Origin: Candidatus Latescibacterota bacterium
Lineage (GTDB): Bacteria; Latescibacterota; UBA2968; UBA8231
Length of the DNA stretch: 64,000 nucleotides
Reading direction: 5' to 3'
NCBI GenBank assembly: GCA_022827835.1
Contig: JAJEIO010000029.1
Coordinates: forward strand, 62,001 to 126,000
In this document: piece by piece, positions 1 through 64,000 of the stretch
Layout: the number at the start of each line of letters is the position of its first letter
How positions within the stretch are numbered: the first letter of the stretch is position 1
Translations under genes and position numbers: made by a program
The notes under the pieces: generated by a model
Seen by the model: only the letters and a program-made list of their open reading frames with translations
What the model was told of the DNA's origin: nothing
Database searches by the model: none

Positions 1-71
1 CGGATGTTCCAATTCTTGGCCGTAGCGGAAGCCTAGTCGTGGCTCTGCTATGTGTTGAAGTAACGAGTCTG

Positions 72-1766
72 TCATACCGCTTCTTCGTATTCGTCGTCTT
101 CATGGTCGAGAAGATCGTCAAAATCTGTTTCATCTAGGTCGCTGTCGAAATCGTCCAGAGCATCAGCCTCTGTTTCGTCTTCTACATTGTCTTCTTCGAC
201 TGTGGACACCGAGCCACTCTCAGTAATAGATAGAGGAGCCTCAAAGTCCATCGGAGAAGCGGCTATTGTCGCCACAGCGTCACCGCCAAGGGACAAGGAG
301 AGTTCCTCTTTGCCGTTCGCTAGGGTAGATACGAGAGCACGAAGCAGGTCGCGCCAACGGTCATTCCACCAATTCTTGCAGAAACTCTTTCGTAGCCGAT
401 CAGCGTGGGATTGGCTATCAAGCGGCGTCTTGCCATCCTTGGTGAAGACGACGTGAGTACGCAATAGAAGGTGCTGTGGATTATAGATATTCATCTTGCC
501 TGACACCGCAAAGTGCCAATAGACACCTCTTTTCTTGCTGTGGCCAACTAACCGGCGTCGGCGTCTATTGCCGTTCTCATCTTGAAAAGTGGCAATGTTC
601 CCTTCGATCAGATCAAGGGGGACGAACCACGCGCTTCCATGTGCAAACTCATAAAGCAATAGACCCTGACTCCGTGCGAACTGCTCCCATGCTTGGCGTA
701 GAAGTCTGGTTACTATGTTTCGAGCATCCCGCCGCGAGACTTGTGGCTTGTTGGTCTTCTGACCATCGAGGAATTGTACCAATGAAACAGGATAAGCGTC
801 CTCAAGTGGAATATCGGGAGTCTCCATTTGAAGCGCAGCCGCATCAGCAAAGCTGACGGCTAGCCGCATATAAGAGGCTGTGGGACTTTGAAATTCATTA
901 AATGCAAGCTCCATAGCCTCCTGTGACGCATTGAAACGAGAAAAATAGATATGAGATGGTAGGGAGCTGATTTGAAACCAATTAGAGAATACTGAATCCG
1001 GTGTGTCAGAGATAGAAGCACTTTGCCGCAGTTTAAACTTCTGCCAAGCGGCCAAGGCTTCACCAAAGTCGCTAGTCGATTGCGGAATCTGGCTGTCTTT
1101 GAGAGCCTTCAAAAGCTGGCTGAATCCGTCCGCCCAGTTATGAGAGAAGTCGATAGCGTTTAGACGGATCAACTGTTCGGGAAAGTCAGAGAACGGAAGA
1201 TCATCAAGGCGGATAGGTATGACGAATTGTTGCTTGTTGAGTTGCCTGCCTGTGTTCACAGCAAGAGCAATCTCGTCAAGGACGCCATCTTTCTGATAGG
1301 ACGCATGGGATAAAGCAACGATAACCACAGTAGCCTCTTCCTTGATCACCGTACCAATATCTCGCCAGAATGGCTCGCCACCCTTCAGATTGAGCACATC
1401 TGTCCATGCCTCATAGCCAGCAGCAGTCAATCGCGTACCAAGCCAAGAGGCAAATTCGTTGTCTTCGGGATTGGCGTGACTGATGAAGACAAGATGTCGT
1501 TCGGCTTCTTGGGGTCGGTGAGGTTTATAGGCATCCTCAATGCCGAGCCAGATGCTTGCGTCAACGCCTAGTACTTTCTCGAACTGTCGTGCCGTCTCCG
1601 GCTCAAGAGGAGCTTTTCCAGAGACGATTTCGCTAATCAGCTTGGGAGAGCACCCACAAAGCCGGGCAAACTCGGCTTGCGAGATACCTTGTACCTCGAG
1701 ACGCTCCTCCAAAACCCAACCCGGCGGGACAGCGTAGTCCGGCCGGTACTGATTGGTCGTCGCCAT
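72..1766 (-). CDS. HigA-type antitoxin fused to a TIR domain and a large C-terminal region
   Basis: Residues about 14-80 form a HigA/XRE helix-turn-helix, with the typical SQAEFARLCGCS recognition segment and an SIWLGIE end. A TIR domain follows at about 91-222: it opens with LVFISHANPED, and E165 in LDEIALA sits where TIR NAD-cleaving enzymes carry their catalytic glutamate. Residues about 230-500 form a domain I do not recognise. The last 55 residues are almost entirely Asp and Glu. The start is supported by a strong AGGAGAGAGG Shine-Dalgarno. The gene lies 14 bases downstream of a HigB toxin, the normal HigBA order. Ordinary HigA proteins are about 90-130 residues, so this 564-residue fusion is unusual. 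By inference the HTH represses the operon and neutralises HigB, while the TIR part may deplete NAD or signal when triggered. The domain calls are firm; the function is not known. Confidence 0.88.
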   Translation of the reverse strand: MATTNQYRPDYAVPPGWVLEERLEVQGISQAEFARLCGCSPKLISEIVSGKAPLEPETARQFEKVLGVDASIWLGIEDAYKPHRPQEAERHLVFISHANPEDNEFASWLGTRLTAAGYEAWTDVLNLKGGEPFWRDIGTVIKEEATVVIVALSHASYQKDGVLDEIALAVNTGRQLNKQQFVIPIRLDDLPFSDFPEQLIRLNAIDFSHNWADGFSQLLKALKDSQIPQSTSDFGEALAAWQKFKLRQSASISDTPDSVFSNWFQISSLPSHIYFSRFNASQEAMELAFNEFQSPTASYMRLAVSFADAAALQMETPDIPLEDAYPVSLVQFLDGQKTNKPQVSRRDARNIVTRLLRQAWEQFARSQGLLLYEFAHGSAWFVPLDLIEGNIATFQDENGNRRRRRLVGHSKKRGVYWHFAVSGKMNIYNPQHLLLRTHVVFTKDGKTPLDSQSHADRLRKSFCKNWWNDRWRDLLRALVSTLANGKEELSLSLGGDAVATIAASPMDFEAPLSITESGSVSTVEEDNVEDETEADALDDFDSDLDETDFDDLLDHEDDEYEEAV

Positions 1767-1780
1767 ACCTCTCTCCTAAG

Positions 1781-2116
1781 TCAGTGATAGTCAATCACAT
1801 CAACAATCGTGATTGCAGTTACCTTTTCCGTGTCAATCCCTCCGTCAGCTTTGCGTGGGAGCGGATCGTGATTAGCCCTGAATACCAACCTATAGGGATG
1901 GACGAGATCAACGGCATATTGCTCATTGCGATCACCTCGAAGCTGATGCCTCCGATCTGGTGGGGTCGTAGGCACCTGAGCTAACGTCGGGGCAGCCCTT
2001 AACACAGCGAGACGAATCTTGATCGTCCTTGCCATGCGGGGACCATACGCCCTCTCAAGTCCGCTAGCTGAGTTGAATTGTTTCTCGATTTTACGATTCC
2101 GAAAGGCGATATCCAA
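1781..2116 (-). CDS. higB: HigB-family (RelE/ParE fold) toxin
   Basis: This is a 111-residue protein of the RelE/ParE superfamily, HigB branch. Family features are the start DIAFRNRKIEKQF, the central YGPRMARTIKIRL helix, the basic PPDRRHQLRGDR strand and the YRLVFRAN strand. HigB toxins are ribosome-associated mRNA endonucleases that are inhibited by HigA. The most plausible start is a TTG at 2116, since no in-frame ATG lies nearby, so translation may be weak. It is the first gene of a two-gene unit, with the HigA-TIR fusion starting 14 bases downstream. Compared with common HigB proteins it carries an insertion near residues 85-100. Being paired with a TIR-bearing antitoxin is the unusual point. 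Confidence 0.85.
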   Translation of the reverse strand: MDIAFRNRKIEKQFNSASGLERAYGPRMARTIKIRLAVLRAAPTLAQVPTTPPDRRHQLRGDRNEQYAVDLVHPYRLVFRANHDPLPRKADGGIDTEKVTAITIVDVIDYH

Positions 2117-2175
2117 TGCTCTGTCTCAGCTTGACGAGTTATTATTATGTTATGGAATTAATCAGAGGAAGCAAA

Positions 2176-2430
2176 TCAACCATGAAGACGCCACAGCCTG
2201 ACTCGATCATCGCTGCAATGTATCAACCATTTTTCGATATTTGAAACCGCTGTTGAATCAACTGCCGACTCTTCGCCCTCAACTTCAAGCCAGAGTGCGA
2301 TTGCCTCTTCCATCCGTTCGAGCAACTGGTCTATTGACTTGCCTTGGGTATGACAGCCCGGAAGGCCGGGGACACTTCCAACGTAATAACCGTCTTCATC
2401 TTTCTCGATGACGATAGTGTATTCAGTCAT
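2176..2430 (-). CDS. HicB-like antitoxin
   Basis: An 84-residue protein with the HicB partial RNase H-like fold. The start TEYTIVIEKDEDGYYVGSVP and the GCHTQGKSIDQLLERMEEAI segment are diagnostic. The start at 2430 is chosen over a longer frame because a GGGAGAA ribosome site lies just upstream and the protein then begins at the family's usual first strand. HicB proteins neutralise the HicA mRNA interferase. No HicA gene is visible on either side, so this may be a solitary antitoxin or a regulatory relic. Its start overlaps the end of a broken XRE fragment. The C-terminal 25 residues (EKWLIHCSDDRVRLWRLHG) do not resemble a normal HicB tail and may be out-of-frame sequence. Confidence 0.75.
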   Translation of the reverse strand: MTEYTIVIEKDEDGYYVGSVPGLPGCHTQGKSIDQLLERMEEAIALWLEVEGEESAVDSTAVSNIEKWLIHCSDDRVRLWRLHG

Positions 2431-2626
2431 TGGATTCTCCCATAGTGCAGCATGAGTTGCCGATACCCAAGGCCCCGACGACTTCCTTGATTCGAGCGAG
2501 ACGGGCCGAAGCATAGTCCGTAGCCTCGTACCGCTGTATCTGTTGCTCTTTCAGTCCGAGGCGTTCAGCTAGCTCTTTTTGGCTCAGTCCTTGGGCGATT
2601 CGTGCTTTGATTTGAGCCAGATATTC
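2423..2626 (-). pseudogene. N-terminally truncated XRE-family HTH regulator fragment
   Basis: Reading the minus strand from 2626 gives EYLAQIKARIAQGLSQKELA, then ERLGLKEQQIQRYEATDYAS, then LARIKEVVGALGI, ending at a TGA at 2425-2423. This is the C-terminal HTH of a common XRE antitoxin family in which an N-terminal helical region of some 60 residues normally precedes EYLAQIKARIA. Here the codon just before the first Glu is the TGA stop of the PIN-domain gene, and no start codon is available. The N-terminal half is therefore missing. The end overlaps the HicB start by 8 bases. It reads as a remnant left when neighbouring toxin-antitoxin modules were joined. Confidence 0.7.
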
Positions 2627-3058
2627 TCAAAACGCCTCGGGAAGTACGGTAAAGCCTTCTCGATAGCCCACGTCACACAGGCGTTGATCGAACGACACAA
2701 AGCCCTGTCCTGTTGTGAGCCCTTGACACCACAGGATGGCGGCGGCCAGTTGCAACGCATCCGCTGCCCGCAACGGATGCACGGCCAGTAACCGCTCGGC
2801 CGTACTGCGCAACGCCTCACTCGGCTGCATCTCAGTCCAAGTTTGCATCAGGGTGTGCAATATGTGGCGAGCGGCGCGTTCGTCAGCAGGTGCCAAGCTA
2901 CCCTCTCGTACTTGGCGCATCAGGGCAGAAATACACTCAGTGCGCGTGCCCCACCAAACGACCATGGAAGGATCCTCGACGAGGATATCTTGTACCGTAG
3001 TCGAGTTAGGCTCCTGCACACACAGCGGTACCACAGCCGATGTATCCCAGAATTTCAC
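2627..3058 (-). CDS. vapC: VapC-like PIN-domain ribonuclease toxin
   Basis: A 143-residue PIN domain. The expected acidic residues are visible: D5 in FWDTSAVV, E41 in TECISAL, D100 in RAADALQLA and D124 in SFDQRL; these bind the metal in VapC toxins. A GTG at 3058 is taken as the start because it overlaps the antitoxin stop as GTGA; an upstream in-frame ATG would add 25 non-family residues. VapC proteins are Mg-dependent endoribonucleases that cleave tRNA or rRNA and are held inactive by their antitoxin. The stop codon directly abuts a broken XRE gene, which marks a recombination junction. Confidence 0.87.
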   Translation of the reverse strand: MKFWDTSAVVPLCVQEPNSTTVQDILVEDPSMVVWWGTRTECISALMRQVREGSLAPADERAARHILHTLMQTWTEMQPSEALRSTAERLLAVHPLRAADALQLAAAILWCQGLTTGQGFVSFDQRLCDVGYREGFTVLPEAF

Positions 3059-3345
3059 CAGCCTTCCTCCCGCTCGCGCAAGACTGCCGAACGCACGGTT
3101 GCCTGGGGGTCGGCAGGACGCGGCAGATTCCAAAAGTCCTCGGGTAAGGACTTCTCTCCGCGCTTGAGGAGACCCTTTTCTTCTAGATCTCTCAAGTGCT
3201 CAGGGAGGGGCACAGGACTGGCGAGGGGCAGCAAACGAGCAATGGGACGGCCATGCTCAGTGATCACCACCTCTTCACCGGCTTTGACTTGACGCAAGTA
3301 GGCGCTCAACGACATTTTGAGTTGTGATACCGTAGTAGTCTGCAT
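3055..3345 (-). CDS. vapB: Phd/YefM-type (VapB) antitoxin
   Basis: A 96-residue antitoxin. The N-terminal half (TVSQLKMSLSAYLRQVKAGEEVVITEHGRPIARL) is the Phd/YefM DNA-binding fold found in many VapB partners of PIN toxins; the Pro- and Glu-rich C-terminal half would wrap around the toxin. It is followed, with a GTGA overlap, by the PIN toxin. Antitoxins of this type normally repress their own promoter. The upstream 148 bases are AT-rich and are the likely operator and promoter region, though I see no clean palindrome there. Confidence 0.87.
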   Translation of the reverse strand: MQTTTVSQLKMSLSAYLRQVKAGEEVVITEHGRPIARLLPLASPVPLPEHLRDLEEKGLLKRGEKSLPEDFWNLPRPADPQATVRSAVLREREEGW

Positions 3346-3493
3346 GGAATAGCCTTTCTAGTTAATATATTCAGACTAATGTAGTCCATATCGTACTGTT
3401 GGGCAATTTCTCACGGTGTATCAACGACGAGTAAAAGATGTTGCTGGTGGCGAAAGACGCTGGCTCGATAGCTACCAAATCATCAAGACGCTG

Positions 3494-3892
3494 CTAAAAA
3501 ATTTCTGGAAGGGCCGCTCGCAGCCACGTTAAGACCTCCTCAGCCGCTTGCCGCGCTTCCTTGGCATCGTCTTCAGTAGGGGTAAACGCATCGCCTGGAT
3601 AGCGAATTTCTACGCCATAAGGCATCAGGAGGGAGAGTGCATCGCGGAGCTGTTCGGCATTGGCATGAATTGGAAGCACATATTGCAGTAACAGCAGCAG
3701 ATCGTGTGTAAAAGGATGGGGATGCCCGTTACCTACGAGGAATGCCTTGAGCATTTTCTCGGCGGCCTGCTGGCAGTGAAAACATACCGTATCTAACGGG
3801 ACCTGCTCGGCATTGAGGTTGTTGTCGGCATTGAGGAGATCGTTTTGGCCCTTAGCCAGCCACTGGCGGGCAAGTTCAGTCTCGGCGGACAT
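3494..3892 (-). CDS. HEPN-domain protein, toxin partner of MNT
   Basis: A 132-residue all-helical HEPN protein. The segment CFHCQQAAEKMLKAFL followed by HPFTHDLLLLL is the core of the COG2250-type HEPN family. The start at 3892 lies inside the 3' end of the nucleotidyltransferase gene (17-base overlap), which implies translational coupling. In HEPN/MNT modules the HEPN protein is usually an RNase toxin and the MNT protein blocks it, in characterised cases by adding AMP groups. I do not see a canonical RX4-6H ribonuclease motif here, so its catalytic activity is uncertain and it could instead serve as a scaffold for the transferase. Confidence 0.83.
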   Translation of the reverse strand: MSAETELARQWLAKGQNDLLNADNNLNAEQVPLDTVCFHCQQAAEKMLKAFLVGNGHPHPFTHDLLLLLQYVLPIHANAEQLRDALSLLMPYGVEIRYPGDAFTPTEDDAKEARQAAEEVLTWLRAALPEIF

Positions 3893-4202
3893 AGACGGTT
3901 TTGCCCTCGCGTAGCGCAGTGGAAACAAAAGAAAGAGGCGACTGTTGGCCTTTTTCTATTTCGTCCGGGGTATATACCAGCAAGTCCATGCCGAATGGGT
4001 ATGGGCGTAGCGATTTATAGAGGGCGCGGCTGCGCTTGAAGCGCGGCAGGTCGCTTGGGGCGATCACGAGTAAATCGACGTCGCTGTGCTCGGTAGCCTC
4101 GCCTCGGGCATAGGAGCCGAATAGAATGACCTGCTCGGCGTCTGCCTGGCGACCAATGCGTTCGGCGACGCGCCGTATCTCTTGCTCTCCGATTTTATTC
4201 AT
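3876..4202 (-). CDS. MNT-type minimal nucleotidyltransferase antitoxin
   Basis: A 108-residue DNA-polymerase-beta-like nucleotidyltransferase. G29-S30 begin the GSYARGEATEHSDVDLLV signature, and D41 and D43 are the metal-binding pair. The size is right for a minimal nucleotidyltransferase. It is the first gene of the pair with the HEPN protein and overlaps it by 17 bases. Characterised MNT antitoxins inactivate HEPN toxins by AMPylation of a tyrosine; by analogy this protein would guard the HEPN protein. It belongs to the toxin-antitoxin island filling the first 4.2 kb. Confidence 0.87.
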   Translation of the reverse strand: MNKIGEQEIRRVAERIGRQADAEQVILFGSYARGEATEHSDVDLLVIAPSDLPRFKRSRALYKSLRPYPFGMDLLVYTPDEIEKGQQSPLSFVSTALREGKTVYVRRD

Positions 4203-4355
4203 CGGAAACCTCTCAAGTCCTAAGTTTTTTAGAGGATAGCACGGCGACTAGGGGCCGTCAATCGCTTATATTAGGGGGTGTGAACAACTTTCCTGCATGT
4301 CGTGCAAAAGACGAGTTAGGCATCCCGTCTTTTGGTCCCGAGACTAACCATTAAC

Positions 4356-5309
4356 CTACACCGCTTGCCCCGTAGTAGAATTAACGCGGCGGAAAATATG
4401 GACGAGTCGGTTGCGCGTCTCTTGCGTCAGCGGCGGGCGGGCGAAAGATGCGAGGTTGGCGTCGAGGTGGTCGGCGTTGCCCGTGCCGGAGAGGACGACG
4501 TGGACGCCAGGCTCGTCGCGGCAGAAGCGATAGGCGGCGTCGGGTAGGGATGGGGCTTCGGACAGCAGGAAGTCGGGGAAGGCGTCGAGGCTTCGACCTG
4601 AGCTCAGCCGAAGGTCGGCGGGGTCGATTTGTCCCTTTTCGACGAGGGCGTCGGTGAATTCACGAAGGTTGTCGGGGTGGCTAAGCGCCTTGCGGACGGC
4701 GAACATGATTTGGATGCCGACGTTTTGCGCGATGGCTTGTGCGAAGACGTTGGCGCGGGCGGTCTGGTTGAGCAGATTGAAGCCGACCATCAGGACATCC
4801 CACAGATCGTCGGCAAGGGCCTGCTGGAGCATGGTGTGTTCGAAGTCTTCGTTGAACATTTCGCTGAGGCCGAGAAAGCGTATTTTGCCCTGCTGCTGCG
4901 CCTTTTGCAGCGCGGGATAGATGTCGTTGACGAGATAGGCGTAGTCTTGGGGCACGACGCCGTGAAGATTGTAGAGGTCGATGTAGTCAGTGCCTAGGTG
5001 CTTTAGGCTCTGGTCGAGGCTTGTTTGCAAGGTGTCAGGGGTGACCTGCTCGTTGCGGGTGGATTTTTTGGTGGAGAGGACGACAGCGGTGCGGTCGCGG
5101 CCCTGTAGGGCTTGGCCGATAATGGCTTCAGTGCCATAGCCCTCGGCCGTATCGATGAAGTTGACGCCGTGGTCTAAGGCACGGCGGACGAGGTCGGCAG
5201 ATTGGGCGTCAGTTAGGTCGGCGTTGCGCCCAAGTCGGCTGTGGCCGCCAGCGCCTAAGCCCATGCGTGAGACAGTTAGATTGGTGCGGCCTAAGATGGT
5301 AGTTTGCAT
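4356..5309 (-). CDS. Aldo/keto reductase
   Basis: A 317-residue (alpha/beta)8 NAD(P)H-dependent oxidoreductase of the AKR superfamily. The catalytic tetrad is recognisable: D53 and Y58 in NFIDTAEGYG, K81 or K82 in STKKSTR, and H116 in LYNLHG. The C-terminal VVLSGTGNADHL segment forms the cofactor-binding loops. The substrate cannot be deduced. It is divergent from the TesA-like esterase. A near-palindromic repeat related to one in that esterase is embedded in the frame at about residues 232-240 (LRLSSGRSL), a position where AKR proteins vary, so it may be a tolerated insertion. Confidence 0.92.
   Translation of the reverse strand: MQTTILGRTNLTVSRMGLGAGGHSRLGRNADLTDAQSADLVRRALDHGVNFIDTAEGYGTEAIIGQALQGRDRTAVVLSTKKSTRNEQVTPDTLQTSLDQSLKHLGTDYIDLYNLHGVVPQDYAYLVNDIYPALQKAQQQGKIRFLGLSEMFNEDFEHTMLQQALADDLWDVLMVGFNLLNQTARANVFAQAIAQNVGIQIMFAVRKALSHPDNLREFTDALVEKGQIDPADLRLSSGRSLDAFPDFLLSEAPSLPDAAYRFCRDEPGVHVVLSGTGNADHLDANLASFARPPLTQETRNRLVHIFRRVNSTTGQAV
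4589..4614. repeat. Palindromic repeat inside the aldo/keto reductase frame
   Basis: The 26 bases are close to a perfect palindrome built around TGAGCTCA with CTTCG arms. Read on the minus strand they share TTCGGCTGAGCTCA and TCGAAGCC with bases 5501-5527, inside the tesA-like gene. The core resembles the TTCGAC-n-GCTCAG type of small repeat often seen between genes in other bacteria. Confidence 0.55.
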
Positions 5310-5364
5310 GAAGGCTCCGGGGTGTAGTTTGGGGAAGATGTTAATATAGGAGCAGGCTCAGACC

Positions 5365-5392
5365 TTGACCACGACGGGGTCTTTGGTAGAAT
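5365..5392 (+). promoter_or_regulatory. Possible sigma70-type promoter for the tesA-like gene
   Basis: TTGACC at 5365-5370 and TAGAAT at 5387-5392 are separated by 16 bases. Transcription would start near 5399, only a few bases before the ATG at 5405. No Shine-Dalgarno is visible, so the message would be nearly leaderless. Confidence 0.35.
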
Positions 5393-5404
5393 TGACGTGA
5401 TTTT

Positions 5405-6121
5405 ATGAAACGAAAAGTGAAATACATCGCATTGGTCTTGGCATTACTCGGCGGCAGCGTCTATGCCGAAGAAGCGGACGACTCGACGACTCGACTGAGC
5501 GGTTCGGCTGAGCTCACCGTCGAAGCCTCGCCGAAGTCTGAACTCGCCGAAGTCTCCAGCCGCGTCATTCTCTTTTTTGGCGATAGCTTGACCGCTGGCT
5601 ATGGCCTCGATCGCGAACAGGCTTTCCCGGCTTTGGTGCAGGCGCGGATCGATTCGCTCGGCTGGAACTTTGAGGTCTTCAATGCTGGGCTTGGCGGCGA
5701 GACCTCAGCCGGGGGATTGCGCCGCATTGACTGGCTCTTGCGCCGCCCCATTGACGTCTTTGTCCTCGAATTGGGAGCCAACGACGGCCTGCGCGGCATA
5801 GATCCCAAAGACACTCACGCCAACCTGCAACAAATCGTCGAGCGGGTGAAAGCGAAGAACCCCGAAGTAGCCCTAGTCATCGCCGGGATGCAGATGCCGC
5901 CCAATATGGGCGCGGAATACACAGGGGCGTTTGCCGCGATCTTCCCGGCGTTGGCACAGAAAAACGACGCGGCCTTGATCCCCTTCTTGTTAGAAGGCGT
6001 GGGCGACCAACCCGCGCTGAACCTGCCCGACGGCAACCACCCCAACGTCGAAGGCCATCAGATCGTCGCCGAAACCGTGTGGGCGACGCTGGGGCCGGTG
6101 CTGGAGGAGTTGCGTCGCTAG
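5405..6121 (+). CDS. tesA: TesA-like SGNH/GDSL esterase, secreted
   Basis: A 238-residue protein. Residues 1-21 are a signal peptide (a hydrophobic run ending in SVYA). Residues 22-52 form a low-complexity linker that contains a palindromic repeat. The SGNH hydrolase domain follows, with S61 in FFGDSLTAGYG, the glycine block NAGLGGET, N126 in GANDGLR and the D209/H212 pair in DGNHPN. Family members (TesA, arylesterases) hydrolyse acyl esters or thioesters in the periplasm. Its stop overlaps the end of a YbbP-like permease gene on the other strand. In E. coli, tesA sits beside ybbA-ybbP, so the linkage is probably meaningful. The native substrate is unknown. Confidence 0.9.
   Translation: MKRKVKYIALVLALLGGSVYAEEADDSTTRLSGSAELTVEASPKSELAEVSSRVILFFGDSLTAGYGLDREQAFPALVQARIDSLGWNFEVFNAGLGGETSAGGLRRIDWLLRRPIDVFVLELGANDGLRGIDPKDTHANLQQIVERVKAKNPEVALVIAGMQMPPNMGAEYTGAFAAIFPALAQKNDAALIPFLLEGVGDQPALNLPDGNHPNVEGHQIVAETVWATLGPVLEELRR
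5501..5527. repeat. Second copy of the palindromic repeat, inside tesA
   Basis: These 27 bases match the repeat at 4589-4614 (opposite strand) at TTCGGCTGAGCTCA and TCGAAGCC, differing by a short indel in the centre. Here they encode about residues 33-41 (GSAELTVEA), in the linker between the signal peptide and the catalytic domain. Confidence 0.55.
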
Positions 6122-8646
6122 CCGAGCGAGCGCAGGACTTCGAGTGGTGGGCTGCTGTGGACGCCTCGGCTGGAGATCATGCCGACGGCGACCGTTAGCA
6201 GACTGACCGCGGCAAAGGCGAGGATCAGCGGCAGATAGTCGGGCGCAAAGCTGATCTCGAAGAGATAGCGGTTCAAGGCCCAGACGCCCCCCAGCGACAG
6301 AATCACGCCCGTCGCCGCAGCGAAAGCTCCCAAAAACAGATATTCGAGCGCCATGATTGCTACCACTTGGCGGCGACTGGCTCCCAAGGTCTTGAGCAAG
6401 ACGCTTTCCTCGATGCGTTGATAGCGGCTGCTGGCAATCACGCCGACGAGCACGATCAGGCCAACCGAGACGCTGAAAAAGGCCATAAAGCGCACCACCA
6501 GCGAGACCTTGTCGAGGATGGTATCGACCGTGCTGAGAATGCTGCCGAGATCGATGACCGAGACATTGGGGAATCGGTGTACGGTGGACCGCTGCAGAGC
6601 GGCCATTTGCTCGGTAGTGGCAGCACGGGTGACGAGGACGTGGGATTGCGGTGCGGCTTCGAGGATGCCGGGCGGGAAGACCGCCAAAAAGTTGGGCATG
6701 ATGCGCTGCCAGTTGACTTGGCGCAGACTGCCGACGACCACATCGATCGGCACCCCTTGGACATCAAAGGTCAGCGAGTCGCCAACGCCAACGCCCAAAG
6801 AAGAGGCGACGCCTGTTTCCAAGGAGACGTAGAGGGTGTCGCTCGCGGGTTGGCTGCGCCACGTGCCGGCGACGATCTCTTCGGTCTCGGTGAGGAAGTC
6901 GCGGTAGGTCGCGCGGTACTCATGTCGCAAGGCCCAATTGCCGCGTCGGCGGCGGTTAGCGGTGGTATCGCGGAGTATGGCGCGGGCGGGTTGGCCTTTG
7001 ACGCTGTGGACGTGCATGGTGACGATGGGCACTTGTTGCAACAGCGGCAGATCCATCCCAGCGACGAGGGTGCTTAGCTCTTGGCGCTGATCGGTTTGGA
7101 TGTCGAAGAGCACGACGTTGGGGTTTTGGTCGGAGCCGACGCTTTTGATATGGGACAGCAGGTTGGTCTGGGTCAGGAATAGGGTGCTGAGCAGGAAAGT
7201 CCCCAGCCCGAGGCCCAACATCAGCAGCGTGGTCTGGTTGTTGGGTCGGTAGAGATTGGCCAGCCCCTGACGCCAGATATAGCTCCAAGAGGCGGGGAAG
7301 AACCGCCGAGTGCCGTAGATGATTGCGCGGGCCGTAAGCGTCAGAAGCGCAAAGGCGGCTCCAACCCCGCCGACAAAGCCAATGGCCAGCGGCCAGCGGT
7401 CGGTGAGCCGGAAGGCGAAGAGCGCGATTATCAGGACGATTCCCACATACAAAGCCCAGCGCAGCAGACCGCTGTCGGCCGGTTGGTCGTCTTCAAACGA
7501 GGCGCGCAGAGTCAAAAGCGGCGAGGTCTTGCGAATAGCCATCAGTGGCCGGGCGGCAAACAGCAGCGAAAGGCCAACGCCGAGGCCGAGACCCTCCAAG
7601 ACGGCGAGGAAATCAAAGCTCGGCTCGACCTGTAGAGGTAGTACGTCGGCGAGGACATTGGGGAGCAGGTAGAGAACTCCGACGCCGAGCAGGGCACCAA
7701 TGAGTGAGCCGATCAAGCCCATGCCCCCGGCTTGGATTAGATAGATCAAGACGGTCTGACGGGCTGTGGCACCAAGACTGCGCAGCACGGCGACCGTGGA
7801 TAATTTTTGCCGCGTGTAGGTGTGGATGGCGCTGGCCACGCCCACGCCGCCGAGCAGCAGGGCGATAAAGCTGCCGAGGTTTAAGAAGCGATAGAGGTTG
7901 TTGAGGGTGCGGCCGAGACGCGCCTTGCGCCTCTCAATGGTTTCGAGCCGGAGGCGGTCACCTCGGGTGTGCGGGCGGATGGACTTGGCTATCGCTTGGA
8001 CATCCCGCTCGGGGAAGTGGAAGAAGGCGGTGTAGGTGACGCGGCTACCTCGTTGGATCAGGTGAGTATCGTCGAGGTAGGACATCGGGATATAGACGCG
8101 CGGCTGGATGTCGCTGAAGAGGGCGTTCTCGCCGGGGATGCGCAGGAGGCGGCCGCCGATGAGAAAGACCGTATCGCCGATTTTGATCGAGTCGCCGACT
8201 GCCGCGCCAAACTGTAACATGAGAGCCTCGTCAACGAGGGCATGGGGCTGGGTGCGGAAGCTCTGCGCGGCCTCAGCCGGTGCTGTTTTTAGCTCGCCGT
8301 AAAAGGGGAAAGGGCCGGTGAGGGCGCGGATCTGGGCGAGGCGGGTGCTCTGGGTCTTGGGCAGGTAAATCATGGAATTGAAGGCAACTTGGTGCGCCTG
8401 AACCCCGCCGAGCGAGTCGATGAGCGCCTCGGTGGCGGGTGTGAAGGGCTGGCGACTCGTCAGTGCCATATCGGCACCTAAGAGCGCGGCGGCTTGTTGG
8501 TCCATCGCCTCTTGCAGCGTGGAACTGAGGCTGCTCAAGCCGACGAGTGCACCGATGCCGATGGAGATTGAAGAGGTAAAAAGCAGCAGTTTGCGGCGGT
8601 GGCTGCGGCTGTCGCGCCAGGCCATTTTGCCGAGCCAGCCTATCAT
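6118..8646 (-). CDS. FtsX-like ABC transporter permease (YbbP type)
   Basis: An 842-residue inner-membrane permease. One N-terminal TM segment is followed by a large periplasmic domain (about 45-250), a first cluster of TM segments from about 255 to 480, a second periplasmic domain and a C-terminal three-TM block. This two-module FtsX layout is typical of the YbbP/MacB-like extractive ABC family, which moves lipids or lipoproteins rather than small solutes. The start ATG overlaps the stop of the ATPase gene as ATGA, so the two subunits are coupled. The 3' end overlaps the tesA-like gene on the other strand. With a GDPD upstream, a role in envelope lipid turnover is a reasonable inference. Confidence 0.88.
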   Translation of the reverse strand: MIGWLGKMAWRDSRSHRRKLLLFTSSISIGIGALVGLSSLSSTLQEAMDQQAAALLGADMALTSRQPFTPATEALIDSLGGVQAHQVAFNSMIYLPKTQSTRLAQIRALTGPFPFYGELKTAPAEAAQSFRTQPHALVDEALMLQFGAAVGDSIKIGDTVFLIGGRLLRIPGENALFSDIQPRVYIPMSYLDDTHLIQRGSRVTYTAFFHFPERDVQAIAKSIRPHTRGDRLRLETIERRKARLGRTLNNLYRFLNLGSFIALLLGGVGVASAIHTYTRQKLSTVAVLRSLGATARQTVLIYLIQAGGMGLIGSLIGALLGVGVLYLLPNVLADVLPLQVEPSFDFLAVLEGLGLGVGLSLLFAARPLMAIRKTSPLLTLRASFEDDQPADSGLLRWALYVGIVLIIALFAFRLTDRWPLAIGFVGGVGAAFALLTLTARAIIYGTRRFFPASWSYIWRQGLANLYRPNNQTTLLMLGLGLGTFLLSTLFLTQTNLLSHIKSVGSDQNPNVVLFDIQTDQRQELSTLVAGMDLPLLQQVPIVTMHVHSVKGQPARAILRDTTANRRRRGNWALRHEYRATYRDFLTETEEIVAGTWRSQPASDTLYVSLETGVASSLGVGVGDSLTFDVQGVPIDVVVGSLRQVNWQRIMPNFLAVFPPGILEAAPQSHVLVTRAATTEQMAALQRSTVHRFPNVSVIDLGSILSTVDTILDKVSLVVRFMAFFSVSVGLIVLVGVIASSRYQRIEESVLLKTLGASRRQVVAIMALEYLFLGAFAAATGVILSLGGVWALNRYLFEISFAPDYLPLILAFAAVSLLTVAVGMISSRGVHSSPPLEVLRSLG

Positions 8647-9332
8647 GGGACTAACTGATCGTCGGCGACCCGGCCGCCTTGGAGGCGGATGACCCGCTGG
8701 GTGAGGCGAGCCAGCGTTAGATCGTGGGTGACCAAAATTAGGGTGGCACCGGATTCTTCGTTGAGGCTGAAGAGCAGGTCTCGCACTTTGCCACTAGTGC
8801 CGTCGTCGAGGTTGCCGGTAGGTTCGTCGGCAAAGAGGAGTGCGGGTCGGTTGATAAAGGCCCGTGCAAGCGCCACGCGTTGCTGCTCGCCTCCTGAAAG
8901 CTGCGCTGGGTAGTGATGCAGCCGGTCGCCCAATCCGACTCGGTTGAGGAGGTCAACGGCGTGCTCGCGGACGTTTGGCTCGCGGCGCAATTCGAGTGGT
9001 ACCATGGCGTTTTCGAGGGCGCTGAGGGTGGGGATGAGCTGGAAGGTTTGGAAGACGAAGCCGACCTTTTCGCTGCGGAGATGCGCTCGCTGGTCTTCGT
9101 CGAGACCGTCTAAATCCACGCCGTCGAGCGCGACCGAGCCCGAGCTGGCGCGATCTAGCCCGGCGCACAATCCGAGTAGCGTGGTTTTGCCGCTGCCCGA
9201 GGGGCCGACGACTGCGCAGGTAGCTCCGGTCGCGAGGGAGAAACTCACATCGTCGAGGACGGTCAGGGCGCTTGGCCCCGTGCCGTAGGTTTTGGTCAGG
9301 TGTTGTACGTTCAGGGCTACTGTGTCGCCCAT
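8643..9332 (-). CDS. ABC transporter ATP-binding protein (YbbA/LolD type)
   Basis: A 229-residue ATPase of the MacB/LolD/YbbA class. It has Walker A GPSGSGKTTL, Q-loop FQTFQLIPTL, signature LSGGEQQRVALARA, Walker B LLFADEPTGNLD and a switch histidine in VTHD. The start at 9332 is preceded by GAGGAGA; the longer open frame upstream lies in the antisense of the GDPD gene and is not coding. It overlaps the GDPD stop by 16 bases and hands over to the permease by ATGA. It powers the adjacent FtsX-like permease. Confidence 0.93.
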   Translation of the reverse strand: MGDTVALNVQHLTKTYGTGPSALTVLDDVSFSLATGATCAVVGPSGSGKTTLLGLCAGLDRASSGSVALDGVDLDGLDEDQRAHLRSEKVGFVFQTFQLIPTLSALENAMVPLELRREPNVREHAVDLLNRVGLGDRLHHYPAQLSGGEQQRVALARAFINRPALLFADEPTGNLDDGTSGKVRDLLFSLNEESGATLILVTHDLTLARLTQRVIRLQGGRVADDQLVP

Positions 9333-10228
9333 GATGTCTCCTCTGCGGGCTGGCGGTTCAGGATGTGGAGCAGGCGGTCGGGATAGTCGGTGATTAGGCC
9401 ATCGACGCCTAGGTCTAGGAAGTGCTGCATGGCGTCGGGATCGTTGATAGTCCAGACGTGGACTTGGATGTTGTGGGCATGGGCGCGGGCGATGAAGCGC
9501 TGGTCTATTAGGTCGATTTTGCCCAAGCGGGCCGGGAACTGAAAGGCTTGGCTGACGGGGTGGTAAGCCGCGTCGAGTCGCAGCCAGTGGAGAAAGATAA
9601 AGGACATTCCCGCTGATGAAGAAGCTGAAGTTGCCACTTCGGGGCAAGTTTGGCGCAAGGTCTCTAAGGGGCGGCTGTGGAAGGAAGCGGCGATGACGCG
9701 ATCGCTTAGTTGGAAGCGCTGGATTGTGCGACAGAAATCGCGTGCTAGCGCAGCGGAATCGTTTTTGATTTCGATGAGAAAGTGCCTGTTGGGAAAGGCT
9801 GTAAATACCTCGTCTAGGGTGGGGATTGCGACCCCTTGGCCGCGATAGGGAAAGGTTTGGCCGTCTAAGCTAAAGCGGTAGCCGGCGTCTAGTTGCTTCA
9901 ACTGGGCGAGCGTCAAGCTATCGGCTGCGCCTTGGCCGTTGGTCGTGCGGTCAACGCGCCGGTCGTGCAGGACGACGAGTGCGCCGTCACTGCTTTGGCG
10001 CAAGTCCATTTCTAGCACATCGACCCCCAACGCGGCTGAGTGGGCAAAGGCCGTCAGGGTGTTTTCCGGTGCTAGTCCTTTGCCGCCCCGGTGAGCAATG
10101 ACCAAAACGTCCCCTGATGCGAAGTAGGGATGTGGCTCTACGGGGTGTGATGTCAGGGCGAAGGCACCGTACAACATCGGTGCCAAAAGCAGCAAGGCGA
10201 GCAAGGCTCGCTTGAGGAATAGACGCAT
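9317..10228 (-). CDS. Glycerophosphodiester phosphodiesterase, membrane-anchored or secreted
   Basis: A 303-residue GDPD. Residues 5-26 form a signal anchor. The catalytic region starts at about residue 43 with IAHRGGKGLAPENTL and continues with the metal-binding EMD triad (LEMDLRQSSDG) and the second histidine in VVLHDRRVDRTTNG. The enzyme hydrolyses glycerophosphodiesters, from phospholipid breakdown, to glycerol-3-phosphate and an alcohol. Its 3' end overlaps the start of the ABC ATPase gene, so a three-gene operon GDPD-ATPase-permease is likely. A second, cytoplasmic GDPD lies at 27001-27849. Confidence 0.92.
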   Translation of the reverse strand: MRLFLKRALLALLLLAPMLYGAFALTSHPVEPHPYFASGDVLVIAHRGGKGLAPENTLTAFAHSAALGVDVLEMDLRQSSDGALVVLHDRRVDRTTNGQGAADSLTLAQLKQLDAGYRFSLDGQTFPYRGQGVAIPTLDEVFTAFPNRHFLIEIKNDSAALARDFCRTIQRFQLSDRVIAASFHSRPLETLRQTCPEVATSASSSAGMSFIFLHWLRLDAAYHPVSQAFQFPARLGKIDLIDQRFIARAHAHNIQVHVWTINDPDAMQHFLDLGVDGLITDYPDRLLHILNRQPAEETSWATQ

Positions 10229-10355
10229 GGATTATGCAGGAGTTCTATCGGGAAAGTTGCACAAGAAGATACCTAACGGATGGATTCGGGCAAGTTTTGG
10301 ACTGTTCAGTTGTTCCTTATGTTCCCGTTGCATAGACAACGGAGAGGAGCCGACG

Positions 10356-11174
10356 ATGATCGTCGATACACACGCACATATTTACCACGCAGATGAGACG
10401 CAATACCCCATGATAGGAGATCCTTTCCGTCCACAGCCGGGCGTGGGGACTATCGAACACTTGCGGCGCGAGGCCGAGGCCAATGGAGTCGGGCGCGTGG
10501 TGCTGATCCAGACTGGGTCGGCCTATCGCTGGGATAATCGGTTGTTGGCCGATACGGCTCGGGCTAATGCCGACTGGACGGTTGGGGTTTGCACGTTGGA
10601 CCCGGCTGGGGACGATAGTCCTGACGAGTTGGAGCGGCTGGTGACCGGATACAACGTCAAGGGACTCCGCCTCGAAGCCGCGCCTGCGGGATATGACCAG
10701 CCTGGGGCGGAGCGGCTCTGGCATCGAGCCGGTGAAGTCGGCGCGGTCATCTGCGCCCATTTGCGCCGGGAACAACTCGGCGAGTTGGCCGCTTTGCTAG
10801 CGCGATTTCCCCACGTCCCGGTGGTGCTGGACCACTGCGCCTATCCAGTGGGGGCTAACGGGATCGAGGATGCAGCGGTGCGCCAAGCGGCGGAGTTGGC
10901 GCGCTTTGACCAACTCCACGCCAAGCTCACCTTTGCGGTGACCAGCTCGGGTCAGGAGTACCCTTTCGCCGATACGCATCCGCAATTGCGCCATTTGCTC
11001 GCCGCCTTTGGCCCTGAGCGCTGTATCTGGGGATCGGATTTCCCGTGCGAGCACTGGTTGGAAAACACGACCTATGCCCAGCACTTGGCGGTGTTCACCG
11101 AGGAATTGGGGCTGAGTGCGGCGGAGCAGGAGCAGGTGTTAGGGGCGACGGCTATGCGGCTGTTTTTTTCGTAA
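10356..11174 (+). CDS. Amidohydrolase-2 family metal-dependent hydrolase
   Basis: A 272-residue TIM-barrel hydrolase. VDTHAHIY at the start is the first metal-binding motif (HxH). The later conserved histidines are in ICAHLRRE and VLDHCAYP, and the catalytic aspartate is in WGSDFPCEHW. This is the amidohydrolase_2 layout of lactonases and decarboxylases such as 2-pyrone-4,6-dicarboxylate lactonase. The start at 10356 is chosen because GGAGAGGAG precedes it and the first motif then sits at residue 2-8; the longer open frame has no ribosome site. The substrate is unknown. Confidence 0.88.
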   Translation: MIVDTHAHIYHADETQYPMIGDPFRPQPGVGTIEHLRREAEANGVGRVVLIQTGSAYRWDNRLLADTARANADWTVGVCTLDPAGDDSPDELERLVTGYNVKGLRLEAAPAGYDQPGAERLWHRAGEVGAVICAHLRREQLGELAALLARFPHVPVVLDHCAYPVGANGIEDAAVRQAAELARFDQLHAKLTFAVTSSGQEYPFADTHPQLRHLLAAFGPERCIWGSDFPCEHWLENTTYAQHLAVFTEELGLSAAEQEQVLGATAMRLFFS

Positions 11175-11206
11175 CTAACTCTTACACACAGACCCCTAGG
11201 TATGGG

Positions 11207-11230
11207 ATGCTTCGCTTCGCTCAGCACGAC
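11207..11230. repeat. Intergenic TTCGCTCAGCACGAC-type short repeat
   Basis: Bases GATGCTTCGCTTCGCTCAGC followed by ACGAC, between convergent genes, resemble the small TTCGCnnCGCTCAG repeats scattered between genes in many bacterial genomes. They are related in style to the two coding-region repeats at 4589 and 5501. Only one copy is seen here outside genes. Confidence 0.35.
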
Positions 11231-11248
11231 AGAGCGTAACGTCAGGGA

Positions 11249-11983
11249 CTAAGAAAGCCGCCGCCAGAGCGAGGGGCGCGCTGCCTTGTAATACTGGTCT
11301 AACCGCTGGACTAGATCGGCGGGCAAGGGCATCAGGGGAGGAAGTGCCGTGCGCACTTGGGCTTCGGCCTCGGTGAGGTCTGCGGCCTTAAGCTGTAAGC
11401 CGGCGGGCAAGTGCCGCGAGAAGGCTACTTGTTGGTTGAGGCGCTCGACGCAAGCATTGGCTTGGCGCAGAAAGTCTAAGTACTCGGCGATGGCGACTTC
11501 GATGCGGCGGTTGTAGGCGGCGACGAGTTCGGCTAGGCGTCTGGTACCGTCGAGTAAGGTGCGGCGGGCGGGCAAGGGCGTACCCTCTGCTTCGGAGAAA
11601 TAGTCGGGCCAAGTCGGTAGGCCAAGGGCGGCCAATGCGGTTGGGCGGTCGGGAAAGAAACGGCACAGGGTCGGGGCTTGGGCACAAATTTTGGCCTTTA
11701 ACGCTGACAGATACTCCTTTTGCGTCGCCAGCGTTTGGCTGGCTTGGGTGCGGAGTTGTTCGGCATCGCGGCGGTCCTGTAAGGTTTGGGGCAAAACTGC
11801 GTTGTCCTTGAGCAGTTTGCCGGCGATGCGGTGTTCGGGGCCGCTGGCAAAGTAAGCGCTCAGGTCGAGAGGCTGCCCTTTGCCGGGCAGCGCGGCAAAA
11901 TCCTCGCCCGCTATGGCTTGAGCCAACAGTTCGTCAACACTGCGCCATTCGGGGCGGCCGTCGGGTTGGCGTCGGGGTGACAT
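11249..11983 (-). CDS. DUF1992 (DnaJ-C28-like) family protein
   Basis: A 244-residue protein. Its N-terminal 75 residues match the DUF1992 domain of DNAJC28 homologues: WRSVDELLAQAIAGEDFAAL, the PGKGQPLDL turn, then a KLLKDNAVLPQTL helix. The remaining residues are mostly charged helices. No J domain is present. Eukaryotic members are DnaJ-C28 proteins; bacterial ones have no settled function. The start is supported by AAGGAG 9 bases upstream. It is transcribed alone, convergent with the amidohydrolase. Confidence 0.8.
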   Translation of the reverse strand: MSPRRQPDGRPEWRSVDELLAQAIAGEDFAALPGKGQPLDLSAYFASGPEHRIAGKLLKDNAVLPQTLQDRRDAEQLRTQASQTLATQKEYLSALKAKICAQAPTLCRFFPDRPTALAALGLPTWPDYFSEAEGTPLPARRTLLDGTRRLAELVAAYNRRIEVAIAEYLDFLRQANACVERLNQQVAFSRHLPAGLQLKAADLTEAEAQVRTALPPLMPLPADLVQRLDQYYKAARPSLWRRLS

Positions 11984-12136
11984 GGAAAGCTCCTTCGCTC
12001 TAGATTTTGCGCGATGGCGTGGCCTCTAAAAGAAAAATAAACAGCAGTTCAAACAGAGTAAATCTCTTGTCGTGAGTACGTGCTATGGCGACACAGTGGA
12101 TTATAGCCCGATGTGCTCTTTTGAGTCGCCGATCTG

Positions 12137-13000
12137 ATGGAGTTTGATATGGGTGCGGTGGTAGTCATTGGCTCGGCGACGATTGACCGCGTGGTGCAAG
12201 ACGGCGTGGATGCGTACAAGCGCGGGGGAGTGGTCGCGTATGCTGGGCTGACCTTTGCCGAGTTGGGTGTAGAGACGAGGGTGTTGACCAACGTCGCCGC
12301 AGCCGACCAGGCGATGCTGGCGGTGTTGCAGCAACGGGGTATTGCAGTCTATGTGGGTGAGAGCGCGGCGACGACTTGTTTTGTCAACTACGTGGATGGC
12401 GACGCGCGGCGTCAGGAGTTGCTCGATTGTGCCGCGCCGATTGCCGCAGCACAACTCGGGCCGGTGCTCGCTGGCGTGGAGCACGTGCATTTGGGGCCAC
12501 TCCATCCGCGCGATCTGGCTGAGGATGTGCTGACGGCGATGGACGGCGTGGTGAGCTTGGACATCCAAGGCTATGTGCGGCGGGTTGAGGGGACACAGGT
12601 GTACCAGGGGATTGCTGGCAGTCTGTATGCCGCTCTGCAATGCGCGGACTACGTCAAAACTTCCAACGATGAATTAGAACTTGTACTCGCTGATTGCGGC
12701 CTGACGCTGGACCAGTTGATGCGCGATTGCTCGGTAGCAGAGTGGGTCGTCACTGAAGGCTCGCACGGCGGCTGGGTCGCAAGTGGGAAGGGTAAGCGGA
12801 CGAAGTTTGCGTCGGCTCCAGTGGCGACGGTCGCTGATCCGACGGGGGCAGGAGACGTGTTTTTCGCTGCGTATTTAGCGCATCGCTTGCACCGAGGGGA
12901 GGGAATTGCTACGGCCGCTCAGCGCGCTGCGGCGTTGGCAGCGCGCCAAGTGGAGGGCGGGTTTATTGATGAGGCGGCGTTGCGTTTGGAGCAAGGGTGA
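12137..13000 (+). CDS. PfkB-family sugar/nucleoside kinase
   Basis: A ribokinase-fold kinase of 287 residues. The C-terminal PfkB signature DPTGAGDVFFAAYLA carries the catalytic aspartate and anion hole. The N-terminal glycine motif is replaced by VVAYAGLTFAELG. The central DYVKTSNDELEL segment matches the family's lid and substrate region. It phosphorylates a sugar-like alcohol; the substrate is not evident. ATG 12149 is a plausible alternative start, because GGAG lies 6 bases upstream and the family strand AVVVIGSATID begins right after it. The gene stands alone. Confidence 0.88.
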   Translation: MEFDMGAVVVIGSATIDRVVQDGVDAYKRGGVVAYAGLTFAELGVETRVLTNVAAADQAMLAVLQQRGIAVYVGESAATTCFVNYVDGDARRQELLDCAAPIAAAQLGPVLAGVEHVHLGPLHPRDLAEDVLTAMDGVVSLDIQGYVRRVEGTQVYQGIAGSLYAALQCADYVKTSNDELELVLADCGLTLDQLMRDCSVAEWVVTEGSHGGWVASGKGKRTKFASAPVATVADPTGAGDVFFAAYLAHRLHRGEGIATAAQRAAALAARQVEGGFIDEAALRLEQG

Positions 13001-13079
13001 ATTTAGATACAGTGAGCAGGATTATTTTAGCTCGCAAGGCCAATAGGAACGAACAACGGCAATACGAAGGGTTCATGTG

Positions 13080-13286
13080 ATGAGGAAAGAATACGATTTC
13101 TCGAAGTCCGTCCGGAATCCCTATGCAAAGCATCTTAAGAAGGAGGTTACGCTTCGTTTGGGGACGGATGTGATTGCGTATTTCAAGGATTTGGCGGGCG
13201 AAACGGGTATTCCATACCAGAGCTTGATCAATCTGTATCTACAGGATTGCGTACAGAGAAAGAAAAAGCTCAAGTGGGCGTCGTGA
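13080..13286 (+). CDS. BrnA/CopG-like orphan antitoxin
   Basis: A 68-residue protein: DFSKSVRNPYAKHLKKEVTL followed by LGTDVIAYFKDLAGETGIPY and QSLINLYLQDCV. This is the ribbon-helix-helix type found in BrnA antitoxins and related CopG regulators, where it both binds DNA and inhibits a RelE-fold toxin. ATG 13080 is chosen over the adjacent GTG 13077. No toxin gene lies next to it: the PfkB gene ends 79 bases upstream and an unrelated gene ends downstream on the other strand. It may regulate in trans or be left over from a lost module. Confidence 0.75.
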   Translation: MRKEYDFSKSVRNPYAKHLKKEVTLRLGTDVIAYFKDLAGETGIPYQSLINLYLQDCVQRKKKLKWAS

Positions 13287-13399
13287 TCTAAGAGGCTGTC
13301 TCATTCACAGGCAGCGCATTTATTGCCGTTCACGGAAAGTCATTTCACACGGCGTGGCTGGTCGAGACCAAGCGAATATCGTCGCCCCGATTCCCTACA

Positions 13400-14014
13400 T
13401 CAGGCCGCATCGACTATCCGCCCGAGATCGTCAAACAACCGTTGGCAGTGATCGCACCGCGCCTTCACACTTTCCACATCAATAAGTTTCAGCAAATCGC
13501 CCGCGTGCCTGATTTTGTGGTAGTTCTTCTTCTGCGTGCGCTCTGTCGCCTCGCGTAAGGAGTTTTCAACGTCAGTCTTGGGCACACTTTCAAGATTCGT
13601 CGCTCTCGGCAGTCTATTCGCCCTGAAGCCCTGCCCGTAATAGCTTTTCAGAGTCTCCGAGTCAGCGACAATCCAGGTCTCCATCGCCTGCACCATAAGA
13701 TGGATGGTCTCTTCGGGAGCAAAACTCAGATTCCATTGGTCCCGATCTCGCAGGTGGCGTCGGGCCGACTGGTTCACCGGCCCTTCTGCGTCCACTAGCA
13801 AGACACTCACTGCATCGTTCCCGCTATTGACGGCATTTTGAAATCGTTGGAATGCCTCGTTGCGTGGGCCGCAACATACCAACTTCCAAGACAGTGCCTT
13901 GTCTCTGGCCGCTTCCTTGATCGGCTGAAGAAACGTGTCCATCCCTTGGCGGAGAGCGGCCTTAGTTGCATTGCCTTCACCCCCGCCTTCCATGTAGATG
14001 GCGATACCGCTCAC
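13400..14014 (-). CDS. DUF4276-like protein, probable TOPRIM-type partner of the ATPase
   Basis: A 204-residue protein resembling the DUF4276 family. IAIYMEGGGEG near the start and VLLVDAEGPV at about 80-90 give the glutamate plus DxE pattern expected of a TOPRIM-like metal site. HLMVQAMETWIVAD and KSYYGQGF are further family-like stretches. The GTG start at 14014 overlaps the upstream ATPase stop as GTGA, so translation is coupled. ATPase plus TOPRIM-like pairs (for example PARIS and other OLD-type systems) act in phage defence. I cannot assign this pair to a named type. By inference it is a nuclease effector controlled by the ATPase. Confidence 0.72.
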   Translation of the reverse strand: MSGIAIYMEGGGEGNATKAALRQGMDTFLQPIKEAARDKALSWKLVCCGPRNEAFQRFQNAVNSGNDAVSVLLVDAEGPVNQSARRHLRDRDQWNLSFAPEETIHLMVQAMETWIVADSETLKSYYGQGFRANRLPRATNLESVPKTDVENSLREATERTQKKNYHKIRHAGDLLKLIDVESVKARCDHCQRLFDDLGRIVDAA

Positions 14015-15198
14015 GGATTGGCCCCCAGCTCGCCCATTCGCCACAGGTCGCCGAGTAGATAATCATCCAGCCAACTAGCGAGCTTTTCGGGGTCGAGGCG
14101 GCGCAACACAGTGCCGGCCCCGGGTCGCTCGCAGGCGACGATAGCGGCTGGCTGATTGGTCAGCGCCGATACAAGGGCGTCGGAATGAGTCGTGACCACA
14201 AGCTGCATCCGTTGGGAGGCTTCGACGAGCAGGTCGGCGAGTAGAGCAACGGCATCGGGATGCAATCCGAGTTCCGGCTCCTCTATACAAACCAATGGCG
14301 GAGGTAAGGGGGACAGAAGGGTCGCCAGCAGCGCGATGAATCGGAGAGTACCGTCGGACAGCCGAGTTGCGGGAATCGGTGCACGGAAGCCGGATTCGTG
14401 CAGGTAAAACTGTACGGTGCCACCTGAGATCGCAGTTGACATGCGCTCAAACCGGGGAAAGAAGCGCTTCAGATGCTCGTTAAATATCGGGCCGGACTGG
14501 TGCTCAATCTGATTAAGTACTAGCGCAAGATTGCTGAAATCAGGAAACAGCCAATGCTCCAGAAGATCGGCGCGTTGCGGCTGTCGCAGCGCACTGTAAC
14601 GACCAAACGTCCACTCCCGGAATGTCTGTATGAACTGAAAACGCTCCCCGAGCCAATGGAGTTCTGGATAGAGATCCCGATCCTTGCGCTGGGAAAGAAC
14701 GGATTGATCGAGAGAGAGTTCGGCCGACTGTAACGTTCTCACCTCGGTCTGTTCGTCCGGTGTCCGTACGCGAATATTGACCGGGTGTCCTTGCTGGAAC
14801 ATGTAGTAGAAGTACGGCTTGTCTTCCACTTCCTCGATAGCCTCGTCAGTGATATTGACCCGGCGACCGATAGTGGTAAACGATAGACGATACCTTAGAC
14901 GATGTGGTATCGGTATCGGTGGCATGATTATCGTAAACGGATCTGTCTCGACTTCTATGGTCGCAGGATTTGGTAGGTAATCGCCTTTCCAACCCCACTC
15001 CTCCGCACCGCCCCCGTCCCGGATTGCGGCAGCAAAGTCCGTCGGCGTGGCGCGCAGGAGTTCCAATACCTCGATAAAGTTCGTTTTCCCCGAGGCGTTT
15101 GGACCGATAAGAACATTCAATGGTTGCAATTCAAAGAAGTCCATATCGGGAGGAAACGACAGCAAGCCGCCCATGCGAAGACGTTGGATGAATTGCAT
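14011..15198 (-). CDS. AAA/ABC-class ATPase (AAA_21, OLD/RecF-like)
   Basis: A 395-residue SMC/RecF-like ATPase. Walker A GPNASGKTNFIEVL lies at about residue 32. The ABC signature-like segment RLSDGTLRFIALLATL, Walker B CIEEPELGLHP and the switch VVTTHSDAL follow in the C-terminal third. No coiled coil of SMC length is present, so this is the compact AAA_21 type common in defence operons. ATG 15198 fits the family N-terminus (FIQRLRMGGLLSF); the track start 6 codons earlier is less likely. The gene is coupled to the DUF4276-like protein. Together they resemble sensor-ATPase plus effector pairs. Confidence 0.85.
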   Translation of the reverse strand: MQFIQRLRMGGLLSFPPDMDFFELQPLNVLIGPNASGKTNFIEVLELLRATPTDFAAAIRDGGGAEEWGWKGDYLPNPATIEVETDPFTIIMPPIPIPHRLRYRLSFTTIGRRVNITDEAIEEVEDKPYFYYMFQQGHPVNIRVRTPDEQTEVRTLQSAELSLDQSVLSQRKDRDLYPELHWLGERFQFIQTFREWTFGRYSALRQPQRADLLEHWLFPDFSNLALVLNQIEHQSGPIFNEHLKRFFPRFERMSTAISGGTVQFYLHESGFRAPIPATRLSDGTLRFIALLATLLSPLPPPLVCIEEPELGLHPDAVALLADLLVEASQRMQLVVTTHSDALVSALTNQPAAIVACERPGAGTVLRRLDPEKLASWLDDYLLGDLWRMGELGANP

Positions 15199-15252
15199 CG
15201 GATTGGCCCTCCTCAAACGCTGCTGGGTATGAAGGTCAGATCAAAGTAGAGT

Positions 15253-16101
15253 TCAACACTCGGCCCCGCGCACTTCGCCGCCGAAATGCTGCATGCGCTC
15301 GTCAGTGTCGATCTGGCCGGCGTTGGCGGGGCGGTAGTGCAGTTGCAGGGCGCGGCGCATTTTTTGCGAGGGGTTGGTCGGGCTGCCGTGGTGGGTCATG
15401 CCGTGCCAGAGCAGGCAACCGCCAGGGGCGAGGGGTACGACGATGTCGCGCTCGGTCTGGACGTCGGTGTCGCAGATTTGCCAATCGCGGCGCTTGAAGT
15501 GATTGACCGGGCCTTCGCGATGCGTGCCGGGCAGGATGTGTAGGCAGCCGTTATTCGCGTCGGCGTGGTCGAGGGCGATCCAGACGCCGATGATGGTGGT
15601 GCCCAAGGGATAGTTGAAATATGCGCAGTCTTGGTGCCAGGGTTTTTCGCGGCCTCTAGGCGGCTTGAGCAGGGCCATCTCTTGGAATAGAACGGGCGCG
15701 TCGTCCATCAGGCGGGCGAGGACATCCAAAAGATCCGGGTCGGTGGCCAAGGGTTGGAAACGCCCATCCCAATCGACAAAATTCATCAGTTTGCGTACCG
15801 CACTACGCCGCGCTGCACCCGTTAGCTTTTGGCCTTGCGCAGAGGTTTCCAGTTGGACGCCGCGAAATTCGGGCTGCTTGCCGTCAATCAGGTCGTACAC
15901 TGCGTCGGCAGCGTCGGCGACTTGGGCAGGAGAAAACGCCTCTGTTATTACGAGGTAGCCCTGCTGATGAAAGAAGGCTAGCTGCTCGGGGCCAATGTCG
16001 GAAAAGCGGGCGACCTGCTGGGCCTCGGCGTCGTAGCGGTAGAGATCAGGGGCGTAGTCGGCGCGGTCGCCGTCGTCGATGATAGGTTGGGCGCTTGTCA
16101 T
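15253..16101 (-). CDS. Phytanoyl-CoA dioxygenase (PhyH) family enzyme
   Basis: A 282-residue Fe(II)/2-oxoglutarate-dependent oxygenase. The metal triad is H and D in KPWHQDCAYF plus the distal histidine in LLWHGMTHHGSP; an arginine in MRRALQLHY would bind 2-oxoglutarate. It is closely similar along its length to the protein at 48236-49096; both share RDWQICDTDV and FRGVQ blocks, so they are paralogues. It overlaps the DUF3098-like gene by ATGA and sits at the end of the rplS operon, an odd place for a catabolic enzyme. The substrate is unknown. Confidence 0.88.
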   Translation of the reverse strand: MTSAQPIIDDGDRADYAPDLYRYDAEAQQVARFSDIGPEQLAFFHQQGYLVITEAFSPAQVADAADAVYDLIDGKQPEFRGVQLETSAQGQKLTGAARRSAVRKLMNFVDWDGRFQPLATDPDLLDVLARLMDDAPVLFQEMALLKPPRGREKPWHQDCAYFNYPLGTTIIGVWIALDHADANNGCLHILPGTHREGPVNHFKRRDWQICDTDVQTERDIVVPLAPGGCLLWHGMTHHGSPTNPSQKMRRALQLHYRPANAGQIDTDERMQHFGGEVRGAEC

Positions 16102-16331
16102 GTCTGCTCAGCCTCGTCTTCCTGGTCTGCTGATTGGTCCCGGACCAAAATTGCCATGGGAATCAGCACGCAGTAGCCGACCACTAGGAGTACCGGCGCT
16201 AGGGTGAGGGAGAGAAACCCCTCGGCTGGCGGGATGCGCAAAAACACATAGCCGAGCAAGATCACGGCTAAGCCGACTATGGCCAAGGACCAGTTTTTGC
16301 GCGTAAAAGGCAGATCGCCGCGTTGGGCCAT
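16098..16331 (-). CDS. Small two-TM membrane protein, DUF3098-like
   Basis: A 77-residue protein with two TM helices (about 13-30 and 40-60). The start FTRKNWSLAIVGLAVILLG and SLTLAPVLLVVGYCVLIPMA resemble DUF3098 proteins of Bacteroidetes-type lineages. The start at 16331 is chosen; the longer frame upstream is antisense to rplS. It overlaps the PhyH start as ATGA and lies 13 bases after rplS. Function unknown. Confidence 0.72.
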   Translation of the reverse strand: MAQRGDLPFTRKNWSLAIVGLAVILLGYVFLRIPPAEGFLSLTLAPVLLVVGYCVLIPMAILVRDQSADQEDEAEQT

Positions 16332-16344
16332 GGCGTGGCTCCGC

Positions 16345-16698
16345 TTACCGCGCCTGCTTTTCGCGGATGCGGGCGGCGCGACCTTTGCGACCGCGTAAGT
16401 AAAACAGGCGGGCGCGGCGCACCCGGCCCTCGCGCATGCGCTCGATCTTGGATATGCGCGGCGAGTGGATGGGGAAGATGCGCTCAATGGCAATGCCCTG
16501 AGAGATCTTGCGCACAGTAAAGGTCTCTTGGATGCCGCTGCCTCTGCGCTGGATGACGGTTCCTTCAAAGATTTGGGTGCGCTCCTTGTCGCCCTCGATG
16601 ACCCGCACGTGGATGCGCACGGTGTCGCCAGCGCCGAATTCGGGAAGATCGGTTTTGAGTTGGTCCGAGGTTAGTTCGCGCAGGATACTTGAGTCCAT
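16345..16698 (-). CDS. rplS: 50S ribosomal protein L19
   Basis: A 117-residue L19. The segments [59 protein letters not shown] and [20 protein letters not shown] are canonical. L19 sits at the 30S-50S interface. The ATG at 16698 is chosen from the family N-terminus. It follows trmD by 16 bases as the last gene of the conserved rpsP-rimM-trmD-rplS cluster. Confidence 0.97.
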
Positions 16699-16714
16699 TG
16701 TATCACCTTGTTTG

Positions 16715-17455
16715 TTACGGGGCTTCTTCCAGCCCTTGCTCCTGCCAAGTGGCGATGAGCTGTTGTTCTTCTTCGTCGAGTTCGATCTGTTGCAGCAAGT
16801 CGGGCCGACGCGCAAACGTGCGCCGCAGGGCTTGGCGTCGCCGCCAGTGCTCTATGCGCTCGTGGTCGCCGGAAAGCAGCGCATCGGGGACGCGCTGGCC
16901 GCGGAATTCAACTGGCCGCGTGTACCAAGGGCAATCGAGTACGGCCTCTTGGAATGAGTCGTCCAAGGCCGAAGAGAAGTTGCCCAAAACGTTGGGTATG
17001 AGCCGAGCCACCGCGTCGATGAGGACGAGGGCGGCCGGCTCGCCGCCGGTGAGCACGTAGTCGCCGATTGAAATTTCACGGTCGATAAGTCCAGTACGGA
17101 TGCGCTCATCTACTCCTTTATAATGCCCGCACAACAGCACCAACCGCTCCTCGAGCGCCAACTCGATGGCGAGCGCTTGGTTGAGCGGCTGGCCGTCGGC
17201 TGTCAGATAAATGCAGCGGCCAGTCGCTAGGCCCCGCTCCTGCCAAAGCTGGTACACAGGCTCGGGCTTGAGGACCATGCCGCCGCCGCCGCCGTAAGGC
17301 GCGTCATCTACGGTGCGGTGTTTATCGGTCGCGCAATCGCGTGGGTCGTGGGTCTCGACGGTCAACAGGCCCCGGGCGATGGCGCGGGCCATCATGCTGG
17401 TCGCCAACGGCGAGGCAAAAAAATCCGGAAAGAGCGTTACAATGTCTATTTTCAT
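16715..17455 (-). CDS. trmD: tRNA (guanine-N1)-methyltransferase
   Basis: A 246-residue TrmD that methylates G37 of tRNAs with S-adenosylmethionine and prevents frameshifting. The SPOUT trefoil-knot motifs are present: [29 protein letters not shown] and [32 protein letters not shown] is the usual start. The ATG overlaps the end of rimM by 4 bases. Length is normal. Confidence 0.97.
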
Positions 17456-17961
17456 GGTCCAAATAGCTCTTCAATGCCCCGCACGACGACCCGACCCGGC
17501 GCGATTTCCACGACAAAGTCGCCGACAGCCGGCACAAGGGCTTCGCCTTTGGCTCCGCGGACCACGTAAACGTCTGTCGTCGGCATAGATAAGACCTCGA
17601 CGATGTGGCCCAATGGTTGCCCCTCCGAATTGACGACCACGCAATCTACTAGGTCGTCTATGTAGTGCGTGCCCTCCGGCAGGGGATCGCGCTGATCGAG
17701 GGCGATGGTAACGTAGCCCCCGGCCAAGATTGAACGCGCCTGTTCGGGCGAGTCAATGCCAGCGAATTTGAGCAACAAGCTCTTAGCGTCTGTGCGCCAG
17801 CGCTCGAGTTCGAGCGGCTGGTCGGGTCGGCCCGCACATTGGAGGACGACATCCCGCAGGTCGCTGAAGCGCTCGATGCGGTGAGTCAGGGCTTGGGCCC
17901 GAACCTCGCCGCGCACTCCCCACGGGCGGGAGATATAGGCTACGGCGACGCGCCCGGCCAT
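17452..17961 (-). CDS. rimM: Ribosome maturation factor RimM
   Basis: A 169-residue RimM needed for 16S rRNA processing near S19. The N-terminal barrel (VAVAYISRPWGVRGEVRAQ) and the C-terminal PRC barrel (HYIDDLVDCVVVNSEGQPLG, then EALVPAVGDFVVEI) are both recognisable. It precedes trmD with an ATGA overlap. It begins only 12 bases after the second stop of the extended rpsP reading frame. No KH-domain gene (khpA) lies between rpsP and rimM, as in proteobacteria. Confidence 0.95.
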   Translation of the reverse strand: MAGRVAVAYISRPWGVRGEVRAQALTHRIERFSDLRDVVLQCAGRPDQPLELERWRTDAKSLLLKFAGIDSPEQARSILAGGYVTIALDQRDPLPEGTHYIDDLVDCVVVNSEGQPLGHIVEVLSMPTTDVYVVRGAKGEALVPAVGDFVVEIAPGRVVVRGIEELFGP

Positions 17962-17973
17962 GCGGCTATCCGT

Positions 17974-18096
17974 CTATTTTTCCTTTTGCTCAACCGATTC
18001 GGCTGATTCAGCGGCTGCCTGTTCGGCTTCGGCTGGCGCAGCTTCTTCTTGCTCAACCGGTTCGGCTGATTCAGCGGCTTCTGGCTCAGCAGCTAC
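17974..18096 (-). other. In-frame continuation of the rpsP acidic tail beyond an amber stop
   Basis: Immediately after the rpsP TAG (18099-18097) the same frame runs 40 more codons to a second TAG at 17976-17974. It encodes more of the same Ala/Glu repeat: AAEPEAAESAEPVEQEEAAP, then AEAEQAAAESAESVEQKEK. The match of repeat units on both sides of the stop suggests the tail was once longer and was cut by a nonsense change, or is reached by read-through. A sequencing error is also possible. Confidence 0.6.
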
Positions 18097-18537
18097 CTAC
18101 TCGTCCGGTGCAACTTCTTCTTGCTCGACCGATTCAGCCGATTCAGCGGTTGCCTGTTCGTCCTGTTCGACTGGTTCAGCGGCTTCTTGCTCAACCGGTT
18201 CAGCCGGTTGGACTGGCGCGGCCGCTGCTTTCTTGCGCCGGCGCTTGGGCTTGTCGCCTGTGAGGGCGTCTTCGCGCACCCGGCCCTCCCAGCCCTGCCA
18301 GCGGGCCAATATCCCTTGGCTGTGGAAGAGGTCGGCGACGGTCTCGGTCATCTGCGCGCCTTTGTTGAGCCACTCGATGGCGCGCTCTTCGTCGATTTTG
18401 ACGCTGGCGTGCATGGGGTCGTAAAGACCCACCTCTGCGAGGGAGCGGCCGTTGCGGGCGACGCTGACGTGAGCAGCGACGATTCGGTAGTAAGGCTGTT
18501 TGCGTTTGCCTATTCTCTTAAGGCGAAGTTTGACCAA
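18097..18537 (-). CDS. rpsP: 30S ribosomal protein S16 with acidic C-terminal extension
   Basis: S16 proper occupies residues 1-80 (VKLRLKRIGKRKQPYYRIVA, then GRSLAEVGLYDPM and RAIEWLNKGAQMTETVADLF), a universal 30S assembly protein. A tail of some 50 residues rich in Ala, Glu and Val follows (QPAEPVEQEAAEPVEQDE type repeats), preceded by a basic KPKRRRKKAA patch. Tails like this occur in several phyla. The amber stop at 18097 falls inside the repeat, and the repeat continues in frame for 40 codons (separate entry). It lies downstream of ffh, as in many bacteria. Confidence 0.95.
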   Translation of the reverse strand: MVKLRLKRIGKRKQPYYRIVAAHVSVARNGRSLAEVGLYDPMHASVKIDEERAIEWLNKGAQMTETVADLFHSQGILARWQGWEGRVREDALTGDKPKRRRKKAAAAPVQPAEPVEQEAAEPVEQDEQATAESAESVEQEEVAPDE

Positions 18538-18562
18538 TGCTATTCTCCTTGGCGAAGGATGC

Positions 18563-19891
18563 CTAGCCCACGAGGGGCATTCTCATTTTCAAGCGGCCGC
18601 CTTTGGCGCGGCTCATCTGCCTGAGCATTTTCTGCATCATGTGAAATTGTTTGACTAGTTGATTCACCTCTTGGACGCTGGTGCCGCTACCACGGGCGAT
18701 GCGCTTGCGGCGGCTGCCGTTGAGAATTTTGGGTTGGACTCGCTCTTGGCGGGTCATGGAATTGATGATGGCCTCGACTTGGGTGAACGCGCTATCGTCG
18801 AGCTGCATGTTCTTAGCAGCTTTACCACCTCCGGGAATCATGCCCATGAGCTGGTCGAGCGGCCCCATGCGGCGCACTGCTTGCAACTGCGAGAGAAAAT
18901 CCTCAAAGGTGAAGGAGGCCCGGCGGAACTTTTCTTCTAGCTCTTTGGCCCGGTCGCGCTCCATGGCTTGCTCGGCCTTTTCCACCAGCGAGACAATGTC
19001 GCCCATGCCGAGGATGCGCGAGGCCATGCGGTCGGGGTGAAAAGACTCTAGGTCTTCGATTTTCTCGCCGGTGCCGACGAATTTGATCGGCCGGCCGGTG
19101 ACGGAGCGAATCGACAGTGCAGCTCCACCGCGGGCATCGCTGTCGAGCTTGGTCAGGGCGCAGCCGGTAAATGCGAGGCGCTGGTTAAAGCGGGCGGCGG
19201 TTTCCACGGCGTCTTGGCCCAGCATGCTGTCGGCGACAAAGAGGATCTCGTGCGGCTCGACGGCCTGCTGAATGCGATCTAGTTCGTCCATCATCTCTTC
19301 GTCGATGCTCAGGCGGCCCGCCGTATCTATGAGTGCGATGCTGCGGTGAGTCTGGCGGGCTTGGTCGATCCCGCGACGACAGATGGCGACTGGATCGACA
19401 CCTGCAGGTTGGCTGAAAACGGGCACGTCGATAGAGGCTCCCAGCGATTGGAGTTGGGCTACGGCGGCCGGGCGATACACGTCGGCGGCGATCAACAGTG
19501 GCGGTCGGCCTTTGTCCTTGAATTGACGGGCTATCTTGGCAGCCATCGTCGTCTTGCCACAGCCCTGCAGGCCGACGAGCATGACGACGGTGGGAGGGTG
19601 TTCGGCGAGATTGAGCGGGCTGTTGTTGCCCCCCAGCAGGGCGATGAGTTCGCTGTGGACGATTTTGACTAGCTGCTGGCCCGGGGTCAGGCTCTTGAGG
19701 ACGTCTTGGCCGAGGGCCTGCTCTTTGACCCGCTGAATAAAGTCCTTGGCGACCTTGAAGTTGACGTCGGCTTCGAGCAGAGAACGGCGAATTTGGCGCA
19801 GGGTATCGTCGATGTTGCGCTCGGTGATGCGTCCCTGCCCGCGGAGCGAGCGGAATAGGTCGTCAAAGCGTTCGCTGAGTCGGTCAAACAT
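18563..19891 (-). CDS. ffh: Signal recognition particle protein Ffh (SRP54)
   Basis: A 442-residue SRP GTPase that delivers nascent membrane and secreted proteins to the translocon. The N domain (1-90) is followed by the G domain with G1 GLQGCGKTT at 107-115, DTAGR, TKLD and GTGEK. The Met-rich M domain (about 320-440) has the SRP RNA-binding RRKRIARGSG motif and the Met-rich QFHMMQKMLRQM helix. It heads the conserved ffh-rpsP-rimM-trmD-rplS cluster; an AT-rich promoter lies just upstream. Confidence 0.97.
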   Translation of the reverse strand: MFDRLSERFDDLFRSLRGQGRITERNIDDTLRQIRRSLLEADVNFKVAKDFIQRVKEQALGQDVLKSLTPGQQLVKIVHSELIALLGGNNSPLNLAEHPPTVVMLVGLQGCGKTTMAAKIARQFKDKGRPPLLIAADVYRPAAVAQLQSLGASIDVPVFSQPAGVDPVAICRRGIDQARQTHRSIALIDTAGRLSIDEEMMDELDRIQQAVEPHEILFVADSMLGQDAVETAARFNQRLAFTGCALTKLDSDARGGAALSIRSVTGRPIKFVGTGEKIEDLESFHPDRMASRILGMGDIVSLVEKAEQAMERDRAKELEEKFRRASFTFEDFLSQLQAVRRMGPLDQLMGMIPGGGKAAKNMQLDDSAFTQVEAIINSMTRQERVQPKILNGSRRKRIARGSGTSVQEVNQLVKQFHMMQKMLRQMSRAKGGRLKMRMPLVG

Positions 19892-19932
19892 GGGCCGATG
19901 CGTCGAGTGGTAGAATGGGACAAAGAAGCTAA

Positions 19933-19961
19933 AATATAAATTTAATATATAGATATAGCAA
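19933..19961 (-). promoter_or_regulatory. Probable sigma70-type promoter for ffh and the ribosomal cluster
   Basis: On the minus strand TTGCTA (19961-19956) and TATATT (19938-19933) are spaced by exactly 17 bases in a very AT-rich patch, unlike the GC-rich surroundings. It lies 42 bases upstream of the ffh ATG. Confidence 0.5.
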
Positions 19962-19971
19962 CAGAGGCAGG

Positions 19972-20619
19972 TCAGCCGCGCAGGTCGGCAATAACGCGAG
20001 CTGGGTCAGGGGAGTTGAAGACGGCTGAGCCAGCCACTAAGCTCTGGGCACCGGCACGGCGGCAGTCGGCTGCGTTGCCGGGATGAACTCCGCCGTCGAT
20101 GCCGACGGGTATGTCTAGCCCTCGGCGCTCGATTTCCGCGCACAGGTCGCGGATTTTGTCGAGGGCTGCGGGCTGAAAGGCTTGGCCGCCAAATCCCGGC
20201 TCTACGGACATGACCAAGACCGAGTCGAGTTCGTCGAGATATGGGTATAGATCGGAAACGGGCGTTTTAGGGTTGACCGCGAGTCCGCACTGGAGACCGT
20301 GTTGGCGGATGGCGTCGAGTACGGCCTGGGTGGATTCGAGCTCCACATGGACCACGAGCGAGTCGGCACCCGCCTCTTTGAAGGGGCCGATAAAGGGCAA
20401 GGGGTTTTGCAGCATCAGGTGCGTGTTGAGTTCGAGGCGGGTGGTTTGGCGCACGGCCGCGACGACTGGCAGCCCAAAGCTGATGTTGGGGACGAAGTGT
20501 CCGTCCATTACGTCGAGATGGAGAAAATCAGCCCCGCCGCGGTCGACGCGGTCGATGTCCTCGGCTAGGCGGGCAAAGTCAGCGGCCAAGAGGGAAGGGC
20601 CGATGCGCGTGGCGTTCAT
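19972..20619 (-). CDS. rpe: Ribulose-phosphate 3-epimerase
   Basis: A 215-residue TIM barrel that interconverts ribulose-5-phosphate and xylulose-5-phosphate in the pentose phosphate pathway. The motifs are complete: GPSLLAADFARL, FLHLDVMDGHFVPNISFG (metal-binding histidine and catalytic aspartate), HLMLQNPLPFI, MSVEPGFGGQAF and VGIDGGVHPGNA with the second catalytic aspartate. The start at 20619 overlaps the PASTA gene stop as ATGA, favoured over a GTG-like start 4 codons earlier. It ends the rsmB-PASTA-rpe operon. Confidence 0.96.
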   Translation of the reverse strand: MNATRIGPSLLAADFARLAEDIDRVDRGGADFLHLDVMDGHFVPNISFGLPVVAAVRQTTRLELNTHLMLQNPLPFIGPFKEAGADSLVVHVELESTQAVLDAIRQHGLQCGLAVNPKTPVSDLYPYLDELDSVLVMSVEPGFGGQAFQPAALDKIRDLCAEIERRGLDIPVGIDGGVHPGNAADCRRAGAQSLVAGSAVFNSPDPARVIADLRG

Positions 20620-21389
20620 GGTTCCTCCCAATTGTCAAAGGCATCTGGCTTGGGGGGTGGTGCCGCGGCGCTGACGACGAGGTCGATGCGGCTGTGGCGC
20701 GAGATGCGCTGCTCGCTCGTAGGATCTTGGGCTAGGACCGTGCCGACGCGCTTTTGCTCATCGATGCGTTTGGCGATGTGGCCGATGCGCAATTCGTATT
20801 TGCGCAGGGTGTCCTCCACGGCTCTAATGGACAGGCCGATTAGATTCGGGACGCGTTTAAGGGCAGTGGGTGGGCCGTTGCTGACTTGGAGGTCAACCGC
20901 ACTGTCGCGAGCGAGCTGAGCACCGGGGGGAGGCGACTGCCCCACGACAGCGCCCTCGGGGAGGGTATCTGAAGAGCGGTAGAGGATTTGGCCGATCTTG
21001 AGCTGGTTTTCCTCTAGTTGCAAACGCGCCTCGCGCAGGCTAACGCGGCGCACGTCGGGAACCTCGTAATCGCGCGGCCCTTTGCTCACGGTTAAGACGA
21101 TGCGCCGTCCTTCTTTGACCAATTGGCCGTCACTGGGGTCTTGATCGACGACCGCGTCGGCGGGAACGGTTTCGTGGTGTAGGGAATCGCCGATGGTCCC
21201 CTTCAGTCCTGCTTCTTCGAGTCGGGCCGATGCCTCGGACGCGGAAAGGCCCTGGAGGTTGGGAACTTGGACGTTGGATGTGTCAACTAGGTACGGCATG
21301 ATGACCGCGTCGAGTAGGAAGAGGGCGATGATGCCAGAGAGGAATGCACCCGCCGCGAGCAGGCCCAAGTGGCGGAGGATGTTTTTCAC
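20616..21389 (-). CDS. Membrane-anchored PASTA-domain protein without a kinase
   Basis: A 257-residue protein. A short cytoplasmic start and one TM helix (about 8-30) are followed by three PASTA domains (about 40-105, 106-175 and 176-246), each with the VPN/VPD...SxxEAxxxLE...L pattern. PASTA domains bind muropeptides or beta-lactams on penicillin-binding proteins and PrkC-type kinases. No kinase or transpeptidase domain is present. The gene is coupled at both ends by ATGA overlaps to rsmB and rpe. In Firmicutes the rsmB-to-rpe interval holds the PrkC phosphatase and kinase genes, so this may be a kinase-less equivalent. Confidence 0.88.
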   Translation of the reverse strand: MKNILRHLGLLAAGAFLSGIIALFLLDAVIMPYLVDTSNVQVPNLQGLSASEASARLEEAGLKGTIGDSLHHETVPADAVVDQDPSDGQLVKEGRRIVLTVSKGPRDYEVPDVRRVSLREARLQLEENQLKIGQILYRSSDTLPEGAVVGQSPPPGAQLARDSAVDLQVSNGPPTALKRVPNLIGLSIRAVEDTLRKYELRIGHIAKRIDEQKRVGTVLAQDPTSEQRISRHSRIDLVVSAAAPPPKPDAFDNWEEP

Positions 21390-22702
21390 AATACGGCCTT
21401 GCGGATGCGCGCGGCAAAACTGCCGTCGCCGGCGTGTCGGCCCGGTATGGTCAGGACGTAGCGGCCGGCCCAGGGCTGGGTGGGGAAGTGAGCATCGGCG
21501 CGCTCTAGCTGCGCGGTCGGGGTTTGCTTTAGGAAGCGCTCGACAATGGCCTCGTTTTCCTCCTTTTCCAAACTACAGGTGCTATACACTAAGACGCCGC
21601 CGGGACGCAGGTGCTCGTAAGCGCGTTGGATGAGCACCTGTTGCCGCGCGGTCAATGCTGCCAATTCGGTGGGCTGGCGGCGCCAGCGGGCGTCTGGTCG
21701 CCGTCCGAGTACGCCAGTGGCGCTACAGGGCACATCGGCGAGGACGCGGTCGAAGGTACCGCACCCGGGGGTTGTGCCGTCGCGGACCACCGGACGGATA
21801 GCGCGCAGGCGCAGGCGGCGGGCGTTTTCGCGCACCCGCTTTAGGCGCGGCAGCGAAATGTCGGCCGCTACGACCCAGCCGCGGTCGGCCATGGCGATGG
21901 CCGCTTGCACAGCTTTGCCGCCGGGTGCGCTGCACAAGTCGAGCAGGCGTTCGCCCGGCTGGGGATCGAGCAGGGTCACGGCCAAGCTGGCGTTGGGGTC
22001 TTGGACTTGAAACTGTCCCTGCTGGTATGCGCGTGAGGCAAAGAGAGCCGCGCCGTTTGCCGCTCGATAAAAGCCCGGCCTCGCCTCGACTGGAACTAGG
22101 TCGAGTTCGGCGACAGTTTCGCGGCTGGCGCGCAGTGGATTGAGGTAGATGTTGAGCGGGGCGGGCTGGTTGTTGGCCGCGAGCAAATGTTCGGCGATTT
22201 CGCGGCCCCAGCGGCTGACCCAGCGCTCGACCAGCCATTCGGGGTGGGAGTGGTAAACTGCTAGGTAATGCGTCGGGGTCTGCTGCTGATCGGGGTAGCG
22301 AACCTGCGCGCGTTGCCGCAGCAAGTTGCGGAGTACGGCATTGACCAGTGAAGCGATGCCTTGGTGCGTCAAGTGCTTGGCTAGCTCAACCGAGGTATGG
22401 ACGGCTGCGGACTGGGGCACGCGGTCGAGCCAGAAGAGTTGATAGGTGCCGAGGCGCAGGATGTGGCGAGCCCAAGGCGAGAGTTGGGCGACCGGGCGCG
22501 CACAACAGGTGGCGATGATCCAATCGAGCCGCTTCTGCCACCGCACCACACCGAGGACTAGCTGGCGGGCAAAGCGCGCGTCGCGGTTGGTCGGCAAGCG
22601 CGCGTCGAGAGCTTGCAGCAGTTCGTCGAAAGGTCGGGCTTGCTGTTCTAGGTCGCGGAGGAGGTGTGCCGCCGCAAGGCGGGCTGAGTCGGGAGGACGC
22701 AC
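21386..22702 (-). CDS. rsmB: 16S rRNA m5C967 methyltransferase
   Basis: A 438-residue RsmB/Sun protein. The N-terminal NusB-like RNA-binding domain (1-140) has FARQLVLGVVRWQKRLD and SLVNAVLRNLLR. The C-terminal methyltransferase domain has the SAM motif LLDLCSAPGGKA, the catalytic PC motif DVPCSATGVLGRRPDARW and the second cysteine in YSTCSLEKEENE. It methylates C967 of 16S rRNA. It is the first gene of the rsmB-PASTA-rpe unit and starts 3 bases after the secreted-protein gene. Confidence 0.95.
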   Translation of the reverse strand: MRPPDSARLAAAHLLRDLEQQARPFDELLQALDARLPTNRDARFARQLVLGVVRWQKRLDWIIATCCARPVAQLSPWARHILRLGTYQLFWLDRVPQSAAVHTSVELAKHLTHQGIASLVNAVLRNLLRQRAQVRYPDQQQTPTHYLAVYHSHPEWLVERWVSRWGREIAEHLLAANNQPAPLNIYLNPLRASRETVAELDLVPVEARPGFYRAANGAALFASRAYQQGQFQVQDPNASLAVTLLDPQPGERLLDLCSAPGGKAVQAAIAMADRGWVVAADISLPRLKRVRENARRLRLRAIRPVVRDGTTPGCGTFDRVLADVPCSATGVLGRRPDARWRRQPTELAALTARQQVLIQRAYEHLRPGGVLVYSTCSLEKEENEAIVERFLKQTPTAQLERADAHFPTQPWAGRYVLTIPGRHAGDGSFAARIRKAVL

Positions 22703-22705
22703 GGC

Positions 22706-23941
22706 TCAGCGCAAGAGGAGCATGGCGCGGTGTAGCTCGGTCGAATCCGTCCGCAGGCGGTAGATGTAGAAGCCGCTGGCCGCGGGTGCGCCGGTTGCCG
22801 ACTGGCTATCCCAGTGAACCACGTGTTGCCCTGGGGATGTGCTCGCCGCAAAGGGCGTGGCCACCTTTTGCCCCATTAGGTTGAAGATGTCGATTTGGGC
22901 AAAGCGAGGCCCTCCCTCGGGGATGGCGAAGGGGATAGTAGTACCGGCGTTAAAGGGATTGGGGTAGTTCTGCGCGAGGATGGGGTCGCGCGGCTGCGCG
23001 AAGCCGGATGGCTCTGAGATGGACGTGGCAACGTCCCCCCATACTACTTGGCTTTCAGCGCACGAGCCGTCGGCGCAGGTATTGAAAACGAGCGTGGTCT
23101 CCTGTTCGGCGTCGAGGAGTAGGTAGGTCTGGCCGCGCTCGTCGCTAGTGGTCGTTATCTGCTGGGCTGCGCCGGCTGGGATGGGGATGGCCTCGTCGTT
23201 GACGAGCGCGTATGCCGGCGCTGCTCCGGGATTGGTAATGTCCCACGTAAAAGACGCACCAGTGCGGAAGTGTCCAGCTTGCAAGAGGCGCGCCGACACG
23301 AGGATTTCGCCGGCACTGCTGTCGGCTCTGCTGCCGGTACCGGCAGCAGAAAAGGAAGGGGTTTGCCCGACCGAGCGAAAGAAGATGCCATCCGGCAAAG
23401 CTTGGCCCTCGGCGTCGCAGTAATTGCGCAAGAACGCGACTTGGGGGCGGATGTAGTCGCGCTCGTTAAAGGAAGGCCCGAGCGACACCACGTCGAGGTA
23501 GATGTCTATGGGGGTGGTAGGGCTGATGGAGTCGGCCAAGGTGAAAGCCATGCTGACGAGATGGCCTTCGCCCTCTATCCCTGCACCGCCGAGGGTCGCG
23601 ATGCCCCATTGGGCGGTTTGCCCTTTTATTTGCGGGACCCCTGGGGAGACAAAGGAACTGGCCCTTGCTGTCTCGCCTAGCGCGCCTGCGATCGCGGCGA
23701 TCGCGTTGGCTGGTTCCCAGCTAAATTCGAATTTGACTTGGCGCACGCCGCTCATGTTGCGCGCCGAGACGCTGAACTCCACGGTGCTATTGGTGGCAAA
23801 CCCGCAAAAAGGGCCTTCTTCGCCGATGAAAATTTCGGCATCTGCATTAGGGCCAGCCGCCGCGAGGCGGGGTAACGCGATGGCACCGAGGAGAGCTATA
23901 TAGCAGAGTAACATACCCTTTTCCCAAGTGATTAAGTTCAA
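22706..23941 (-). CDS. Secreted cohesin-like protein with FlgD/Por-type C-terminal domain
   Basis: A 411-residue exported protein. A signal peptide spans about residues 9-29. A cohesin/carbohydrate-binding-like beta domain covers about 35-170 (VEFSVSARNMSGVRQVKFEF, with two cysteines at about 46 and 174). A linker leads to a C-terminal sorting-type domain from about 320: QNYPNPFNAGTTIPFAIPEG, then IDIFNLMGQKV and ASGFYIYRL. The NPFN domain is the FlgD-like Ig or type IX sorting signature of Bacteroidetes, Latescibacterota and relatives. The protein is probably displayed on the surface. Binding partner unknown. Confidence 0.82.
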   Translation of the reverse strand: MNLITWEKGMLLCYIALLGAIALPRLAAAGPNADAEIFIGEEGPFCGFATNSTVEFSVSARNMSGVRQVKFEFSWEPANAIAAIAGALGETARASSFVSPGVPQIKGQTAQWGIATLGGAGIEGEGHLVSMAFTLADSISPTTPIDIYLDVVSLGPSFNERDYIRPQVAFLRNYCDAEGQALPDGIFFRSVGQTPSFSAAGTGSRADSSAGEILVSARLLQAGHFRTGASFTWDITNPGAAPAYALVNDEAIPIPAGAAQQITTTSDERGQTYLLLDAEQETTLVFNTCADGSCAESQVVWGDVATSISEPSGFAQPRDPILAQNYPNPFNAGTTIPFAIPEGGPRFAQIDIFNLMGQKVATPFAASTSPGQHVVHWDSQSATGAPAASGFYIYRLRTDSTELHRAMLLLR

Positions 23942-24000
23942 AAAATACAGCGGGTAAATGTACGCAACGCTAGCGTCTAGGCAAGCGCACGGGTCTCTCC

Positions 24001-24030
24001 TTGACCGGATTTTGTCGCGGTTGATATTAT
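24001..24030 (+). promoter_or_regulatory. Possible promoter for recJ
   Basis: TTGACC (24001-24006) and TATTAT (24025-24030) are spaced by 18 bases. If used, transcription would begin near 24037, which supports the recJ start at 24084 over the open frame beginning at 23958. Confidence 0.4.
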
Positions 24031-24083
24031 TGGCTAAGTTGCGTCAGACCAATTCCCAAGTATATGGACTATTGAAGATACTT

Positions 24084-25760
24084 ATGCGCCGTTATCCCGT
24101 CTGGAATGTCCTCCGCGACGATCCGTACGATAGTCTGATTGATGCCTTGCTCGCTGGCCGCGGCCTGACCCGCGCCGAATTGCAAGTCGGTCCTGAAGCC
24201 CTGCATCCGCCCGAGCAAATGCAGGACATGGCGACTGCGGTTGCGCGCCTAGAACGCGCCGTGCGCACTCGTGAGAAGATCGTCGTGTACGGCGATTACG
24301 ATGTCGATGGGGTTTGCAGCACTGCCGTGCTGATGGATTTTCTCGAACGGGTGGGTGCCGACTGCGATTGCCTTTTGCCCGATCGCCACAAGGACGGATA
24401 CGGCCTCAAGCCGCCTGGGGTCGAGCGCGCCATAGCAAAGGGCGCGCGCGTCATCGTCACGGTCGATAATGGCATTTCGGCCTACGATGCGCTAGCACTG
24501 GCTGAGATGCGCGGCGTGGAGGTCGTCGTCGTAGATCACCACCAACAGCTCGCTGAATTGCCGCGCGCTCTTGCTATCATCAACCCCAATCGCCGCGATT
24601 GCACGTATCCGTTCAAGGACTTGGCTGGCGTTGGCGTCACCTTCAAGCTGGTGCAGGCCCTCAGCACAGCCTTTCTCGCTGGTGAGGAGCGCCGCCGCTA
24701 TCTCAACGAACTGCTCGACCTCGTGGCCTTGGGGACGGTGGCCGATCTCGTGCCTGTGTTGGGGGAAAATCGCCTGTTCATCCAACGCGGCTTGCAGATT
24801 CTCCAGCACACCAAGCGCCTCGGGCTGTGCGCGCTCAAGAAGGTGGCCAGCTATCGAGACCAGCCCCTCGATGCCGCCAGTTTGGGTTTTCGCTTGGGGC
24901 CGCGGATCAATGTCGCTGGTCGTTTGAAGACGCCCGATATAGCGCTGCGGCTTTTGCGCTCGACAAGCGAGGGGGAGGCTGCGCAGTTGGCCGACGAACT
25001 CAACCGGCTCAACTCTCAGCGGCAGGCTTGGCAGCGCGAGGGCATACAGGAGGTCGAGGAACAGGTCGGCCCGGAGGAGGATATGGAGGATCACATCATC
25101 GTAGTGCGAGGGGAGTGGAATTTGGGCATCATCGGCCTGTTGGCCAGCAAGTTGTGCGAAAAATATGCCCGCCCCGCGGTCGTGTGTACCCAAAGCAGCG
25201 ACCACGGGCTCTGCGTCGGTTCGGCGCGCAGCATCCCCGGCTACGACATCAGCGCAGGAATCCACTCCTGCGAAGAGCACTTGAAAGCGCACGGCGGCCA
25301 TCCGGCGGCCGCGGGTTTTTCGCTTGAAGCCGATGCCTTTGAGCACTTTCGCCTCGCGCTAATCGGCCACGCTAACACCCACATTAGCGCCGAGGAGCTA
25401 CAACCTGCATTGGACGTTGACCTGATGCTCAAACCGGCCGATTTGACGATGGACACGGTGGAGCAACTCGCCGCGCTAGAGCCTTTTGGCAACGGCCACC
25501 GGCGGCCGGTTTTTGCCCTAGAGGACTGTCGGGTCGTTTGGGCGCGGCAAATCGGTTCCGGCCGCCACTTCAAGGCCGAATTGGAGGTGGGCGGTCGCCG
25601 CTGTGCTGCGCTGTGGTGGAACCAAAAAGACCTCGCGGATCAGGTGCGGCCGGGCGACCGGCTGAGCGCGGCTTTCGAGTTGGAGGCAGACACCTATACT
25701 GGTAACGGTGCCGTGCAGATGGTGCTCAAGGATTTGTATTTGCGGGAGCCGGTAGCTTAG
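24084..25760 (+). CDS. recJ: Single-strand-specific 5'-3' exonuclease RecJ
   Basis: A 558-residue DHH-family exonuclease for recombination and mismatch repair. The catalytic motifs are YGDYDVDGVCS (motif I), TVDNGIS (II), VVDHHQQ (the DHH box, III), GTVADLVP (IV) and the DHHA1 region with AHGGHPAAAGFSL. The C-terminal OB-like domain (about 440-558) is present. The start at 24084 is chosen because MRRYPVWNV is the usual N-terminus. The upstream 42 codons of open frame look non-coding and contain a promoter-like pair. It leads the plus-strand run with apgM and GDPD. Confidence 0.93.
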   Translation: MRRYPVWNVLRDDPYDSLIDALLAGRGLTRAELQVGPEALHPPEQMQDMATAVARLERAVRTREKIVVYGDYDVDGVCSTAVLMDFLERVGADCDCLLPDRHKDGYGLKPPGVERAIAKGARVIVTVDNGISAYDALALAEMRGVEVVVVDHHQQLAELPRALAIINPNRRDCTYPFKDLAGVGVTFKLVQALSTAFLAGEERRRYLNELLDLVALGTVADLVPVLGENRLFIQRGLQILQHTKRLGLCALKKVASYRDQPLDAASLGFRLGPRINVAGRLKTPDIALRLLRSTSEGEAAQLADELNRLNSQRQAWQREGIQEVEEQVGPEEDMEDHIIVVRGEWNLGIIGLLASKLCEKYARPAVVCTQSSDHGLCVGSARSIPGYDISAGIHSCEEHLKAHGGHPAAAGFSLEADAFEHFRLALIGHANTHISAEELQPALDVDLMLKPADLTMDTVEQLAALEPFGNGHRRPVFALEDCRVVWARQIGSGRHFKAELEVGGRRCAALWWNQKDLADQVRPGDRLSAAFELEADTYTGNGAVQMVLKDLYLREPVA

Positions 25761-25775
25761 AGGCTTCCTGCGGAA

Positions 25776-26999
25776 TTGGAGAATGCGAACGTGATAAGTT
25801 CCCAATACACCGAGGAATTGTGCATCCGGGACAGCGACGCCAAAATCGTCCTGTTGGTCGTCGATGGCTTGGGCGGGTTGCCCCATCCCGCCACGGGCAA
25901 GTCCGAGTTGGAGACGGCCCAGTTGCCCAACTTAGATGCGCTGGCCAAGGGAGGCACCTGCGGCCTACTTTCGCCGTTAGGGGGAGGCTTTACCCCGGGC
26001 AGTGGCCCGGCCCACTTAGCCCTCTTTGGCTACGACCCTTGGCAGAACCAGATTGGCCGCGGTGCCCTTTCGGCTCTCGGCTTGGGGCTGGACTTCGCCC
26101 GTGGCGATGTGGCGGCGCGCCTCAACTTTTGCACCGTGGATGCTGCGGGCCGGGTGTGCGACCGCCGCGCTGGCCGCATCCCCACGGAGAAAGGCCGCCA
26201 GCTTTGCGAAGTGTTAAAATCGGTCGCCGTGCCCGGAGTGGAGTTACAAGTCGCCGCTGAGATGGAGTACCGCGCTGGCGTGGTGTTGCGCGGCATGGGC
26301 TTGGGCGATCAAGTCTCGGATTCGGATCCGCAGGTGACGGGCGTGCCGCCCAAGTCTCTGACGGCCCTCGCGCCGGGTGCCGAGCGCACCGTCGAAGCGG
26401 CCAATGCCTTTTTAGAGCAAGCTGCTGCCCTGCTCGCCGACGAACACCCGGCCAACATGGTGCTGCTGCGGGGATTTGGTCGCTATCCAGAGTTGGTGTC
26501 GATGGACGAGGCGTACGGGTTGAAGGCGCTGGGCATTGCCGGGTATCCCATGTATCGCGGGGTGGCCGGCGCTGTGGGCATGGATGCCGAAGTGGTCGGC
26601 TGGGATCTCGAATCCGAATTCGCCTTGCTCGAAAGCCGCTATGCGGACTACGACTTTTTCTACGTCCACGTCAAGAAGACCGACAGCGCGGGCGAAGACG
26701 GCGATTTCGAGTTGAAGGTGCGGCTGTTAGAGGAGTTGGATGCTTACATTCCGAGGTTGCTTGCACTGCAACCCGAGGTGCTCGTCGTCACTGGCGACCA
26801 CTCGACCCCGTCGATTATGCGCAGCCACAGTTGGCACCCCGTGCCCACGGTCATCGCTAGCCAGTGGGCGTTGGCCGACGCCGCGGATGAATTTTCCGAG
26901 CGCGGTTGCAGCGCTGGCTGTCTCGGAATCGCGCCGTCAACTAGCTTGATGGCCCACGCGTTGGCCCACGCGCGTCGGCTCGACAAATTCGGCGCTTGA
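25776..26999 (+). CDS. apgM: Archaeal-type cofactor-independent phosphoglycerate mutase
   Basis: A 407-residue protein of the ApgM branch of the alkaline phosphatase superfamily, which interconverts 3- and 2-phosphoglycerate in glycolysis. The motif LLVVDGLGGLPHPATGKSEL supplies the first metal aspartate. GFTPGSGPAHLALFGYDP holds the nucleophile serine region. The C-terminal VTGDHSTPSIMRSHSWHPVP has the metal-binding Asp and His residues. The start could be TTG 25776 or GTG 25791; no ATG is available at the expected place. It follows recJ by 15 bases and precedes the GDPD gene by 1 base. Confidence 0.92.
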   Translation: MENANVISSQYTEELCIRDSDAKIVLLVVDGLGGLPHPATGKSELETAQLPNLDALAKGGTCGLLSPLGGGFTPGSGPAHLALFGYDPWQNQIGRGALSALGLGLDFARGDVAARLNFCTVDAAGRVCDRRAGRIPTEKGRQLCEVLKSVAVPGVELQVAAEMEYRAGVVLRGMGLGDQVSDSDPQVTGVPPKSLTALAPGAERTVEAANAFLEQAAALLADEHPANMVLLRGFGRYPELVSMDEAYGLKALGIAGYPMYRGVAGAVGMDAEVVGWDLESEFALLESRYADYDFFYVHVKKTDSAGEDGDFELKVRLLEELDAYIPRLLALQPEVLVVTGDHSTPSIMRSHSWHPVPTVIASQWALADAADEFSERGCSAGCLGIAPSTSLMAHALAHARRLDKFGA

Positions 27000-27000
27000 G

Positions 27001-27849
27001 ATGATCACGCCTCTGCGCATTGCCCACCGCGGCGCGTCCGGTCCGGGGCTGGCACCCGAAAACACATTAGCCGCTTGCGAAAAGGCGCTCCAGATCGGCG
27101 TCGATATGCTCGAAATCGACGTCCACGCCACCCGCGATGGCCAGATCGTGGTCTTGCACGACGCAGCGCTTGACCGGACGACTAATGGCACTGGATTGGT
27201 CGCGGACCTTTTGGGTGAGGAAGTGCACCAGTTCGATGCTGGTCGCTGGTTTAGCGCTGATTTTGTCGGCGAGCGCGTGCCCCTGCTCGAAGATGTGCTC
27301 GACTTAGCGCGCAACCAAGCCGTCGTGCTGATAGAGATCAAGGCCGACGGCATTGCCGAGCGCGTCCTGCAGGTGATTGAAGCGGCGAATGCGGTCGAGC
27401 GCGTCGTGGTGCAGGCGTTCAATCCGCAAACTGTCCAGCGGCTCAATTTGCTCGCGCCGACCCTGCCCACGGCGCTGTTGGTGGGTCAGTTGCCGACCAC
27501 GCCCTCGCGGGTGCGCGCGCGCCGCCTCGTGCGCCAAGTGCTGCAAGTGGGGGCCAACGCGCTGGCGATGTGGTACGCGGCGCTGACCCCGCCCTTCCTC
27601 GAAGAGATGCGCCAGCGGGGCATTGCGGTCTGGGCTTGGACCGTTGACGAGGATATTGCCATGCGCGATTTGGCGACGATGGGGGTGCAGGGGATCATTA
27701 CCAATCGTCCAGACCAGCTCAATCAAGTGCTCGACGAACTGGTCGCCGACGGGTCACTGCGGCCGCCGTTGGGCCGGCGCATCAAGCGCAGCCGCTGGGG
27801 TCGCCGTCGCCAATTGCGCAAGCTCCAAGCGGCCAAGCGGGGCCGCTGA
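27001..27849 (+). CDS. Glycerophosphodiester phosphodiesterase, cytoplasmic
   Basis: A 282-residue GDPD. It shows IAHRGASGPGLAPENTL with the first histidine, the metal pair in LEIDVHATRDGQIVVLHD, and a DRTTNGTGLV segment. No signal peptide, unlike the paralogue at 9317-10228. A very basic tail (about residues 258-282, RRIKRSRWGRRRQLRKLQA) is unusual and might bind anionic membranes or nucleic acid. It starts one base after apgM and so is probably co-transcribed. Confidence 0.92.
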   Translation: MITPLRIAHRGASGPGLAPENTLAACEKALQIGVDMLEIDVHATRDGQIVVLHDAALDRTTNGTGLVADLLGEEVHQFDAGRWFSADFVGERVPLLEDVLDLARNQAVVLIEIKADGIAERVLQVIEAANAVERVVVQAFNPQTVQRLNLLAPTLPTALLVGQLPTTPSRVRARRLVRQVLQVGANALAMWYAALTPPFLEEMRQRGIAVWAWTVDEDIAMRDLATMGVQGIITNRPDQLNQVLDELVADGSLRPPLGRRIKRSRWGRRRQLRKLQAAKRGR

Positions 27850-27857
27850 GGTCGCAG

Positions 27858-28064
27858 ATGCTCTACACCTTGTTGGCCATATTGTTGCTAGTTGTCGTGG
27901 TGCTGAAGTTCTGGTCGCCCTTTGGCCAGCGCTGCCCCCAGTGCCAAGTGCGCCGGGAGGATGCGGAATATCCCTTGTGTCCAAATTGCGGGTGGATTTA
28001 CGAAGTGCCTGGGGAAGAAGACGATGATTTTGCGCCGGACGACGACGAAAATGCAAAATTCTGA
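27858..28064 (+). CDS. Small membrane protein with a zinc-ribbon
   Basis: A 68-residue protein. A TM helix (residues 2-18) is followed by two CxxC pairs (CPQC and CPNCGW) that form a zinc ribbon, then an acidic tail (GEEDDDFAPDDDENAKF). It starts 8 bases after the GDPD gene. Such small proteins are often hypothetical; no function can be assigned. Confidence 0.65.
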   Translation: MLYTLLAILLLVVVVLKFWSPFGQRCPQCQVRREDAEYPLCPNCGWIYEVPGEEDDDFAPDDDENAKF

Positions 28065-28100
28065 AGGCCGCGCTGCCGCGCTGTCGCGCCCTGTTTGCGC

Positions 28101-28130
28101 TTGACAATACCTTGTACTTCCCTTTAGATT
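28101..28130 (+). promoter_or_regulatory. sigma70-type promoter for the lipoprotein gene
   Basis: A perfect TTGACA (28101-28106) and TAGATT (28125-28130) with an 18-base spacer lie in the gap between the zinc-ribbon gene and the lipoprotein. Transcription would begin near 28137, giving a leader of about 45 bases. Confidence 0.55.
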
Positions 28131-28182
28131 GTCTCTGATTATATAGGGAAGCACAGAACGTTCAAACTCAGGAAGGTGAACC

Positions 28183-28806
28183 ATGAAAATGCGGGCAATA
28201 TCGCTGTTTTTCGCCGTCGCGGTTTTGGCGGGCTGTGACGACCCTCCCACAGCCGAGCTCGACGCGGCCAAGCAAGCCCTTGACACAGCCCGGGACGCCG
28301 ACGCCGAGCGCTTTGCCGCCAGCGAATACTCGGCCGCGCAGCGCGCGTACAGCGAAGCCGAAACAACGACCAAAACCGAAGACGAGCGCTTTTTCCTATT
28401 CAAGGACTTTGAGCAGGCGCGGGCGCAAATCGCCGATGCCAAGACCAAAGCCACGCGGGCAGAGTCGGCTGCGCAAGCCGAAAAGAAACGCCAGCGGGAG
28501 TCGGCCGAAGCTGCTATTGCCACTGCCCGCGACGCGGTTGCTGCCGCATATACCAGCTTAGAGGAAGCGCCGTCGGGCAAGGGCACGGAAGCCGATATTG
28601 AGGAATTGCGCGTCGAGCTGAGCACGGCCGACGCCGATCTAGACGCGGCCGAAGCCGCGGTGGACAGCGAGCATTTCTCCGATGCCGAGTCCCTCGCCGA
28701 AAGCGCGGATCTGAAGGCTACCGAGGTCGCCGACGGCGTGATAGTGGCCGTGGATAGATACCACGCGCTGGTCGAGGAGATGCGTCCTTGGTACGAGCGC
28801 TTCTGA
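28183..28806 (+). CDS. Helical lipoprotein (DUF4398-like)
   Basis: A 207-residue lipoprotein. A signal peptide ends in a lipobox (VLAGC, cysteine at about residue 18). The mature part is almost wholly alpha-helical, rich in Ala, Glu, Asp and Lys, and likely coiled coil (for example ELDAAKQALDTARDADAERF). Similar short lipoproteins of the DUF4398 type are anchored to a membrane and contact the cell wall. It lies 4 bases before an L,D-transpeptidase gene, which hints at a role in envelope structure. The exact family is uncertain. Confidence 0.75.
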   Translation: MKMRAISLFFAVAVLAGCDDPPTAELDAAKQALDTARDADAERFAASEYSAAQRAYSEAETTTKTEDERFFLFKDFEQARAQIADAKTKATRAESAAQAEKKRQRESAEAAIATARDAVAAAYTSLEEAPSGKGTEADIEELRVELSTADADLDAAEAAVDSEHFSDAESLAESADLKATEVADGVIVAVDRYHALVEEMRPWYERF

Positions 28807-28810
28807 GCGT

Positions 28811-29410
28811 GTGCCATTGCAAGCTTCAATCACAGGCGGCCGGGAATTGCTCCCGGTCGCTTTATTTTTTTTCGCGCTGTTGTGGGGGCCGCCCGCCGCG
28901 CGTGCGTCTGCGCTCTGGTTAGAGCATCAGCAACTGGTGCAAGCTGTTGAGCGCCACGATATAGCTACGCCCTACATCGTCATCAATACCCAAGACAATC
29001 TAATTCTGCTCCGCGAGGGGGAGCAGGTGTTGCGCCAAGCCGCTTGTGCAACGGGCAGCGGTCGCAAGCTCGAAGGGGCTAAGCGGTGGCATCGCTGGAC
29101 CTTCGACACCCCCAAAGGCCGCTTCGCCATCCGCCGCAAAGTCGCCGACCCCCTATGGACCCGGCCGACTTGGTACTTTATTGAAAACGATGAGGAGATT
29201 CCCATCTTTGCCGAGGACCCGAGGCGGTTCCAACGCGGAGTCTTGGGCGCGTATGCATTGTACTTCCTCAAGGATTTTATGATTCACGGTACGCTCTTTG
29301 AAATCAACTTGGGCAAGAGCATTACTCACGGCTGCGTCCGGGTGGGCAGCGAGGACTTGGAGTACCTGTACGAAGCTGTCGAAATCGGCTGGCCGGTCTT
29401 CATCTACTGA
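28811..29410 (+). CDS. L,D-transpeptidase (YkuD domain)
   Basis: A 199-residue secreted YkuD enzyme. The signal segment covers residues 10-35. The catalytic block at about 156-178 contains HG in MIHGTLFEIN and the SxxxC nucleophile arrangement in GKSITHGCVRV. These enzymes make 3-3 peptidoglycan crosslinks or attach lipoproteins to the wall; the neighbouring lipoprotein suggests the second activity. The start is GTG at 28811. It ends by overlapping the start of the next gene, a diverged copy. Confidence 0.9.
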   Translation: MPLQASITGGRELLPVALFFFALLWGPPAARASALWLEHQQLVQAVERHDIATPYIVINTQDNLILLREGEQVLRQAACATGSGRKLEGAKRWHRWTFDTPKGRFAIRRKVADPLWTRPTWYFIENDEEIPIFAEDPRRFQRGVLGAYALYFLKDFMIHGTLFEINLGKSITHGCVRVGSEDLEYLYEAVEIGWPVFIY

Positions 29411-29931
29411 TGAAGCACCTAGCGTTGTTCTGGGCCTTGGCGTGCGGCGCGAGCGCGGCATCGGCCGGGGACTTGGCCTATGTCAACGTCGCGCTACGGG
29501 CTTGGTTGCAGGCCATAGAAGCGGATGCGCCGTACTTGCTGGTGGATCGGGGCGCGGGCGAGTTGCGGCTGATGCATGGGAGGGCGCTCTTGCGGCGCGT
29601 GCCGCTGGCGGCTGATTCCCTCGGAGAGCAGCCGCCAGTGCAATTCTCGCTTGCGGCCCGGTTGCGACGCTATCGACCTAGCAACCCTTGGCGCGGTTTG
29701 GTGGCCAGCCCGTTTGACTGGGAGCAGAATTTGGTTGCCGATGCCTCGGCTGCCAGTGCCCTGTATTTCACGAGCGGACTGCTGATCTACGCCAGCCCGG
29801 TGTGGCATCGCCCAGGTGCTATAGACCTGCAAATCGGGGTCGCTGATTTGCGTGCTCTATACAATGCCTACAGTCCGGGCATAACGCTCGTCGTTCTACC
29901 CGCCAACTGGAGAGAGATACCGCAGCAGTGA
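29410..29931 (+). CDS. Secreted L,D-transpeptidase-like protein lacking the catalytic motif
   Basis: A 173-residue exported protein with a signal peptide (1-19). It aligns in order with the preceding transpeptidase: APYLLVDRGAGELRLMHG resembles its TPYIVINTQDNLILLREG, and ALYFTSGLLIYASPVWHR resembles its ALYFLKDFMIHGTLFEIN. The histidine and the nucleophile cysteine block are replaced by LLIYAS and IDLQIGV, so it is probably inactive. It overlaps the transpeptidase stop by one base and the ceramidase-like gene start as GTGA. By inference it is a regulatory or binding copy that arose by tandem duplication. Confidence 0.65.
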   Translation: MKHLALFWALACGASAASAGDLAYVNVALRAWLQAIEADAPYLLVDRGAGELRLMHGRALLRRVPLAADSLGEQPPVQFSLAARLRRYRPSNPWRGLVASPFDWEQNLVADASAASALYFTSGLLIYASPVWHRPGAIDLQIGVADLRALYNAYSPGITLVVLPANWREIPQQ

Positions 29932-31214
29932 CCTTGCACTTTGGCGCGGCGGCCGCTGACATCACGCCGCCGGTCGGCATCGCAATGGGCGGATACTGGG
30001 GGCGGCGGTCCGGGGCCACGCACATCTGCGACCGCCTCATGGTCAAGGCTCTCGTCTGCGGTCAAGATAAAGCGCGGGTCGCTCTTGTCGCCATCGATTT
30101 GGTGGGGTTAGACGCGGATGTTGTGCGGGGGATTCGGGAGAAGATAGGGCGCGCTACTGGCATTGAAGGCGCGGCCATCATGGTCTGTGCCTCCCACACC
30201 CACGCCGGCCCGCTGACCTTCCCCTTCCGGGGCATGGGGCGCATCGACAGCGACTACTTGGAGCAAGTTGCGGACGCCGTGGTGGAGGTGGTGGTAGCTG
30301 CTGCCGCCGACAGCCGACCAGGCCGCCTGTACTATGCGCGTCCTTCGGTGCAGATCGGTATCAATCGCCGCGAGCCGCACCCGCAGGGTACGCGGATCGG
30401 GCAAAATCCCGCCGGTCCGGTGGTGCCTTACGCACATGTGCTGCGCTTTGTCGCTGCCGATGGCACGGGGGCTACGCTCTTCAATCACGCCTGTCATCCG
30501 GTGGTCTTGGGTCACGACAACCTCCAGATCAGCGGCGACTTTGCCGGTGCGGCGGTGCGCCACATCGAGGAACAGACCGGCGATGAGGCTCTCTTTGTCA
30601 ACGGTGCCTGCGGCGATGTCAACCCGCGGATCGCCAATGGCTCGGTTGCCGATGTCGAGGTGTTGGGGCAGGAGTTGGGTCGGGCCGTGCTGGAGGGGCG
30701 GGATGCGGCTGTGCCCTTGGACGCTTCAGCGATAAGCTGGGCGCACGAGCGGTTGGATTTGCCGCTGCGTCCTCCGCCGTCGCGCTGGCGCGCTAAGGTC
30801 GAGCAACTCAAAGGGCACCTGCGGGTGCGTTTGGCACGGGGCAGCGAGGTGTCCAAAGCGCAGCTCGAATGGGCTGTGGCCATGTGCAAATGGGTGCAGG
30901 CTGGCGCGGACCGCGCTCGGGTGCAGCCTTTTGAGATACAGGCGTTGGCGTTAGGCGAGTTGGTGCTTTTGGGGCTGGAAGGGGAGATATTCGCCCGCTA
31001 TCAGCTCGACTTGGAGGCCACGCATGGGTTAGCTGTCTTATGCGGCTTTGCCAATGGCTGCATTGGCTATGTGCCCACGGCCGACGAGTTCGCGCGCGGC
31101 GGCTACGAGATTGACCAAGCCTATAAGGTCTATCCGAGCGTGCAGATGATTGCGCCGGCGAGCGAGGTGCTAATACGACAGCGGGCCGCGGCGTTGATAG
31201 CAAAGGTGCGCTAG
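29928..31214 (+). CDS. Neutral/alkaline non-lysosomal ceramidase-like hydrolase
   Basis: A 428-residue protein. It resembles the N-terminal catalytic domain of neutral ceramidases, which hydrolyse the amide of ceramides: AAAADITPPVGIAMGGYWGR, then SHTHAGPLTFPF with zinc-binding histidines, a later HACHPVVLG segment, and GDFAG and NGACGDVNPR. The starting GTG overlaps the previous gene as GTGA. Bacterial relatives are often annotated as hypothetical. No signal peptide is seen, so substrate and location are uncertain. Confidence 0.8.
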   Translation: MTLHFGAAAADITPPVGIAMGGYWGRRSGATHICDRLMVKALVCGQDKARVALVAIDLVGLDADVVRGIREKIGRATGIEGAAIMVCASHTHAGPLTFPFRGMGRIDSDYLEQVADAVVEVVVAAAADSRPGRLYYARPSVQIGINRREPHPQGTRIGQNPAGPVVPYAHVLRFVAADGTGATLFNHACHPVVLGHDNLQISGDFAGAAVRHIEEQTGDEALFVNGACGDVNPRIANGSVADVEVLGQELGRAVLEGRDAAVPLDASAISWAHERLDLPLRPPPSRWRAKVEQLKGHLRVRLARGSEVSKAQLEWAVAMCKWVQAGADRARVQPFEIQALALGELVLLGLEGEIFARYQLDLEATHGLAVLCGFANGCIGYVPTADEFARGGYEIDQAYKVYPSVQMIAPASEVLIRQRAAALIAKVR

Positions 31215-31232
31215 CTTATAACAGGAGGAGTT

Positions 31233-31907
31233 ATGCGCGACCTAGAGGTGCTCTACGATCAAGTTCCGGCGACGCGGTGCGCGGGTACAGGCGATTGCTG
31301 CTGGCTCACGGACGAGGAGTTCGACAATTACTACGCCACCATGTTCCCGCTCTACCGGGTCGAATATGCCCACATCGTCACCTATGTGGAGAAGCACTTT
31401 TCCCCGCAGCGTCGCCAAGAGTTGCTGAACTTTACCGAGGAGCGGCCCCGCCGCTGTCCCTTTCTCGGGGCGGACCATAGCTGTACTATCTATCCAGTGC
31501 GCCCGCTGATTTGCCGTACGTACGGGGCGATGAATCCAGTCTCGATCGCCCGCCAAGCTGTTGCGCAGCAGGGCGATTTGCCGTCGGCGCAAATCCGCGC
31601 CTTTGTGCGGCGCGAGGCTGGCATGGTGTGTCCGCGGGTGGCCGTATTGGAGCCGGAAAAGGTCGCGCGGCACGCCCGCATGCTCATGGAGGGGACGTAC
31701 GAGCGCGAGTTGGCGCGGCTCAGCGCCGAGGTGGAATTGGCGGGCGCGGAGCGCAAACGGCTTTTCCAACGGCTCACTGATCGGAAAGGGTGGCCGCTGC
31801 GCTGGTCTTGGGGAGGCTTTAATACGCTGCGCTTTGCGCCGCTGGCATGGCTGCGCCGGCACTTTATGGCGTATTGGAAAAAGGCCGAGTTAATCGATCG
31901 CAAGTGA
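31233..31907 (+). CDS. YkgJ-family cysteine-cluster protein
   Basis: A 224-residue protein with the zinc or iron-sulfur binding cysteine cluster of the YkgJ/DUF3109 group: CAGTGDCCW near residue 16, CPFLGADHSCTIYPVRPLIC near 74-94, and a later CPRV. The family's exact role is unknown. AGGAGGAG precedes the ATG. It lies between the ceramidase-like gene and a Gfo/Idh oxidoreductase. Confidence 0.82.
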   Translation: MRDLEVLYDQVPATRCAGTGDCCWLTDEEFDNYYATMFPLYRVEYAHIVTYVEKHFSPQRRQELLNFTEERPRRCPFLGADHSCTIYPVRPLICRTYGAMNPVSIARQAVAQQGDLPSAQIRAFVRREAGMVCPRVAVLEPEKVARHARMLMEGTYERELARLSAEVELAGAERKRLFQRLTDRKGWPLRWSWGGFNTLRFAPLAWLRRHFMAYWKKAELIDRK

Positions 31908-31953
31908 CGCAAACAGTCCGACGCCAGCATTGGCGTCGCAAGGAGATTGAACC

Positions 31954-33111
31954 ATGCAACAATACCGAGTCGCCATTTTGGGCTGCCGCGGCCGAGGCAC
32001 GGCCGCGGGCCGCGCGTACCATCAGCATCCCCGCACCGAGGTTGTCGCTCTGTGCGACCTTGTGCCAGAGCGGCTGGCGACCCTCGGAGACGAGTTGGGG
32101 GTTGCGGCTCGCTACGACGATCTGGACCGGATGATCGAGGCCGAGGCCCCAGACATTGTCGCCATTCCCACGGGCACTGAGTTCCACTATCCGCTGGCTA
32201 TGCGGGTGCTAGAGCACGGAGTCCACATCGATATTGAAAAGCCGATCTGCACGACCTTGGCCGAGGCCGACGCGGTGTTGGCCAAAGCCGCGGAGAAAGG
32301 AGTGCAAGTGGCTGTGCATCACCAAGGGCGCAGCGGCGGTGCGCTGCAAGCGGTCAAAGCGGCGATTGCCGAGGGCCGGATCGGTGACTTGCGCTATGTG
32401 CAGGGCAGCGGCAAGGGCTACTACGGAGGTTACGGCCTGATGAATATTGCCACGCACTCGCTCAATGCCATGCTCGGCGTGGTTGGGCCGGTGCGGAGTG
32501 TGCAAGCGGTGGCCTTGACCGATGGCCGACCGATCACTCCCGAGGATGTGGTGCCGTCGCCGAGCGGCATGGGCTACATCGCCGGTGAACACGTGACCGC
32601 GGCCCTTGCCTTTGAATGCGGGATTTCGGGTACCCTCTTGCAGCACCGCTTTCCCAAGGTGGATTCAACGGCCTATATGATTGAGATCTACGGCACTGAG
32701 GGCCGGCTTTATTGGAAAAGCGGTGCTCCGTGGTTTTTATCGACGCCGCACTTTGCTCCCGGCCAATCTGAGTGGCAGCCGCTCGACCCCTTAGTGCCTG
32801 AGCACTACGACCTGGAGGGCCCGGCTGCGATAGAGGACTATCAGTTCGCCGACGAGTACGTGCAGGCGCTCGATGAGGGCCGTGCGCACGAGTGCTCGGG
32901 CGAGGCTGGCCGCCACGTGCTGGAGATATTGATGGGGATTTTTGAGTCGGGGGCGCGTGGTCAGCGCGTAGATTTACCGCAAGTAGAACGCGAGCACCCG
33001 CTCTTGCGCTGGCGCGAGGAACACGGCTTAGGTCTGCCCAGCCCTATGCCGCGTCCGTATGCGGAGTGGCTCGCCGCCGAAGATTGCCGCTTGGGCCGGA
33101 GTGTGAGTTAG
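31954..33111 (+). CDS. Gfo/Idh/MocA-family oxidoreductase
   Basis: A 385-residue NAD(P)-dependent dehydrogenase. The N-terminal Rossmann domain (1-125) contains VAILGCRGRGTAAGRAY. EKPICTTLAEAD holds the catalytic lysine. The C-terminal alpha/beta domain contains GGYGLMNIATHSLNAML, with histidine as a likely ligand. Such enzymes oxidise or epimerise sugars, inositols or their derivatives. GGAGATTG precedes the ATG. The genomic context is a catabolic patchwork. The substrate is not evident. Confidence 0.9.
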   Translation: MQQYRVAILGCRGRGTAAGRAYHQHPRTEVVALCDLVPERLATLGDELGVAARYDDLDRMIEAEAPDIVAIPTGTEFHYPLAMRVLEHGVHIDIEKPICTTLAEADAVLAKAAEKGVQVAVHHQGRSGGALQAVKAAIAEGRIGDLRYVQGSGKGYYGGYGLMNIATHSLNAMLGVVGPVRSVQAVALTDGRPITPEDVVPSPSGMGYIAGEHVTAALAFECGISGTLLQHRFPKVDSTAYMIEIYGTEGRLYWKSGAPWFLSTPHFAPGQSEWQPLDPLVPEHYDLEGPAAIEDYQFADEYVQALDEGRAHECSGEAGRHVLEILMGIFESGARGQRVDLPQVEREHPLLRWREEHGLGLPSPMPRPYAEWLAAEDCRLGRSVS

Positions 33112-33212
33112 CTGGCGAGCTTGACTTGGATGAGGGCCTGCATAAAGCCGATCCGAAGCTACCAGTCGGGTCTATCTAAGCACAGGCGAGCGATACTTCC
33201 TCCGCGACCATG

Positions 33213-33689
33213 TTATAGGATTTTAGCTTGGGAGACTGGGTCTGCTAGGTGTTTATCAATGGTCTCTTGCTTGGCAAAAGACAGGAATTTGGTCTCATTA
33301 ACGGCGCAATTCAGCGGAATCGCTTCGTCATGGAGAGATTCTCCAAAAAGAAGGTACCAAAACCATTTCTTGAGTACCAAGCTCATTACGCTCTTTGGCA
33401 CTTCACCAGATTTCCGCCATCGAGTGACCGTGCTGCGGTGGATCTGTAGCCAGTCTGCCACATCCGAGAAGGTGGTGCCCGTTGTGTCGCAGAGGAATTC
33501 CAATTCTTCCATGGATAGACTAGTGTTGTTTCCGCAGATTTCGTTCGCGATTGCCCGGTGAATCCGGTGGATTTCCTCTTCAGAAATGGCGGCGGTGCCA
33601 TCGGGCAGTGAGACCAGTCGTAGTTCTGGCACAGACCACGTCCGACCGGCGGCTTGGTATGGGTAGTTTTTCTTAATTTTGGTTTTCAT
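33213..33689 (-). CDS. HTH protein, possible antitoxin of a TA-like pair
   Basis: A 158-residue DNA-binding protein. Residues about 76-105 contain a helix-turn-helix (TTFSDVADWLQIHRSTVTRW) and the flanking helices. The N-terminal part (ELRLVSLPDGTAAISEEEIH) could be a partner-binding domain. The start at 33689 is chosen by similarity to short starts in such genes; it overlaps the preceding gene by 17 bases. The pair is small and tightly coupled and a palindrome lies directly before the first gene, which is how toxin-antitoxin operons look. Function inferred. Confidence 0.6.
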   Translation of the reverse strand: MKTKIKKNYPYQAAGRTWSVPELRLVSLPDGTAAISEEEIHRIHRAIANEICGNNTSLSMEELEFLCDTTGTTFSDVADWLQIHRSTVTRWRKSGEVPKSVMSLVLKKWFWYLLFGESLHDEAIPLNCAVNETKFLSFAKQETIDKHLADPVSQAKIL

Positions 33690-34068
33690 TGTCGGCTTCC
33701 TTGGCAAATTGGTTCGCCCGTGCGTATGCCTCGGCTTCGTGTAAGTTTCTCAGACTTGGTGAAGACTCCGTTCCGTCGTAGAAGCAGAACAGGGAAGCGT
33801 ATATCACCATATCGTCCTCCAAATACAACCGGAAGCAGCAGTAGTAGCCGGGACCTTTTCCGTCAGCAGGTGGAGCCCATATCGCGATCTCTACACGATC
33901 ATCTGAGGGTATGCGGTGAGAGTACCCAAGATAAACGCCCTCCCTTATGAGGTACGGCAGCTTCTGTCGAGCTCGTGCATAGCGTGATGTTTCCGGCTGG
34001 TGGTCAACGAACCGATGGGCAGCAGAGAGTTGCTTGACAGCGTCCCACCAATTGTGCATTTCTCCCAT
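33673..34068 (-). CDS. Small protein of unknown family, possible toxin of a TA-like pair
   Basis: A 131-residue protein I do not recognise. Features: an N-terminal HNWWDAVKQLSAAHRFVDHQ helix with His and Trp residues, a YLIREGVYLGYSHRIPSD block, and a beta-rich GYYCCFRLYLEDDMVIYASL segment. It may begin at the second Met (three codons in), which is preceded by GGGAGAA. It is immediately upstream of, and overlaps, the HTH gene. A 17-base palindrome abuts its start. By context it may be a toxin or enzyme controlled by the HTH protein. Confidence 0.5.
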   Translation of the reverse strand: MGEMHNWWDAVKQLSAAHRFVDHQPETSRYARARQKLPYLIREGVYLGYSHRIPSDDRVEIAIWAPPADGKGPGYYCCFRLYLEDDMVIYASLFCFYDGTESSPSLRNLHEAEAYARANQFAKEADNENQN

Positions 34069-34069
34069 T

Positions 34070-34086
34070 TGTTGAATATATCAACA
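34070..34086. promoter_or_regulatory. Palindromic operator before the TA-like pair
   Basis: TGTTGA (34070-34075) and TCAACA (34081-34086) are perfect inverted repeats around ATATA, next to the start codon of the first gene (34068). This is a typical site for autoregulation by an antitoxin-type HTH protein. Confidence 0.5.
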
Positions 34087-34206
34087 GTATGCGATTATGC
34101 AACAGATTCCATGCCGTTCGCATATGGATAGCTGCGAGAGGAAAAACGCGCAGTACTCGTATTCTTGGAGATATTGAGCCGAAAGACGCGATGTCGCTGC
34201 CGCCTG

Positions 34207-35661
34207 TCAGCCCGCCAATTTTCCCAGCAGTCCCCAACCGCTGACGGCGGACGAGGCGATCAGTACCGCGGTTGAGAGCACTGCGCCGATGAGGACCCAG
34301 GCGCGGGTGCGATATGAGGCGGGCAGCTTGAAGTTGAGATAGATGGCTGCCACCATCATGATGGCAATAGCCAGATTGGCGATGAGGAAGCCGGCGATCT
34401 GGGTCAGGATGTCGAAGGGGATGTTGTTCCAGACGATGAGCATGGTGGTGGCGAAGATGTAGAGGCAGATGACGCGCTTGATGGCCTGGTACTCCCAAGT
34501 GCGGTCGGGCCAGCGGGCGGCGAGAAACTCTTGCGCCACGCGGGCGTAGATTTCGGGCAGGGCTTGCAGGGTGCCCCACAGCGCGGCGAGGATGCAGACG
34601 TAGTAAATCCACACCAAACTCGGATGAATCTGTCGCCAGACGTGGGCTTGGTGCGTCAGCAAGTTCCAGCCTTCAAAGCGGGTTTCGAGCGGGAAGAGCA
34701 CGGCCGCCCCGGAAATCATAAAGGCCCCAGTGACGATGAAGAGGACCAGCGCCCCTAGCCCCACATCCCAGCGCAGCGGTGCCACGCGTTGCCGCAGGTG
34801 GTGGATTTGTTGGGGATCGTCGGGTAGGTAGTCGATGCTCTCGCTGCGTCCGGCGCGGTCGCGGATGGCCTCGATGTCTTGGTGGCCCGTCAGCCCCCAC
34901 TTGTGTAGGCCGACCCAGTTGGCGTAGGCGATGTAGCCAATGACCGAGCCGCCGACGTAGCCAAAGGTGGTGCCCAACGTCAGCAGTGGATGCGCGACGG
35001 TATCCGCGGGTGCCCACTCTGGGAAGGGCGGCAGGTCGCCAAAGCGGAAGGTCCCCACAAGCGCCGCGATAAAGTCAGGACGCACGATGAGGGTCCCGGC
35101 GATGGTGCCCGTGACTAGAATCCCGCAGATGAGGAGCTGTTGCTTTTCGAGGCGTTCAAAGGATAAGCGGATGCCAAAGAACAGCGCTAGGGCAATAAAG
35201 GCCGAGGTTATGGCGTTTTCCCAGAAGACTTCTTCCTCGCCAGCGGGCAGCATGTCGCGCAGCAAGAAGTGAAAGAGGTCGCCGCAGGGTTTGGAGACGG
35301 GTACCCAAGCTAGGGGCGCGCCGATCATCTCAAAGAGCAAGATGGTCAACAGCAGCCATCCGCGCGGCCCGGGCAGGCGCACGAGGCGGTGGCCGATCAG
35401 CTCGCCGCTGACGGCTGTGTAGCGGCCAATCAGGTAGGTGAAGAAGACGCCCTTGACCAAGCAACTGAGCAAGACCATCCACAACAAGCCATAGCCAGCC
35501 CAAGCACCGGCCCGCACCACGACGATGGTCTCACCAGCCCCGATGGCGACCGAGGCGACGATGGCCGCTGGGCCGAAGACGGCGAGCATACCGAAGAGTT
35601 TCTTTAGCGACCAAGGCTGGGCGAAGACGCCTTCGGGCGGCGGAATATCTACTTTGTTCAT
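34207..35661 (-). CDS. Nramp-like membrane transporter
   Basis: A 484-residue membrane protein with about 11-12 predicted TM helices, similar in layout to Nramp divalent-metal transporters (LeuT fold). The TM1 region reads GPAAIVASVAIGAGETIV, whereas classical Nramps have a DPGN motif there for metal binding. GAGE-type variants are found in non-canonical Nramp relatives, so the substrate may differ. The start at 35661 is chosen because MNKVDIPPPEGVF is followed at once by the first TM; the longer frame upstream is antisense to the neighbouring gene. It stands alone. Confidence 0.82.
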   Translation of the reverse strand: MNKVDIPPPEGVFAQPWSLKKLFGMLAVFGPAAIVASVAIGAGETIVVVRAGAWAGYGLLWMVLLSCLVKGVFFTYLIGRYTAVSGELIGHRLVRLPGPRGWLLLTILLFEMIGAPLAWVPVSKPCGDLFHFLLRDMLPAGEEEVFWENAITSAFIALALFFGIRLSFERLEKQQLLICGILVTGTIAGTLIVRPDFIAALVGTFRFGDLPPFPEWAPADTVAHPLLTLGTTFGYVGGSVIGYIAYANWVGLHKWGLTGHQDIEAIRDRAGRSESIDYLPDDPQQIHHLRQRVAPLRWDVGLGALVLFIVTGAFMISGAAVLFPLETRFEGWNLLTHQAHVWRQIHPSLVWIYYVCILAALWGTLQALPEIYARVAQEFLAARWPDRTWEYQAIKRVICLYIFATTMLIVWNNIPFDILTQIAGFLIANLAIAIMMVAAIYLNFKLPASYRTRAWVLIGAVLSTAVLIASSAVSGWGLLGKLAG

Positions 35662-35789
35662 GCGAGAGGATGCGCTTTGCAGAGGGGAATAAAGCTCTGG
35701 GCGATGATGCTGAGGCGTAAATTCATGGTGGGGCAAGATATAGTGGACGGCTAGATGGCGCAATAGTCCGCAGGAAAGGGCTGGTCGCG

Positions 35790-37301
35790 CTAACGGATCA
35801 CTGCCAACTTGCGTGCGACCTCCGCTTCGGTGGCCTGCAAGCGATACAAGTACACCCCGGTCGCTAGATCGCCGGCTGTCCAAGCAATGGTATGCCAGCC
35901 GGCCTCCCGGTGGCCTTTGCTTATCTGTTCGACGTGTTGGCCTTGGAGATTGTACACCGCTAGATCGACCGGCCCAGCCGCGGGCAGCCAAAAGCGTATC
36001 TGGGTCGAATTGTTGAAGGGATTGGGTGCATTGGCGACCAGAATCGGCGCACCGGTCGCGTCCAGCGATTCGACCTCCTCTATCGCGGTAGCCGTTTCTA
36101 ACCCGGCAATGTCGAACTGGACGAACCACAACTCGTAGTTGGGGTGAGGCCCGGCGCTGAATACCGCGGTGGGCAAGCTCGGTATCAGGCTGCCGCTGGC
36201 TGGGGAAATGCCGTGGAGGAAGAAACTGGAGACTAGGCCGTAGCTGGCCAAATCGGCTAGCGGCTCCTCCTGCCAGCTACTCCCGCGATCGTCCGACCGA
36301 TAGAGCCGTAAGTCGGCCCCGTACGTGCTGGCTACCCACACAGCAGGGTTTCCACCGGGTCTTTGATAGGCCGCAGCCACCTGCGCATTGCTCAGCGCTT
36401 GGCGGGTCCACGCGCCCGTATGCGGGTCGCGGACAAAGACGAATAGCTGATTGGCTTGGCCGGGGGATCGGTACTGTCCGGTGACGTAAATGTAGCCATC
36501 TAAATCGCGCCACATGGCCTCGCCGAAAGCTATGAAATCGCCTTCGGGCGCGATCTCGACTACGACCTCGGGCGCGATTTGACCGGGATCGCCGTAGGGC
36601 AAGTGCATGTAGAGGATGCGGTTGTAGAGCGCCCTGGGATCGGGCTGATTGCTCACTAGCAAGTGATAACCCGTCTCATCTGGCTGAATGACCGGGTAGA
36701 GCCAAGTCGTCCACGGCACCTCTGTTCTTTGCGCCGGAGCGAGGACGTAGGGGCCGTCCCAAGTGCCGGTGCGCAAATCGAGCGTGGCCGTCTTGAAGGT
36801 ATAGGTCGCCGGATCGCCGATATAACCGATGACTAGGCGCTCGTCGTAAATGCCAGCGCCCATGTACCCGGCCTTGCCAATGGCGTCCGGCACTTCGAGT
36901 TGCTCGAACTGGTCGATCTGCCCCGGTGCTGTGGCTCGCAGGACGACCGGCTTTTGGTTGATCTTTGGATAGATCAGGAGCAGCCGTTGTTGCTCGTCGA
37001 GCAATACCATGCCTGGCTGGTAGTTCAAACCGTCCCACTCGTAGCCCCGGCACCACTGCCCGTCGCGCAATTGGTAGAGCGCCCCCTGAGCCGTGGCCTG
37101 CTCCGATCCCCACAGGGCGACCGTGTAATAGCTCTCGCCATCGTACACTAGCTTGGGGGCGTTGTAGCCCCAGTACGAACTGACCCAAGCCACTCCTGTG
37201 TCGATTTTAGATAGGTGCACGTCGATTTCTTGTCCTGAGACTCTGGCGACATTGCCCGTTAGGCAGATGACGGCTAATAGCCATGCGACTCGTCCTTTCA
37301 T
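35790..37301 (-). CDS. Secreted propeller-like protein with C-terminal sorting domain
   Basis: A 503-residue exported protein. A signal peptide covers 1-23. Residues about 30-400 are repeats of aromatic beta strands typical of a BNR/sialidase-like propeller (SYWGYNAPKLVYDGESYYTV, LRLYRSDDRGSSWQEE). Residues about 425-503 form an FlgD/Por-type domain (NAPNPFNNSTQIRFWLPAAG, YNLQGQHVEQ, LATGVYLYRL). Such domains target proteins to the surface. The substrate is unknown; sugar-polymer binding or cleavage is plausible. Confidence 0.8.
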   Translation of the reverse strand: MKGRVAWLLAVICLTGNVARVSGQEIDVHLSKIDTGVAWVSSYWGYNAPKLVYDGESYYTVALWGSEQATAQGALYQLRDGQWCRGYEWDGLNYQPGMVLLDEQQRLLLIYPKINQKPVVLRATAPGQIDQFEQLEVPDAIGKAGYMGAGIYDERLVIGYIGDPATYTFKTATLDLRTGTWDGPYVLAPAQRTEVPWTTWLYPVIQPDETGYHLLVSNQPDPRALYNRILYMHLPYGDPGQIAPEVVVEIAPEGDFIAFGEAMWRDLDGYIYVTGQYRSPGQANQLFVFVRDPHTGAWTRQALSNAQVAAAYQRPGGNPAVWVASTYGADLRLYRSDDRGSSWQEEPLADLASYGLVSSFFLHGISPASGSLIPSLPTAVFSAGPHPNYELWFVQFDIAGLETATAIEEVESLDATGAPILVANAPNPFNNSTQIRFWLPAAGPVDLAVYNLQGQHVEQISKGHREAGWHTIAWTAGDLATGVYLYRLQATEAEVARKLAVIR

Positions 37302-37417
37302 AAGAGCCTCTTTTGCAGCACCTGACCCAAGATTCGTTCCTATGTTGATTTGGCGTCAGCAAGGCCGTGCCCTATTTTGCAGCCGACCTGTTCACCCTTT
37401 TGCCCAGCTAAAATCCC

Positions 37418-38245
37418 ATGTCCAGTCCCATTGCAACAGGCCAGCCATACTCACCGGAAGAAACCCAGCGCATCATCGAGCAGTTTAACCGCGACGGCTA
37501 CTGTCACTTGGGGCCCGTCCTCGCAGCCGACGAAGTCGAGGCCCTGCGCGAGGCCATGGCGCGTAAGGTCGCAGATCCCCGCATCCTCAATGACGAGGCA
37601 GGTGATCACATTCGCGGCATCAGTCTTATGCGCATGTTCGAATATAGCGAGGCATTCCGCGACTTGGTAGTTCGCGAGCCGTTTGTCAGCTTAGCCGAAG
37701 CCATCTTAGGGGACAACTGTCACCTCATGTCGCAAAACGCCTTGTACACCGAGCCCGACTCCAGCAAAGAGCCCGACGGACCCGGCGGCTGGCACCTCGA
37801 CGATTTGATCCACTTTCCCCTGCCCGATGCGGTGGAACAGCACGACCCGGGCATTACCATGCCCTGCTTTGTGCTGCAGATTTTTACCCCGGTCAGCGAT
37901 GTGGAAAGCATTGAACACGGCCCCACGCAGGTCGTGCCCGGCAGCCACCGCGCTGGCCGTGGACCCGCCGAGCAAGACAAGCCCACATTTTGCGGGACTG
38001 GACCGATCTCCCTGTTTGCCCGTGCTGGAGACGCGTACATGTTCAACAACCAGATCTGGCACCGAGGGGCACCCAATGCTTCGGATCGCACTCGCTTCAT
38101 GGCTGGTGTCACGTACAGCAAGCGCTTTATCTCCCAGCGCTTCTACCCCTTTATCGACTACCGCATGCCGCCGCATGTGATGGAGGGTGCCTCGCCGCGT
38201 CTGCAGCGCTTGCTCGGTCGCCACGAGAAAGGCTCCTACGGCTGA
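37418..38245 (+). CDS. Phytanoyl-CoA dioxygenase (PhyH) family enzyme
   Basis: A 275-residue Fe(II)/2OG oxygenase. The HxD pair is in GWHLDDLIHF and the distal histidine in NQIWHRGAPN; the arginine in DRTRFMAGV would bind 2-oxoglutarate. GPTQVVPGSHRAGRGP is the family loop. It begins the plus-strand group with a carboxymuconolactone-decarboxylase-like protein and a beta-lactamase-family hydrolase. It is only distantly similar to the other four PhyH proteins in this window. Confidence 0.88.
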   Translation: MSSPIATGQPYSPEETQRIIEQFNRDGYCHLGPVLAADEVEALREAMARKVADPRILNDEAGDHIRGISLMRMFEYSEAFRDLVVREPFVSLAEAILGDNCHLMSQNALYTEPDSSKEPDGPGGWHLDDLIHFPLPDAVEQHDPGITMPCFVLQIFTPVSDVESIEHGPTQVVPGSHRAGRGPAEQDKPTFCGTGPISLFARAGDAYMFNNQIWHRGAPNASDRTRFMAGVTYSKRFISQRFYPFIDYRMPPHVMEGASPRLQRLLGRHEKGSYG

Positions 38246-38313
38246 GGTCAGATTCCGCCCGCTCTCTGGCAACCTAAGACCCAGCGAGAGCGCAACCGGT
38301 CAGGGGAAAATGT

Positions 38314-38682
38314 ATGACTGAAAGTGAACGCTACGAAGCAGGGCGCAGAATTCTCTCGACGATGCTCGGAGAAGCCGCTGCAGAGGCATCTGCCAAGAAG
38401 ATGCGCACACTTCATCCCGAGTTTGAGCGACTCGTGATGACGCACGTGATGCATGACCTGTACGGACGGGCGGGGCTGGATATCAAGACTCGTCTGCTGT
38501 GCACGATCTCGGCCTTGACGGTTCTCGGCAGGCCGGAACAGCTTGCTGTTCACATCGACCGGGCCCTTGGTTGTGGAGCCACAAAGACGGAGATTGAGGA
38601 GGTCATGTTGCAGATGAGCGCCTTCGGAGGATTTCCGGCGACGTGGGATGCACTGACCGTTCTTCAAGGACAGGACCAATAG
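38314..38682 (+). CDS. Carboxymuconolactone decarboxylase family protein
   Basis: A 122-residue CMD-family protein. KTRLLCTISALTVLGRPEQL, HIDRALGCGATKTEIEEVML and AFGGFPATWDAL match the alpha-helical CMD fold of PcaC (4-carboxymuconolactone decarboxylase, protocatechuate pathway) rather than the CxxC AhpD type. Many homologues are not PcaC, and no other protocatechuate genes are nearby, so the role is uncertain. It lies 68 bases after a PhyH gene. Confidence 0.88.
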   Translation: MTESERYEAGRRILSTMLGEAAAEASAKKMRTLHPEFERLVMTHVMHDLYGRAGLDIKTRLLCTISALTVLGRPEQLAVHIDRALGCGATKTEIEEVMLQMSAFGGFPATWDALTVLQGQDQ

Positions 38683-38736
38683 TTGGATGTCCATCCATTC
38701 TCTCATAGACCACCAACTCTTTCTTGGATTTTTCTT

Positions 38737-40236
38737 ATGTTTCGCGCCGTTCTCCTGCTGTTTATGCTGATGCTCTACGCCAACCAGCCAGCCGCCGCCC
38801 TCGAGCGCAGTACCCCCGAGGCTCAGGGTATCTCCAGTCGGGCCATTCTCGGCTTCGTCGATGCGGCCGAGGATTCGATCGATGCCCTGCACAGCTTCAT
38901 GCTGCTGCGCGGAGGGAAAGTGGTGGCCGAGGGTTGGTGGTACCCCTACAACCCCAACAGCCCCCATCGCCTCTACTCGCTGAGCAAGAGCTTCACTTCC
39001 ACAGCGGTAGGTCTGGCGGTCGAGGAAGGGCTGATGAGTCTCGACGACCTAGTCCTCGACCACTTTCCCGAGGAAGCCCCGGCCGAGCCGGACGAAAACC
39101 TTGCGGCCATGCGCGTGCGGGATCTGCTGCGCATGAACACCGGTCATCTGAAGGAGCAGGCCGACGCCTTCTGGTCAACCGAGCGGGACACCTGGGCTGA
39201 GTCCTTTCTCGCCGTGCCGGTGGGCCTCAAGCCTGGGACCCACTTCGTCTATAACACGGGTGCCACCTACATGGCCGGCTTGATGGTTCAGCGGCTGACG
39301 GGCGGGACCCTGATCGACTACCTGACACCGCGACTTTTCGCGCCCCTAGGGATTGAGGGTGCCACTTGGCAGAGCGATGACGAGGGCTACAACGTCGGCG
39401 GCTGGGGGCTGAGAATTCGCACTGAGGATATCGCCCGCTTCGGCCAGTTGCTGCTACAGCGGGGGATGTGGGATGGTCGGCGATTGCTCCCGGAGTGGTG
39501 GGTGGCAGAGGCCACCGCCCTGCAGACCGCGAACGGCAGCGACCCCGACAGCGACTGGGATCAGGGGTACGGCTACCAGTTCTGGCGCTGTCGGCACAAC
39601 GCCTACCGGGGCGACGGTGCCTTCGGCCAGTACTGCATCGTCATGCCCGACCAGGACGCAGTGGTGGCCATCACTGCCGGCGTGAGCGACATGCAGCAGG
39701 TGCTCGATCTGGTCTGGGACCACCTGCTGCCGGCGATGGAGCATGAAGCCCTGCCACCGGCTGATAACGGTCCGCTAGCCAAGCGGTTGAGGGGCCTGTC
39801 CCTCACGCCGCAAGAAGGGTTGTCCTCCTCCGCGCTGGCCGACAAACATTCGGGGCGGAGGTTTCTGTTTGAGCCCAACGAGCGCAACCTGCGAGCGGTT
39901 ACCTTTGATTTCGGCGAGGAGGAAACGCTGATGACCGTCGAGGACGCGTCTGGCGGCGAGCATCCGATCCGCATCGGCCACGGGGCCTGGGCGGAAGGCA
40001 GCACCTCATTCACCAGCGACCATTCCCAACCGATCGCCGCCAGTGGCGCATGGAGCGCGGACGGCATCTACAACGCGCGGCTCTGCTTCTACGAGACGCC
40101 CTTCCGCCCCCTGCTGACTTTCCGCTTTGCCGAAGACCGGCTGCTCTTCAACATGGAGTACAACGTCGGCTTTGGGGAGACGAAGTGGGAAGAGCTGACC
40201 GCCACGGCGCAGATGGACGAGGAAGTTGAGCGCTGA
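38737..40236 (+). CDS. Beta-lactamase/esterase-family serine hydrolase, exported
   Basis: A 499-residue protein of the beta-lactamase/penicillin-binding superfamily. A signal peptide (1-23) is followed by the catalytic SxxK in LYSLSKSFTS, the YNTGATY region (second motif) and a GYQFWR segment; a C-terminal beta domain of about 120 residues follows. Such proteins hydrolyse esters or peptides; few are true beta-lactamases. ATG 38737 is chosen; the upstream ATG at 38683 would add an unlikely N-terminus. It is followed by a hairpin and a Gfo/Idh gene. Confidence 0.87.
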   Translation: MFRAVLLLFMLMLYANQPAAALERSTPEAQGISSRAILGFVDAAEDSIDALHSFMLLRGGKVVAEGWWYPYNPNSPHRLYSLSKSFTSTAVGLAVEEGLMSLDDLVLDHFPEEAPAEPDENLAAMRVRDLLRMNTGHLKEQADAFWSTERDTWAESFLAVPVGLKPGTHFVYNTGATYMAGLMVQRLTGGTLIDYLTPRLFAPLGIEGATWQSDDEGYNVGGWGLRIRTEDIARFGQLLLQRGMWDGRRLLPEWWVAEATALQTANGSDPDSDWDQGYGYQFWRCRHNAYRGDGAFGQYCIVMPDQDAVVAITAGVSDMQQVLDLVWDHLLPAMEHEALPPADNGPLAKRLRGLSLTPQEGLSSSALADKHSGRRFLFEPNERNLRAVTFDFGEEETLMTVEDASGGEHPIRIGHGAWAEGSTSFTSDHSQPIAASGAWSADGIYNARLCFYETPFRPLLTFRFAEDRLLFNMEYNVGFGETKWEELTATAQMDEEVER

Positions 40237-40246
40237 ACCACGAGAC

Positions 40247-40270
40247 GGCGAGACGGGCCTCCGTCTCGCC
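40247..40270 (+). other. Perfect hairpin between serine hydrolase and Gfo/Idh genes
   Basis: GGCGAGACGG (40247-40256), a 4-base loop and CCGTCTCGCC (40261-40270) form a 10-bp perfect stem. No T-run follows, so it is not a normal intrinsic terminator. It could stabilise the upstream message or adjust expression of the downstream gene, whose ATG is 18 bases away. Confidence 0.5.
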
Positions 40271-40287
40271 GGGACAAGGATTTCACC

Positions 40288-41283
40288 ATGAGATTTGGCA
40301 TCATTGGCTGCGGCTCCATAGCCGAGAATTCGTTCGGGCCGAGCCTGTTGGCTTCGGAACGGACCGAGCTCGTCGCCGTCTGCCGTCGCGATCTTGAAGC
40401 AGCTAGGGCATTCGCGGCGCGATTTAATGGCCCGCGCGCGTATAGCTCGGCGGCGGAGCTAGTGCGCGACGACCGAGTGGAGGCGGTCATCGTATCGACG
40501 CCGACCGATACCCATTGCGACTACACCTGCTTGGCGGCGGAGCACGGGAAGCACGTACTGTGCGAGAAGCCGATGGCGAGAAACGCCGCCGAGTGTCGCG
40601 AGATGATCGCTGCGTGCCGGGCTCACGGCGTGACCCTAGCGGTCGCCTACCGTCGGCGCACCTGTCCGCAAGTGGTCGCGGCCAAGCGGTTGATCGCTGC
40701 GGGCCGCATCGGCCGGGTTGTTTTCGCGCGCACCCATTACAGCGGGCGCTGGGATCCGCAAGCGGGGGATTGGCGGATCGAACCGGACATCGGCGGTGCC
40801 CTGATGGAAATGGCGTCTCATCGCATCGAAGTGCTGTTGAACTTCGGCGGTCGGCCGCAGTTGGTGAGCGCCGTGGTTGACGCGGTTGACCACGACTGGC
40901 CCGTCGATGACACCGACGCCCTGATAGTGCGCTTCGAGGGTGGCGGGATCGGCATGCACTCGACTATTCTGACCTCGCCACCGCGTCGCGATTTTGCCCA
41001 GATCGACGGCGATGGCGGCAGGATATTGATCGACCCGCTGGAGTTGACGGCGGATCACCTGACTCTGGAGCTGCCCGATGGAACTGAGCGGATTGAGGTG
41101 GAGCCGCTGCAGGAGAAGCTGTTCGATCTGCCGATGATCGAGGATTTTGCTGCCGCTGCGGAGCGCGGTGAAAAACCGGTCTGTGATGCGGAGAGTGGCT
41201 ACTGGGTGCAGGCGGTCTCCGATGCCGCCCGCACCTCATCGAGTTCCGGTGTCGCGGTCGCGGTCGAACCGCTGGGTTTTTGA
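40288..41283 (+). CDS. Gfo/Idh/MocA-family oxidoreductase
   Basis: A 331-residue dehydrogenase. The Rossmann fold starts with FGIIGCGSIAENSFGPSL; the catalytic lysine is in LCEKPMARN; the C-terminal domain has DIGGALMEMASHRIEVL with a likely catalytic histidine. This is a typical sugar or inositol dehydrogenase-like enzyme, distinct in sequence from the one at 31954-33111. It is convergent with a PhyH gene 9 bases downstream. Confidence 0.9.
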   Translation: MRFGIIGCGSIAENSFGPSLLASERTELVAVCRRDLEAARAFAARFNGPRAYSSAAELVRDDRVEAVIVSTPTDTHCDYTCLAAEHGKHVLCEKPMARNAAECREMIAACRAHGVTLAVAYRRRTCPQVVAAKRLIAAGRIGRVVFARTHYSGRWDPQAGDWRIEPDIGGALMEMASHRIEVLLNFGGRPQLVSAVVDAVDHDWPVDDTDALIVRFEGGGIGMHSTILTSPPRRDFAQIDGDGGRILIDPLELTADHLTLELPDGTERIEVEPLQEKLFDLPMIEDFAAAAERGEKPVCDAESGYWVQAVSDAARTSSSSGVAVAVEPLGF

Positions 41284-41292
41284 GGGTGGTCG

Positions 41293-42396
41293 CTACCCAT
41301 TGATGGCGCGGACTTCGTCGGACCAATCTCGCCAGATGTCGCCGTTGGTGTTGTCCACTACGAGTGGGTCGGGAAGGGATGCTGGCGTTTTGAGGAAGCC
41401 GTAGATGGTCGCTTGGCGGATGACGTCGGTGGATTGATTCTGCCCGGCCATGTGCAAAATTTTGGTGTGCCACAAGACCACGGTGCCAGCGGGGCCGTGG
41501 CAATCGAAGGGCTGGGTGTCGACTTTGATGCGCTGGATGACGGGGTCGTTGTAGCCGCCGGACTTGCGATCTGCTAGGTGTTTGTCCGTGTGCTTTTCGC
41601 CTTCGAGGAAGGCATCCCACTGATCGCGCCAGATCCGGCTGTGGCTGCCCGGCCACACGGTGAAGCCGCCGGAGTTGGGCGGTAGGTCGTCGATGTAAGC
41701 CGACATTTGCAGCCGCCAGCGGCCGTAGCAGGCACCGTCGGAGTGGGCACCGCGATATTCCGGCCCGGGAGACGGGCTGTTGGGCAGGGTGCAATACAAG
41801 CCGCGCGTCCCTTGGCCGTTGAGCCACACCGGGCCGGTCTTGGGCAGGCGCAGTGCTTCCTCGGTGGTGAAGGATCCCTTCTCCGGCCACTTCTCGATCT
41901 CTTTCCCCAAATGGGTGGATAGCCCTCCCACAGCGTCGTCGCACATGAAGCACGGGCCCGTTGTGATGCCGGCGTCATCCTCTCCAGCGGGCCATACCAC
42001 TGTGCCCTCGCCAAGCAATTGTTCAGCGACTTGCCACAAAGCCCGGGGAGCCAAGTCGAGCATGAATTGTTCAGCGCCGTTGCGGACGTAGAAGCGGTGG
42101 TCGCTGCCGGCGAAATAGGGATCACCGCCGACCTCGGGCCGCTGCGCTTTTAGCTCGGTGCTTTCTTCCTCGGTGAGCGGCCCCCAAGTGGAGGGGTCGT
42201 CCCGCTTCATGCGGGGCAGGTGGGTTGCAATCGCGTCCCACATTGCGTCTCTGGCACGGCGGCAGAGTTCGGGATCGAGCACGGCGGGGAGCACGAGGAA
42301 GCCGTCGCGCTTGAACTGGGCTATCTGGCTCGCCGTCAGGAGCGGGACTTGCTTCACGCTGGGGGCATTCGGAGTGGATTGCATATTAGGATTCAT
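41293..42396 (-). CDS. Phytanoyl-CoA dioxygenase (PhyH) family enzyme
   Basis: A 367-residue member, longer than the others. The HxD pair is in GAHSDGACYGRW and the distal histidine is near LWHTKILHMAGQ; SGGFTVWPGSHSRIW is the family loop. It belongs to the PhyH subgroup with a long insertion between helices. It overlaps nothing; a 9-bp inverted repeat lies 41 bases upstream of the start. The substrate is unknown. Confidence 0.87.
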   Translation of the reverse strand: MNPNMQSTPNAPSVKQVPLLTASQIAQFKRDGFLVLPAVLDPELCRRARDAMWDAIATHLPRMKRDDPSTWGPLTEEESTELKAQRPEVGGDPYFAGSDHRFYVRNGAEQFMLDLAPRALWQVAEQLLGEGTVVWPAGEDDAGITTGPCFMCDDAVGGLSTHLGKEIEKWPEKGSFTTEEALRLPKTGPVWLNGQGTRGLYCTLPNSPSPGPEYRGAHSDGACYGRWRLQMSAYIDDLPPNSGGFTVWPGSHSRIWRDQWDAFLEGEKHTDKHLADRKSGGYNDPVIQRIKVDTQPFDCHGPAGTVVLWHTKILHMAGQNQSTDVIRQATIYGFLKTPASLPDPLVVDNTNGDIWRDWSDEVRAING

Positions 42397-42436
42397 AATG
42401 TCCTCTTGTTTTCAGGTGCGAAAATAAGGATAGCTC

Positions 42437-42468
42437 TTATTAGCGTTAATACTGGAATGCGCTAATAA
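42437..42468. promoter_or_regulatory. Inverted repeat between Fic and PhyH genes
   Basis: TTATTAGCG (42437-42445) and CGCTAATAA (42460-42468) are perfect inverted repeats with a 14-base spacer, in an AT-rich gap. They could be an operator for the PhyH gene or a terminator of the Fic gene; no T-run is seen on either side. Confidence 0.4.
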
Positions 42469-42545
42469 CACAACTCGACTGTGATGTCGCAAATACTCAT
42501 GTCCGCTCCGAATTGTCCACACACTCAATCACCACCAGCGTCGGC

Positions 42546-43706
42546 TTATGGTAATTCGGTTCCTTCTCCGAGAATGGCAAGATATTGATCGTAGCCGAAA
42601 AGCCGGTTCCGCTTCTTGCCCGTCAGTTCGCGCACCACTCCGATCTGTTCGAGTATCTGTATTCCGGCAGTAACGGCGGGGAACGAGAGTTCCGTGCGCT
42701 TGGCAAGTTCTTGGAGCGACGCAATCGGGTGCTCCTGCAAAGCCTGATGGACGCGCAGCGCCGACCCTGCCGCGCGCCCCGTCTGTTGTATCTTTGCTTG
42801 GTCTTCCTGAAACAGGGAGAGCAACCGCTGTGCAGTCGAGACGGCTCCCTCCGCGGTCTGCGTCACGCCGTCGAGAAAGAACGCAAGCCACGCTTCCCAG
42901 TCGCCGTTTTTCCGCACATCATTGAGGAGTTCGTAATAGCTCTCTCGGTGTTGTTTGAAGTAGAGGCTCAAATACAGCAGCGGCTCGCGCAGCACACCGT
43001 CGTGACATAACAGGAACGTGATCAGCAGGCGGCCGACCCGTCCGTTCCCGTCGAGAAAGGGATGGATAGTCTCGAATTGGACATGGGCGAGTCCCGCCCG
43101 CAGGAGCGCGGGCAATCCGCAAGCGTCTGTATGGAGAAATCGCTCCAAATCCGACATGCTCTCTGCAACGGCGTGGGCTGGCGCGGGCACAAAGCGCGCC
43201 GTTCCGGGCCGACTGCCGCCAATCCAGTTTTGTGAGCGCCGGAATTCACCTGGGGTTTTGTCGCTGCCGCGGCCCCGTGCGAGCAATTCGGCATGGATCT
43301 CGCGGATGAGGCGATTGCAGAGCGGGAACCTCTCGCGTATCCGGCGCAATCCATGTTCCAGTGCTGCTACATAATTTGAGACCTCGACGACATCGTCGAG
43401 GGGGGTACCTGGCACCTCCTCTAGTTCGAACAACAGAAGATCCGACAGTGAGGACTGGGTGCCCTCGATCTGAGAGGATAGAACAGCCTCCTTGCGGACA
43501 TAGGTGTAGAGGAAAAGATGAGCGTCGGGCAGCAATACGGAGAGACTGTCCAACCGGCCTAGCGCCAGTAACGCTTTCTCTAGGGGGCCCTGTAGAGCTA
43601 CCAGATCCAGAGCAGGCATGGGCGGAAGCGGCGCAGGCACAAAAGCTCTCACCGTCTCATCGCCAACGATTGTAGTTTCGTATCGGCCGGTTTCACCGCG
43701 TTTCAC
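42546..43706 (-). CDS. Fic-domain protein with C-terminal winged helix
   Basis: A 386-residue Fic protein. The catalytic motif HPFLDGNGRVGRLLITFLL (HPFx[D/E]GNGRxxR) is complete, so AMP-transfer activity is plausible. The N-terminal region (about 20-80) contains SSQIEGTQSSLSDLL, the inhibitory-helix motif that keeps Fic enzymes inactive ([S/T]xxxE[G/N]). The C-terminal 70 residues are a winged HTH (LAKRTELSFPAVTAGIQILE). It can therefore bind DNA and regulate itself. An inverted-repeat region lies just upstream. Confidence 0.92.
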   Translation of the reverse strand: MKRGETGRYETTIVGDETVRAFVPAPLPPMPALDLVALQGPLEKALLALGRLDSLSVLLPDAHLFLYTYVRKEAVLSSQIEGTQSSLSDLLLFELEEVPGTPLDDVVEVSNYVAALEHGLRRIRERFPLCNRLIREIHAELLARGRGSDKTPGEFRRSQNWIGGSRPGTARFVPAPAHAVAESMSDLERFLHTDACGLPALLRAGLAHVQFETIHPFLDGNGRVGRLLITFLLCHDGVLREPLLYLSLYFKQHRESYYELLNDVRKNGDWEAWLAFFLDGVTQTAEGAVSTAQRLLSLFQEDQAKIQQTGRAAGSALRVHQALQEHPIASLQELAKRTELSFPAVTAGIQILEQIGVVRELTGKKRNRLFGYDQYLAILGEGTELP

Positions 43707-43716
43707 GGAGAGATTT

Positions 43717-43781
43717 CCTTATTAAGCATAAAGTAATAAGCCATATCGTTATTATTATTTAGAGCTAAAGTATTAATAAGG
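43717..43781. promoter_or_regulatory. Inverted-repeat region upstream of the Fic gene
   Basis: CCTTATTAA (43717-43725) and TTAATAAGG (43773-43781) are inverted around an AT-rich interior that also contains two TAAAGTA-type direct repeats. It is placed just before the Fic start, so it is a natural operator for the protein's own winged helix. Confidence 0.45.
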
Positions 43782-43846
43782 ACTGTCGAATGCAAGAAAT
43801 GAGCGTCAGCAACGGTGCAGGCCATCCATGCTCCCTCAGCTAGCGC

Positions 43847-44860
43847 TCAAACGCCACCAGCGTCGGTGAGCAGGCGGATGACAGCCGCGAGTCGATCCTT
43901 GTCTTTGACCTTGGAGCGCAACGCAGTCGCCAGCGGCGTTGCGCCCTTGTCGTCTTTGGCGTTTACCTCGGCTCCACGGTCGAGTAGCAAGGTGACGATT
44001 TGGTCTAATCCCGCTTTGGCGGCGCAGTGCAATGCCGTCTGTCCCTTGTAGTTCCTGACGTTGACGTCGGCTCCGGCGTCGAGTAGGGCGCGCACGCGCT
44101 GGACACTGCCGCCGCGATCTCCGCGCGACTGGAAGACAAGGGGCGGCCAGCCGCCCTCGGCGTGGTCCACATCCACAGCGACACCGCGAGCGGTCAGCAA
44201 TTCGATGATCTCGGGATTGACGATGCCGGAACGAGGGGCCTCGGCGTGAGTGGGGTCGGCTCCAGCGTCAAGCAAAGCTCTGAGGATGTCGGCGCGATCC
44301 CGCCACACGGCAAAGCGAATCAGCCCGCCACTGTACGGCCGCGGATCGGCTCCCCGCGTCAACAGCATCGCGACGATGTCGAGGTGCCCGGCGCTGACGG
44401 CGTAGTGCAAGACTGTCATGCGCTGACTGGAATCGTGCTGAGCTTTCTCGGCAGTTGCCAGTTCCGGTTCTCGGTCGAGGTAGTCGGCGACTGCATCGCT
44501 TTCGCCGAGGAAGGCAGCGGTGTAGATATCGGTCGCTGCACCGCGTGTTAGCAGGTGGTCGGCGACTGCGTGGTGGCGCTTGTAGTGCGCGGCGCAGTAG
44601 GGGGAGATTTCGACTAGTAGCGGCGTGAAGTGACAGCCGCAGGCGTGGATGTCAGCGCCTTGATCGAGCAGGTAATCGACCATGGCGAGCCGCCCCCGGT
44701 ACGCAGCTTCCCACAACATGGTGCGGCCGTGCGAACCGATGCGGGTGATCCACGCTGGCTTCTGGGACAATACGGCCTGGACCGTTGGGAGGTCGCCACG
44801 TCCGGCGGCAGCGACCGCAATCTTGAGAAAATCACTGATTTTTCCCGGCAGAATGGACAT
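43847..44860 (-). CDS. Ankyrin-repeat protein
   Basis: A 337-residue protein made of about eight ankyrin repeats. Repeat features include GRTMLWEAAYRGRLAMVDYL, LLDQGADIHACG, TVLHYAVSAGHLDIVAMLL, LLDAGADPTHAE and KGQTALHCAAKAGLDQIVTL. There is no signal peptide or other domain. Ankyrin repeats bind other proteins; in bacteria living with hosts they are sometimes exported effectors, but nothing here shows secretion. It stands alone between Fic and a propeller gene. Confidence 0.9.
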   Translation of the reverse strand: MSILPGKISDFLKIAVAAAGRGDLPTVQAVLSQKPAWITRIGSHGRTMLWEAAYRGRLAMVDYLLDQGADIHACGCHFTPLLVEISPYCAAHYKRHHAVADHLLTRGAATDIYTAAFLGESDAVADYLDREPELATAEKAQHDSSQRMTVLHYAVSAGHLDIVAMLLTRGADPRPYSGGLIRFAVWRDRADILRALLDAGADPTHAEAPRSGIVNPEIIELLTARGVAVDVDHAEGGWPPLVFQSRGDRGGSVQRVRALLDAGADVNVRNYKGQTALHCAAKAGLDQIVTLLLDRGAEVNAKDDKGATPLATALRSKVKDKDRLAAVIRLLTDAGGV

Positions 44861-44932
44861 GGTTGTCTGAGCTTATGGGCTATAGTAGTTCCAAGTCGAT
44901 GGGATTAACAGCGTCAGAAGAAGTTGCAACGC

Positions 44933-45862
44933 TCAGACCCCGTTCGATTGAGAGCAGGCCACGGCAACAATATCAGCGGGCGCGCGCCAAAACGCAGACC
45001 AACTCTCGCCTCTATCCTCACTGCGGTAGAGCTGATCCTCGACAGCGGCCCAAGCAATCCCCTCGGCGTCAAAGGCGATGTGGAAGGTGTCGATATTGCC
45101 CTTGGCTTCGGGGAAGCCAGCAAGCGCTTGGGTCCAAGTGCGGCCCGCGTCGTGCGAAAAGTAGAGCTTGCCCTGCACATCTCTGCCATGCCCCGGTCCT
45201 TTGCTGACGCTGGCCAGTAGGCAGTCGGGATCGCGCGGGTGGACGGTCACGGCGCGGCCATAGCGGCTTGCCAACCCATCCTTCCGATGCTCCCAAGAAC
45301 CGCCGTAGTCGTCGCTGACAAAGACCGCGTCTGCGGTGTTGGCGTACAGGCGTCCCTCCATAGGGGCGGTAGCTACCTGATGCACATCGGCGTGCAAGTC
45401 CGGGGTCACCGGCTCCCAAGTAGCGCCTCGGTCGGGCGAGCGCATGATGCTGCCGACGTGGATGTCGGCAAAAACCCAGTCGCCACTGTGCGCCAAGCTG
45501 CGCACGGCCGGTGGCCCGCCCCAAGGCGTGTACCAGCTCTGGCGGCATTCTAAAGCGTCAAAGGATTCCATCCGTCGCGCTGGTTCGTCGCTGTCGAGAC
45601 GGTACACGTGGGGCGGCTCGGTGCCCAGCAGTACTTGCAGCGGCTCTTCGGATAGTAGGGCGATGCACTCCACCGGATCGCCGATGCCGGTGGCCTGCGG
45701 TTGGGCTTGGCCATCGGCCAAGACGACTACTTGGCCGTCGGTTAGGCCAATGGCGGAACAACGGACGCCCTCGTCTAGGCAGCGGATGCCGTCGATGGCT
45801 AAGCGTTGCGTGGGCGTGCCATTCTCCAAAGTGAAGAGCTGATTGCTGGTGGCTATGAGCAT
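44933..45862 (-). CDS. BNR/sialidase-like beta-propeller protein
   Basis: A 309-residue propeller with several Asp-box (BNR) repeats (SPDRGATWEPVTPD, DDYGGSWEHRKDG, HDAGRTWTQALAG, SEDRGESWSAF). No signal peptide, so it is probably cytoplasmic. Such proteins are usually annotated as exo-alpha-sialidase or photosynthesis assembly-like, but most have no known activity. The start at 45862 has AGGAGG just upstream; the longer frame reads into the gap. Downstream of a stem-loop that likely ends the preceding gene. Confidence 0.82.
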   Translation of the reverse strand: MLIATSNQLFTLENGTPTQRLAIDGIRCLDEGVRCSAIGLTDGQVVVLADGQAQPQATGIGDPVECIALLSEEPLQVLLGTEPPHVYRLDSDEPARRMESFDALECRQSWYTPWGGPPAVRSLAHSGDWVFADIHVGSIMRSPDRGATWEPVTPDLHADVHQVATAPMEGRLYANTADAVFVSDDYGGSWEHRKDGLASRYGRAVTVHPRDPDCLLASVSKGPGHGRDVQGKLYFSHDAGRTWTQALAGFPEAKGNIDTFHIAFDAEGIAWAAVEDQLYRSEDRGESWSAFWRAPADIVAVACSQSNGV

Positions 45863-45895
45863 GATCGTCCTCCTGACGTTGGTTTTACAAAAGCC

Positions 45896-45942
45896 AAACC
45901 CGCCGACGCATGGCATGGCGCGCATAGTGCCGGCGGGTTTTT
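45896..45942. terminator. Stem-loop terminator candidate between two minus-strand genes
   Basis: AACCCGCCG (45897-45905) pairs with CGGCGGGTT (45931-45939), with T's on the plus side and TTTGGCTTTT on the minus side. It lies between the TIM-barrel gene (ends 46061) and the propeller gene (starts 45862), so it could terminate the former. Confidence 0.5.
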
Positions 45943-46060
45943 GTGGCAGCCTGTTAAGCCGTATGAAAGCGATAGCTTCTAACCCTGTCAAGGCCGCATT
46001 GTGCACTTTTCGACGATTTGGGCCTTACACAAATGCGGGCCAATGATTTGACGCACCTTC

Positions 46061-47350
46061 TCAGCGCTTGAAGTCGTACTCCATCAGTTCGGCAGTGCCC
46101 TGCCATACGATACCATTGTGCCCCAGCCGACGTGCTTCGCTGACGATGCGGTCGATTGCCTCTGGTGGCCAACCCTCTCCGTGGATAATCGGATAGGAAG
46201 GCATGTCTGCCGGTAGGTACAGTTTTGCCTTCACCAGATCCCGCAAAACCAAGTCGGCCGTGGGGATCCTGTAGGCCAGCGTCGCCGGTTCGTCAGCGCC
46301 GTATGCGGCAATGGTCTCTGGCAACCCCATGCCGTCGTACCCCGTAAAGCGATAGACGAGTTGCAGGGCATCCTCTTCCCGCAGGTTGGGAATTTCCTCT
46401 TGCAGAAAGCGGGCCCACTCGATGAACGTGTTGCAGACAAAGGCGGAGATGTGGGACACCAGCGGGCTGGCAAAATCGGCCATCTCACCCCAGCGCCGGT
46501 AATCGTGGCCCGCTGTCAGTGCCATGGAGGCAGGGTAGGTGTCGGTGCCAAATGCCTTGTTGGGGGCTGCCGCGTGCACTGCCGCCCGAAAGCGCGCCAG
46601 ATTGCGGACGATCAGGTCACAGCGGAAGCGGACCCAGTCGAGTACTCCCGAACCTAGGCCGAGCGCGTGGACCACATCGAAGAAACCAATACCGAGACGG
46701 ACTACTTCGCCGAGGCGGGCACCGTCGAGCTGGCGCAGGCCCTCCCGGGCGCGCTGCAAGTCCTCGACCATCGCTTCCATGTCGTAACCGAGCTCTTGGG
46801 CGGCGGCGGTGCAAGAAGAACAGGTGCAGCCAAAAAGCCCTAGGGGAAAACTGCCCATTGGATAGCGGAAGTGGGTGATGTCGAGCGCGTCGAGATCGTA
46901 CTGAGTCGCCCAGTACACGCACACGGCCTCGATCCAGTCTTGCACATCCTGCCGCGAAGGACAGAACATGAGCCGGCGAATCGTCCAAGCCCCTCCGTAC
47001 GTCCACACATTCAGGCCGGCCTCCTTTAGTTGTCCCACAGCCCTTCTGAACGCTTCGTCGTCGCCTTGGGCCGCAACGCCGGGACCGCATAGGGCCTGGG
47101 CCTGCTGGTATTCCCTCGGATCTACGGGCCGACCATCGAAATGCCGTATGACGAGTTTGCTCAGTTCCGCTTCTGTCGGGGTACGTCCCCCATAGGGACT
47201 GAGGGCGAGCACCTCTTCTGATAGCTGGCCTGTAAAGGAGAGAACCACTGTATTTAGGCCGATCTCATCGCGCAGCCGCTCGACATAATCGGGGTATTTG
47301 AGGACCTCACCCGTAGTCAGATAAATTCCCGTGAGCCAATCATTGGTCAT
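46061..47350 (-). CDS. Putative TIM-barrel glycoside-hydrolase-like protein
   Basis: A 429-residue protein I do not assign to a named family. Its shape suggests a TIM barrel: WLTGIYLTTGEVLKYPDYVE, IGLNTVVLSF, LKEAGLNVWTYGGAW, LDALDITHFRYP and FGTDTYPASMALTAGHDYRR. It has a CxCSSC cluster at about residues 181-186. It reads like the glycoside-hydrolase-like proteins that act on polysaccharide in these phyla. No signal peptide. The catalytic residues are not identified. Confidence 0.5.
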   Translation of the reverse strand: MTNDWLTGIYLTTGEVLKYPDYVERLRDEIGLNTVVLSFTGQLSEEVLALSPYGGRTPTEAELSKLVIRHFDGRPVDPREYQQAQALCGPGVAAQGDDEAFRRAVGQLKEAGLNVWTYGGAWTIRRLMFCPSRQDVQDWIEAVCVYWATQYDLDALDITHFRYPMGSFPLGLFGCTCSSCTAAAQELGYDMEAMVEDLQRAREGLRQLDGARLGEVVRLGIGFFDVVHALGLGSGVLDWVRFRCDLIVRNLARFRAAVHAAAPNKAFGTDTYPASMALTAGHDYRRWGEMADFASPLVSHISAFVCNTFIEWARFLQEEIPNLREEDALQLVYRFTGYDGMGLPETIAAYGADEPATLAYRIPTADLVLRDLVKAKLYLPADMPSYPIIHGEGWPPEAIDRIVSEARRLGHNGIVWQGTAELMEYDFKR

Positions 47351-47474
47351 TTGTTTTCTTTCTTTTGGGAGTTGTAGCGAATTTTGCGGAGAATGGAGTG
47401 ACCGCTTATTTAAGATGGCATAAATCTTTTGTGTTGCTAAAATCGATTATGGACGAAAAGAGTCTGGAGGAAAA

Positions 47475-48047
47475 ATGGTTCTCAGTGACCGCGTAATCAA
47501 GACGCTACTAACAGAAGGCAAAATCGTCGTCGAGCCGTTGGGGGAGGGATGCATTCAGCCGGCCAGCGTTGATGTTCATCTCGACAAGCACATTCTCGTG
47601 TTCCGCAACTCGCGCCGCCCATTCATCGACGTGCGCGAGGACTTGAGCGACCTGACGGAAATGGAGGAGATTGGCGAGCAGCCGTTTATGTTGCATCCGG
47701 GCGAGTTCGTGCTGGGCAGTACCCTTGAGACGATAGAACTGCCGGACGATCTGGTGGCGCGGCTGGAGGGCAAGAGTTCGCTGGGGCGCATTGGGCTGCT
47801 GATTCACTCGACTGCGGGGTATGTGGATCCCGGCTGGAAGGGCCATCTGACGTTGGAACTGAGCAATGTGGCGAACCTGCCCATCACGCTGTATCAGGGC
47901 ATGAAGATCGGGCAGCTCTCGTTCCACCAGCTAGCGACGCCAGCGGACAGCCCCTATGGTTCGCCAGGGCTGGGTAGCAAATATCAGGGGCAGACTGTGC
48001 CCACGGCCAGCCGCGCGTACCGGGATTTTGAGGACGGCAAAGGTTAG
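47475..48047 (+). CDS. dcd: dCTP deaminase
   Basis: A 190-residue enzyme that deaminates dCTP to dUTP, feeding dTMP synthesis. LEGKSSLGRIGLLIHSTAGY and VDPGWKGHLTLELSNVANLP contain the catalytic glutamate (in LTLEL) and nucleotide-binding residues; the C-terminal YQGQTVPTASRAYRDF segment closes the trimer's active site. GGAGG lies just before the ATG. Length is normal. A small GNAT-like remnant follows. Confidence 0.95.
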   Translation: MVLSDRVIKTLLTEGKIVVEPLGEGCIQPASVDVHLDKHILVFRNSRRPFIDVREDLSDLTEMEEIGEQPFMLHPGEFVLGSTLETIELPDDLVARLEGKSSLGRIGLLIHSTAGYVDPGWKGHLTLELSNVANLPITLYQGMKIGQLSFHQLATPADSPYGSPGLGSKYQGQTVPTASRAYRDFEDGKG

Positions 48048-48108
48048 CAACTACATGCGCGGCTTTTGGAAGCTGACAATCTATCCGAGGGAATAAATTC
48101 GGATCGTG

Positions 48109-48219
48109 CTATCTGTTGATCGAGATGATGAAAAAGCGGGCGCGGGAAGGTTTTACCAGCGGTTTGGCTGGATGCCGCTGGTGCGACAAAAGCACTGGAG
48201 AAGACAGAAAGAACGTTGA
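48109..48219 (+). pseudogene. C-terminal remnant of a GNAT-like acetyltransferase
   Basis: Thirty-six codons ending at a TGA (48217-48219) read DRDDEKAGAGRFYQRFGWMP followed by LVRQKHWRRQKER. The FYxRFGW segment is the conserved last helix-strand of GNAT N-acetyltransferases. No start or N-terminal portion is present in this gap, so it is a broken gene or a chance match. Confidence 0.4.
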
Positions 48220-48235
48220 AGTCGATGAATAATCT

Positions 48236-49096
48236 TCAGCAGGTCGCGTCCTTGCCTTCGCTGCCGTACACGGCGAGGCGTTCCTCTTTTGAGGTCTCGT
48301 CCTCGCTGACGCTGGAGGGGATGAAGTGGAGTTGCAGGGATCGCCGGCCTTGATCCGATCGGTTAGCAGGCGATCCGTGATGCAGCCGACCGTGCCAGAA
48401 CAGAATGCCCCCGGGCCTGAGCGGCACGGCGACGATGCGCTCCCTGGCCACGTCAGTATCGCAGATCTGCCAGTCCCGTCTGCTGAAGTGGATCACGGGC
48501 CCTTCGAGGTGGCTGCCCGGAATCACGTGCATGCAGCCGTTGTCGCGATGCGCCTCTTGCAAGGCGATCCACACGCTGATGATCTCTGTGTCCATGGGCA
48601 GATCGAAGTACGCGTGGTCCTGGTGCCAGGGTTTCTCGCGGCCGATGCGGGCCGGTTTCTGCATGGCCTGGTGGCGGTAGAGCTTGGCTGGTTCGCCCAT
48701 CATGCACCCGAGCACGTCCAGCAGGCGCGCGTCCCGGGCCAGTGAATCCAGGCGGGCATCGAAGCCGACCCACTGCTGCAACTTGCGCACCAATGTCTGT
48801 CGCTCGCCATCCGAAGCGCCCGCCAGTTGATCCCTGACTCCGCGTTCGAACTGCACGCCCCTGAATCCCTGATTCTTGCCGTCGATCAGATCTTTCACCG
48901 CTTTGATGGCATCGGCCATCTGCGCGTCCGAAAAGGCACTCTCCACGGCGAGGAAGCCCTGCGCTTTGAAGCGCTCTATCTCAGCGTCGCCGACATGCTC
49001 CAAACCGTTGACTGGTTCGGCTTCTCCGGTCGGGACGTAGAGATCGGGGTCGTACGCTTCGCTTCCGTGCTCGTCTTCTACTGCGTTTTCAGTCAT
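48236..49096 (-). CDS. Phytanoyl-CoA dioxygenase (PhyH) family enzyme
   Basis: A 286-residue Fe(II)/2OG oxygenase, paralogue of the protein at 15253-16101: KPWHQDHAYFDLP with HxD, LFWHGRLHHGSPANRS with the distal histidine and RRSLQLHF with the 2OG-binding arginine. It differs most at the termini. It is divergent from the propeller-like protein at 49271. Substrate unknown; having two close copies suggests two related substrates or recent duplication. Confidence 0.88.
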   Translation of the reverse strand: MTENAVEDEHGSEAYDPDLYVPTGEAEPVNGLEHVGDAEIERFKAQGFLAVESAFSDAQMADAIKAVKDLIDGKNQGFRGVQFERGVRDQLAGASDGERQTLVRKLQQWVGFDARLDSLARDARLLDVLGCMMGEPAKLYRHQAMQKPARIGREKPWHQDHAYFDLPMDTEIISVWIALQEAHRDNGCMHVIPGSHLEGPVIHFSRRDWQICDTDVARERIVAVPLRPGGILFWHGRLHHGSPANRSDQGRRSLQLHFIPSSVSEDETSKEERLAVYGSEGKDATC

Positions 49097-49270
49097 GGTC
49101 GGCTCTCTTTTTTTGCTAACTCCAACTAAAGAATAGCGATCATCCGGCTTATCTCCAACTTTTGGCTACTCGGTAGGCACCTCGCCCGCATTTTGACGCT
49201 GATACAAGGCGCAGTATCTTCCTTGCAAAACTACGCTATTGCTCAATCATCCCCTAACCGGAGCTTCGCC

Positions 49271-50635
49271 ATGACCGCGCCCATCGCCTTGGGATCCCGC
49301 CGCGAATTATTCGTCGATCACTTTCTCATTGAACACCTCGATGAGGCCGCTCTGCACTTGCATTCGCCCGTCCGCCGCGAAGTGGTTTATCAAGTCTCCC
49401 AGCCTTGGGACAATGCCTGCACGGGCTGCTACAATCTCACTCAGGACGGGGATCGCATTCTTCTGTACTACCGAGGCTTCTATCCGATTGGCGCGGACTA
49501 CGCCGATGGCGCGGCCAGCCAGACGACCAACTTGGCCGTTAGCACCGACGGTATCCACTTTACGCAACCCGAACTGGGCTTGGTCGAATTCAACGGCACG
49601 CACAAAAACAACGTCCTCATCCAGGGCCACGAGAGCCACAATTTCTGCGTCTTCCTCGACGCCAATCCCGCGGCCGATCCGGCGCAGCGCTTCAAAGCCG
49701 TGGGCGGCACGGGCCAGTCCAACTTGCACGGCTTTGCCTCGCCCGATGGCCTCCACTGGACTCCGGTCAAAGAAGGCCCCTTGGACGTCACCGGGGCCTT
49801 TGACTCGGTCAACGTTGCCTTGTGGGATGACCACATTGGGCGCTATCGGCTCTTTAGTCGTTACTTCGACACCGCCGGTGGCCGGGTGCGGGCCATTCAG
49901 AGTTGCACTTCTGAGGACTTCATCCACTGGACGCAGCCGCAGCCCCACCAGTACGCCGACGATGTGCCGCTGGAGCACTTCTACACCAACGCCACTACTC
50001 CTTGCCCCGGTGCCGAGCACATCCTGCTGTCGTTCCCCATGCGCTTTTTGCCCGAGCGCCAGCTCGACATCGCGGCGATGGATTACCCTGGGTCGGGCCT
50101 GTCCGACGCGGTGTTTATGAGCAGCCGCGACGGCGTCCATTGGGATCGCCCCTTTATGGAGGCTTGGGTGCGCCCTGGCACGGATCAGCGCAACTGGTCC
50201 CACCGCAGTTGCACGCCTGCTCCTGGTTTGGTGCAAACGGCCGACGACGAATGGTCCATGTACCTTTCGGAAAATTACGGCTGGTCAACTAACCGCCTGC
50301 GCCGCGTGGTGGTGCGGCCGCACGGTTTTGCCTCGGTGCGGGCCGGGTATAGAGGCGGTGAATTGCTCACCCGTCCCTTGCTGTTGGAAGGGGCCGCCTT
50401 GCGCCTCAACTACGCGACCTCGGCGGCAGGGTCGCTGCGCGTGGAACTCCAAGACGAGTCGGGCCAGCCCCTGCCTAAGTATGCCTTGGAGGAAATGGAC
50501 CCGATCTACGGCGACCAACTCGACGCGCCAGTGGCTTGGAAAGCAGGAGGCGACTTGTCCGGCCTCAAGGGCCGTCCGGTGCGTCTGCGGGTGGTGTTGC
50601 AGGACGCTGATTTGTTTGCGATGCGGGCCGCGTGA
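49271..50635 (+). CDS. Putative five-bladed-propeller glycoside-hydrolase-like protein
   Basis: A 454-residue protein with propeller-type aromatic repeats (AVSTDGIHFTQPELGLVEFN, GFASPDGLHWTPVKEGP, SSRDGVHWDRPFM) and an acidic start (LGSRRELFVDHFLIE). It resembles the GH32/43/68-like five-bladed families, but I cannot place a catalytic triad. The start at 49271 is chosen over a longer frame. It lies next to a sialidase-like gene and before a lyase/amidohydrolase group, so a role in breaking down a carbohydrate is reasonable. No signal peptide. Confidence 0.6.
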   Translation: MTAPIALGSRRELFVDHFLIEHLDEAALHLHSPVRREVVYQVSQPWDNACTGCYNLTQDGDRILLYYRGFYPIGADYADGAASQTTNLAVSTDGIHFTQPELGLVEFNGTHKNNVLIQGHESHNFCVFLDANPAADPAQRFKAVGGTGQSNLHGFASPDGLHWTPVKEGPLDVTGAFDSVNVALWDDHIGRYRLFSRYFDTAGGRVRAIQSCTSEDFIHWTQPQPHQYADDVPLEHFYTNATTPCPGAEHILLSFPMRFLPERQLDIAAMDYPGSGLSDAVFMSSRDGVHWDRPFMEAWVRPGTDQRNWSHRSCTPAPGLVQTADDEWSMYLSENYGWSTNRLRRVVVRPHGFASVRAGYRGGELLTRPLLLEGAALRLNYATSAAGSLRVELQDESGQPLPKYALEEMDPIYGDQLDAPVAWKAGGDLSGLKGRPVRLRVVLQDADLFAMRAA

Positions 50636-50746
50636 GACCGCTACGAGTTATTACCTCTTAGCCTTACGTCGTTGATATAACCTTTTCCGCTTACTTCAAT
50701 ATCCCGGACGAGGGAGAGCAGATTGACGGAAGAGAGGACGTGCATA

Positions 50747-51937
50747 ATGGCAAATTCCAAGATTTTTGCCGGCCGCGCCCCGCAAGCGCACGGGGGTATG
50801 GTCGAATTAGAAGATGGACGCTGGATGATGGTTTGGTCAGGACTGAATGTTAGTTACTCCAAGGACCGGGGACGCATTTGGTCGGAGAGTGAACCTTTGC
50901 AGACCTGTGGCGAGCCTATCATTGGGACCGGCGATCCAACCTGCTTGGCGCGTTTGCAGTCTGGCAAGCTTGGTCTTCTCTATGGTCGCTTTAGTGGTAC
51001 AGGTGGTGGAACGCTGGCCGGCTATGCGCTCTGTTTTCGCACTTCCGACGACGAAGGTGAGTCATGGTCCGAAGAGGTCTCCATCAACCTGCCCGGTGAG
51101 ACCGCGAGCAACTATCACGACGTACTCTTCCAACTCCAGTCGGGCCGCTTAGTTTTGCCCACGCGATTTTGTCCGCCCTGCAGGTTTCCAGAACTGAGGG
51201 ACGCCGGTGCTTACGGCATCTTCCAAGGGAAGCGTTTCAAAACAGAGGGCCACGCTCACAGTCCGGAGATTGACACGAGTCAGGTGTACTTTTCGGACGA
51301 CGAGGGGGCCACTTGGCAACGGGGCCCGCAGGACATCGTGATTTGGCACCAGGACGGGTACGGCGGCATGTGGCCATGCGACGAACCCGGTGCCGTTCAA
51401 CTGCGCGATGGTCGGCTCTTGATGATGTTTCGCACGACGCTGGGCCGCCTGTACCAGAGCATCAGTGATGACGAGGGACTCACTTGGTCGTTGCCGCAGC
51501 CGACGGAACTGGCCAGTTCGTATTCGCCGTGCCGCCTGCGCACGATCCCAACCACGGGCGATATGCTCTGCGTGTGGAATCAGGTGAGCGGCGACGAGAT
51601 CCGCCGTGGCTTTCGCCGGTCGCGCTTATCGCTTGCCGTCTCGACGGATGATGGGGGTAGCTGGGGGAACTTTAAGACGCTCGAAGTTGGTGGTCCGACG
51701 GATAGATCGGACCGCATTGCTCCTGACGACGAAATCGGTATGGTGCGTGGCGAGAAAGAACTCGGCGAGTTGCCGGCAGACATGATCTATGTGTCGTATC
51801 CGAACGCGCATTTCTTTGGGGATGAAATGGCACTGCTCTACGATTTTGGCCCGCAACTGGATGCTTCCACAGATCCGCCTTCCTGGCCTCGCCACCGCAA
51901 AATTGTCATCTGTCCGATCACGTGGCTGTACGAGTAA
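50747..51937 (+). CDS. Sialidase/BNR-repeat family protein
   Basis: A 396-residue sialidase-fold propeller. The Asp-box repeats include [53 protein letters not shown] and [11 protein letters not shown], with an arginine-rich pocket region. No signal peptide, which is unusual for secreted sialidases, so it may act on internal or imported sugars. The start at 50747 is chosen from [16 protein letters not shown]. Neighbours are an ArsC-like protein and, further along, a N-acetylneuraminate-lyase-like protein. Confidence 0.85.
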
Positions 51938-51953
51938 GAAGGCCTCTACTACC

Positions 51954-52379
51954 ATGACTAAAATCCTCTTTCTTTGCACCGGCAACTCCTGCCGCAGTCA
52001 AATGGCCGAGGGCTTTGCCCGTGCGCTAAAATCCAATCGGTTTGAAGTCTACTCAGCGGGGATTGAGACCCACGGCCTCAACCCCAACGCCGTGCAAGTG
52101 ATGGCCGAGGTCGGCATTGATATTTCGGCCCAGCAATCGACGCACGTTGACCAGCTCCGCCACATCGACTTCGACTGGGTGGTCACGGTCTGCGATCACG
52201 CGGCCGAGCAGTGTCCTGTTTTTCCGGGGCGCGCCCGGGTCGTGCACCGGGCCTTTGACGATCCGCCAAAGCTGGCGCAGAATGCTCGCAGTGAAGAAGA
52301 AGCGCTGGGGGAGTATCGGCGGGTGCGCGACGAGATTGGCGCTTATATCGAGACCTTGCCCGAGGGATTGGCGGGTTAG
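51954..52379 (+). CDS. arsC: Arsenate reductase, thioredoxin-coupled type
   Basis: A 141-residue low-molecular-weight phosphatase-fold protein. C9 (in [15 protein letters not shown]) is the nucleophile with the following loop and arginine. The second pair VCDHAAEQC, with cysteines 7 apart, matches the C82/C89 relay of the pI258-type ArsC that uses thioredoxin. It reduces arsenate to arsenite. No ars transporter or regulator is adjacent, so it may protect alone or act as a tyrosine phosphatase. Its stop overlaps the M24 peptidase end on the opposite strand. Confidence 0.88.
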
Positions 52380-53614
52380 GGCACTACAGGCTGTGCGCGG
52401 TCCTGTTCCACTAAGGGCCGATTGCCGTCGGCTTCGACGACAAAGCTCTGCTCCATGTGCAAAGAAGCCCGCCCCGGCGCAAAGATCATCGCCTCCAGAT
52501 TGAGCACCATGCCGGCCTCCAGCAGCAAATCCGCAGCCTCGTCAACGCATTCGTCGGCGATGCGGCCGCCGTTGTCTGGTACTAAGATGGGATAGTCCCG
52601 CACTTCTAGGCCGATGCCGTGGCCGTGGGGGAAAGAGGCCGCCACGCCGCGCTCGCCGAGAACGTCTCCCATAGCTTGCGGCGCGTCCGAGGCCCTGGCC
52701 CCTACTCGTAGAGCGGCTTGTCCGGCCCGCATGCACTCGTACAACGCTTGGTACTTGCCGACCCATTCGCCTTCCAGCCCGCCCACTGCCAGCGTCACTC
52801 CGCTGTCCGAGCAGTAGTTGCGGTACAGGCAACCGTAGTCCACGTACAGGGCGTCGCCCTCTATCAAGGCGTAGTCCGGCTCCGTGGCCAGCCCCAGACC
52901 CCGAATGCCGTAGGCAAAGTGATCGAAATCCGCGCTCAAAAGCCCGACTTCGGCGCGGAAGCACTGCTGCATATCGCGCAGGCGCACGCCGGGCCGGGCC
53001 TCGGCCAAAGCAGCGGCGGCAGCTTGTTCGCCAATGCGCGCCGCCTCGGCCAACAGCGCCTGTTCGGCGGGGCTTTTGACCATGCGGATTAGGCGGATCA
53101 CGTTGGAACAGTCGACTAGTTCGGCCTTGGGCAAAGCCGCTTGCACTGCGGCCAACAGAGTCGCTGGGACGCCCTCCGTCTCCAGACCCAACCGTGCCTC
53201 GTCCAAGCCCGCTTGCTGCACCAGATGCACTAAGGCATCCACTGCCGTCGTCTCCGAACGCATCTCCCGCAACTGCTGCCACAAGCGCTGCTGCGCCTCG
53301 TCCATCGGCCCCAAGGGCTCGCCCCACTCAAGAGCCGCATCGCCCCAAGGACACAAATCCACGGGCAAGTCCAAGGCATTGACCGCCAACAGCGCCGACA
53401 CGGTCAGGCCGGGGCGTCCTGCGGGCCGATATAAGGCAAACGCGGGCAGCAAATCGCCGCTGCCGCCGGGCGTGACCATGAATTCCTTGAACTGTCCGTC
53501 CAACCAGCAATGATAGTCGGTGAAATAGGTAATATTGACCGGCGAACTAGCAATAATTCCGTCTAGGCCGCAGCGCTGCATATAGGCGGCGGCTCGCGGG
53601 GCATTACACGGCAT
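52376..53614 (-). CDS. M24-family metallopeptidase (Xaa-Pro type)
   Basis: A 412-residue peptidase with an N-terminal creatinase-like domain (1-165) and a C-terminal pita-bread M24 domain. The metal ligands are the aspartates in [10 protein letters not shown] and CSDSGVTL, the histidine in [12 protein letters not shown] and the two glutamates in LNLEAMIFA and HMEQSF. It removes N-terminal residues before proline or hydrolyses similar imidodipeptides or creatine-like substrates. ATG 53614 is the start. It is convergent with arsC. Confidence 0.92.
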
Positions 53615-53731
53615 GATCTTTTTCTCCCTCGTAGAACGGTAAAGGCATTGTCAAGATAACAATGTTAGCGCAGCACTGGCGAAAAATTGTAGATTATTGC
53701 CGCACGCTACCATCCATCAGGAGAACGTCTT

Positions 53732-54634
53732 ATGCAACTAAGTCCCGAACAGGTCGCCCAATTTGCGGAGGACGGCTATCTGCTGCTGCGCGGCGCGCTG
53801 ACCGACGCCGACCTCGACCCCATCATCGCCGAGTACGAAGAGTACATCGGCTGCCGTGCCGAGGAGTTGTTAGCGGCCGGCCACATCTCGGCTCTGTATG
53901 CGGACGAGCCGTTCGACCTCCGCCTCGTCTCGATCTGCCGCGAAGACGATGCGATCTACAGAGAACTCGACATCATGCACTTGCGCGGGCGGGCCTCGTT
54001 TGAATTTTTGCGCAACGACCGCCTGCTCGATATGGTCGAGAGTTTGGTCGGGCCGGAGATAACCTGTAGCCCGATTCAGCACATCCGCGCCAAACTGCCC
54101 GCGGGTGTGACGCCAAGCGGCAGCGACCCGCATGTGGCCCCTTGGCACCAAGACGCCGGCGTTACTTGGGAGGAGGCCGACCCGCACTTCATCCTCACGG
54201 TGTGGTTGCCGCTGTGTGCGGCGACGCCGGAGAACGGCTGTTTGCAAATTTTGCCGCGTGCGCATCGGAACGGACTGGTGCAGCACCATATCAAGCAGGG
54301 TTTGGGCACGGTGATCATCGACGAGGAGATGCCGCAGACTAAGGCGCTTACCTTGCCGATGGACAAAGGCGATGTGCTGCTAATGGACAAGCAGACCCCG
54401 CATCGCTCGACGCCCAACAATGCGGACACGGTGCGCTGGAGTATGGATTTGCGCTATCAGGAGACGGGAACGCCGACCGGTCGCCCCTTCTATCCCGACT
54501 TCGTGGCCCGCAGTCGGTCCAATCCCGCGTCTGAACTGAGGGATTACGACGAATGGTGCAGGCAGTGGGTAGAGTCGCTAGCGGCAGTGCAAGGGCAGAG
54601 GTTTAAGGCGCATCGGTGGGAGGTTGTCCAGTAG
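53732..54634 (+). CDS. Phytanoyl-CoA dioxygenase (PhyH) family enzyme
   Basis: A 300-residue Fe(II)/2OG oxygenase: WHQDAGVTWEEADPHFIL has the HxD pair, QTPHRSTPNNADTVRWSMDL the distal histidine and the 2OG arginine. ENGCLQILPRAHRNGL is the family loop. It is distinct from the other PhyH copies. Its 3' end overlaps, by about 32 bases, the AlkB-like gene on the other strand. CAGGAGAA lies 9 bases before the ATG. Confidence 0.9.
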   Translation: MQLSPEQVAQFAEDGYLLLRGALTDADLDPIIAEYEEYIGCRAEELLAAGHISALYADEPFDLRLVSICREDDAIYRELDIMHLRGRASFEFLRNDRLLDMVESLVGPEITCSPIQHIRAKLPAGVTPSGSDPHVAPWHQDAGVTWEEADPHFILTVWLPLCAATPENGCLQILPRAHRNGLVQHHIKQGLGTVIIDEEMPQTKALTLPMDKGDVLLMDKQTPHRSTPNNADTVRWSMDLRYQETGTPTGRPFYPDFVARSRSNPASELRDYDEWCRQWVESLAAVQGQRFKAHRWEVVQ

Positions 54635-55211
54635 CGATGATGCAGCGGAAGGTGAGGTTGAGGCGCAGGGCGCACGGGCGTCGGGTCTTGGGGACTTGAT
54701 GCTGCCAGTGGGCTTGGGTTGGGCCGCGCATGATGAGCAGTGCGCCGTGTTCGAGGGGGATTTCGACCGAGGGGTGGTCGCGGCGCTTGTGCCGCAGGAG
54801 GAAGCGCCGCGTTCCGCCCAAACTCAGCGAGGCGATCGTCGGGTTAGTGCCCAACTCTGGCTCGTCGTCGCTGTGCCAGCCCATGCTGTCGCGGCCGTCG
54901 CGGTACTGATTGAGCAGGACGCTGTTGAAGGGATAGTCGGCAACGGTTTCGACCCGCGTCTTGAGGTCTAGCAGCGGAGCGGTCCACGGGCGTGGCTCCA
55001 GCGCCAGTCCCGAATAGGCGTAGTGAGCTTCTGGGGACCCGTGCCACGCCGAAAGACGCGGCGCGGGGTGCTGGCGGCCAAAGATGACGACGTGGTGCTG
55101 TTGCCACTCAATGCCGTCCAACAGTTGCCGCATGAATTGGTCGGCCTCGGCAGGGGCCAAAAAGTCGGGGGCGTAGCGCAGGTCGCCGTCCGGGAGTGGA
55201 ATGGCCCTCAT
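54603..55211 (-). CDS. AlkB-like 2OG-Fe(II) oxygenase
   Basis: A 202-residue AlkB-family protein, the DNA/RNA dealkylation repair type. The motifs are the HxD pair in MGWHSDDEPELG, the distal histidine in AHWQHQVPK and the RLNLTFR arginine for 2-oxoglutarate. The NQYRDGRDSMGWHSDDE segment matches the AlkB/ALKBH2-like subgroup. The start at 55211 is taken from the ATGA overlap with the lyase gene stop. It overlaps PhyH on the opposite strand at its end. Confidence 0.9.
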   Translation of the reverse strand: MRAIPLPDGDLRYAPDFLAPAEADQFMRQLLDGIEWQQHHVVIFGRQHPAPRLSAWHGSPEAHYAYSGLALEPRPWTAPLLDLKTRVETVADYPFNSVLLNQYRDGRDSMGWHSDDEPELGTNPTIASLSLGGTRRFLLRHKRRDHPSVEIPLEHGALLIMRGPTQAHWQHQVPKTRRPCALRLNLTFRCIIATGQPPTDAP

Positions 55212-56107
55212 TCCACTGCGAAGCCGAGGTTGTCTAGCGCTTGGCACAGCGCGGCGCGGCCCGCATCGTCGAACGGGATGCGGGGCGGACGGGCAGGGCC
55301 TACGGGCAGCCCGCGCATGGTCAGCATCTCCTTGACGGCTGCTAACAGGTCAAAGTGGAACAAGGTGGAGATGACCTCGTTGGCGCGCGCTTGTAGGGCC
55401 ATGGCCGGCTGGATATCGCTCGCTTCAAAGTGCTTTCGCATTTCCACGAATATTTTAGGCATGATGTTGTAGGTCGAGCCGATGGCTGCGTCGCTGCCGG
55501 CGACCATGCCGCCGAGGCAGATTTCGTCGGGGCCGGAGATGAGGTTGAGATAGTCGCCGCCTAGCTGCACGAGGCGCTGGAAGAAGTAGAAGTTGCTGTC
55601 GGTGAACTTGAGGCCGCTGAAGTTGGGCACGGCTTGCATGGCTTCGAGGAACTGTTCGGCTGTAACGTTCTTGTCGGCCGTGTGGGCGAGCCAATACACG
55701 TAGAAGGGCAAATCGGTGGCCGCGCCAATAGCGGCGTAGTGGGCGACCGCAGCTTGGAGGTCGTTGGGCTGATCCACCGGCGCGACCGAAGCCACTGCGT
55801 CCGCACCGGCGTCCGCGGCGTGCTGGGCCAATTCGACCGCATTGGCCGTGGATGTCGCGCCGACTTGGAAGATCAGCGGTACGGCACCGGCCACCGCGGC
55901 GATGGTCGCTTCGGTCATGGCCTTGCGCTCGGGTACGCTCATGGCGCTTCCCTCGCCCGTGCCGCCGCAGACGAAAAAACCGTTCGAGCCAGCGTTGATT
56001 AGGTGCTTGACGAGCGGCTCGACGCGCGCGGGAGCCAAGGAGCTGCCGTCGTCGGTGAATGGAGTGACGAGCGCGGGCCAGATCCCGTGCGCTAGTTTGT
56101 CGGCCAT
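55208..56107 (-). CDS. DHDPS/N-acetylneuraminate-lyase family aldolase
   Basis: A 299-residue TIM-barrel class I aldolase. GIWPALVTPFTDDGS starts it, FVCGGTGEGSAMSVPER is the family phosphate/keto-acid loop, YVYWLAH holds the tyrosine and FSGLKFTDSN holds the Schiff-base lysine. The overall pattern is closer to N-acetylneuraminate lyase or a KDG-type aldolase than to true DapA. With sialidase and amidohydrolase genes nearby a sugar-acid pathway is plausible. It couples to the AlkB-like gene by ATGA. Confidence 0.88.
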   Translation of the reverse strand: MADKLAHGIWPALVTPFTDDGSSLAPARVEPLVKHLINAGSNGFFVCGGTGEGSAMSVPERKAMTEATIAAVAGAVPLIFQVGATSTANAVELAQHAADAGADAVASVAPVDQPNDLQAAVAHYAAIGAATDLPFYVYWLAHTADKNVTAEQFLEAMQAVPNFSGLKFTDSNFYFFQRLVQLGGDYLNLISGPDEICLGGMVAGSDAAIGSTYNIMPKIFVEMRKHFEASDIQPAMALQARANEVISTLFHFDLLAAVKEMLTMRGLPVGPARPPRIPFDDAGRAALCQALDNLGFAVE

Positions 56108-56141
56108 TGTGTTTTGATCCTCTAATGTTGAAATGAACGGC

Positions 56142-57272
56142 CTAAACCACTTGCCCACCGCGAATGGTAGCTACCGGCTCCCAACAGCCGCCGGGCCGCT
56201 CCTCGCCGTTGACGTCGCGCAGGGGCAGGGCCTCCTCGTTCCAGTGCAGCACCGCCAAGTCGGCGCAGGCACCCGGAGCCAAGGTGCCGACTTCGCCCTT
56301 TAGGCCCAGCACCTCGGCGGGGCGAGCCGTGGCGCGGGCGAATACCTCTGCTTCGGCCATGCCGGCGGCGATGAGTTTGGACATGGTGCGGGGCAGATCG
56401 TGTTGGGGGCGGCCGTCAACGTGGCGGTTGTACTGGTCGGTTGAAACCGTATCGACGAGAAATCCTTGGGCAATGGTGGCCTCGGCAATGGGAAAGCTGA
56501 AGGAGTTCATGCCGTGGCCCAAGTCGAAGAGGACGCCGCGCTGGCGAGCTTCCCACACGTCGTCGGCAATGCGGTCGCCGTCCATCAGGTTTTCGGGCAG
56601 AGCATTGAGGGAGTAAGTCACCACGTCGCTAGGGCGCAACAGGGGGAGTTGTTCGCGGCGGGGCCAGTCGGGTTTGAGGCGGGTGCCCACCAGCAGTGGT
56701 TTGCCACTCAATTCTGCGGCCTCCAGCCCGGCGGCCATAATGGGACGCGGGTCGAGGCCGTCGGCGCAGGCCCCGCCGGTGACGGTGACGGCAATGCCCC
56801 AAATGCTGCGGTCGTCCGCGGCGATAGCGTCGGCGCAGGCTTGGGCATCGGCGTCGGCTAGGTCGTTGAAGCAGCGCACGGGGTGCGTCTCGCCGCGTTT
56901 GCACAGGTTGATGGCTAGGAGTACGCGGGTGCGAGAGGCTTCGATCACGGTGCGGCGGTAGTTGTCTATGTTCACGGCTCCGGCATCGCCTTGGGACATG
57001 ACAGTGGTGACGCCGCGCGGCAAAAAGTGGATGTCTGGATCTACGCCAAAGCGCGATTGGCCGCGAGCCGGGTGGGCGTGCAGATCGACTAAGCCGGGTA
57101 GCAGGAGGGCGTCGGGGAAGTCGATCACGGTGTGGGCCGGTCCCTCGACGCCGGGGCCGGAGGCGACAATGCGGTCGCCGCGAATGGCTACCGCGCCGGG
57201 GCCGTCTAGGCCGCTATCGGCGCAGAAGAGGCGCGGGGTGCGCACCAATAGGTCGTAGGGTTGTTCGGTCAT
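56142..57272 (-). CDS. Amidohydrolase/dihydroorotase-like enzyme
   Basis: A 376-residue cyclic-amidohydrolase-superfamily protein. The HxH metal motif is in LPGLVDLHAHPARGQS. A further metal histidine is in FDLGHGMNSF, and the STDQYN aspartate comes before the C-terminal composite sheet. It resembles DHOase/deacetylase-like enzymes of the D-aminoacylase branch. It lies 34 bases before the aldolase gene on the same strand, so an operon is likely; a substrate such as an N-acetylated sugar acid is only a guess. Confidence 0.85.
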   Translation of the reverse strand: MTEQPYDLLVRTPRLFCADSGLDGPGAVAIRGDRIVASGPGVEGPAHTVIDFPDALLLPGLVDLHAHPARGQSRFGVDPDIHFLPRGVTTVMSQGDAGAVNIDNYRRTVIEASRTRVLLAINLCKRGETHPVRCFNDLADADAQACADAIAADDRSIWGIAVTVTGGACADGLDPRPIMAAGLEAAELSGKPLLVGTRLKPDWPRREQLPLLRPSDVVTYSLNALPENLMDGDRIADDVWEARQRGVLFDLGHGMNSFSFPIAEATIAQGFLVDTVSTDQYNRHVDGRPQHDLPRTMSKLIAAGMAEAEVFARATARPAEVLGLKGEVGTLAPGACADLAVLHWNEEALPLRDVNGEERPGGCWEPVATIRGGQVV

Positions 57273-57305
57273 ATATCCTCGCCGGAATCGGTCTCAGTGG
57301 AGCGA

Positions 57306-58142
57306 TCAGCGGCAGTCAACCTCGATCAGCAAGCGGCAGTGGTCGCTTGAGCCCCAGTTCTCTACCTCGTTCATAGCACAAACCTTCACGCTCTCGTGGA
57401 AGCCACGGGACGCGAACACGTAGTCCAACTGATTCACGGCGGTTTCCGGTCCCTTCCGGTAGTAGACCGTCGGCACGTTCTTGGTGTCGTTCGGCTTATC
57501 TGTTGGCTGAGAACTCGCCGGCCTGCCGTTCGGATGCTGCGGTCCTAAAAACTCAAGCCCTAGCGCCTCAAACCGATCCCATACCGTGCGCTCACGCTCA
57601 GGCACCGATAGCTTGTGGCCCGTCGCGCCATAAAACATGTTCAGGTCACCTGCCGCCAAGATGCGGTGCGTCGATGGATCGAGGCTACCGATGAACGCCG
57701 ACAGGTCTGAAATGATCCGGTGCGCCGAGGCATCCGAGAAGCCGACCTTCCAACGGCTCTTGGTGGACGGATGAGGTTTCAGCCAGCGTGCGTACATTGA
57801 CACCGCGATAAATGCCTTGTCCTTGCGAGCGACCGGCGTCACTCTGGCGATGGCCATTGTGCCGATGCCACTGGTGCCAATCTCGTCCTCGGCGAGGTCG
57901 CTGATCGGCTCAACCTGATTGAACCCCTCGACCTCAACGCGATCTGACAACTTCACCACTAGCGGCCAGCGGTCGTACAAGCACCGACTCCAGAAAATCC
58001 GGTCCTCGTACTCTACACACTCTATCAAGTCGCCGGGCGGGCTTCCCGCTTCCTGTAGGAGCGCCACGTCCGCATCCATCTTTACTAGTTCCCGCCACGG
58101 ATCCTTGCGTTTAGCGATGTTCCAGCTCACCACTTTGAGCAT
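57306..58142 (-). CDS. Endonuclease/exonuclease/phosphatase (EEP) fold protein
   Basis: A 278-residue EEP protein: VVSWNIAKRKDPW (first Asn), ALLQEAG (metal Glu), AGDLNMFYGA (Asp and Asn) and SSDHCRLLIEVD (catalytic Asp/His). EEP enzymes cut nucleic acids, phospholipids or phosphoesters. The start at 58142 overlaps the stop of the preceding 159-residue gene as TGATG, so translation is coupled. It is the last gene of the cassette with two TIR proteins. By inference it is an effector or a signal-degrading enzyme; which cannot be told. Confidence 0.88.
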   Translation of the reverse strand: MLKVVSWNIAKRKDPWRELVKMDADVALLQEAGSPPGDLIECVEYEDRIFWSRCLYDRWPLVVKLSDRVEVEGFNQVEPISDLAEDEIGTSGIGTMAIARVTPVARKDKAFIAVSMYARWLKPHPSTKSRWKVGFSDASAHRIISDLSAFIGSLDPSTHRILAAGDLNMFYGATGHKLSVPERERTVWDRFEALGLEFLGPQHPNGRPASSQPTDKPNDTKNVPTVYYRKGPETAVNQLDYVFASRGFHESVKVCAMNEVENWGSSDHCRLLIEVDCR

Positions 58143-58621
58143 CACTTTTCTTCCTCTAGCTCCTCTAACTCCAAGCCACTCATTCCATTCATACACACCT
58201 TCTTGAACTCATCCTCAAATTTTTCCGTGCACTTCACAAATTCTGTAAAATGACAATAGCCCAACGTCAAATTCTTCTTCATATCCTCGAAAGCCTTCTC
58301 CTCCTCTACGGTAAGCCCCCGATTATGTAACTTTATCATCAAGTCAGAATACAACTTGAACGACACCGCCATGTCTTGCTCTATCCGCATAAAAATTTTC
58401 TCAAAGACCTTACCCATACCTCTCATGTCGTCCACACGGCATGTCACCGAAGTGGATACCGTGCAAAGAGCAGTCAAGTTGACGACCTTATCATAAGAAG
58501 CCCGATCCTCACCTTCTCCCTGACTACCTTGCTGACTACTCTGATGTCCCTCCGGACCATGAAGAATATCACGGAGAGAATCACGGAGATAACCACTAAA
58601 AAAATTACGAAGAACAGCCAT
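58142..58621 (-). CDS. Small protein of unknown family between the TIR genes and the EEP gene
   Basis: A 159-residue protein I do not recognise. Residues 1-45 are Ser/Gln/Gly-rich (HQSSQQGSQGEGEDRASYDK) and the rest is helical with four cysteines (KVVNLTALCTVSTSVTCRVD, then an IEQDMAVSFKLYSDLMIKLH helix and TLGYCHFTEFVKC). It has no signal or TM segment in this frame. The +1 frame across its first 145 bases encodes a strong TM helix, so the true gene may begin upstream and cross by a frameshift (separate entry). It is coupled to the EEP gene. The composition is AT-richer than the neighbouring housekeeping genes. Confidence 0.6.
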   Translation of the reverse strand: MAVLRNFFSGYLRDSLRDILHGPEGHQSSQQGSQGEGEDRASYDKVVNLTALCTVSTSVTCRVDDMRGMGKVFEKIFMRIEQDMAVSFKLYSDLMIKLHNRGLTVEEEKAFEDMKKNLTLGYCHFTEFVKCTEKFEDEFKKVCMNGMSGLELEELEEEK

Positions 58622-58686
58622 CTCTCAACTTCCTTCGATAAAAGGAATAACGTGAGGCCGACATCCTTCCAGCTCCCAATATCAAC
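58474..58686 (-). other. Hidden open frame encoding a transmembrane helix, overlapping the 159-residue gene
   Basis: From an upstream in-frame TGA (58689-58687) to a TGA at 58476-58474 there are 70 open codons without an ATG. They encode SWKDVGLTLFLLSKEVERW, then LFFVIFLVVISVILSVIFFM and RRDIRVVSKVVREKVR. The hydrophobic stretch followed by a positive cluster is a classic membrane anchor, which is not expected of a random shadow frame. A T7 run (58607-58601) lies at the start of the overlap. A one-base shift into the 159-residue frame would give TM plus linker plus cytoplasmic domain. Confidence 0.45.
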
Positions 58687-58797
58687 TCAATATGATATAG
58701 GTATAATTTATTGATTGAACAGACTGACCTGTGTACAATCCAGATCTATACATCGTATTACTGGTATGTAGAGACAGGAGAGAAGAAGAAATAAAAA

Positions 58798-59202
58798 TTA
58801 AGTGCTCTTCTCCGTCGCTGTTAGCGTATCGACAACCTCTTTTGCCACATCCTCGGGACTGTCCATCGCAATATATCGCCTCGACCGGATTGGACCGGGA
58901 AGCTCGCCGGTCTTCAGATCCTTGGCCACAATTGGAATTACTCTCTTGCCCATGCCCAAGGAGGCCCCTAGCTCGAAGTTGAACCAAGATGAGTCAATGC
59001 TCCCCGGACTAACGAGAAGAACGATATATTCACTGTTCCGTAGCCCATTTTCGAGCTTGTCTGCCCATGGCTCACCCACAGGGACTTCCCGTTCGTAATA
59101 CCAGACATTCTGTCCGGCGCTCTGTAGTTGATCGACGAATCTGCGGATCCAGTCTCTGTCCGAGTAGGTGGACGATATGAAGACTTGCGGTGATTCGCTC
59201 AT
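58798..59202 (-). CDS. Single-domain TIR protein
   Basis: A 134-residue TIR domain with almost nothing else. It begins with QVFISSTYSDRDWIRRFVDQ; YYEREVPVGEPW is the BB-loop region; and E77 in SSWFNFELGASLG is the predicted catalytic glutamate. The C-terminal part (IAMDSPEDVAKEVVDTLTA) completes the fold. GAGGTGA is 9 bases before the ATG. It follows the other TIR gene by 17 bases, so they are co-transcribed. TIR domains of bacterial defence systems make NAD-derived signals or deplete NAD; the target partner here is inferred. Confidence 0.88.
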   Translation of the reverse strand: MSESPQVFISSTYSDRDWIRRFVDQLQSAGQNVWYYEREVPVGEPWADKLENGLRNSEYIVLLVSPGSIDSSWFNFELGASLGMGKRVIPIVAKDLKTGELPGPIRSRRYIAMDSPEDVAKEVVDTLTATEKST

Positions 59203-59219
59203 TATTCTTTCACCTCGCG

Positions 59220-59618
59220 TTATCGCACTGAGTTGATTCGTTCTGCGAGTTGGCCAAAGTACGTTTCTATGTCGTTTAACTGGATGAGATCTCTTCTTTT
59301 GAGGAATGTCGGCACACTTGGATCGGACTGTAGGTCTTCAGGTGTGAGTCCATGCAGTACGCCCACAATCTGGATTCGACGCCCCCAAGCCGCTCCGATC
59401 TCAGCCCAAACATACCGCCTAGTTAGCGACCACGGCGTCAGCAATACCAACAACTCCGCAGCGTCGTTGAGCGCACTTAGAATCCTCTCCTCAAAGTCCT
59501 CGCCTACATTGACGTTAGACTCGTCGAGAAAGGTAGAGGCTCCCGCCTCCTCAATCCCTTTGGCGATCTGTTTTGCGACCCAGGTATCTATGCTGCTATG
59601 GCTGACGAACACGAGCAT
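59220..59618 (-). CDS. Single-domain TIR protein, first gene of the cassette
   Basis: A 132-residue TIR domain: it opens with MLVFVSHSSIDTWVAKQIAK; STFLDESNVNVGEDFEERIL spans the BB-loop; and E73 in YVWAEIGAAWG is the predicted catalytic glutamate. The rest (LQSDPSVPTFLKRRDLIQLN) ends the fold. It is not close in sequence to the next TIR protein, so the two could form a hetero-oligomer. It starts the unit TIR-TIR-small protein-EEP. A 132-base gap separates it from the secreted-protein gene upstream. Confidence 0.88.
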   Translation of the reverse strand: MLVFVSHSSIDTWVAKQIAKGIEEAGASTFLDESNVNVGEDFEERILSALNDAAELLVLLTPWSLTRRYVWAEIGAAWGRRIQIVGVLHGLTPEDLQSDPSVPTFLKRRDLIQLNDIETYFGQLAERINSVR

Positions 59619-59750
59619 CTCTTTGGTCCACCGAGATAGAATCTAATAATTCTCCGATTCTCCTCACTTGCTCATAGTACATGAAGCCTCAGACTAAAGC
59701 AAGGTCAGGCAGTGTCGCCTATTCAATTAGCGCATTTGACGTGGTGAGTA

Positions 59751-62102
59751 TTAATACGCCACGGCGATGGTGCGGAACGCGGTGTCATTGCCGGCATCGG
59801 CACCCAGATTGACGCGCAGGATGTATAGGCCGGGTGCTGCGCTCGCTCCGTCGGCGTCGCGGCCGTCCCAAGTGAAGAGGCGTTGCGAGCCTTCGGTGCC
59901 TGGGGTGAGGACTGCTACTTGGCGTCCGGCTAGGTCGAAGACTTCCACCTGCGGCTCGGTGCCCTCGACTTTGAAGGCGACGAATCGCACCTCTAGCTGG
60001 TCGTTGATGCCGTCGCCATTGGGGGTTACGGTCGCCGAGGTCAGTTGCAGGTCGCTGATGAGCTGGGCGCTACTGGTCAGTTCGGGTAGCATGACGATGT
60101 TGGAGCGGCGCTCGGCCGCTTCGACCGACTGCCACAGGCCCGGTGCTTCGCTCGACCCGAGGTCGAGGGCAAAGACGGTGGCATTTTGCAGCAGGCGGGT
60201 AGTGAAGCTCACTTGCAGGGAGTCGCCGGAGACCACCTGCGGCAACGCGATGAGCAGTGAGTCGGCCTGCATGTCCAAGGTGGCCGGAACGACCGGCTCT
60301 GCGCCGACCATTATCGACACGCTCTGGAGGTCAACCGGCTCGGGGACGGTGAAGCGCATTAGGTCGAAGCCGCTGTCGAGTTCGTCGGTCTCGGGCCAGA
60401 GGGTGTAGGTAAAGTGCGTGTCTTGGTTGGGGCTGGCCTCGCGGGGGGCGACGCTGCCGCGCGCGCCTTGGACTAAGGCGTTTTCGTATTCGACGGAGAC
60501 TGAGTTGACGGTTGGGGCGACGGCAGGGTCGTCGGTGGCAAGGATCATCTCCAGCAGCATGAAGCGGCGGGGGCTGTCCGACTTGAAGGATTCACCGGAA
60601 AACTGGTACACATTGCTCCAAGCGTCCCAGTCCTCGCCGACGACCAGCGTGGTGTCGATGGGACCACGCAACACTTTGGGCGAACTCGTCCATTTTTCTT
60701 CGGTGATTTCTTCGAGGAGCTTATTGTAAAACGTAAAGACTGGTGCCAGCGCGTTGCCTGAACGCGAGCGCAGTTGCATTCTGGTGCCCGGAGGCAGGTC
60801 GGCGTCCCAGTGCAGGGCCTTGATGACTTTGGGCCGCCCATCGCCGACTACCTCGCCGAGATTGATAAAGGCCGACTGCAACTCGACTTGGGCCGGATGA
60901 CCCGGAGAGAACAATTGCATTTCGCCCCACTTGACGACGCCCCACCCCCTGCAGGTAACTCCGTGCCAGAACAGATAGCGGGCCTTGCGCGGCGCGAATA
61001 GGTAGCGCATGTAAAGCAGGTTGTCGGCGTTGGGGGCCACATGGGTGAAGACCTCTTCGTAATCGACGTTTTCGGGCACTTCGACGAGGGGGGCGGTGCC
61101 CGTGGCTGGGGTGCCGTCGGAAAAGAGGAGGGTGTGGCCCGGCCCAGTGCCAGAGATGGTGAAACCGAGGGTGCCTTCGTCGGGCTGCATGGAGTAGATA
61201 AACATCTCGTCGATGAAGAACGTCGCGCCTAGGTCTGCGCGGAACCACGTGCCGCCTTCGGACCATTCCGATAGCGCGCCGCGACAGTCGGTGACGGTGT
61301 TGTTGGTGTTGAGGTTGGCGTCGAAGAGGTTGAAGGTAGAGCCGGTGCCGTCACCTTCGGCGAAATTGCCGCGTAAGCTGGTGCCAATGGCGATGTTGTC
61401 GCCGATGCCGATGACCTCGATCTCGGCGAGGGCGGCGTTGGCGTTTTGCTCTTCGGAAATGATTTGGATGTACTGGATCAACTGGTAGTGGTTGCGTTCT
61501 GCGGGCGTTAAGTCGAGGTCGGGGTTAATCACTAACGCGCTGTCGCGGCCAGCGTAGCGCAACGGAATGACAATTTCTGAGTCGGCGTTGGGACGCGTGG
61601 TGCGGAAGGCTTGGCGGTAGAGAAAGAGGTCGTCCGTGGCTGAGATGCGTACGCCGGAGGTAGTGAAGACGCGGAATTGACGGAACGGGCGTGCTCCCTC
61701 CTGGTCGGGGAATTTCAGGCGGATCTCGCGGGCGAGAGCTGCGCGGCCTAGGTCGATGGTGATAAACCAATCCTCGCGGGCGTCGTCCGGGCTAGGTTGC
61801 CAATAGGTCGTTGGATCGCCGTCGATAGCTAGCCGAGCATCGGCCTCGTTGGAGCCTGCTTGCCAGAGACCACCGGCAACAGCATCACCTCTAGTACGGG
61901 TCTCGTGGACGAAGAGATGCGCGTCTTCGATGAGGTTGATGTCCTTGCGAAATTTGACGAGCGAGAGCTGGCCCTGTTCACCCACCTGGACCAATCCGAA
62001 GGGCTGTTGCCATTGGGCCCATTCCTCGGCGCTGTCGAAGGAGAGCATTTCAGCCGCGAGTGGGGCGGCTAGCACGAGGCAGACGATGATTACGCGTTGC
62101 AT
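59751..62102 (-). CDS. Large secreted protein with discoidin-like region and FlgD-type C-terminal domain
   Basis: A 783-residue exported protein. A signal peptide (about 1-17) is followed by an F5/8-type (discoidin-like) carbohydrate-binding region around residues 75-160 (LAIDGDPTTYWQPSPDDARE, WFITIDLGRAALAREIRL), a second similar region around 260-300 and a large beta domain. The C-terminus has TVTPNGDGINDQLEVRFVAF, VFDLAGRQVAVLTPG and APGLYILRVNLG, a FlgD-like/gliding-type sorting domain. ATG 62102 is preceded by AAGGAGGG. It is paralogous to the next gene. Likely surface-displayed and sugar-binding. Confidence 0.8.
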   Translation of the reverse strand: MQRVIIVCLVLAAPLAAEMLSFDSAEEWAQWQQPFGLVQVGEQGQLSLVKFRKDINLIEDAHLFVHETRTRGDAVAGGLWQAGSNEADARLAIDGDPTTYWQPSPDDAREDWFITIDLGRAALAREIRLKFPDQEGARPFRQFRVFTTSGVRISATDDLFLYRQAFRTTRPNADSEIVIPLRYAGRDSALVINPDLDLTPAERNHYQLIQYIQIISEEQNANAALAEIEVIGIGDNIAIGTSLRGNFAEGDGTGSTFNLFDANLNTNNTVTDCRGALSEWSEGGTWFRADLGATFFIDEMFIYSMQPDEGTLGFTISGTGPGHTLLFSDGTPATGTAPLVEVPENVDYEEVFTHVAPNADNLLYMRYLFAPRKARYLFWHGVTCRGWGVVKWGEMQLFSPGHPAQVELQSAFINLGEVVGDGRPKVIKALHWDADLPPGTRMQLRSRSGNALAPVFTFYNKLLEEITEEKWTSSPKVLRGPIDTTLVVGEDWDAWSNVYQFSGESFKSDSPRRFMLLEMILATDDPAVAPTVNSVSVEYENALVQGARGSVAPREASPNQDTHFTYTLWPETDELDSGFDLMRFTVPEPVDLQSVSIMVGAEPVVPATLDMQADSLLIALPQVVSGDSLQVSFTTRLLQNATVFALDLGSSEAPGLWQSVEAAERRSNIVMLPELTSSAQLISDLQLTSATVTPNGDGINDQLEVRFVAFKVEGTEPQVEVFDLAGRQVAVLTPGTEGSQRLFTWDGRDADGASAAPGLYILRVNLGADAGNDTAFRTIAVAY

Positions 62103-62112
62103 CGAACCCTCC

Positions 62113-64000
62113 TTAGTAGGCGATGCCCAAGGGGCGGAGTTGAGGATCGGCAGCAAATTCCGAACGCAGGTTTAAGGTCATCAGGTAGAGGCCGGGCGGC
62201 AGCCACTGACCTGTTTCAGCGCGGCCATCCCAGCGCAAGCTCTGCGGGCCCGCGTTCTGCAATCCGGCCTCGACGAGGGCCACGCGCCGCCCGTCGAGGC
62301 TATAGACCTCGAGGACGACGGGGACGGCTTCGGGCAGGCGGAACAGCGAATAGGCCACGTGTAATTCGTCGTTGATGCCGTCGCCGTTGGGTGTAAAGAC
62401 CGAAGAGGAAAAAGTCAAGTTCTGGATGAAGGCGGTTGTCTGCCCAGTGGTACCGAGGACGCGCAGGCTGTTGGTCGAGAGGGCCTCGCCGACATCGGCA
62501 CCGACTACGGGTTGCGGCAGGATGTCGCGTTCGCTGTCTAGAACCTCGCTCTGGAAGGTAGTGGCGAATTCGAATATCTCCGTGCCAAAGACAATGCGGA
62601 TTGGCGGATTATTGGTGCGGGTGATGCGCTCGGGCAGACGGATGAGCAGGCCCTCGGGCTCTTGGGTGACCTCGGCGGGCGCAGTTTCCGTGCGGCCCTC
62701 GCCTAGTTGCAGGCTTTTGAGTTCGGTTTGGTGCCCCGTGCGAATGCGCAATAGGTCGAAGCCGGGTGCATTAACCGCTTCGAAATCGGCTTGGAGATCA
62801 TAGACGAATTCTATTGCTTCGCCGAGGGGGACTTGGGTGATCCCGCTGGCGGGCTGCGGATCGTCTAGGGGAGCCACTTCGCCGCGCACGTTGGCGGCCA
62901 ACAGCGGGGCGGTTTCGAGCCACAGCGAGTCGAGGCGCACGAAGTCGTCAAAGGAATCGCTTTCCATGGTGACGCGGAACTGCAAATGGGTGCCGTTGCG
63001 CAGGTTAATTGGTTGGCCCGATTCGACGAAAGGTGCCGACCAGAAAGTCCAATTATCCGAATCGTAGCCGATGGACGCACGGACGCCGGGTTTGGGCTGG
63101 CGTTCGGTTAGGTCAGCCATGGCGTGGATGCGCACGAAGCGGGTGCGCAGTGCGTTTTCGTAGTGGTCGCGCGAGACTACGCGCTCCAGCCCGGTGTCCA
63201 TGTACTCGTGATAGACGGCCGGATCGTCGTCTAGGCCGGTGCGGATTTCAATCTTGATCTGAGCCGCTGCATCGGGAGTTTTCACCGGTGTTCCATCGAT
63301 CATGCGGAATTTTGTCGTCTGCCAGAACAGCCGCCCGAAATTCACGGGTTCGCCGAGGTCGGTTATCTTGGTCTTGTATATGGCCCGTTGCGGCACGCCT
63401 TGGGCGAAGAGTTGGAACTCGCTGATCGAGCCGATCAAGGCGAAGGCAACCAAGGCGTTGGCCTCGGTTAGGACTAGGCGGTCTTCGTCGAGGAGCGAAA
63501 GTCGCCGTTGGTAGCGGAAAAAGCGCAGATACTGGCGGTTGAAGTCGATGCGGACCTGCGGGGTGAAATTGTTGTCAACATCGGCGATGACGGTGGAGAG
63601 TGGGTTGACATTGCCTTCGAGTACTGGGGGTTCGGGCGCGACTGAGGCGGTTACCTGAAAAGCGGGAATGAAGTCCGTTTCCAGCGGGGTCCCGTCGGAG
63701 CGGAAACCCTCGCTGGGCGGGATAAAGCCGAAGGCCACCGCTGGCACCGACACGGCCAAATCCATGGTGAAGGTTTCTTTTTCGACGAGGTCGGCTTTGG
63801 GCGGATTATAGGTGGTAGGGTTGCCGTCAATGAGCCAGGAGCCGTTTTCCGATGGGTCGGGTATGCCGTTGTTCCACTTCCACATCCTCGGCGTTTCGCC
63901 GTCTAGGTAGTCGAAGATGCGGTCGCTGGGGTCGCGCCAGAAAGCCCAGTTGTCGATATGGGAAAAAACCGTTTCGTCCAGCGTGAAGTACGTGGGCTGA
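62113..64000 (-). CDS. Large secreted protein, partial at the window edge
   Basis: At least 628 residues; the frame runs past 64000 (the visible first codons encode PTYFTLDETVFSHIDNWAFW), so the start is outside. It has discoidin-like elements (WLIDGNPTTYNPPKA, with EKETFTMDLAVSVPAVAFGF) and a FlgD/gliding-type C-terminal domain (SVFTPNGDGINDELHVAYSL, VYSLDGRRVALVEAG, PPGLYLMTLNL). It precedes the paralogue at 59751-62102 by 10 bases and is probably co-transcribed. Function unknown; binding of extracellular sugar polymers is plausible. Confidence 0.78.
   Translation of the reverse strand, partial: QPTYFTLDETVFSHIDNWAFWRDPSDRIFDYLDGETPRMWKWNNGIPDPSENGSWLIDGNPTTYNPPKADLVEKETFTMDLAVSVPAVAFGFIPPSEGFRSDGTPLETDFIPAFQVTASVAPEPPVLEGNVNPLSTVIADVDNNFTPQVRIDFNRQYLRFFRYQRRLSLLDEDRLVLTEANALVAFALIGSISEFQLFAQGVPQRAIYKTKITDLGEPVNFGRLFWQTTKFRMIDGTPVKTPDAAAQIKIEIRTGLDDDPAVYHEYMDTGLERVVSRDHYENALRTRFVRIHAMADLTERQPKPGVRASIGYDSDNWTFWSAPFVESGQPINLRNGTHLQFRVTMESDSFDDFVRLDSLWLETAPLLAANVRGEVAPLDDPQPASGITQVPLGEAIEFVYDLQADFEAVNAPGFDLLRIRTGHQTELKSLQLGEGRTETAPAEVTQEPEGLLIRLPERITRTNNPPIRIVFGTEIFEFATTFQSEVLDSERDILPQPVVGADVGEALSTNSLRVLGTTGQTTAFIQNLTFSSSVFTPNGDGINDELHVAYSLFRLPEAVPVVLEVYSLDGRRVALVEAGLQNAGPQSLRWDGRAETGQWLPPGLYLMTLNLRSEFAADPQLRPLGIAY

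Follow-up and report, generated by a model that had tools for sequence, protein, structure and literature searches.

A HigA-type antitoxin domain fused to the TIR-APAZ subunit of SPARTA, next to a HigB toxin gene, in Candidatus Latescibacterota

Introduction

At one end of a 64,000-nucleotide stretch of a Candidatus Latescibacterota genome (the window; G000:C46:62001-126000), a gene for a HigB toxin is followed by a gene whose product starts with a HigA-type HTH and runs on into a TIR domain. Is this a toxin-antitoxin (TA) pair, a defence system, or a merger of both? Previous studies indicate that N-terminal additions to TIR-APAZ proteins are known in kind, such as PD-(D/E)XK (PMC2743648), and that pAgo operons can include lambda-repressor-like HTH domains, which also occur fused to long-B pAgos (PMC6299218). 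Our literature search on APAZ with HigB or HTH turned up no TIR-APAZ that carries a HigA antitoxin domain and is accompanied by its HigB. SPARTA is structurally well studied; as to how cells keep or police so costly a suicide system, a natural antitoxin-effector fusion allows one to ask by experiment whether Argonaute systems are guarded by toxins in the way that CRISPR-Cas is guarded by CreTA.

Assignment of the operon core to SPARTA

The fused gene forms a single unbroken frame of 564 codons that begins 14 nt after higB (Table 1). Its product matches HTH_3 at residues 21-71 (E 2.7e-8) and TIR_2 at residues 93-219 (E 1.9e-21), so that the HTH, the TIR domain with E165, the large domain, and the acidic tail named in the preliminary description indeed lie in one protein. 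The HTH matches HigA structures with E-values of 9e-9 to 1.6e-5, and residues 13-80 match the HigA model TIGR02607 with an E-value of 7.6e-11 at 41.7 bits, under the cut-off of 47.7. The large domain had been called unknown; the domain is there, and by its profile match it is APAZ. The PADLOC profile Aga_TIR-PNTD1-PNTD2 (PDLC02403) aligns at positions 1-437 of 443 with residues 89-536 (E 2e-145), and residues 90-547 match the TIR-APAZ chains of SPARTA in the PDB, including 8qlo and 8fex (best E 1e-66). E165 aligns with E77 of MapSPARTA, the catalytic residue of that protein, E77A being the catalytic mutant (PMC10474274).

The predicted structure of the fused protein matches the solved SPARTA TIR-APAZ chains (Foldseek: 8i88, 8qlo), and the NAD-binding fold of the TIR domain, proposed earlier as a check, is present in the model. 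The single-chain model has a pTM of 0.55, with an uncertain HTH-TIR orientation, and connects the HTH to the TIR domain by a short linker. The pLDDT falls below 50 at residues 517-528 and 531-564; acidic tails are also present in unfused TIR-APAZ relatives. The stretch of the fused gene from codon 19 to the TIR domain contains no in-frame ATG, GTG, or TTG, so the TIR domain can be made solely as a fusion. The small stand-alone antitoxin typical of HigBA is thus replaced here by an obligatory fusion of 564 aa.

Only the first 25 codons of the pAgo gene lie in the window. The complete gene (505 aa) was located in the left-flank locus fetched from the same genome, L006:10558-12075 (G000:C46:60558-62075), and it overlaps the end of the fused gene by 4 nt, the ATG of the one and the TGA of the other being combined in ATGA. 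The protein matches PADLOC pAgo_I (PDLC02378) over residues 6-505 (E 6e-214) and the SPARTA Ago 8ifk at full length (E 6e-134). The APAZ profile match and the adjoining short pAgo gene identify the operon core, on sequence grounds, as SPARTA, a known defence system, and not as a new TIR system: a TIR-APAZ protein, a short pAgo in the same operon, and the catalytic Glu of the TIR domain are all found, in the order higB - [HigA HTH-TIR-APAZ] - pAgo. Both a free-standing TA module and a new TIR system are rejected on the strength of the APAZ match and the adjoining pAgo gene. The earlier reading of a HigB paired with a TIR-fused antitoxin therefore holds for the HigA-type HTH-TIR protein with its catalytic Glu and for the defence context, but not for a free-standing pair with an NADase antitoxin; the protein is a standard SPARTA subunit, for which pAgo would supply the trigger.

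Table 1. Positions of the operon and of adjacent TA-like genes in the window
Feature	Position	Strand	Remarks
Short pAgo gene, first 25 codons in window	1..75	-	PADLOC pAgo_I PDLC02378; SPARTA Ago 8ifk
Fused gene, HigA-type HTH + TIR + APAZ + acidic tail (564 aa)	72..1766	-	
Acidic tail (predicted disordered), residues 516-564, plus stop	72..221	-	pLDDT <50
APAZ region, residues 231-515	222..1076	-	PADLOC PDLC02403; Foldseek 8i88, 8qlo
TIR domain, residues 89-230	1077..1502	-	PF13676; E165 = E77 of MapSPARTA
Catalytic E165 of TIR (codon)	1272-1274	-	
HigA-type HTH antitoxin domain, residues 1-88	1503..1766	-	HigA structures 2icp, 4mcx, 6chv
HigB-family toxin (111 aa, TTG start)	1781..2116	-	H57, D109, Y110, H111 conserved
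60-nt leader, left end of block common to three fusion genomes	2117..2176	-	100% / 90% identity
HicB-like antitoxin	2176-2430		
PIN toxin + Phd/YefM antitoxin	2627-3345		
HEPN + nucleotidyltransferase	3494-4202		

The HigB toxin and its antitoxin partner

The Pfam score of the window's HigB itself is 19.3, below the gathering score of 27; HigB-like_toxin (PF05015) is matched by 11 of the 12 aligned family members, with a best E-value of 1.2e-8. The family profile matches chain 6f8s, which is annotated as a "putative killer protein" and which we take to be GraT (E 3e-6). The best structural match of the toxin model (pLDDT 93) is ribosome-bound HigB of P. vulgaris (4w4g, TM 0.80). A deeper alignment shows no variation at H57 or in the terminal D109-Y110-H111, and the terminal residues correspond to P. 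vulgaris Y91 and H92, which, according to the structure titles, are altered in solved variants. The family matches to HigB-like_toxin, the profile match to 6f8s, and the model match to 4w4g rule out a chance ORF.

The catalytic residues are intact in two of the three genomes that carry the fusion (G000, the window's genome, and G010), and the third gene (G003) is frameshifted. In the latter (locus L036), higB has a one-base deletion near codon 74 and the fused HTH is intact; the deletion is either real decay or a MAG error. Elsewhere in G000, the HTH matches are weak (31-37%) and there is just one further HigB-like match, a distant one (31%), which leaves the fused HTH as the only close partner of HigB.

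Distribution and single origin of the fusion

HigB and the HTH-TIR-APAZ fusion are present in 3/11 genomes of the genus, with identical junctions in independent assemblies. The two further genomes, represented by RKRN01000245 and JAJEFJ010000103 with 87-88% identity, are both Candidatus Latescibacterota MAGs. The HigB/HTH-TIR junction described earlier is thus real, and the proposed check on homologues showed a HigB gene adjoining 3/3 fusions, one of them frameshifted. The DNA block common to the three genomes starts at window position 2176, 60 nt before higB, spans higB, the fused gene, and pAgo, and extends into a restriction-modification (RM) gene. An assembly chimera is ruled out by the same junction in three assemblies and by its presence on a 381-kb contig. 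The fusion-bearing genomes are a few marine Latescibacterota, so far of one genus only.

Phylogenetic analysis of 45 TIR-APAZ proteins placed the three fused ones in a single clade (support 100/99) nested among unfused SPARTAs of Latescibacteria (L056), Binatia (L055), and Rhodothermales (L057, L058), and we conclude that the capture happened once; the pAgo tree agrees on the fused clade with weaker support (94/39). A scan across genomes with two peptide motifs, in which distant SPARTAs are under-sampled, gave about 58 SPARTA loci, and of these only the two fusion loci have the HTH or a HigB within about 5 kb. No further HTH-TIR-APAZ was found among these loci or in plasmid or phage records, and none in 386 sampled genomes of another group; a viral scan returned no TIR-APAZ.

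The genome of the unfused sister G007, a single contig, contains the same SPARTA and RM genes and gave no HigB match. That G007 arose from the fusion by deletion is not supported, as its TIR-APAZ gene has a start of its own with a Shine-Dalgarno-like site and branches outside the fused clade, although the PIN gene upstream of it in G007 is truncated at that point.

Donor family and loss of the operator

In other Latescibacterota, HigB proteins 56-71% identical to that of the window accompany HTH domains 72-78% identical to the fused one and joined to Peptidase_M78; the closest pair found is on a viral contig (HigB 80%, HTH 81% identical). The donor of HigB and the HTH is therefore likely to be the HigB/HigA-M78 module family. 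These modules (L039, L040, L113/L128) resemble the fusion in HigB (56-80%) and the HTH (72-81%), but they carry a C-terminal Peptidase_M78 instead of TIR-APAZ and, unlike the fused operons, retain an operator.

At the close donor loci, a palindrome of the TTACC/GGTAA type lies within about 45 nt before higB. It is absent from the fused operons, including the 60-nt leader; upstream of higB, neither G000 nor G003 showed any palindrome, and an operator search across the fused locus gave matches at or near chance level. The palindromic operator before higB that marks HigBA operons is accordingly present in the close donors and missing in the fused operons. In the DNA-binding core of the HTH, all three fusions carry R36L and R39C, both arginines being invariant in seven donors. 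In contrast to this core, the N- and C-terminal parts of the HTH are almost unchanged at donor-invariant sites, and these parts correspond by position to the toxin-binding surface of GraA (PMC6393540). The retained ends, the lost operator, and the two changed arginines together fit retention of the HTH for toxin binding rather than for autoregulation.

Conversely, the HTH might repress its own operon, as a SPARTA sensor or autoregulator, with HigB being a co-repressor or a leftover. HigA proteins do repress their own operons (PMC6987408), the 60-nt leader is conserved, and the fused HTH keeps S29 and R35, which align with conserved DNA-contact residues of PaHigA (PMC6987408), so that it may still bind another DNA site. 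Given that the donor palindrome has gone from the fused operons, with none before higB in G000 or G003, and that R36 and R39 have changed, we regard such a regulatory role as unlikely.

Selection and recombination

In the HTH, synonymous change exceeds non-synonymous change per site in all three pairs (p 0.04, 0.009, and 0.006), and by this pattern the domain is under purifying selection. In HigB, 10 synonymous and 5 non-synonymous changes separate G000 from G003 over codons 1-72, and between G000 and G010 the gene shows 3 and 5, respectively, too few to judge constraint. Synonymous divergence is lower in HigB+HTH (6/142 sites) than in TIR+pAgo (66/446 sites; p 4e-4), which suggests that the HigB/HTH end was probably exchanged by recombination.

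This low divergence, suggestive of a recent event, also bears on the idea that recombination simply brought SPARTA under the control of the promoter and start codon of higB, with the HTH being tolerated baggage and HigB decaying. The HigB frameshift in G003 and the restriction of the fusion to three genomes agree with it, but the excess of synonymous change that each pair shows in the HTH, the intact catalytic residues of two HigBs, and the presence of an intact toxin that has no other close antitoxin make it quite improbable.

A proposed model in which HigB guards SPARTA

We favour, by a slight margin over even chances, the interpretation that a SPARTA operon captured a HigB/HigA-M78 toxin gene with its antitoxin domain, and that the HTH, as the only cognate antitoxin of HigB, addicts the cell to intact SPARTA. 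By homology, the pAgo/TIR-APAZ heterodimer would be guided to invader DNA, and the TIR domains would tetramerise and destroy NAD+ at the E165 active site. By the precedent of GraA/GraT, the HTH would complex HigB and so deny it access to the ribosome. Since the antitoxin here belongs to a SPARTA subunit, a cell in which SPARTA is lost, misfolded, or shut off would lose the antitoxin too, and the freed HigB would stop translation, so that the toxin would guard the defence system. The joint absence of HigB and the HTH in the unfused sister G007 counts for addiction, and the retention of the HTH in G003 despite its frameshifted HigB counts against it. There are precedents for such dependence: a C-terminal extension of HigA underlies chaperone addiction in TAC modules (PMC5105189), and CreTA toxins guard CRISPR-Cas (PMC9458426, PMC10097628).

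The preliminary description had envisaged two combined outputs, RNA cleavage by HigB and NAD loss by TIR, which is one option among several. In its SPARTA version, HigB would sit on HTH dimers of resting SPARTA and be ejected by TIR tetramerisation, so that mRNA cleavage and NAD+ loss occur together with pAgo as the trigger. The catalytic residues of HigB and TIR are both kept in G000 and G010, and SPARTA activation turns the TIR domains by about 180 degrees (PMC10474274), to which the HTH is tied by a short linker. However, we saw no sign that HigB binding depends on the state of SPARTA, and the fusion is kept in G003 despite the frameshifted HigB; this mechanism therefore seems rather unlikely, and the data fit better an HTH antitoxin that ties HigB to SPARTA integrity. 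Stated more broadly, the locus may encode a toxin-guarded Argonaute, in which a domain built into SPARTA alone restrains HigB. The mRNA-cleaving toxin would be released when SPARTA is sabotaged or lost (addiction) or when it is activated (ejection), adding a second layer to abortive infection; we give this tentative proposal slightly less than an even chance.

Comparison with known systems

SPARTA and HigBA are each known; what is new, as far as we found, is the capture of HigB and the fusion of a HigA HTH to TIR-APAZ. The earlier statement that no named system has this form agrees with our finding no published description of the arrangement, but not with its core, which is the known SPARTA. 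The locus shares with MapSPARTA, CrtSPARTA, and BabAgo/TIR-APAZ the order of TIR-APAZ and short pAgo with a 4-nt overlap, the catalytic Glu, and an end-to-end match to the solved chains, and it adds the N-terminal HTH and the upstream higB. With HigBA type II TA modules, including GraTA, it shares the toxin-first order, a toxin of HigB/RelE fold with the C-terminal DYH, and a HigA-type HTH; here, however, the antitoxin is a SPARTA subunit and the donor operator palindrome is lost. In TAC modules, which combine HigBA with a SecB-like chaperone (PMC5105189), a C-terminal extension of HigA likewise makes toxin control depend on another protein, but the extension is a chaperone-addiction peptide and not a defence effector. 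In CreTA (PMC9458426, PMC10097628), the toxin is silent only while the defence system is intact, as we propose here, although CreTA uses an RNA toxin and CRISPR repression instead of a protein toxin and a fused antitoxin domain.

If the proposal is true, this would be, as far as we found, the first case of a TA module joined covalently to a pAgo defence system, and two abortive-infection effectors would meet in one protein. The unfused sister, the donor family, and the single gain make a defined evolutionary step available.

Neighbouring genes and other TIR-APAZ variants

A type ISP/IIG RM gene (L006:7223-10567, on G000:C46) is convergent with pAgo. This gene adjoins the same SPARTA in four Latescibacterota genomes, fused or unfused, and is not next to SPARTA at the other scanned loci. 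On the other side, TA-like genes lie beside the operon at window positions 2176-4202 (Table 1). When the APAZ region (window 222-1076) was compared with loci L036 and L037, its dS between G000 and G010 was about 0.4, against about 0.16 in the flanking TIR or pAgo, and by this higher dS the region may be mosaic or recombining.

In three Pseudomonadota loci (L065, L071, and L077), the N-terminus of TIR-APAZ is extended by about 180 aa of unrelated sequence, with a motif around DLR.sPrF..G.lnR; two of the three were scanned against Pfam and gave no match for the extension, possibly the REase-like domain described by Makarova 2009. In a Rhodothermales MAG, TIR-APAZ and pAgo are set apart by about 4 kb of inserted DNA that bears a transposase (L057:6407-10456).

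Follow-up and report, generated by a model that had tools for sequence, protein, structure and literature searches.

A probable recent nonsense change in the repetitive acidic tail of ribosomal protein S16 in a Latescibacterota genome

Why should an amber codon interrupt the acidic C-terminal tail of ribosomal protein S16, with the same repeat running on in frame beyond it? The question is raised by rpsP in the window, the 64 kb stretch of DNA analysed here. The identity of the gene is supported by matches to the NCBIfam model TIGR00002 (90.8 bits, cut-off 45.3) and to PF00886 (70 bits, cut-off 27), with the ffh-rpsP-rimM-trmD-rplS neighbourhood present as expected for bS16 (Table 1), and with no other S16 match in the whole assembly. 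The TTG start codon (18535-18537) is common to the window and the nine same-genus relatives examined, and the S16 core is 80–93% identical to that of seven records labelled Candidatus Latescibacterota, Latescibacteria or Gemmatimonadetes. Nothing bearing on an S16 amber was found in the portion of the literature accessible to our search.

Table 1. Features of the rpsP locus, in positions of the window.
Feature	Position	Strand	Remarks
rpsP (ribosomal protein S16)	18097..18537	-	TTG start; 146 aa as truncated
S16 core and acidic tail			core ~residues 1-104; acidic tail from ~105
Amber TAG	18097..18099	-	CAG (Gln) in the homologous G001 tail; from codon comparison
Putative former rpsP 3' end	17974..18096	-	40 Ala/Glu-repeat codons plus ancestral TAG (17974-17976)
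Imperfect tandem array encoding the tail	17986..18201	-	period ~72 nt
ffh (signal recognition particle protein)	18563..19891	-	upstream neighbour of rpsP
rimM	17452..17961	-	downstream of rpsP
trmD	16715..17455	-	downstream neighbour
rplS (L19)	16345..16698	-	downstream neighbour; coding start inside a longer ORF, approximate

The original prediction held that the rpsP tail stops at a TAG and that its repeat goes on in frame for 40 codons to a second TAG, and this is borne out by the codons, by their composition, and by the tandem array. Both stops read TAG in the same frame of the minus strand, and the 40 codons between them read VAAEPEAAESAEPVEQEEAAPAEAEQAAAESAESVEQKEK, with 65% Ala+Glu. A content of at least 65% Ala+Glu is reached by only 13 of the 127,756 40-codon windows in the six frames of the 64 kb, a count that includes overlapping windows and those of the tail itself, and Tandem Repeats Finder reports a single array (period 72, 3.2 copies) extending across the amber. 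Given the rarity of such Ala/Glu richness and the one array spanning the stop, the continuation of the repeat is not a matter of chance.

The origin of the amber is best seen by comparison with the congener G001, whose S16 is 91% identical over the core and whose tail is unbroken (182 codons). Where the window reads GCA CCG GAC GAG TAG GTA GCT GCT GAG, G001 reads GCA CCG GAC GAA CAG GTA GCT GCT GAA, with the homologous codon being a sense codon (CAG, Gln) one base from the TAG of the window; G001 does not terminate at this codon but carries the repeat further. CAG also occurs in like register in a repeat copy further along the tail of the window (EAEQAAAE). The codon homology rests on the local nucleotide match, with global protein alignment setting the repeats differently, as is usual with tandem repeats, and on every reading of the local match the amber's place in the unit is occupied in the relatives by a Gln codon (CAG or CAA). 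The distance from the second TAG to the ATG of rimM is 12 nt, equal to that between the rpsP stop and rimM in G001 and G004 (9–11 nt in G010, G003, and G007), and this spacing identifies the second TAG as the ancestral rpsP stop. TAG is also the stop of all eight complete congener rpsP genes.

The best explanation, to which we give a probability of roughly 80%, is that the S16 tail is dispensable and variable in length and has recently acquired a nonsense change, which is tolerated. The ancestral rpsP of the genus would have encoded an S16 whose tail was acidic, of low complexity (Ala/Glu/Pro/Gln), and variable in length as repeat units were gained or lost in frame. In the lineage of the window, a single C-to-T transition (CAG to TAG) is the simplest history of the amber, and would have left an S16 of 146 aa rather than 187. 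The amber would be tolerated because the protein retains the S16 fold together with half of its acidic tail and stays inside the congener range of lengths, whilst the 40 codons after the amber would be leftover coding sequence, young enough to look coding still.

The survey of rpsP loci is consistent with this explanation. A search for S16 covered the genome of the window together with 59 relatives, and gave a match in 58 of the 60 (G002 and G050 being without); the rpsP loci of 55 of these were examined (G049, G053, and G056 were left out), and two of them (G009 and G021) run off their contigs, leaving 53 loci with a visible stop. Among these 53, an Ala/Glu-rich continuation past the stop is found in the window only (Ala+Glu 0.73 of the next 30 codons, the next highest value being 0.27), and the amber arrangement is shared by no relative. 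The S16 lengths of the eight congeners with a complete gene are 182, 115, 149, 134, 149, 120, 135, and 150 aa, such that the truncated protein of the window falls within the normal range of 115–182 aa; a comparison of tail lengths among relatives, proposed with the original prediction, thus fits an unimportant tail. The acidic tail of the truncated S16 comprises 42 residues with a net charge of -14, compared with 45 residues and -13 in G004, and 46 residues and -14 in G010, while the full-length tail to the second TAG would carry -25. The truncated S16 keeps its fold and an acidic tail, and so resembles the normal proteins of the congeners, with the change itself probably neutral. The acidic tail of S16 in this genus is therefore long, differs in length between members, and can be halved by a single change, so that a fixed tail length is probably not needed.

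The explanation by nonsense change presumes that the amber base is real, as we believe it to be. Alternatively, the TAG may be a consensus error or the base of a minority strain, with the real gene carrying CAG and an unbroken tail of 187 codons. This appears unlikely given that the amber is far from the ends of its 381 kb contig, and that the crude gene calls in the window include no convincing second gene with a stop set against a sense codon in relatives. However, the TAG is one substitution from CAG, the source assembly is a draft (5.84 Mb in 64 contigs, with 94.27% completeness and 8.01% contamination, the congener assemblies having similar contamination values), and the segment past the amber has decayed little, apart from divergence of the kind seen in coding sequence.

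The divergence of that segment bears on the age of the amber. Aligned to G001, it shows 3, 3, and 9 mismatches at codon positions 1, 2, and 3 respectively (39 sites for each position), and the only gaps measure 18 and 6 nt; the excess at third positions (9 of 15 mismatches) reaches a p value of only ~0.03. The pN/pS ratio after the stop is 0.16 against G001 and 0.27 against G004, compared with 0.14–0.17 for the core, in blocks picked by peptide similarity, which biases pN low; the nucleotide alignment is less biased in this respect. Most of the divergence probably arose while the segment was coding, implying either that the amber arose late compared with the split from G001, or that some translation of the segment continues. 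Coding constraint past the amber is expected under read-through also, and a stretch of 40 codons is too short to tell a recent change from continued translation. Near the old C-terminus, the window alone has EQKE in place of the EQEE of G001, G003, G004, G007, and G010, a departure that gives a slight hint of relaxed constraint.

Read-through of the UAG, whether regulated or basal, would yield a short and a long S16, with synthesis of the long form also bringing ribosomes to the ancestral stop before rimM. The frame, the repeat, and the ancestral stop are all intact past the amber, and the pN/pS values given above, lowered as they are by the choice of blocks, are in keeping with translation of the segment; we nevertheless consider read-through very unlikely, and termination at the amber is expected to be efficient. 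No CTA anticodon is present among the 47 tRNA genes found with the Rfam model in this 94% complete assembly, all 47 of which were typed by ARAGORN, and thus the amber-suppressing tRNA suggested as a check on the original prediction was not found amongst them. RF1 is present (496.5 bits, cut-off 423.25), and the PylS profile gives nothing over its cut-off (best score 22.4 bits, compared with 178.15). The RNA structure directly after the amber is unremarkable, with the fold of the following 80 nt having a z-score of -1.63 and 10 of 200 shuffles being as stable; a stretch deeper in the repeat reaches -2.73, but is away from the stop. Neither Rfam families nor tRNA genes were found within the window. 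The restriction of the amber to this genome among the loci examined and the EQKE departure also argue against read-through. Near-cognate read-through, for its part, needs no suppressor tRNA.

The use of TAG elsewhere in the window points the same way. TAG ends 17 of the 64 crude gene calls, which were made longest-first and of which 10 had no homolog in the compared DNA; this procedure displaced rpsP in favour of a longer frame on the opposite strand, and rpsP was judged from direct comparison of the loci instead. There are 31 gene-by-relative comparisons of TAG-ended calls with an identity of at least 75%. In 17 of them the TAG falls on a stop in the relative, 10 are alignments that miss the stop or begin past it, three have an earlier stop inside the relative, and one meets a sense codon. 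The frame behind this lone sense codon (27888-28829) is interrupted by stops in two of the three relatives, and is probably not a gene. TAG is, by these comparisons, an ordinary stop in the window. Genome-wide reassignment of TAG to a sense codon, in favour of which nothing was found, is scarcely credible, with RF1 present, a cognate tRNA not found among the 47 genes, the TAG-ended calls mostly aligned with the stops of relatives, and the tail itself terminating in TAG; both reassignment and a suppressor tRNA were rejected, on the presence of RF1, the lack of a CTA anticodon, and the PylS score below cut-off. The two readings originally offered for the locus have therefore fared differently. 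That of a nonsense change, recent and in a tail of little importance, is supported by the CAG codon of G001, by the agreement of the relatives' stop with the second TAG, and by the variable tail length, whereas read-through giving two forms of S16 finds no specific support, with TAG in normal use and the arrangement unshared.

The amber may also have consequences for rimM. In five relatives a Shine-Dalgarno-like site before rimM overlaps the rpsP stop, with hybridisation energies between -6.3 and -7.1 kcal/mol; the corresponding region of the window (17962-17976, minus strand) has GACGGA in its place, with a best duplex of -3.3 kcal/mol; the changed site and the rpsP amber thus occur in the same genome. 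With the first stop lying 135 nt upstream of rimM, stop-start coupling between rpsP and rimM should be weaker in the window, a side effect that we infer may be real. A further elaboration, which we regard as more improbable still than read-through in general, is that partial read-through of the amber provides two S16 forms, with acidic tails differing ~twofold in length, and couples tail length to the level of RimM. Since the rimM site that overlaps the old rpsP stop in relatives is degraded here, read-through would set the supply of ribosomes reaching rimM, and, if true, S16 tail length would be coupled to the level of a maturation factor. The long S16, if detected, would be a case of a ribosomal protein gene whose amber is naturally read through.

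Long-tailed bS16 proteins are known from the structures with chains 5v93_p (162 aa), 32nj_P (156 aa), and 7jil_u (188 aa), the sources of which we take to be mycobacteria and Flavobacterium. As in the window, a long tail follows the S16 core in these chains, with phmmer matching residues 2-141 of the query to residues 3-144 of 5v93_p, running into the tail; tail matches between phyla may, however, reflect composition rather than descent. In contrast to these chains, the tail of the window is the Ala/Glu/Pro/Gln repeat of a Latescibacterota genus, cut by an amber. The proposed nonsense change is otherwise like any ordinary C-terminal nonsense change, in which a single transition creates the stop, the former frame persists along with its own stop, and the essential core is kept, the sole difference being its place in a ribosomal protein gene.

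Two further observations concern stops and open frames in this DNA. In an RF2-like gene (G000:C56:31100-32600) an in-frame TGA occurs early, and coding continues in the +1 frame, a layout like that of the known prfB autoregulatory frameshift. Long open frames opposite real genes are common in the window, and mislead simple gene calling; examples are 18121-18624 on the plus strand, opposite rpsP, and several within 5396-9288, opposite an 842-aa frame (6118-8646).
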